Below the pieces are notes generated by a model. It ran no database searches. It had not been told where the DNA came from and saw only the letters and a program-made list of their open reading frames with translations. A stretch of 23,378 nt of DNA from a virus. The DNA lies in IMG/VR virus record IMGVR_UViG_3300046794_000149, positions 1 to 23,378 of that record; one strand, written 5' to 3'. Below, in pieces: positions 1 to 23,378 of this stretch (within the stretch, counting starts at the first letter, position 1; each line of letters begins with the position of its first letter). Position numbers and translations under genes: made by a program.

Positions 1-7
1 AACAGGT

Positions 8-66
8 TTCACCTAATTAGTCATTAGTCGTTAGGTGAACTAAATAATGATTTTATGACACCTAAC
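8..66. repeat. Interlocking inverted repeats in the leader
   Basis: Bases 8-16 (TTCACCTAA) and 31-39 (TTAGGTGAA) form a perfect 9-bp inverted repeat with a 14-base loop. The right arm, read as 30-37 (GTTAGGTG), also pairs perfectly over 8 bp with 59-66 (CACCTAAC), so two hairpins compete for it. The loop contains a tandem 7-mer ATTAGTC at 16-22 and 23-29. The 15 bases at 16-30 match 80-94, the left part of the next terminator, at 13 of 15 positions. This could be a protein-binding operator or an RNA leader with alternative folds; the sequence does not decide between them. Confidence 0.5.
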
Positions 67-89
67 ATTTTTATATTCAATTAGTTATG

Positions 90-118
90 AGTCGACCAGC
101 AAAGGCCGACTTTTTTAT
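90..118 (+). terminator. Intrinsic terminator of upstream transcription
   Basis: AGTCG (90-94) pairs with CGACT (107-111). Inside this, CC (96-97) pairs with GG (104-105) after one mismatch, leaving a six-base loop. The 3' arm runs into T-rich bases 111-120. It reads in the + direction, so it probably ends transcription entering from left of the window. The stem is short with one internal mismatch, so it may be weak or conditional. Confidence 0.5.
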
Positions 119-215
119 TTTAGTAATAATTTGGTAATAACACCAAATAAAGCAGTAAAACAAAGTAAAGTAAAGGCATCAGCAAGACAATGCAAAAGTA
201 TGCGCCGATGTTATT

Positions 216-239
216 TTTTGAATAGTCCCGTCCCCACCA
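216..239 (+). other. Fragment resembling a tRNA 3' end (possible att core)
   Basis: Bases 216-239 read like the 3' end of a tRNA: a TTTGAAT T-loop, AGTCC as the 3' half of a T stem, CGTCCCC as a 3' acceptor strand, a discriminator A and then CCA. The complementary 5' halves (GGGGACG acceptor and GGACT T-stem arm) are not found upstream, so this is not a complete tRNA. Such 3' fragments are typical of integrase attachment cores or captured host DNA, but no integrase gene lies in the window. Chance resemblance is possible. Confidence 0.25.
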
Positions 240-258
240 ACAAACGGTCTTAAAAAGT

Positions 259-290
259 AAAAGCCGAGACAGTGCTAAACCCCGGCTTTT
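259..290. terminator. Terminator-like hairpin, possibly bidirectional
   Basis: AAAAGCCG (259-266) and CGGCTTTT (283-290) are perfect complements with a 16-base loop. On the + strand the stem is followed by GATTTCG, a poor T-run. On the - strand it is followed by ACTTTTTAAG, a better one. It stands about 70 bases before the first gene, and 20 bases after the tRNA-3'-end-like fragment, a spacing common for tRNA gene terminators. Confidence 0.45.
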
Positions 291-325
291 GATTTCGTCT
301 TATGTATTAGCTCAAAAACGCAATA

Positions 326-358
326 CAAAGGTAAACAAAAAAATTTTTAATAAACAAA
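326..358 (-). promoter_or_regulatory. Possible Bacteroidota-type promoter pointing left
   Basis: Read on the - strand, bases 333-326 are TACCTTTG, matching the Bacteroidota -7 consensus TAnnTTTG. Bases 358-355 are TTTG, matching the -33 element, with a 21-base spacer. Transcription would start near 319-320 and meet the 259-290 hairpin after about 60 bases, giving a short RNA of unknown function. The region is A/T rich, so a chance match is plausible. No comparable + strand match was found in the leader, so the promoter of the late genes may lie left of the window. Confidence 0.22.
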
Positions 359-976
359 ATGGGCGTGCAAACGACTGCCAAGATTATTCTGGTGCCAATA
401 GAAAGCATCAAGGAAAATCCTGCCAACCCACGGATAATCAAAGATGAAAAATTCCGCAAGCTGGTAGACTCCATTCAGAATTTCCCTGAAATGATGGAAC
501 TGCGCCCCATCATCATTGACGAAAATAACACGGTGCTCGGTGGCAATATGCGCCTGAAAGCATTGAAGGAATTGGGCATAAAGGAAGCGCCGGTCATCTA
601 TGCAAAAGATTTAACTGAAGTACAGAAAAAGGAATTCATCATAAAGGACAACCTGCCATTCGGGGAATGGGATTGGGAAATGATTGCCACTGAATGGGAC
701 GCCGCTACGATTGAAGAGTGGGGTTTGGATTTACCGGGGTTCGATGTAAACATTGATGAGATGGGCGATGATTTTTCATTGCCTGATGGCGGCAAAGGGA
801 CACTCCAACAAATCACTTTCATACTGGCAGACGCGCAGGCTGAGCAAATAAAAAATGCTATTGAGGAAATAAAACAGACTGAAGAATATAAGTACTGTGA
901 AACATTTGGCAATGAAAATACCAATGGCAATGCACTCTATCTAATAGTAATGCAATGGGCAGAGCAAAGGAAATAA
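359..976 (+). CDS. ParB-like nuclease-fold (ParB/Srx) protein
   Basis: This 205-aa protein begins with a ParB/sulfiredoxin-type domain (about residues 8-105). The first ParB box is seen as VPIESIKENPANPR, and the second as VLGGNMRLKALKELG, a GGN-x-R version of the GxxR nucleotide-binding motif. No helix-turn-helix partition domain follows; the C-terminal 90 residues are acidic and unlike chromosomal ParB, so a role in DNA partition is unlikely. In phages such stand-alone ParB-fold proteins often neighbour DNA-modifying enzymes, and here the next gene is Mom-like and overlaps by 22 bases, implying a joint role. The ATG at 359 follows an A/T-rich leader without Shine-Dalgarno sequence. The fold is fairly sure; the biochemical activity is not known. 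Confidence 0.8.
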   Translation: MGVQTTAKIILVPIESIKENPANPRIIKDEKFRKLVDSIQNFPEMMELRPIIIDENNTVLGGNMRLKALKELGIKEAPVIYAKDLTEVQKKEFIIKDNLPFGEWDWEMIATEWDAATIEEWGLDLPGFDVNIDEMGDDFSLPDGGKGTLQQITFILADAQAEQIKNAIEEIKQTEEYKYCETFGNENTNGNALYLIVMQWAEQRK

Positions 977-1635
977 TCGTGAAAGTAATCCCTGCGCAAA
1001 TAGCCAATGAATTTGTGAAGGAGCACCACTACAGCGGGAAGGTTGTGCCGAATAGCAAATTACACTTTGGCGCTTTCCTGAATGGCAAGTTGCACGGCGT
1101 TTTGTCCTATGGCAGTCCTATGGTCAAAAGCAAAGTATTACCATTAGTTCAGCCGTCACTATGGAATGAAATGCTAGAGCTTAACCGCATGGTATTTAAT
1201 GACTACTTACCACGGTACAGCGAAAGCAGGTGTATTGCTATTTCAATAAGACTTATAAAAAAGAACGCGCCTCACATTAAATGGATACTGTCCTTTAGTG
1301 ATGGGACGCAATGCGGGGACGGTACAATATACAGAGCGAGCGGCTTTGTCTTAACTGGTGTAAAAAAAAATAAGGGGCAAAGGGTTGATGAAAAAACTGG
1401 TGAAGTATTTAGTGAAATGACTTTCAAGGCGCATCGTCCTAACCAGATGGATTATTGGGATTCATTAAAACTTTTAACAGGCTACCAATTGCGCTACATT
1501 TTTTTGATTGACAAAAGCTGCAAAATAACTGTCCCCATCATCCCCTTTTCAAAAATTGATGAGATGGGCGCAGGAATGTATAAGGGGAGGAATATTCCAA
1601 TAGCCGAAAGGCAAAAACAGGCGGGTATAGCATAA
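955..1635 (+). CDS. Mom-like DNA adenine modification protein
   Basis: This 226-aa protein resembles the Mom family, GNAT-fold enzymes that in phage Mu convert adenine in DNA to N6-methylcarbamoyl-adenine and shield it from restriction. Family-type motifs in order are HHYSGK near residues 24-29, FGAFLNGKLHGVLSYGSP, the LNRMV segment, SFSDGTQCGDGTIYRASGF, and HRPNQMDYWD. The length is close to Mu Mom. The ATG at 955 overlaps the ParB-like gene by 22 bases; a GTG at 979, three bases after that gene's stop, is an alternative start. The stop codon lies inside the downstream tRNA gene. No Com-like translational activator is visible. Family membership comes from recognised motifs, not a database search, and the modified base has not been determined. 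Confidence 0.75.
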   Translation: MGRAKEIIVKVIPAQIANEFVKEHHYSGKVVPNSKLHFGAFLNGKLHGVLSYGSPMVKSKVLPLVQPSLWNEMLELNRMVFNDYLPRYSESRCIAISIRLIKKNAPHIKWILSFSDGTQCGDGTIYRASGFVLTGVKKNKGQRVDEKTGEVFSEMTFKAHRPNQMDYWDSLKLLTGYQLRYIFLIDKSCKITVPIIPFSKIDEMGAGMYKGRNIPIAERQKQAGIA

Positions 1636-1692
1636 TGGTAGTGCGATGGACTTCCAGTCCGTTGGTGGCAGTTCGATTCTGACCTACCCGCT
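1621..1692 (+). tRNA. tRNA-Gly (anticodon UCC), imperfect T stem
   Basis: The acceptor stem GCGGGTA (1621-1627) pairs perfectly with TACCCGC (1685-1691), with T1692 as discriminator. The D arm is GCA/TGC (1630-1632, 1642-1644) around a TAATGGTAG loop. The anticodon stem is 1646-1650/1658-1662 with loop CTTCCAG, anticodon TCC at 1653-1655. A four-base variable loop (1663-1666) is followed by T stem GGCAG (1667-1671), loop TTCGATT, and CTGACC (1679-1684), which pairs fully only if A1682 is bulged. CCA is not encoded. The first 15 bases are also the last codons of the Mom-like gene. The bulge leaves it uncertain whether this tRNA is functional. Confidence 0.8.
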
Positions 1693-1697
1693 CAATG

Positions 1698-1719
1698 TAA
1701 ACAATGGATAAACAATGGA
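1698..1719 (+). repeat. Tandem 11-bp repeat over the small terminase start
   Basis: TAAACAATGGA occurs twice head to tail, at 1698-1708 and 1709-1719. The second copy carries the ATG (1715) of the small terminase gene. The first copy carries an ATG at 1704 in another frame that opens only a 13-codon reading frame. A further ATG at 1695 is followed at once by TAA. Duplication of the initiation region is the simplest explanation. Confidence 0.75.
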
Positions 1720-2101
1720 ACGTGGAGGCAGACCGCAAAACTTGAAAAAGTGGAAACCTGGTCAATCTGGTAACAAGAACGGAAGGCCAAAAAAGATACC
1801 ACTGTTAAAGGAATTGCTCGCCAATGTTTTAGGCGAACAAAAGGAGGGCAAGAGCGCAGCGGAAGTAATACTGATGAGGCTAAGGGCGAAAGCAATTCAG
1901 GGAGATGTTCGCGCCGCTGAGTTATTACTGGACAGAGCATACGGCAAAGCTAAACAAGAGGTGCAATTCAATTTGGAAGACAATAGGAAGATGGTCGCTG
2001 ATTTATTCCCATTGGATGAAGAGTATCAAAAGACATTGCAAAGAGAAGCTGAAGAGAAAGCAAAAGAATTAGAATCTCATACTGATGAGACTAACGGATA
2101 A
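1715..2101 (+). CDS. Probable small terminase subunit (DUF5681-like)
   Basis: This 128-aa protein starts with a basic motif, GGRPQNLKKWKPGQSGNKNG then RPKK (residues 4-27). This matches the KWKPGQSGNPxGRPK signature of DUF5681 proteins, which commonly sit directly before large terminase genes. Residues 30-85 include AAEVILMRLRAKAIQGDVRAAELLLDRAYG, a helical section typical of these proteins. The C-terminal tail is strongly charged and Glu/Lys rich. Position immediately before the large terminase supports a role in recognising phage DNA for packaging. The start at 1715 preserves the basic N-terminus and follows an A-rich leader. The specific DNA-recognition function is inferred from family and position. 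Confidence 0.75.
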   Translation: MERGGRPQNLKKWKPGQSGNKNGRPKKIPLLKELLANVLGEQKEGKSAAEVILMRLRAKAIQGDVRAAELLLDRAYGKAKQEVQFNLEDNRKMVADLFPLDEEYQKTLQREAEEKAKELESHTDETNG

Positions 2102-2106
2102 ATTTT

Positions 2107-3501
2107 ATGAGAGGGGACGTTTTAAAACTGGGAGTAGTATCAATGTTAGTTCATAGCGGCATTGCATGCTACTTCCTTTTTTTTTCTGCTATGAGTGACA
2201 GGGTAATTAATGCAAACTTAACTCACCTGCATAGATCTTTTGTCGAGGACAAAACAGGTGCTTTACTGGAAGGCAGTAGCCGTTCGCGTAAAACATGGAG
2301 CAGTATAGATTTTATTATCTACTTGACCAGCCATGTTAGTTCAGACTGGACTATCAACATCATAAAAGAAACTTACAACAGTTTTAAGACCACGCTTTAC
2401 GATGACTTCAATAGGCGGCTACCTATGGCCGGTATCCAATCACCATTTGCAGATAAGCAGGAGGTCAAAACGTTTAAGCTATACGGCAACAAAATAAATT
2501 TACTCGGGGCAGAAAATGAAAGTGTGTTCTCTGGCAACTCATGCGACATAGCCTACTTCAATGAAATGTTAGACATATCGCAAAACGTTTTTGATGACAC
2601 CGAGCAACGATGCAGGCGCTTCTGGTGGGGTGATTACAATCCCAAATTTACTGAACATTGGGTTTATGACAAGGTAGGCAACCGCAAGGACGTCTCTTTT
2701 CTAAAGACGACATTCAAGGACAATCCCTATATAACTAAAAATGAGCGGAGGAAGATTTTAAGTTATCAGTCAGTTAGCCAGTGCGCAGTATATGGAAAAG
2801 TCTTGATTGATAAAAAACTGGAAGCCAACCAAGCCATCGCGTATTGTAAGACTTATGCCATAAAGAAAAATGTAGATAAGTATTCAATTGAAGAGTTAAT
2901 CGAATTATTACACTGTGTAAAAAACGAAAATGAAGGAACTGCGGATGATTATCGATGGAACGTTTACGGTCTTGGTCTGCGCACTGCCCCTGAAGGTCTG
3001 ATATTCCAACATGTCACATGGCTGAAGGAATTCCCATCGGCATGCGAGCGAGTATTTTATGGCAGTGACTTAGGGTATACCAACAGCCCGTCCACGATTG
3101 TTAAGTGTGGCGTTATTGGAAACAATCTTTACTTAGAAAAGAAATTTTACCAGCCTACCCCCTCTTGCAATGAATATGTGCCAGCGGTCCGCGAGCATGT
3201 AGGTGCAAATAATTTATTGGTGATGGATAGCGCAGACGCGCTCGGCTTTATTATGGAATGTCGTAAGGCAAAATTAAAAGTTATGCCAGTGACCAAGTTC
3301 AATGGCTCAATTAAGTACGGCATCTCACTACTTAAAAAGTACAAAATCCATTTAGTGGATTGTCCCGAGTGGCGCAAGGAACAAGGGCAATACATCTATA
3401 GAGTAGTAAATGGAATCAGGTTGGATGAACCCATAGATGACTTCAATCATTTGTGGGACGCTGCCAGATATGCAGCCTTAGTAAACTTAATACGGGTATA
3501 G
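2107..3501 (+). CDS. terL: Large terminase subunit (packaging ATPase-nuclease)
   Basis: The motor protein pumps and cuts phage DNA. With the 2107 start, the Walker A-like motif is GSSRSRKT (56-63), Walker B-like is CDIAYFNEM (146-154), and the RNase H-like nuclease acids are D321 in GSDLGYTN, D374 in VMDSAD, and D445/D451 in DDFNHLWDAARYA. Three oddities stand out. Walker A has Arg61 where glycine is expected (CGT; GGT would be one base away at 2287). About 50 residues (221-274) are inserted between KILSYQ and EGTADDYRWNVYGLGLR, which I expect to be nearly contiguous. The first 28 residues are hydrophobic and unlike a terminase start, so ATG 2191 (MSDRVIN) may be the true start; 2107 is listed because it gives the usual tight gene spacing. 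Confidence 0.9.
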   Translation: MRGDVLKLGVVSMLVHSGIACYFLFFSAMSDRVINANLTHLHRSFVEDKTGALLEGSSRSRKTWSSIDFIIYLTSHVSSDWTINIIKETYNSFKTTLYDDFNRRLPMAGIQSPFADKQEVKTFKLYGNKINLLGAENESVFSGNSCDIAYFNEMLDISQNVFDDTEQRCRRFWWGDYNPKFTEHWVYDKVGNRKDVSFLKTTFKDNPYITKNERRKILSYQSVSQCAVYGKVLIDKKLEANQAIAYCKTYAIKKNVDKYSIEELIELLHCVKNENEGTADDYRWNVYGLGLRTAPEGLIFQHVTWLKEFPSACERVFYGSDLGYTNSPSTIVKCGVIGNNLYLEKKFYQPTPSCNEYVPAVREHVGANNLLVMDSADALGFIMECRKAKLKVMPVTKFNGSIKYGISLLKKYKIHLVDCPEWRKEQGQYIYRVVNGIRLDEPIDDFNHLWDAARYAALVNLIRV

Positions 3502-3515
3502 GTTTAAAATCGGTT

Positions 3516-3737
3516 ATGAAATTAAAAACCGGAAAACAAAAGTTAAAGCATGGCACCACTAAATTAATTAAGCGGTTCGCATGGCTGCCCATTAACATAA
3601 ATGGAGATTTTATTTGGTTAGAGAAGTATGAAGTTTTGCGTGCGTATATAGGAACATCATATACGGTATCAATTGAGAACAAGCCCGCCACATTTATAAT
3701 TTTCAAATGGATAACGTTATCCAAACGGACTATTTAA
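3516..3737 (+). CDS. Small conserved-type protein between terminase and portal
   Basis: This 73-aa basic protein begins MKLKTGKQKLKHGTTKLIKR. Its aromatic core includes FAWLPININGDFIWLEKYEV, followed by a strand-rich end. I chose the ATG at 3516, 14 bases after the terminase stop; an upstream ATG at 3453 would lie inside the terminase gene and add only shadow sequence. The portal gene starts two bases after its stop. I cannot name a domain. Its fixed place between terminase and portal suggests a packaging or portal accessory role, but that is inference from position only. Confidence 0.6.
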   Translation: MKLKTGKQKLKHGTTKLIKRFAWLPININGDFIWLEKYEVLRAYIGTSYTVSIENKPATFIIFKWITLSKRTI

Positions 3738-3738
3738 T

Positions 3739-5121
3739 GTGAAAGATTCATTGGAGGGATGGGAGAATTTGGCAAGCGCTGACTACCTCCTAGACAAGTA
3801 TAACAACCATATCGGTGTCACCCATTTATCCTTATCTGGTGGAGAGGATTATTTTTTTGATTTGAAATGTGAAAAGGATTATCTGAGAGCTTACAGAGAA
3901 TGCGCACCTTTCAAAGCCGTAGTAGGTAAACGAGCCAAGGCATTTAACACCGGGACGATTGACGTTTACAATTCCAACAGCGATAATAAAGGCAGTGGCG
4001 CAGAAGCAAAATCAATTCGCAATGTAATAGCAAAGCCAAATATACTACAGACGCAGAAGCAATTTTTCTCTCAGTTAAATCACTATGTAGATATTTTTGG
4101 CTACGTGCCTATCCTGCGCATGCGCCCCACTGGTATGGTGGACGAACTCACTTCACTATGGAATATACCGCCGTGGTTGTTTGACTTAGACTATACGCGC
4201 AGGTGGTTAAAGGAAAAAAACATAAGCGGCATTTATAAAGATTACTTTATTTTTTGGAACGGTGAACGGATTAAATTAAAGTTTGACGACATTTTTTTTA
4301 TTTATGACGATGGTATAGGCACCGATTATGACGCAGAGTTAACCATACCAGATAGTCGTTTAGTATCGCTCGAATACCCCATCTCGAATATTGTTGCTGC
4401 ATACAAAGCGCGCAACACACTGATAACTAAGCGCGGCGCTATCGGCATACTTTCCAATGGTGCGAAAGACCAAGCAGGTGTAATCCCCTTAGACCTTGAC
4501 GAAAAGAAAAAGCTACAAACTGATTTTAAGCGCTACGGATTAATCGGTCAACCCTTCCAAATAATAATAAGCGATGCAAATCTCCAATGGCAGCAAATGG
4601 GATTCCCTACTGCCGACCTAATGCTGTTCGAGGAAATTGATGACGACATCAATAGGCTATGTGATGGCTACGGATGGCCGGTGGAGTTAATGTCGCGGAC
4701 GAAGGACGTAACCTTTGACAATAAAAAGCAGGCGATGAAGTCTGCCTACCGCGACACTATAATACCTGAGAGTGATTCACGCCTAGAGCAATTTACCAGC
4801 GGCGTAGTAAGTGAAGGAGCAAACTTATATGTGTGGAGTGACTTCACAAAAGTTGAAGTACTGCAAGAGGATAAAAAACTTGTGGCAGACACGCGCTCAA
4901 CCATGAGTTCAACAGCCGAGAAGGAATACAAAGCCGGACTAATAACGAAGAACCGATGGCTTGAATTAATTGGTGAAGAGAAAAACCCAGACCCAGAATT
5001 TGAAAAATACTACGATGAACAACCAGAACAACAAACACAACCCGGACAACCTGGTCAACCAGAACAACCAGCAACACCCGAAGATAAAAGCGTTGAGGCT
5101 GAAAGCAAGACCAATAAATAA
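3739..5121 (+). CDS. Portal protein (HK97-like)
   Basis: This 460-aa protein is the likely dodecameric portal through which DNA enters the capsid. Supporting segments are QFFSQLNHYVDIFGYVPILR (core wing and stem), the RLVSLEYPISNIVAAYKARNTL segment, QWQQMGFPTADLMLFEEIDD, and DINRLCDGYGWPVELMS followed by TFDNKKQAMKSAYRDTIIPE, a pattern usual in portals just before the clip and crown regions. Length fits the family. Translation must start at GTG 3739, since no ATG precedes the conserved part in this frame. The final 35 residues are low-complexity Gln/Pro (QTQPGQPGQPEQP), probably disordered. Upstream terminase and downstream protease confirm the call. Confidence 0.88.
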   Translation: MKDSLEGWENLASADYLLDKYNNHIGVTHLSLSGGEDYFFDLKCEKDYLRAYRECAPFKAVVGKRAKAFNTGTIDVYNSNSDNKGSGAEAKSIRNVIAKPNILQTQKQFFSQLNHYVDIFGYVPILRMRPTGMVDELTSLWNIPPWLFDLDYTRRWLKEKNISGIYKDYFIFWNGERIKLKFDDIFFIYDDGIGTDYDAELTIPDSRLVSLEYPISNIVAAYKARNTLITKRGAIGILSNGAKDQAGVIPLDLDEKKKLQTDFKRYGLIGQPFQIIISDANLQWQQMGFPTADLMLFEEIDDDINRLCDGYGWPVELMSRTKDVTFDNKKQAMKSAYRDTIIPESDSRLEQFTSGVVSEGANLYVWSDFTKVEVLQEDKKLVADTRSTMSSTAEKEYKAGLITKNRWLELIGEEKNPDPEFEKYYDEQPEQQTQPGQPGQPEQPATPEDKSVEAESKTNK

Positions 5122-5161
5122 TTTGTCTGGCAGCTTCATTGACGCGGAGGGGAACCTTCAC

Positions 5162-5854
5162 ATGTTAGACTTAAGACTTTCAGTAGTCAGTGAGGAAGAG
5201 CGTATTGTAGAAGGTTACATGGCGGTGTTCGGTGTGAAAGATATTTGCGGAGAGACTTGCGTTAAGGGATGCTTTAAAAAATCCATCCGCGAGCGCGGAC
5301 CTGATAGCGATTCAAAATATAAAATCGTAATGCTCTGGCAACATATTCTGTCAGAACCCATCGGGCAGTTCCTTGAACTTAAGGAAGATAACTATGGCCT
5401 ATACTTCAAAGCGAAGTTAGACCCCATCCCTACCGCTGACAGGTGCTTAGTACAAATTAAATCCGGCACCATCAACCAATTCAGTTTTGGCTATGAATAT
5501 GTCTGGGACAAGGTGCGCTATGATGAAGCGACAGACTCAATAATGTTGCTAGAGGTTGAACTATACGAGGGCAGCGCGGTAACCATTGGATGCAATATGG
5601 AAACCTATGCAATTAAATCCGCTGAAGATATTGTCACCGCTAAGGAGAATCTGGACTATGAGACAGATGATTTCATAAAAACTTTACCACGGGTAAAGCA
5701 ATTAGAATTAAGACAATTGATAACTAAACATATATCACTTGCACGTATTGAGCCGAAGCGAGCAAAACTTAAATCACTCAAAACAAAACAAGCCGATCAA
5801 GTTCTGGTGGAGATTGGTGGTTATAAATTAAACGTAAACGAATTCAAAAGATGA
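5162..5854 (+). CDS. HK97-family prohead serine protease
   Basis: With the ATG at 5162 this is a 230-aa protein starting MLDLRLSV, then the family pattern IVEGYMAVFG, catalytic His61 in MLWQHILSEPIGQ, catalytic Ser108 in INQFSFGYEY, and an acidic third site around LLEVELYEGSAVT (130-142). These proteases mature the capsid by cleaving the scaffold domain of the capsid protein encoded next. The reading frame stays open back to 4970, inside the portal gene, with ATGs at 4970 and 5015; that stretch is Gln/Asn-rich and mirrors the portal tail in another frame, so I consider it a shadow. A TTG at 5123, just after the portal stop, is another possible start. The stop overlaps the capsid start by four bases (ATGA). 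Confidence 0.87.
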   Translation: MLDLRLSVVSEEERIVEGYMAVFGVKDICGETCVKGCFKKSIRERGPDSDSKYKIVMLWQHILSEPIGQFLELKEDNYGLYFKAKLDPIPTADRCLVQIKSGTINQFSFGYEYVWDKVRYDEATDSIMLLEVELYEGSAVTIGCNMETYAIKSAEDIVTAKENLDYETDDFIKTLPRVKQLELRQLITKHISLARIEPKRAKLKSLKTKQADQVLVEIGGYKLNVNEFKR

Positions 5855-7158
5855 AGAAGATATTATTTGATGTTAAAGGTCTTACGGGAGACAACCTCAA
5901 ATTAATTGAGGAATTGAATTCTCGCATTTCCGAACTACCAGAGCAGGTAGATAAAGATGAAGTCGTTAAGGAAGTCAAGTCGGCATTTAAAGGAATGTTT
6001 AACGACAAAGGTGATATGGCATTAGACCTCAAAAAAGTTGAGGAACTAATTGGCGAAGACGATAAAGGCATTCGCGCAATTCTGAAAAAGCAAGGTGAAG
6101 CGATTGAGCACCTTAAGTCAGTTGGTACGCCTGTCAAGAATAAAACTTTCAAGACAGAACTGGAAGAGAAGATGGCAGACGTTGAAAATGTTGTGCGCGC
6201 AAAAGCTGGACAGGTGAAATTGTCCGTTAAGGCTGCCGCGATAATGACATTGGAAAACACCATAACAGGTGACGCAGCTTTGCCTGATGAATTACTGGAA
6301 TCATTCTCAGTAGGTGCGTTCGTGCCAAAACGTTACGCGCGTGAATATGTTTTTGATATTGCTTCACGCAGGACAGTCGGCGAGATTTCACAATTCAAAA
6401 CATGGTTGGAGGAAGGCGATGAAGAAGGCGCTTTTGCAATTGTTGCAGAAGGTGGTTTGAAACCTTTAGTCTCTACTTCACTGGTCCGTAACTTCAGCGA
6501 GTACCGCAAGGTTGCAGGCAAGACAGTTTACACAGAAGAGTTCGCAAAGTTCCGGAAGGAAGCCTATGCAATCATCCAAAGGTTGATTAAGCAAAAACTT
6601 TTAAGGGACTACGCTGCAATCCTTACTGTAGATCTTCTTGCAGATGCAGCGCCTTATGTGGGCAGCGCATTAGATGGTCAATATGAAAACCCTACCGACT
6701 ATCATGCCATCGCCGCCGCCGCTGCGCAAATTGAAGCACTAGGATTTTTCCCTGACGTGCTCATTATGAACCCACAAGACAAATGGCGTATCGGAATGTT
6801 ACAGGACGTTAACGGTCAATTCTATTTGACTATTCCTACAACAGACCCGAACGGTCAAACCAGAATGATGGGCTTCATGCTTCGTACCTCAACAAAAATT
6901 CCTGTAGGCGAATTCATCTTAGGTGAAAGTGGTCTGTGGGAAATTGAAGACGAGGCCATCACCGTCCGCATGGGTTATGGTGTGACTGTCATTGGCAGTC
7001 CTGTCACTGGTGTGGAAAGTGATTTAGACCATAACCGCTTCCGTGTTATTGTGGAGACATACTTCCATAATTATATAGCTTCTAACAATGAAGGTTCATT
7101 TGTTAAGGGGGACTTCGATGCAATTAAGGTTTTACTTACTGCACCAACACTACCATAA
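5851..7158 (+). CDS. Major capsid protein (HK97 fold)
   Basis: This 435-aa protein forms the icosahedral shell. Residues 1-105 are charged and helical, matching the cleavable scaffold (delta) domain of HK97-type capsid proteins. The mature part begins near KLSVKAAAIM and contains LPDELLESFSVGAFVPKRYA, VAEGGLKPLVS, the ITVRMGYGVT segment and the terminal FRVIVETYFHNYIASNNEGS, a typical HK97 capsid ending (residues near 400-420). It directly follows the protease with a four-base overlap. The exact cleavage site cannot be read from sequence alone. Confidence 0.9.
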   Translation: MKKILFDVKGLTGDNLKLIEELNSRISELPEQVDKDEVVKEVKSAFKGMFNDKGDMALDLKKVEELIGEDDKGIRAILKKQGEAIEHLKSVGTPVKNKTFKTELEEKMADVENVVRAKAGQVKLSVKAAAIMTLENTITGDAALPDELLESFSVGAFVPKRYAREYVFDIASRRTVGEISQFKTWLEEGDEEGAFAIVAEGGLKPLVSTSLVRNFSEYRKVAGKTVYTEEFAKFRKEAYAIIQRLIKQKLLRDYAAILTVDLLADAAPYVGSALDGQYENPTDYHAIAAAAAQIEALGFFPDVLIMNPQDKWRIGMLQDVNGQFYLTIPTTDPNGQTRMMGFMLRTSTKIPVGEFILGESGLWEIEDEAITVRMGYGVTVIGSPVTGVESDLDHNRFRVIVETYFHNYIASNNEGSFVKGDFDAIKVLLTAPTLP

Positions 7159-7191
7159 ATAAAAATGATAACAACTTCAAACAGTATAAAA

Positions 7192-7398
7192 ATGGCTGAC
7201 AAGAAAGTAAAGGCCGATGATCTGGTAGAAATTACTGGTACCGGTAAAAGCAAATTCCTTAAGAAAGGAGTAAAGAAGATAGTTCACAAACTCGCTGCCG
7301 AAAAACTTGTTGCAAGTGAAGCGGCGACTATTGGTGACGCTGTTCCCGCAAAAGATAAGTCGGGTAAAGATAAAGGCAAAGGTAGGTTAGACATGTAG
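7192..7398 (+). CDS. Small Lys-rich protein after the capsid gene
   Basis: From ATG 7192 this is a 68-aa protein beginning MADKKVKADDLVEITGTGKS and continuing FLKKGVKKIVHKLAAEKLV. An ATG at 7165 in the same frame would add MITTSNSIK; both starts are possible. The pattern of a short strand-rich protein with a KKG...VH..AAEKLV segment is one I have seen beside capsid genes in Bacteroidota phages. The end is Lys/Asp/Gly rich. No catalytic motif is visible. A head-decoration or head-completion role is suggested only by position. Confidence 0.6.
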   Translation: MADKKVKADDLVEITGTGKSKFLKKGVKKIVHKLAAEKLVASEAATIGDAVPAKDKSGKDKGKGRLDM

Positions 7399-7413
7399 GT
7401 AAATTTTTGAAAG

Positions 7414-8139
7414 ATGGAAATACTAACCACGGAAGATTTTAACCAAATTCCTTACAACGTTCCAAATGCACAAGCGCAAGCGCCTGAAGGTGGAACGCTG
7501 CCAAATGTCCAGTTCCAAAACTACATTGATAAGAAGGTAAGGCGCATTTTGGTTAGACTTCTTGGACAAACGCGGTATGAATCTTTTATCGCAGGCCTTG
7601 ATGCTCTGCCACCTGAATGGGTTGGTACGAATACTCCGGGCTACGCTATAGACGATTTAGTATTCTACAATTACCACGTCTGGCAATCCTTAGTAGATAA
7701 CAATTTAAACGTTGTGCCTGCCGAAGGAATCTCATGGACGATGGTGGAGGACGACCGATGGCTGATGTTGTATAATGGTGTTGGCAATTACAATTATTAT
7801 TCAGTAGACAATACATGGGTGGGGATGAAAAATTTATTGGTCCCCTATGTATATGCGTATTGGACACGCGACACAATGCGCGACCACACCAAGTCAGGAA
7901 TGGCACAACGCAATCAGGAAAACGCAACGATTGTCAGTTCAGCGCCAAGCATCTCATTCGCTTACAATGAATTTTCAACCATTGCAGGTGACCGCTTCCA
8001 TAAATATAATTCCTTATACGGGTATCTGATGTATGCACAAAGTCTAGGACATTTTGATGATTCTAGTCCCGACACATTCAGCACCTACCTATCGCACGCA
8101 TACGATGAATTGGGCAACATGAATCCATTTAATATATGA
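7414..8139 (+). CDS. Probable head-tail connector with carbohydrate-binding-like insert
   Basis: This 241-aa protein lies where the head-tail adaptor is expected. The helical frame is seen in QFQNYIDKKVRRILVRLLGQ near the N-terminus and MKNLLVPYVYAYWTRDTMRD after residue 138. Between them, residues 68-113 hold an inserted module beginning EWVGTNTPGYAIDDLVFYNY and continuing to SWTMVED. It has the W...Y..GD.V.Y...W.S......P....W spacing of CBM5/12-type domains, and the same module recurs in two tail proteins further along. Connector function is inferred from position and helical architecture. The stop overlaps the next start by four bases (ATGA). Confidence 0.6.
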   Translation: MEILTTEDFNQIPYNVPNAQAQAPEGGTLPNVQFQNYIDKKVRRILVRLLGQTRYESFIAGLDALPPEWVGTNTPGYAIDDLVFYNYHVWQSLVDNNLNVVPAEGISWTMVEDDRWLMLYNGVGNYNYYSVDNTWVGMKNLLVPYVYAYWTRDTMRDHTKSGMAQRNQENATIVSSAPSISFAYNEFSTIAGDRFHKYNSLYGYLMYAQSLGHFDDSSPDTFSTYLSHAYDELGNMNPFNI

Positions 8140-8645
8140 GAACTCCTATAGTATGGGATATTAGAACGGTGGTTGAACTCATGCGCTTAGAAGGTGAAGA
8201 GAAACCTTACTATGAATATGGGCACCGCTTAGAAATTGCAAACACGTTGACGGAAAAAGAAGGGACACAATACAAATATCGCAGGTACCCACTGGTCGCG
8301 CTGCGCTTAGATGTTCCGGAGGAATTAATCAACGGTCTGCAAAACGTCAGCCTTAACATTGCCTTCATCACGTTCACGGACGAAAATTACAAAGCGTCTC
8401 AGCGTTATGAAAAAGTGTTGTGGCCTATTCTATATCCTATGGTTGAAAAGTTTTTTGTGTGTATTAAGAAGTCTGGAATTTTCACATGGGAGGGACACCA
8501 ACAATACCCACCATGCAAGCCTATTGACAGACCGTTCTGGGGGACCGCCGCTACTGAGGGGAATGTTAAACAAATCTTTCAAGACCCTATCGATGCAATA
8601 GAATTAATCGATTTAAAATTAAACAAACGACCTAAATGTATTTAA
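8136..8645 (+). CDS. Putative tail-completion or neck protein
   Basis: This 169-aa protein overlaps the preceding connector gene by four bases. Segments worth noting are YRRYPLVALRLDVPEE, VSLNIAFITFTDENYKASQR, and the end DRPFWGTAATEGNVKQIFQD followed by PIDAIELIDLKLN. The alternation of strands with a final beta element fits tail-terminator or completion proteins, which commonly sit between connector and tube genes. I cannot assign a named family with certainty. No signal peptide or membrane segment is present. The ATG at 8136 is the first available and fits the tight gene packing. Confidence 0.5.
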   Translation: MRTPIVWDIRTVVELMRLEGEEKPYYEYGHRLEIANTLTEKEGTQYKYRRYPLVALRLDVPEELINGLQNVSLNIAFITFTDENYKASQRYEKVLWPILYPMVEKFFVCIKKSGIFTWEGHQQYPPCKPIDRPFWGTAATEGNVKQIFQDPIDAIELIDLKLNKRPKCI

Positions 8646-8649
8646 AGAT

Positions 8650-9525
8650 ATGAGCAATTGTGATGAAGCGAAAAAAAATATGGGTGTGGTTCGCTGCACC
8701 ATGCTTCCTCAAATGTTTGCTACAATGTTCACCACGCCGTTAGGATTTAAAATACCTGCGGCAACAATTGAAGAAGGTGGCGATGCTATCAAACTATATT
8801 TGCAGGATGCAATGTTGAATCCGGATTTAAACGAACGGATATTTTTATGGCCGCCATTTGTCGGCTTTGAGGACGCAAAGGAGGACGCAGTTTATGAAGA
8901 AACGCCACTGGCAGATTTAAAAGTTAGAGACGGAAAGTATAGATGGCGCGTACAAGTACAGCAAGACCTTTGCACTCACCGCGCAATGGGAACGCATAAC
9001 GGAGGCAATCAACGTGTGATGTTCTTTGATATTGAGAACCAGTTGTTTGGTATGGACAATACCGATGGCGACTTTATGGGCTTCAATGTCAGTCTATTGA
9101 ACGTTGAAAAGTTGATGATCAGTGATGGCAGCGCAGCAACGCGCACACCAATTTATATCGTCCTTAAAAACAGTAAGCAGATAGACAAGACAGGGGCGAT
9201 AATGGAAGCGTCTTATGTTGACGAGTTGAACCGCTTAACTGATGGACAGATTACAGTCGTAGGCGTGCCAACAGCCACACAGATTAAAGCTACTGTTAAA
9301 ACTGTATGCGATGAGACTAATATCCTCGGGCTGGACAATGCAGACTTTATCAAGAAGTCCGCTGCGGGAGTAGTTGAACCTATAACATCTGTCACTGAAG
9401 TCGATGGAGTTTATACAATTATTGGAACTGCATTCACAACCGGAACGCTCGGCGGTGAAACACCAGACAATTTGAGCGTTAAGGCTTATGAGTTAATTGC
9501 TGCAACCGTAACTATCACCCCATGA
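8650..9525 (+). CDS. Probable major tail (tube) protein
   Basis: This 291-aa protein starts four bases after the previous gene. It is strand-rich, with YRWRVQVQQDLCTHRAMGTH and QRVMFFDIENQLFGMDNTDG in the centre. It lies between a completion protein and the tape-measure region and just before a strong terminator, as expected for an abundantly made tube protein. Residues 180-290 (from TGAIMEASYVDEL) look like an added beta domain, perhaps exposed on the tail surface. Family motifs are not decisive, so the call rests on order, size and composition. The stop overlaps the next start by four bases. Confidence 0.5.
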   Translation: MSNCDEAKKNMGVVRCTMLPQMFATMFTTPLGFKIPAATIEEGGDAIKLYLQDAMLNPDLNERIFLWPPFVGFEDAKEDAVYEETPLADLKVRDGKYRWRVQVQQDLCTHRAMGTHNGGNQRVMFFDIENQLFGMDNTDGDFMGFNVSLLNVEKLMISDGSAATRTPIYIVLKNSKQIDKTGAIMEASYVDELNRLTDGQITVVGVPTATQIKATVKTVCDETNILGLDNADFIKKSAAGVVEPITSVTEVDGVYTIIGTAFTTGTLGGETPDNLSVKAYELIAATVTITP

Positions 9526-9752
9526 AAGTAAATATCTCTTACAAAGAATCATTGACGTTCGAACAATTCAAAGAAAAGTTTGAGCAGTACTTCGCATTAG
9601 GTAATCCTGAAAAAAAGGAAACCGAAATGGAAGCGGCATGGGAAAAAGCTGAAGCAAAGGTCAAGTCAGAACCGGAAGCTGTCAAGAATGGCACTACCGC
9701 CACTATTGACTATGACGATGGGGACGATGACGATGATTTACCTAGTACCTAA
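9522..9752 (+). CDS. Small protein with highly acidic C-terminus
   Basis: This 76-aa protein overlaps the putative tube gene by four bases. The N-terminal half (LTFEQFKEKFEQYFALGNPE) is helical, followed by a charged helix of Glu, Lys and Ala, and it closes with DYDDGDDDDDLPST. An acidic tail of this type could bind basic partners or prevent aggregation, which might suit a tail-assembly chaperone, but no known family motif is seen and this is a guess. It is the last gene before the hairpin at 9761-9792. Confidence 0.55.
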   Translation: MKVNISYKESLTFEQFKEKFEQYFALGNPEKKETEMEAAWEKAEAKVKSEPEAVKNGTTATIDYDDGDDDDDLPST

Positions 9753-9760
9753 ACCTAAAT

Positions 9761-9800
9761 AGTAAACCCCTGTTAATTTACCGGGGTTTACTTAATTTTT
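9761..9800 (+). terminator. Strong intrinsic terminator abutting the next start codon
   Basis: AGTAAACCCC (9761-9770) pairs perfectly with GGGGTTTACT (9783-9792) around a 12-base loop, then TAATTTTT (9793-9800). The T-run ends exactly at the ATG at 9801. It separates the abundant head and tube genes from the low-copy tail genes, so it probably lowers downstream transcription. Because the run is interrupted by AA and the operon continues on the same strand, partial read-through is likely. In read-through RNA the hairpin would also lie just upstream of the next start codon. Confidence 0.8.
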
Positions 9801-10238
9801 ATGAGCAAAGTTACCGATTACATAGCGAAAATGGAGAAAGTAACGATTAAAGCGCAGGAATTTGCTTTACTACAAATCATAAAAGAGAATGAACATCTAT
9901 TGCTTGACATCATAACGGGGCAGTTACTAAATGGTAAAGATGGTGAGGGTCAATTTCTGCAAGCATACCGCAGTAAAGATTATGCAGAAATGAAAAGGCA
10001 TTTGAACCCGAAAGGCGTAACGGATTTACGATTAACAGGGGATTTTTGGGATGGGTTTTATGCAGTAACGAAAAAGTTCCCAATCATAATAGATTCAAAA
10101 GATGAAAAACGTGATCACTTGGTTGACAAATACGGCGAAGCAATCTTTTGGCCGAGCACGGAAGGCAAATCTTTCTTTCTGGAAATCATCGAGGCTAGTG
10201 TCCGGGAATATTATAGAGGCGTCTACTCCGCAAACTAG
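9801..10238 (+). CDS. Conserved-type neck or tail-assembly protein
   Basis: This 145-aa protein begins with the helical MSKVTDYIAKMEKVTIKAQE. A segment near residues 52-98 contains NPKGVTDLRLTGDFWDGFYA and DHLVDKYGEAIF, a pattern I associate with small neck or minor structural proteins near tail genes of Bacteroidota phages, though I cannot name a family. The ATG at 9801 follows directly on the terminator T-run. Downstream coding begins in another frame within the last part of this gene. A minor structural or assembly role is inferred from position. Confidence 0.55.
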   Translation: MSKVTDYIAKMEKVTIKAQEFALLQIIKENEHLLLDIITGQLLNGKDGEGQFLQAYRSKDYAEMKRHLNPKGVTDLRLTGDFWDGFYAVTKKFPIIIDSKDEKRDHLVDKYGEAIFWPSTEGKSFFLEIIEASVREYYRGVYSAN

Positions 10239-10842
10239 ATTTTTTGACTATAACAATATTGCGCTCAAACTTTTTATTGAAGTAGCCGAGACAGCGGACT
10301 ACATGCAATTGATAATGTATGGGCGTGGCACTATTGACGAATGTTTTGAGCAGTGGGAAAAAATTATACAAGAGAATAGCAAAGTTAATGGCAGTGCTGA
10401 GTATAGGAGTTACTACGATAACCTGAACCACTACAATAAACTTTTAGCGGACTTCCTTGTGATAAGGGTTGACCTGACGGAATCTTTTTTTGTGATTGAT
10501 AACGTAATCATCGACCGCCTGGCGAGCAAGGGTTACAAAATTATGTTGACCTCCTTCTCTGATTATGTCAGAAGTCTAAACGCTGCGCTGAATAAATCCA
10601 ATAACATAGTCACCAAAATCGAAATGCGTTATAAGGCCATCGTGAAAGCAGGTGAGCAAAGCAAGGGCAGTAACAAGCAGGTAACATTTGAAGTCCTGAT
10701 GGCGAACTTGACAACGGCGTTAGGCTTCACCGTTGACGATTCATTAACACTATCACGGTATAATGAATACAATAAAATCATAAAGAGGAAAAATGTAGAG
10801 TCGCGGAATAATAAAGCGAAAAGTTATGGCAGCCGAGTTTGA
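10198..10842 (+). CDS. Helical protein before tape measure (possible assembly chaperone)
   Basis: The protein is dominated by helices, for example FFDYNNIALKLFIEVAETAD, IDECFEQWEKIIQENSK and YVRSLNAALNKSNNIVTKIE. Its position directly before the tape measure is where tail-assembly chaperones are normally encoded. The start is uncertain. GTG at 10198 keeps the coherent FFDYNN segment and gives 214 aa with a 41-base overlap. ATG at 10102 gives 246 aa with a 137-base overlap and a shadow-like N-terminus. ATG at 10303 would lose the first helix. I see no classic -1 slippery heptamer. The stop overlaps the tape measure by 17 bases. Confidence 0.55.
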   Translation: MSGNIIEASTPQTRFFDYNNIALKLFIEVAETADYMQLIMYGRGTIDECFEQWEKIIQENSKVNGSAEYRSYYDNLNHYNKLLADFLVIRVDLTESFFVIDNVIIDRLASKGYKIMLTSFSDYVRSLNAALNKSNNIVTKIEMRYKAIVKAGEQSKGSNKQVTFEVLMANLTTALGFTVDDSLTLSRYNEYNKIIKRKNVESRNNKAKSYGSRV

Positions 10843-13800
10843 GAGACAGGATTTTATAAGTGACGAGGCACTGCGCGCGCCGCTGGTGATGAAAAAGAAT
10901 TGGGAGGAATACCTTGTCACCATGCAGGAAGTCAGGAAAGCAGGGTTGGATTTTTCCAATGCTTTCAAAGGTGCTGGTTCCGCTGGCAGTGGTGGCATAT
11001 CTACAAAAAAATTAAAAGACGACACCGATAAACTCGCGCAGGCGCAGAAAGAACTTACCAAAGTTTCCAACGCCATGTCGATAGCCATCGCGCGCGACAA
11101 TGACGAGTATCGCAAGCAGGAACAGGCATTGGTGAAGTTGAAAGCTGAGATGAAGGAAAAAAATGCGCTTGGTGAGAAGGAGGCGGTCGCAGTTAATAAA
11201 CTTAATTCATCCTTAAAAGAAATTGAAGCCGCATTGAACGCGAACCGTGTGGCATACTCTAATCTCAGAAGTGAAGAGGAACGTAACAGTAAAACAGGTG
11301 TTACACTCCTGAAAACAATCCAATCTCAGAAGGAAGCTGCCAGCGAATTACGCGAAGAGATGGGACAGTTTAGCGGCAATGTCGGGAACTATACTGCGTC
11401 AATCCTGAAAGCGCATAAGGCAATACAAGACCAAGAAAAAGAGACTAAGGATTTGATGATTGCTCAAAAAGGTTTAGACAAGTCAACGGACGAAGGGAAA
11501 AAATCTTTTGATGACTTAAAAATCGCCATCCAAAATAACATTACCCAAATAAACGTATACCGTAAGGAAGCAGGGATGGCAGAAACCTCCACCGATGAAC
11601 TGAATAAGCAATTAGAAGAGGGCGAAAAGTCGACAGGTGGTTTAGGTGACGCACTTGGTAAAATTTCCCCGGGACTGAAAGCCGCTTATGATGGCGCTGT
11701 CAGTTTTGGGAAAGCGCTGTGGGCATTAGTCGCCAATCCTGTAGGACTTATTTTAGTAGCCATCGCCGCAGCCGTTGCCGGACTTGCGCGCTACTTCACT
11801 GCCACAAGCGAGGGGCAAGATAAATGGAATAAAGTCCTTGCAGTTGGTGAGGCCATCCTTGACACATTCCTTGACATACTTGAATCGGTAGGCAAAGCGC
11901 TGGTCGATATGTTCACCAAGCCCAAAGAGACATTTGAGGGCTTCATGAAATTAATACAACCGTTAACCGATAAACTTAGTGCGATGTGGGAAGACCCGTT
12001 GCAGGCATGCGAAGACTTTGTAAAGTTCCTCGCTACAAATTTATGGAATAGGTTGACGTCAATAATAGTACTGGCAAAAGCAGTCGGTCAGGCGTTTAGT
12101 GGCGAGTGGCAAGAGGCTGCAAGGACAGCGGCGAACGCTGCGATACAATTTGCCACAGGGGTTGAAAATGGTTATGACAAAATAGAGAAAGTGGTGGTCG
12201 ATACTTGGGAGTCGGCACTAAAAAAATTAATGGAGTACTATGGCGTTGCAGAAGACAAAGCCATAAAGCTCATGGCTATTCAGGAGCGCCAAAACAAATT
12301 TAACAAAGATGCCATTCAGGATATTATCGATGACAGTGTAACAGAGCTGGAAGTGTCAAAGGAAATGGCGAAGGTCAAAGATGACTTACGTTTTAGTGAA
12401 GAGGATAGACTTGAAGCGCTGAGAAAAGCAAACAAATTACTGGAAGAGCAAAGCAAGGGTGATGTCGCGCTGGCACAAACTGAGTTAGATATTTTAAAAG
12501 ACCGGTTAACGGTACTCAAAGATGGGCTGGCAGTTAGACAATTGACTGAAGATGAGCTGAAACAAATTGCCGACCTGACTGCAAAGGTCAATAACACTGA
12601 ACAGGAATTTCTGGATGGAAAGAAAAAAAGGAATGCCGAAGAGTTCGCCACCGTGCAAGCTATTCAGAAGAGAAGGCAGGACGCAATTAACGCCGAGCGT
12701 ATAGCGACAGAAAATTTAAACAAATGGAAGTTAGAAGATTCAATTGCCACCAATGAAAAGATTATTGCAAATGAATTTTCAAATCTAGGTGAATCGACTA
12801 AGGCCATAGCGGACATCAACGAGGCAAAGATTCAAATGACCATCAATGCTTCAAATAAAGAAATGGACGAGGCGCGTAAGGCTGCGCGCGAAAGAGTAAA
12901 CTTAAGTTCTGAAGTAAGGGACGAAATATTTAATAACACAGCCTTATCACTTGACCAGCAATTAGCATTACAGGAGGAACATATTAACAAAGCCATCGAC
13001 AATGATGTAGCCTACCAAACGGAAGCTGTAAAAATTACCGAGGATATGTTCGCCAAAATGGATGAGCTCACGGCAGCATCCACAGCACGTGCAAAAGAAA
13101 ATGTATTTGCAGTCCTCGCGCGCGATGCTCAAAACCTTGCCAATAAAGCTGGAACGCTGGTCAATACAGACTTATTAAATCTTGAAAAGCAATTTGCCGA
13201 TAACGAAATATCGTTACAGGCTTACAACGACAAGAAATTAGAAATACAACAAAAGGGTGAACAGGCTTCGCTTGACTCACAATTAAAATATTTAGAGAAG
13301 CAGTTAACTAATGCCCAAGAGGGTAGCGCCAAACAAATTGAACTGCAAAATCAAATCAGTGCGGTCAAACTTCAGATGCAAACAAATGAAAATGCACTGA
13401 AGATTGAAGGCGAGCAAAAAGTACAAGAGGGATTGCAGGAACTTTCGACCACCGGCGTAGACCTTGCGATGGAAACCATTAACAACTTCTTTGCCGCTGA
13501 AAATGAAGCAAGAGAAGCGCGCTTGGAAAAGATTCAAGAAAACATGGAAGAGGAATTGGCTGCGGCAGGTGATAACGAGACTGCAAAGGTAGCCATCAAA
13601 AACAAAGCCGCAGCCGAGGAACAAAAAGTAAGAATGCAACAGGCGGCAGCAATGCGTAAGCAAGCAATTTTTGAAAAGACCGTTGCCGTTATAAGCATTG
13701 CTATCAACACCGCCAAGGGTATCGGTCAAGCATTAGGCACATACCCGCCTCCCGCTTCCTTCGTGCTGGCAGCTATCACCGCTGTCTTAGGTGCTTTGCA

Positions 13801-14215
13801 AATTGCTGCGGTAGTCAGTAAGCCGATACCTTCCTATGCAGTAGGTACAAAAAATCACAAAGGAGGATTGGCGCAAGTTGGTGAAGAGGGCAGCGAACTT
13901 ATTACGCTACCGTCTGGCAAGTCATTCCTGTCACCAGATGAGTCAACCGTAATGGCTTTGCCTGCGCGCACTAAAGTTGACACGCATAAGGAAACAATGA
14001 ACCAGTTAGCGCTTGCATCATTACCGCATGAAGATAGAATGGGCAGTAGAATGGATGTGGAAATGTTAGGGGTGATAGGAAGCAAGCTGGACAGCTTAGA
14101 AAAAACTGTACGCAATAAAAAGGAACAGCATTGGAACATTAGCAAGCAGGGGATGCAGGCTATGGTCAAGAATGCAGAGACAAGACAATACTTCATGGAC
14201 CAACTTTATAGATAA
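10826..14215 (+). CDS. Tail tape measure protein
   Basis: This 1129-aa protein sets tail length and is threaded through the tail tube. It has long charged coiled-coil stretches (residues about 60-280 and 480-950), a hydrophobic segment at about 297-324 (WALVANPVGLILVAIAAAVA) typical of tape measures, a second hydrophobic zone near residues 960-1005, and the C-terminal pattern YAVGTKNHKGGLAQVGEEGS with ELITLPSGKSF, common in siphophage tape measures. No lysozyme or peptidase domain is visible. At about 0.15 nm per residue a tail near 170 nm would be expected; this is a rule-of-thumb estimate. The start overlaps the preceding gene by 17 bases and the stop shares one base with the next ATG. Confidence 0.9.
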   Translation: MAAEFERQDFISDEALRAPLVMKKNWEEYLVTMQEVRKAGLDFSNAFKGAGSAGSGGISTKKLKDDTDKLAQAQKELTKVSNAMSIAIARDNDEYRKQEQALVKLKAEMKEKNALGEKEAVAVNKLNSSLKEIEAALNANRVAYSNLRSEEERNSKTGVTLLKTIQSQKEAASELREEMGQFSGNVGNYTASILKAHKAIQDQEKETKDLMIAQKGLDKSTDEGKKSFDDLKIAIQNNITQINVYRKEAGMAETSTDELNKQLEEGEKSTGGLGDALGKISPGLKAAYDGAVSFGKALWALVANPVGLILVAIAAAVAGLARYFTATSEGQDKWNKVLAVGEAILDTFLDILESVGKALVDMFTKPKETFEGFMKLIQPLTDKLSAMWEDPLQACEDFVKFLATNLWNRLTSIIVLAKAVGQAFSGEWQEAARTAANAAIQFATGVENGYDKIEKVVVDTWESALKKLMEYYGVAEDKAIKLMAIQERQNKFNKDAIQDIIDDSVTELEVSKEMAKVKDDLRFSEEDRLEALRKANKLLEEQSKGDVALAQTELDILKDRLTVLKDGLAVRQLTEDELKQIADLTAKVNNTEQEFLDGKKKRNAEEFATVQAIQKRRQDAINAERIATENLNKWKLEDSIATNEKIIANEFSNLGESTKAIADINEAKIQMTINASNKEMDEARKAARERVNLSSEVRDEIFNNTALSLDQQLALQEEHINKAIDNDVAYQTEAVKITEDMFAKMDELTAASTARAKENVFAVLARDAQNLANKAGTLVNTDLLNLEKQFADNEISLQAYNDKKLEIQQKGEQASLDSQLKYLEKQLTNAQEGSAKQIELQNQISAVKLQMQTNENALKIEGEQKVQEGLQELSTTGVDLAMETINNFFAAENEAREARLEKIQENMEEELAAAGDNETAKVAIKNKAAAEEQKVRMQQAAAMRKQAIFEKTVAVISIAINTAKGIGQALGTYPPPASFVLAAITAVLGALQIAAVVSKPIPSYAVGTKNHKGGLAQVGEEGSELITLPSGKSFLSPDESTVMALPARTKVDTHKETMNQLALASLPHEDRMGSRMDVEMLGVIGSKLDSLEKTVRNKKEQHWNISKQGMQAMVKNAETRQYFMDQLYR

Positions 14216-16725
14216 TGGCATTACGTGTTCAACTCCTTAATGAATTTTTGGGACCGCTTACAATAGAGGAAGCTGACCCTATAGGAATTAATGAGGTTAC
14301 ACAGACAGTAAAGCGCAGCACTGACAATGAGGGGGTGATCTATGAAGTCATTTTTGATATTGATTTTATTAAACAGTCAAGGCAATACATAAAGGAGGCG
14401 TTTGAAAAACATGGCGGTATAGACGCGGAGGTCTTGGTAAATATGTATGAGTACGACCCCAACTTAAGGAAGTGGAAACTCTATGCCAATGGAAAAATAA
14501 ACTATAACAAATATGATCTGTATGAAGATAAAGTTACCGTCAACATTGAGCAGATTGGTTTCCAGAGACGGATTTTAAATTTACTGGACACAAATATAGA
14601 TATTGAAACTACCGTCAGCCAGAACGGTAGCGCTATCCCCCCTATCAATTCATTCCAAGTCCCTTACCACAGTAAAACAATTTACAAAAAGTCCTCCGGC
14701 GGTCCGCAGGATAGTAATGAGTCTCCACACCAAGAAGTTTTCCCATTTAATATTCCACCGGATGATGACCCACCGCCACCAAATCCCATAACAAATCCAA
14801 TTGAATACGAAGCATGGTTAGCGTTAGGTCACCCATTCTCTGTAGAAAAGGATGCAATAATGGTAGGCAGTATGGACACAAATAAAGCAACCTTCGAAGA
14901 GCTGACTGATTTTTTTAAAGTCGGTTTTTCATACCCACAGCTTGAACCAGGCATGGGCGCAGGTTCAAAAACAACCGCAGAATACATCACGCATCTAACC
15001 GCGCATAAAGAAGAGCGGTTTGAAATATACCGCGCCACGGAAGCAGGAAAATTGCGCGCTGCCATTGACATAAACATGAGGCACGCTATTGAAGTCTTGG
15101 GTTCTGGTGGTGACACTAATTATGAAGGCGCTTATGTCTGCGGTATTGAGCACAACAAAACGGCGAACACCGAAATAATTTATTGGTTTGAGATGCGCGA
15201 CAAAAATGACAACATTTTAATCCTTGAACCAATCACGCGCGCACCAACGATGCCCTGCGGAACTACGGACTTCCCTTACGTTCAGGCATCGTATACTAAG
15301 GAGGACGTAAATATTGAGGTGGGGTACAAAATTTATGTATACCACACGATTAGAGTATGGGGCACTTTCACAATGCCGATAGGGTTCAGCACCGAAATTT
15401 TAACGCACAATTTTTTTGTACAAGCATCACCTCGCGAGTGGGATGATAAATCAAAATTTGATGAAGGTGAGCGTGTTATCTATTCCGGAAAAGTATGGGC
15501 GAGTCTTGTCGGTGAAAATATTGGGCACGCTCCTGTTGCTGGTGAACATTGGGAATTTGAAAGCGATTGGGTTGGCGTCACAACACCTACTCAAATATTT
15601 TTTGAGAACGCCACGGTAGCACCATCGACAATAGTAAAAACATTTTTACTGCATGATGTTTACCTGCAATGCTGTAGGTATCTGACAAATGAAATTGATT
15701 GTTTCGCAAGTGATCTTTTGGGGCGAACTGAATTAGGCTACGCCGTTGATGGCGAGGGCGCTTTCATTGGCTGGACTAATGGCGGCAACCTGCGCGCAAT
15801 GGAAGACAAAAAAGTATTTACCAGCATTAAGGAATTAATAGATTTTACCGATGCTGTTTTCTGTGTTGGCTTCGGTTTTGAGATAGACTCTGGCAGAAAC
15901 CTTTTGCGCCTTGAAAAAAGGAATTTCTTTTACAATAAAAACACTCCTATACTATCGTTGGGCAAAGTATATGACATTAAGAAACGCCTTAATCAAAAGA
16001 TGTTTTACAATGAAATCGAATACGGCTATCAGGGCAAATTAGATATTGGGAAAGTCAACGCTGTGGATGAGTTCAACACCCTGCGCAAAGCGGCTATCCC
16101 AATTATAAACACCAAGAACAAATATAAGATCTCAGTTAAGACACGAACGAGCGGCTACCAAATTGAACACCAAAGGAGGTTGCAATTTTCTACCACCGAC
16201 AGCAAACTGGATGATGAAAATTTCGCCATCGTTTTAATCCGTGACTCATCAATCGGTTCTGGCTTCAGGACAAAGCAGGACGAAGGTTATGAATCAATTA
16301 TAAATGTCCTTGACCCTCACACTGGCTACAATTACGACATAGCACCCGCGAGGTGTTTAAAAAACTGGTATCCATTTATAGGAAGTATGTTAATCAGGAG
16401 CACAAATAAGAAAGTGAAATTTTCCTATGGTGAAGTGAATTATGTCATGGCTTCTAAAAAAATTGGTGAGACTGATTACCTGCATGAGGATGGGGAATTT
16501 GATTTGAGCGGTATCGAACCACTGTTTGAACCATTCATGTACGAGTTCAAAAAAGAATTGCGCCGGGACAGTTTCCAATTGATCAAAACAATCCCTTATG
16601 GTGTTATAAACTTTGAAGACCGTCAAGGAAATAAATTTGAGGCGTTCATTTCTGACAAAGGAGTTGAGCACGACTCATTTAAAAATATGGGTGACTTTGA
16701 ATTGTTACACGTTTATAGAAAATAA
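14215..16725 (+). CDS. Large tail-tip protein with CBM5/12-like insert
   Basis: This 836-aa protein directly follows the tape measure, where distal tail and tail-tip hub proteins lie. The N-terminus (MALRVQLLNEFLGPLTIEEA) leads into a strand-rich domain to about residue 130. A linker at 181-191 is Asp/Pro rich (PPDDDPPPPNP). Residues 406-450 (PREWDDKSKFDEGERVIYSG then KVWASL to HWEFES) form a carbohydrate-binding-like module of the same design as one in the connector. The rest, to the end, includes LGKVYDIKKRLNQKMFYNEI and RCLKNWYPFIGSML; I have no clear family for it. A receptor-contacting hub or baseplate role is inferred. The ATG shares its A with the tape measure stop (TAATG). Confidence 0.65.
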   Translation: MALRVQLLNEFLGPLTIEEADPIGINEVTQTVKRSTDNEGVIYEVIFDIDFIKQSRQYIKEAFEKHGGIDAEVLVNMYEYDPNLRKWKLYANGKINYNKYDLYEDKVTVNIEQIGFQRRILNLLDTNIDIETTVSQNGSAIPPINSFQVPYHSKTIYKKSSGGPQDSNESPHQEVFPFNIPPDDDPPPPNPITNPIEYEAWLALGHPFSVEKDAIMVGSMDTNKATFEELTDFFKVGFSYPQLEPGMGAGSKTTAEYITHLTAHKEERFEIYRATEAGKLRAAIDINMRHAIEVLGSGGDTNYEGAYVCGIEHNKTANTEIIYWFEMRDKNDNILILEPITRAPTMPCGTTDFPYVQASYTKEDVNIEVGYKIYVYHTIRVWGTFTMPIGFSTEILTHNFFVQASPREWDDKSKFDEGERVIYSGKVWASLVGENIGHAPVAGEHWEFESDWVGVTTPTQIFFENATVAPSTIVKTFLLHDVYLQCCRYLTNEIDCFASDLLGRTELGYAVDGEGAFIGWTNGGNLRAMEDKKVFTSIKELIDFTDAVFCVGFGFEIDSGRNLLRLEKRNFFYNKNTPILSLGKVYDIKKRLNQKMFYNEIEYGYQGKLDIGKVNAVDEFNTLRKAAIPIINTKNKYKISVKTRTSGYQIEHQRRLQFSTTDSKLDDENFAIVLIRDSSIGSGFRTKQDEGYESIINVLDPHTGYNYDIAPARCLKNWYPFIGSMLIRSTNKKVKFSYGEVNYVMASKKIGETDYLHEDGEFDLSGIEPLFEPFMYEFKKELRRDSFQLIKTIPYGVINFEDRQGNKFEAFISDKGVEHDSFKNMGDFELLHVYRK

Positions 16726-16730
16726 TTGTT

Positions 16731-18944
16731 ATGGCATGGACAATGGTAAATCCTACCTTCTGGACAAAGTTTGATGCAGGAACTTTTGAAGGTTCAGATA
16801 TTGGTGATGTATCTGCGGGTGTTGTAGATGGTCACGCGCAATATGGATTTTCTACAGCGCAGAAACATGATGGCACAAAAAGTTTTTTAGCTAATCTACT
16901 TGACAGTCCTTCATATAGTTTTTCGGGTAACTATGGTCATCGTTCACTGGTAAGGTTTAGACCTGGTGGTGCTTTCGTAGCTGGCAGAAGATACACGTTT
17001 AACGGTTGGGTTTATTGGGGTAATAGAGGACACACGGTAACGGACAAAAATGTTCAATTAAAAGTTAAGTATGCGACCACTGCATTCCCTGATGTATCTG
17101 CAATTCCAAACAGGGATGCAATAATTGATTCAGATACTTACGGCTTTTGGATACCATTTTCATATCAGTTCATTGCCCCATCAACGAGCACCGCGTCTAA
17201 TTCTTGGCTCGCTTTCGTGCTTGATTGGGACGTAAGAGAATATCCTTCCACCTCACCAATAGAAGACATACAAATATTTTTTGATGGCTTCACTGCAACA
17301 GAGGAAAGCAACACACCACCGCCACCAATTAATATAACTGGCATTGTAACAAATGTTACATCGCACGGCGCGAATAATGGGTCGATTGACGCAAGTGTTA
17401 CAGGTGGCGTAGGACCATTTACTTATTCATGGAACAACGGTGCGACTACCCAAGACATCTTTGCACTTGTTCCCGGAACGTATACGGTCATAGTTACTGA
17501 CACAGTAGGCGGCGCAGTTAAAAGTCAATCCTTCAACATTACCGAGCCATCGGTAATGGTTGCGTCCTATACGAAAACAGACGCGACCGCAGACGGTGAA
17601 AGTGATGGAACGATAACTTTGTCGGTGTCCGGTGGCTCTGGCAATAGGACTTTTTTGTGGAACGATGGACCTACTTCACAAAATAGAGCTGGCTTAATAG
17701 CTGGAATTTATACCGTGCTTATACACGATGTAAGCACAGCGGAAGAAATTTTCCTGACCATTGAAATTACTGAGCCTGCGCCAACGGTAGTGAACGGGAC
17801 TTTTTTGACTGTCCCCACTATGAACTCTATTCATTTTGTTGTGCGCGAAGATGTCAGCCAGTGCGATAACCCGCAGGGGTTGGATAATGTATTGCTTTGC
17901 GAGCAACAGCATGAGGGCTTTGATCAGGTAAATTACTTTCAGCCATTTAACATTTGTGACATAGTATCGACTCAGTTTAATTCTGATTTTTTAAATTTTG
18001 CAATTGAATTGCGAAAATATTCCACCAGTGAAGTAGTTAAAACATTTTCTTATGAATTGAAGGAACAAAATATTGGGGTCACAGAAGAGTTTGGCATTGC
18101 AATCCGCGCGCATACTGTCACGGGACAAAGCAGAGTTTATTTTAATTCCGGACCGTTACCAATACCGTTGAGCGTTGGTGATGTTTTTCAGATTATAAAT
18201 AATGTCAATGGCTACAATGGTAATTATGGTATCGTGGATATTATTAACGACCCAACTTTAGGCTATCAATATTTAGTCATAACAAAAAATTATACAGGTC
18301 CGGGCACATCACAAACTGCAACAGGAAAATTTGATACCTCCACAACAAATTTCAATGTGTTTGAAAGTGTGCATTCATTTAGTAATGTACCAGAGGGCGA
18401 ATATTATATAAGGCTACTAGCATTCGACACTATCGATGGAATCAATTTTAAAGAAGCGAGAAGCGAACCGCTGGACATACGCAATTCACACCCGGGTACA
18501 AATCAAATCAAATATAAAAACATCGACAATGCTTTCGATATAACATGGACCACTGGCTATCAGGGAATGATTAGAGTACCATCACATTTCGGGCATAGAC
18601 GAAGCCCGGGAGGTGAACGGTCAACAAACAGGAACAGCGACTACAGTATTGTTAAGGTGAGCGCAAAGAAAACCCGGGTGTTATTATTTCAGGTCTGGTC
18701 TTTACCGCCTTACATGCATGAAAAGTTAGGGACTTTATTGGATTGCGATAATTATACAATCAACAACATTGAATGTCAAACGACTGAAGGGTATGCAGAG
18801 CCAGAGTATAAGGACAGATCATTGCTTGCAAACTCTTCCGTGAAATTAGAAGCTAAATGGTACGACCGTTACAATAGTGATGACCTCGGAAGTGTTGCCG
18901 ATGGTGGATTTATAATGACCGAGACAGGATTCTTAAAACGTTAA
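16731..18944 (+). CDS. Tail adhesin with jelly-roll-like domain and two SprB-like repeats
   Basis: This 737-aa protein has several parts. Residues 10-190 look like a beta-sandwich carbohydrate-binding domain (for example RRYTFNGWVYWGNRG). A TPPPP linker follows at 195-199. Two SprB-like repeats span 201-273 and 276-349; the first has NGSIDASVTGGVGPFTYSWN, NGATTQDI and PGTYTVIVTD, and the second has DGTITLSVSGGSGNRTFLWN. The remaining 390 residues are unique, strand-rich and end with a region of dense aromatic and charged residues. SprB repeats are known from the gliding-motility adhesin of Flavobacterium. Here they probably extend a receptor-binding part of the tail. Function is inferred; the repeats are clear. 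Confidence 0.75.
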   Translation: MAWTMVNPTFWTKFDAGTFEGSDIGDVSAGVVDGHAQYGFSTAQKHDGTKSFLANLLDSPSYSFSGNYGHRSLVRFRPGGAFVAGRRYTFNGWVYWGNRGHTVTDKNVQLKVKYATTAFPDVSAIPNRDAIIDSDTYGFWIPFSYQFIAPSTSTASNSWLAFVLDWDVREYPSTSPIEDIQIFFDGFTATEESNTPPPPINITGIVTNVTSHGANNGSIDASVTGGVGPFTYSWNNGATTQDIFALVPGTYTVIVTDTVGGAVKSQSFNITEPSVMVASYTKTDATADGESDGTITLSVSGGSGNRTFLWNDGPTSQNRAGLIAGIYTVLIHDVSTAEEIFLTIEITEPAPTVVNGTFLTVPTMNSIHFVVREDVSQCDNPQGLDNVLLCEQQHEGFDQVNYFQPFNICDIVSTQFNSDFLNFAIELRKYSTSEVVKTFSYELKEQNIGVTEEFGIAIRAHTVTGQSRVYFNSGPLPIPLSVGDVFQIINNVNGYNGNYGIVDIINDPTLGYQYLVITKNYTGPGTSQTATGKFDTSTTNFNVFESVHSFSNVPEGEYYIRLLAFDTIDGINFKEARSEPLDIRNSHPGTNQIKYKNIDNAFDITWTTGYQGMIRVPSHFGHRRSPGGERSTNRNSDYSIVKVSAKKTRVLLFQVWSLPPYMHEKLGTLLDCDNYTINNIECQTTEGYAEPEYKDRSLLANSSVKLEAKWYDRYNSDDLGSVADGGFIMTETGFLKR
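17331..17549 (+). repeat. SprB-like repeat 1 (in the tail adhesin)
   Basis: Residues 201-273 of the tail adhesin: GSIDASVTGG, PFTYSWNNGATTQDI and PGTYTVIVTD are the typical SprB repeat anchors (Gly-Ser/Thr-Ile, Tyr-Ser-Trp-x-Asn-Gly, Gly-Thr-Tyr-Thr-Val). It ends FNITEPS, matching the end of the second copy. Confidence 0.75.
17556..17777 (+). repeat. SprB-like repeat 2 (in the tail adhesin)
   Basis: Residues 276-349 of the tail adhesin: DGTITLSVSGG, TFLWNDGPTSQNRA and AGIYTVLIHD align with the first copy (the central Tyr-Ser-Trp has become Phe-Leu-Trp), and it ends IEITEPA. Only two copies are seen, whereas bacterial adhesins often have many. Confidence 0.7.
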
Positions 18945-18951
18945 AAATATT

Positions 18952-21900
18952 ATGGCAGAAGAGTTAAGTAATGCTCGAATTGATCAATTGCCATTGTGCG
19001 CAGAATTGAAACCAGGCTATTGGGGCGCAGTGAGGAACATGGACAACCATATTACTGAGCGGTTTGATTTTGCCGCTTTGCTAACGTCAACGACTTCAGG
19101 TAATTTTGAATGGATAACAGACCATGCCTACAGTGATGGTGAGGTCGTTACGTGGCATGGTGAATGGTATCAAGCCAACGGCGATATCGCTGAAAATGTT
19201 GTCCCGGGTACAGACCCCGCATGGGAAGTCATAAGTAAATCACCTTCTGGTTTTACGTTTTGGCAAGCAGGAGTTTATACTCAGGATGATGTATTTGTAT
19301 TGTACAAAATGTCAACGGACCCAGACGCGCCAGACATACAAATTTTCTGGTTAGCGAATCCATTAAGACCATTTCCATCTTCAAATTTTTTAACTGAGTT
19401 GGAAGCAGGTGATTGGATAATGATTTCAGGTGGTGGTGATGGTGGCGGTGGCTCTGGAATAATAGAACGCGCTTGGAAATTTATTGCCAACACTACCGCG
19501 AGCGACCCGGGCAATGGTTCATTCAGAATGAATAATAGCGATGCAAATTTAGTAACCGAATTATATTTTTCTGAAACCGCTGCCGCGAGCTTTGATGCCG
19601 CTGCGTTGTTTGGAGTGTTGGAAGTAGGTTATAGAATAATAGCTCAACAAAGAAATGATGCATCAAGGCTTTTAGTTTTTGAAATTGCTTCCGCACCTAT
19701 TGACAATGGAGCTTGGTGGACTGTCCCGGTTAATGTTGTAGATGTTCGCGGTTTATTATTTGTGGCTAGTGCGGAAGTCGTTTTTCTATTTGACTTAAGT
19801 AAACCAGCGCCAGCGATACCAGACGCCAGCGAAACCGTAAAAGGTCTTATTGAAATTGCTACGCAGGCAGAAGTTAACGCGGGTATAGATGACCTTAGGG
19901 CAATTACTCCTTTTAAATTAGCTAATCGACCATCTACTGGCTGGTCATTGGCATCTGGTGGAACATTAACAGGAGTAAACACAATTACTTCTAATGCACC
20001 GAATCAATTAAATTTTGGTGGCACTTGGACAGCGACAGCAGACAATCAATTCCATGAACAATTTAATCCGACAATATCCGCCCGGATTGCTGGTGGTGAT
20101 ACAGTTATTAGCAAACTTTATAACCCTACATTAATAGCTACAGCGAGCAGCCAAAATTTAATTGCAGTAGATATTAATCCAACGTTTCCAGTAGCAGGTG
20201 CTTCAAATATTGGTTTAAGAATGCGATCAGGTTCAATGCTTTTAGGGGCAACCACATCACTTGTTAGCGGTGGTGTCTTTAGGTTGGAAATAAAAGGGTT
20301 TGGAAATTCTACATTAGGTGCTGCTTTAGCAGTATATAATAGTGATAATGCGAGAATGCTACGCACTGTAGATAATGGTGTAATACTTATCGGTGGTGCT
20401 AACCTTGGTGGTCTTGCCCCTTCTATATCGGTACAAGATAATACAGCACAAAATGTTTTAGGTAATGGATTACATTTTAATACCCATTATACAAATTCAG
20501 CTACAAATAGAGTTGGATATTATTTTACTACAGATGGTGCCATTACAGAAAACGCAACCACAACGACTTATTTGACCATTGCAGATGTTTCATTCAATCC
20601 AACGGCTGGCACAAATAGTTTACAAATGTGGAGATTGCGTCCATCAATAAATCAAACAGGTACAGCAACAGGTTATATTGCAGGCTATGTTTATGACCCC
20701 GCCATCACTGCAATAATTGGTAAAAATTATTCTTTCATATCCTCATCTGGTGACGCTGGTTTTGGAACGATGACGCCTACTGCCAAAATTCATGCGAAGG
20801 GAAATGGAACAACGACAGGTGAATTATTCAGACTCGATGACAGTGCTAATGTAAATAGAATATTTGTTTATGACGGTGGTTCTTATTATGGAACGATTAC
20901 AAACGGCAACGACTATGCGCGAACTGCCGGAGGAATAAACTTAAGTCAAAATGGTAGTAACACTTCAATACATTTTACTGTTAATGGCAATGTTTCACAA
21001 TTAAGAGTGGCAGATGGCGGAGGAAATTTAAAGGGTCGCCTTATTTACAATGGCTATGTCGGTCTGGAATCACTTGATAACACAATGCCTATCAAAGTAG
21101 CCATGCCTATTGTCAACGCAGCGTCAGGCGCTTTCGTAGTATTGAATGTAAAGGATAATGGAACAGCCTTCAATCCGTCATCAGGTACGGCGTCATTCAC
21201 TTCTCTTTTAATTAACCCACTTTATAATGTTACTGGTACATACATCGGTAGAATTACTGGCATTGATTACAACCCAGCATTGACTTCTATGATTGGCGTT
21301 ACTCACTATGGCGCGTTAATAAGAAGTGGATTAGTTGGAATGGGTCTTGGCGCAACATTACCGACCGCAGCATTACACGTTAAAAGTCCGGGCAACACAT
21401 CTTCTACCTACTGTGCAAAATTTGATAATTCAGATGGGGTAATGTTGTTAGGTGTCAACGATGGCAAGTACATAGAAATAGGTGGTGATACTTTTGTAAT
21501 TAGTGTCGGTAGTACAATTCCATCTGGGGCTGCCTACATGGAAATTAACTCAAATCAAGTTTTGGCTTACTTCATGACTGATAAAGTGGGGAATGTAATT
21601 GAGGAAATTACAACTACTACCGGGGCAATATCAAGAAAGTTAAAAACTGAACTTGTGGTCGACCAATTAGCTGGTGATTGTCCAATGACATATATACAAA
21701 GACAGTCAACAGTGGCGGCTGCATCCACGACAACAACAGTGGCGGCTGTGAACATGGCAGTCAGTGAACAAATAATGGACGTTCGTGTACAATTTATAAT
21801 CACAGAACTTGGTGGTGATGGTGGCGGCTGTAATATAAATGCAACCATCCGCAGAAGTTCTGCCGGGACTGTTGCGTTAGTTGGTGCGCAAGATAAAGGC

Positions 21901-22080
21901 GCAGGTGAGCGCAGGATTGCTGCAAGTGGTGCGCCTGATTGGACTTGTAATTTAGTCGCGGATGATACTAACAAACGACTAAATATAAATTTCACAAATA
22001 ATTCTGCAACCCCTGTCCCTAAAGCCTTTAAAGTCACTGCACACATTTGGTATACGAAAACTATTGAACCATCAGTATAA
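18952..22080 (+). CDS. Large tail fibre with CBM-like modules and TPTA repeats
   Basis: This 1042-aa protein is a probable receptor-binding fibre. Residues 52-95 and 102-159 are two Trp-rich CBM5/12-like modules (the first has VVTWHGEWYQANGD and AWEVIS). A Gly-rich linker at 160-169 follows. Residues 292-324 (ASETVKGLIEIATQAEVNAG then RAITPFKLA) match the phage tail-fibre pattern TVKG(I/L)(V/I)E(L/I)AT..E...G...R.(V/I)TP..L. Three diverged blocks follow near 361-483, 539-650 and 746-845; the last two share NPA(I/L)T...IG, a Gly-rich turn, and TPTA-(K/A)-(I/L)-H. No S74-peptidase chaperone signature is seen at the C-terminus. The ATG follows the adhesin stop by seven bases; the stop shares one base with the next ATG. 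Confidence 0.8.
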   Translation: MAEELSNARIDQLPLCAELKPGYWGAVRNMDNHITERFDFAALLTSTTSGNFEWITDHAYSDGEVVTWHGEWYQANGDIAENVVPGTDPAWEVISKSPSGFTFWQAGVYTQDDVFVLYKMSTDPDAPDIQIFWLANPLRPFPSSNFLTELEAGDWIMISGGGDGGGGSGIIERAWKFIANTTASDPGNGSFRMNNSDANLVTELYFSETAAASFDAAALFGVLEVGYRIIAQQRNDASRLLVFEIASAPIDNGAWWTVPVNVVDVRGLLFVASAEVVFLFDLSKPAPAIPDASETVKGLIEIATQAEVNAGIDDLRAITPFKLANRPSTGWSLASGGTLTGVNTITSNAPNQLNFGGTWTATADNQFHEQFNPTISARIAGGDTVISKLYNPTLIATASSQNLIAVDINPTFPVAGASNIGLRMRSGSMLLGATTSLVSGGVFRLEIKGFGNSTLGAALAVYNSDNARMLRTVDNGVILIGGANLGGLAPSISVQDNTAQNVLGNGLHFNTHYTNSATNRVGYYFTTDGAITENATTTTYLTIADVSFNPTAGTNSLQMWRLRPSINQTGTATGYIAGYVYDPAITAIIGKNYSFISSSGDAGFGTMTPTAKIHAKGNGTTTGELFRLDDSANVNRIFVYDGGSYYGTITNGNDYARTAGGINLSQNGSNTSIHFTVNGNVSQLRVADGGGNLKGRLIYNGYVGLESLDNTMPIKVAMPIVNAASGAFVVLNVKDNGTAFNPSSGTASFTSLLINPLYNVTGTYIGRITGIDYNPALTSMIGVTHYGALIRSGLVGMGLGATLPTAALHVKSPGNTSSTYCAKFDNSDGVMLLGVNDGKYIEIGGDTFVISVGSTIPSGAAYMEINSNQVLAYFMTDKVGNVIEEITTTTGAISRKLKTELVVDQLAGDCPMTYIQRQSTVAAASTTTTVAAVNMAVSEQIMDVRVQFIITELGGDGGGCNINATIRRSSAGTVALVGAQDKGAGERRIAASGAPDWTCNLVADDTNKRLNINFTNNSATPVPKAFKVTAHIWYTKTIEPSV
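20566..21486 (+). repeat. Diverged duplicated blocks in the tail fibre
   Basis: Within the fibre, block 20566-20901 (residues 539-650) and block 21187-21486 (residues 746-845) align through FNPTAG/INPLYN, the TG...GY or TG...GI turn, DPAITAIIG/NPALTSMIG, SSGDAGFGTMTPTAKIHAKG and RSGLVGMGLGATLPTAALHV. A more distant third copy at 20032-20400 has the NPT..A..S..I..DINPTF portion but not the TPTA element. They look like old duplications rather than recent ones. Confidence 0.6.
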
Positions 22081-22853
22081 TGACTCAGATACAAGGAGCT
22101 ATACTTAAGGGTATGACAATTGACGGGGCGGCATTCAATACTCCCGTTGATCTTGGCGCGGCAATATGGTTGCAACGTGGCGTTGGTGTTACTGGCACAA
22201 CGACTATAACTAACTGGGCAGACCAAAGCGGTAACGCAAGGAATTTTGGATTCACCGCTGGCGTTGCATACAATTCGGCCAATGGAATAGTCTCATTTAA
22301 TGGCACTTCAAATTATATGGCTTTAACAGGGAGCGCCAACGTTCCAAATTCGTCAATAATGGAGGCAACTTTTGTAATTCGTTTCCCTGACCTTGGGAGA
22401 GCCGACACTATATTTTCGAAAGCACTTGCCGCAGGTGTCGATACTAATGCTGGCAAAATCCAGAAGTTAATTGGAAGTCAATTAAACAGTAGAATAAACG
22501 TTGGAACAGGAGCGCCAACAACAACCGCAGAACTTTTACAAGAAGATGTTTTTATGATAATTTCTTTTTTCGGTGCCCCTACTCAATTTTCATTTCGTAT
22601 TAATAATATAAGTCCCACATACATTTCACGATCAGGTTGGTCGTGGGTTTCGACCGCCACAGCCACTAATATGAGAATATACATTGGTGCTGAAACTACT
22701 GATAGCGTTGGAGGTGGTTACGGAACACCAGCAAGTTGGGGGAAATTTGATATAGTAGATTTTTGCATGTTTGATGGTAAGGTGTTAAACACTGTTCAGC
22801 GCACACGATTAATAAATTATTACAAAAGAGTTTACGCAGATTTATTTATTTAA
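22080..22853 (+). CDS. LamG/concanavalin-like tail protein
   Basis: This 257-aa protein starts at the fibre's stop (TAATG). The section AIWLQRGVGVTGTTTITNWA then DQSGNARNFGF, followed by IVSFNGTSNYMAL, follows the WL.A..GV....V..WADQSG....A...........FNGT pattern of LamG/concanavalin-like jelly-roll domains, which bind sugars. The remainder, up to IVDFCMFDGKVLNTVQRTRL, matches the ending usual for these domains, with a strand and then a helix. It is probably a surface-binding tail protein working with the fibre. The exact ligand cannot be read from sequence. Confidence 0.72.
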   Translation: MTQIQGAILKGMTIDGAAFNTPVDLGAAIWLQRGVGVTGTTTITNWADQSGNARNFGFTAGVAYNSANGIVSFNGTSNYMALTGSANVPNSSIMEATFVIRFPDLGRADTIFSKALAAGVDTNAGKIQKLIGSQLNSRINVGTGAPTTTAELLQEDVFMIISFFGAPTQFSFRINNISPTYISRSGWSWVSTATATNMRIYIGAETTDSVGGGYGTPASWGKFDIVDFCMFDGKVLNTVQRTRLINYYKRVYADLFI

Positions 22854-22874
22854 AAATTCTAAACAAAAAAATAT

Positions 22875-23252
22875 ATGGAAGTTGCATTAACACAATCAGA
22901 AAAAGACCAGCTAAGAGCTGACCCAAAGTACAAAAAGTATTTTCAAGATTCTATAATGGGTGATGACGCTGGGGGCGTTGGTTTTTTATTACGCCTAACA
23001 TCAGCAGTGGATATAACGCAGGTTATTGCGATAGTAGTAGCAAGGGCAATAAGAAAAGAACCTAACATAGTTTTTCAAGACCCAACACTTCTAAATTTTA
23101 TCGATGTTCAAATCAATGTGCGAGATATTGACAAAAAAGAAGATAGCGTTCAAGGTGAATTACTACAACAAGTGACCGCATACTTAAATGCCGACAACAG
23201 AATTACATTATTAGTCGGTGACTACATGGCGAATAAAGGACTCGCGTATTAA
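22875..23252 (+). CDS. Unknown 125-aa protein after the fibre cluster
   Basis: I do not recognise this protein. It begins MEVALTQSEKDQLRADPKYK, has a hydrophobic part (VDITQVIAIVVARAIRK, residues 45-61) that may be a buried or amphipathic helix, and ends with a mixed helix-strand region including GELLQQVTAYLNADNRITLL. No signal peptide or catalytic motif is obvious. It starts 22 bases after the LamG-like gene with an A-rich leader, and its stop overlaps the next start by one base (TAATG), so it is in the same operon. Confidence 0.55.
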   Translation: MEVALTQSEKDQLRADPKYKKYFQDSIMGDDAGGVGFLLRLTSAVDITQVIAIVVARAIRKEPNIVFQDPTLLNFIDVQINVRDIDKKEDSVQGELLQQVTAYLNADNRITLLVGDYMANKGLAY

Positions 23253-23378
23253 TGCCTATGGAAATAAAAAAAGAATTTATAAACGCACTGCTTTTGACAC
23301 TGGCAAGCTATAATGAAAAAACTGGAATGCCTGTTGGTGGTCTTTTGTTCGAGGAAATCAGTTTAGGACTAAGGAGAA
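23252..23378 (+). CDS. Truncated gene at the right edge
   Basis: An open frame begins at ATG 23252, sharing its A with the stop of the previous gene, and runs past the window end with no stop. The visible 42 residues begin MPMEIKKEFINALLLTLASY and continue NEKTGMPVGGLLFEEISLGL. The TAATG junction is the same as other genuine junctions here, which supports it being a gene. Its function cannot be judged from this fragment. Confidence 0.6.
   Translation, partial: MPMEIKKEFINALLLTLASYNEKTGMPVGGLLFEEISLGLRR

Follow-up and report, generated by a model that had tools for sequence, protein, structure and literature searches.

Two SprB-type Ig-like repeats precede a conserved core in a tail protein of a probable Bacteroidota siphophage

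Ig-like domains are known to be widespread on phages (Fraser et al. 2006, cited in PMC13370021), and an adhesive role was proposed for the BACON repeats in the tails of crAss-like phages (PMC6949934). Some flavobacterial phages use gliding and T9SS surface proteins of their hosts for adsorption (PMC7345892, PMC13288928). The SprB repeat (PF13573), named after a gliding adhesin, occurs in other T9SS substrates too (PMC7073777).

The DNA analysed here, referred to as the window, is a virus record of 23,378 bases with a tailed-phage late module of typical layout: ParB-like and Mom-like genes, large terminase, portal, prohead protease, capsid, tape measure, an 836-aa protein, a 737-aa protein and a 1042-aa fibre. 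The Mom-like DNA modification gene (955-1635; PF25680, E 8.7e-48) lies beside the ParB-like gene (359-976). The four genes at the distal end of the module are all encoded on the plus strand. The tape-measure-like protein (10826..14215, 1129 aa) matches several PHROGs tape-measure families with E down to 2.6e-8, and the 836-aa virion structural protein (14215..16725; phrog_15220, E 6.6e-83), a constant upstream partner of the gene studied here, has homologues in Tenacibaculum phage JQ and Leeuwenhoekiella phage Arctus_1 as well as in Pan5_15. The gene of the SprB-repeat protein itself (16731..18944, 737 aa) is an open frame with a whole-protein Pfam SprB E of 6.4e-18, and homologues of its product with 100, 92 and 86% identity are present in three sister phages (L003, L004 and L005, respectively). 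It is followed by the tail fibre gene (18952..22080, 1042 aa; phrog_910 tail collar fibre, E 2.6e-11). The frame is thus flanked by the tape-measure/836-aa pair on one side and the fibre on the other, which bears out the original prediction that the repeats lie within a phage tail protein. The host is probably a member of the Bacteroidota, since the nearest terminase to that of the window belongs to Cellulophaga phage Nekkels and the only matches to the 836-aa tail gene at E 1e-3 are in phages of Tenacibaculum and Leeuwenhoekiella.

Two matches to the Pfam SprB profile (PF13573.12) were found, at 17337-17447 (47.0 bits, E 6.3e-14) and 17571-17675 (34.1 bits, E 6.7e-10), both above the curated cut-off of 28 bits, while the same profile had no match in 14 control genomes. 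A full-length repeat HMM of 73 positions, trained on host repeats only (287 sequences), delimited repeat 1 at 17346..17549 (plus strand, aa 206-273, E 1.2e-22) and repeat 2 at 17571..17777 (plus strand, aa 281-349, E 1.0e-16) and gave no hit in reversed and shuffled decoys. Together they span 17346-17777, the interval for which two SprB repeats had been predicted (17331-17777), and the profile search and the HMM agree on them. All three sister phages have exactly two repeats. Pairwise dN/dS ratios were 0.02-0.07 for the repeats, 0.04-0.06 for the C-terminal core and 0.10-0.14 for the N-terminus, all of them rough values because synonymous sites are close to saturation for some pairs; they point to strong purifying selection on the repeats, as on the core. 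The modest confidence of the structure model in the repeat region (pLDDT mostly 30-70) might be taken to mean that the resemblance arose by chance or from low complexity, but two matches over curated cut-offs, clean decoys, retention in three sisters and low dN/dS make the probability of this practically nil, and we regard it as refuted by the profile scores, the decoys and the conservation among sisters.

The part of the protein that follows the repeats (aa 354-736, about 385 aa; 17790..18938, plus strand), delimited by BLASTP, hhalign and a core HMM, had been described as a large unique C-terminus. It is instead the most widely shared part, a core common to structural proteins of flavobacterial siphophages. 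By BLASTP it matches Pan5_16 (E 3e-11), a 311-aa Pseudanabaena phage protein that consists of the core alone, and the core HMM finds both Pan5_16 (E 8e-18) and the SprB-free protein Danklef2_18 (E 8e-40). Further relatives were reached via the neighbouring gene, in JQ and Arctus_1 and then in Cellulophaga phages phi19:1 and Nekkels, Polaribacter phages P12002L/S and Danklef_2. In JQ and Arctus_1 the gene after the one of the 836-aa type belongs to phrog_26672, and hhalign of the window family against a phrog_26672-type set gave a probability of 99.0 (E 7.2e-18) over 458 columns, which start at repeat 1 and end near the C-terminus. A direct PHROGs scan of the window core was without a hit, and the protein is for this reason placed as a remote member; with that qualification, the alignments indicate that the core is homologous to the phrog_26672 virion structural proteins of flavobacterial siphophages. 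For one homologue, phi19:1 gp98, as for the adjacent gp97, the annotation as a structural protein comes from MS/MS. The order of tape measure, a protein of about 700-836 aa, the SprB/core protein and fibre or structural genes is conserved in the window, its sisters and the flavobacterial phages, with one additional 180-aa gene ahead of the core gene in Danklef_2.

With the host-trained HMM, a repeat is detected immediately ahead of the core in JQ (2.5e-5), Arctus_1 (6.7e-6), phi19:1 gp98 (5.6e-9), Nekkels_1 (9.5e-8) and P12002L/S (4.5e-7), and an SprB-like domain has the same place in three further IMG/VR contigs (L111, L113 and L114); in the cases tested, Pfam's short model detected none of these. 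Such a domain thus precedes the core in all flavobacterial relatives examined but Danklef_2; the HMM finds no repeat in Danklef2_18 (393 aa) or in Pan5_16. Since these two proteins have the core without a repeat, the repeats are a dispensable add-on. Whereas the relatives' repeats are below Pfam detection, those of the window phage have the scores of canonical SprB, and the latter may therefore have been replaced by host-type ones and not inherited.

A second group of tail-region proteins with SprB repeats was found by an SprB motif pattern search of viral contigs and follow-up. It comprises proteins of 645-733 aa, and 12 distinct ones carry two or three SprB repeats directly before a different core of about 385 aa; seven viral proteins (L070-L076) and a prophage gene (L047) have this core without repeats, though these numbers, like those for the first core, are not frequencies, the searches having been seeded by repeats or repeat-bearing proteins. 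The two tail cores show no significant similarity in hhalign (prob 0.2%). A prophage protein of this family from a bacterial genome (L039) begins with a CBM_4_9-like domain (E 2.5e-5, slightly below the cut-off), after which come two repeats and then the core. The fold model of the second family has a pLDDT of 76, and its best phage match in the PDB is to the Ig domains of RB49 Hoc (3shs). Among the Foldseek matches of this model, the P12002S protein of 679 aa, the length of the second-family protein of that phage, ranked 31st (E 2.9e-13, with a TM score of only 0.24). The model also matches a BACON-domain protein of Polaribacter phage Leef_1 (BFVD A0A8E4ZDC4, E 1.3e-14), a hint that related tail proteins may be decorated with Ig-like modules of different kinds.

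Other proteins carry the repeat in different settings. A 1337-aa phage protein (L028, 7009-11019) with two SprB repeats and long threonine/proline-rich stretches matches phrog_26672 partially (E 1.1e-5). The phage proteins L078-L100, of 409-2121 aa, have SprB-like repeats in arrays of as many as seven, and the tail core of neither family was detected in them. Six SprB-like repeats are found at the C-terminal end of each of two 1452-aa proteins (L025, 511-4866, and L027) and of a truncated one of 1316 aa (L020), on contigs of 353,143, 41,033 and 362,532 bases, respectively.

The first 200 residues of the window protein (16731..17330, plus strand), which end in a proline-rich linker (TPPPPI), are predicted to contain beta strands, with low confidence. 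The original prediction called this domain jelly-roll-like, a description that gains no backing here: Pfam yields nothing for it even with the threshold relaxed to E 10, and the structure model of the 737-aa protein is poor (pLDDT 45.7, the repeats mostly 30-70), showing strand patterns in the repeats only at low confidence. Because of the poor model, the folds of the core and the N-terminus are not established; the N-terminal domain is possibly of a beta-sandwich or carbohydrate-binding type. A common origin of this domain and the CBM-like N-terminus of the prophage protein L039 was considered and rejected, as their sequence comparison was no better than shuffles.

Taken together, the protein is probably a distal-tail component of a flavobacterial-type siphophage, with a core that serves assembly, two Ig-like repeats that act mainly as spacers and an N-terminal domain on display. 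The gene product would be a central distal-tail protein of the baseplate or tail hub, a tail-tip location suggested by the gene order and the MS/MS annotation of the phi19:1 homologue. The C-terminal 385 or so residues would be the assembly core, holding the protein in place in the distal tail, and the two tandem SprB-type beta-sandwich modules, directly N-terminal to it, would work mainly as rigid spacers that hold the N-terminal domain of about 200 aa off the tail, where it may have a binding role. The conserved gene order, the homology of the core, the existence of SprB-free cores, the second family of like layout and the low dN/dS all support this assignment. The repeats had been proposed as a host-derived adhesive spacer, and the spacer part of that proposal fits, in contrast to recent derivation from a host, for which the best host repeat (about 56% identical) gives no support.

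The main rival to the spacer assignment, which we rate as rather unlikely, is weak and reversible adhesion by the repeats, of the kind proposed for Hoc Ig domains and phage BACON domains: the virion would linger on surface glycans or extracellular polysaccharide of Bacteroidota until the fibre binds its receptor. The closest phage sequences outside the family are the Ig domains of Hoc-like decoration and neck-whisker proteins (phrog_2973, E 1.3e-11), phage-displayed proteins with Ig-like domains conferred binding to epithelium (PMC13370021), and the repeats of the prophage protein L039 follow a CBM_4_9-like domain. On the other hand, a spacer would equally show strong conservation and a fixed copy number, the repeats are not known to bind any ligand, and two homologues with the same core do without them. 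As for the determinant of host range, the adjacent tail fibre is the better candidate than the SprB protein, because it varies between the sisters (about 57-58% identity both between the window and L004 and between L004 and L005, with rearranged C-terminal parts), while the SprB protein is well conserved (86-92%).

It had also been proposed that the repeats were taken from a host and might bring the phage onto the surfaces that a gliding adhesin contacts, or into competition with that adhesin. Searches for PF13573 returned 68 matches in one Flavobacterium MAG and at least 150 in one Saprospiraceae MAG, and by this distribution the 'SprB repeat' is a generic Ig-like module of Bacteroidota. Among 395 sampled Bacteroidota genomes there was no near-identical host repeat (at best 44% identity along 147 aa, or 54% along 81 aa), and the best host matches across most of the two-repeat region were 44-50% identical. 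Compared repeat by repeat, repeat 1 is nearer to a host repeat (56% over 71 aa) than to the best unrelated phage repeat (47%), a comparison biased by the choice of host loci, which were those that matched the window best. With the nearest host repeats only about 56% identical, recent transfer is not visible. A FastTree tree of 378 repeats and 72 columns interleaves phage and host repeats and leaves most forks unresolved, the columns being too few, and a window-family profile search of genome contigs for prophage relatives returned only host SprB proteins from two MAGs. At 45%, the GC content of the repeat stretch differs little from that of the whole gene (42%). Given the identities, the GC content and the low dN/dS of the repeats, recent host transfer was rejected within the genomes sampled; the data are compatible with an old origin of the repeats by acquisition or replacement from hosts. 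The repeats look like old, conserved modules, long resident in the phage lineage, and not like a recently taken gliding adhesin.

True SprB-type adhesins possess a T9SS sorting domain. No NCBIfam match to such a C-terminal domain (TIGR04131/TIGR04183) was found in the window protein at E 1, although the same search detects TIGR04131 in an SprB-repeat protein of LR756502. Moreover, the gene sits in a viral record with terminase, portal, protease, capsid and tape measure, not in a chromosome with gliding and T9SS genes, and its product has two repeats in 737 aa, not a long array in a very large protein as in SprB-type gliding adhesins. A specific tie to gliding is not supported, the repeat being present in many proteins of one genome and the sorting domain lacking here. 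The closeness of repeat 1 to host repeats and the use of gliding and T9SS surface proteins by some flavobacterial phages speak for the proposed role beside the gliding adhesin, but the repeats are generic, with dozens per genome, and the same architecture is found in phages of several genera, so that this role is improbable; it is possible in principle, and nothing in the sequence points there specifically. Less probable still is that the tail repeats contact the moving SprB filaments of the host, or other T9SS ones on its surface, repeat-to-repeat and that the gliding machinery carries the virion along the cell to the injection site.

The LR756502 protein mentioned above (L010, 2632-7644 of LR756502.1, a 642-kb 'uncultured phage') has 1670 aa, 14 SprB matches and TIGR04131 (E 2.4e-13; T9SS type B sorting), and its gene adjoins SpoVR and a glutamate-synthase-like gene. 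Either this is a huge phage whose genome includes a secreted adhesin, or the record contains bacterial DNA.

The novelty of the present case is modest, since Ig-like domains on phages are established and UniProt already names an 'SprB repeat' phage protein. It shows that, in phages attributed to Bacteroidota, the central tail proteins of two families are built with the Ig-like module of host adhesins, and that the module can be missing from the same core; phi19:1 gp98 offers a tractable system for the choice between spacer and adhesin. The repeats belong to the Ig-like repertoire of Bacteroidota surface proteins. The closest known proteins, those of phrog_26672 (phi19:1 gp98, Nekkels_1, P12002L/S, JQ and Arctus_1), share with the window protein a gene position after a phrog_15220-type gene, a homologous core and an SprB-like domain directly N-terminal to it, whereas their SprB-like domain has diverged beyond the reach of Pfam, their N-terminal domain is unrelated or unalignable, and sequence identity is just about 15-20%. 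The SprB gliding adhesin of Flavobacterium johnsoniae has the same repeat family (PF13573), but in a very large array with a T9SS C-terminal domain, unlike the two repeats in a tail module seen here. The Hoc-like Ig domains of T4-like phages (RB49 Hoc) share the GGxGPYTYxW-type motif and are Ig-like beta-sandwiches, as the window repeats probably are, yet they decorate the capsid or neck, whereas the window repeats are fused to a tail core. A parallel in kind is that of the tandem BACON repeats of crAss-like phages, also an Ig-like module of Bacteroidota surface proteins in tail-region proteins, which belong to another domain family and form longer arrays, while the SprB repeats of the window phage are fixed at two copies.
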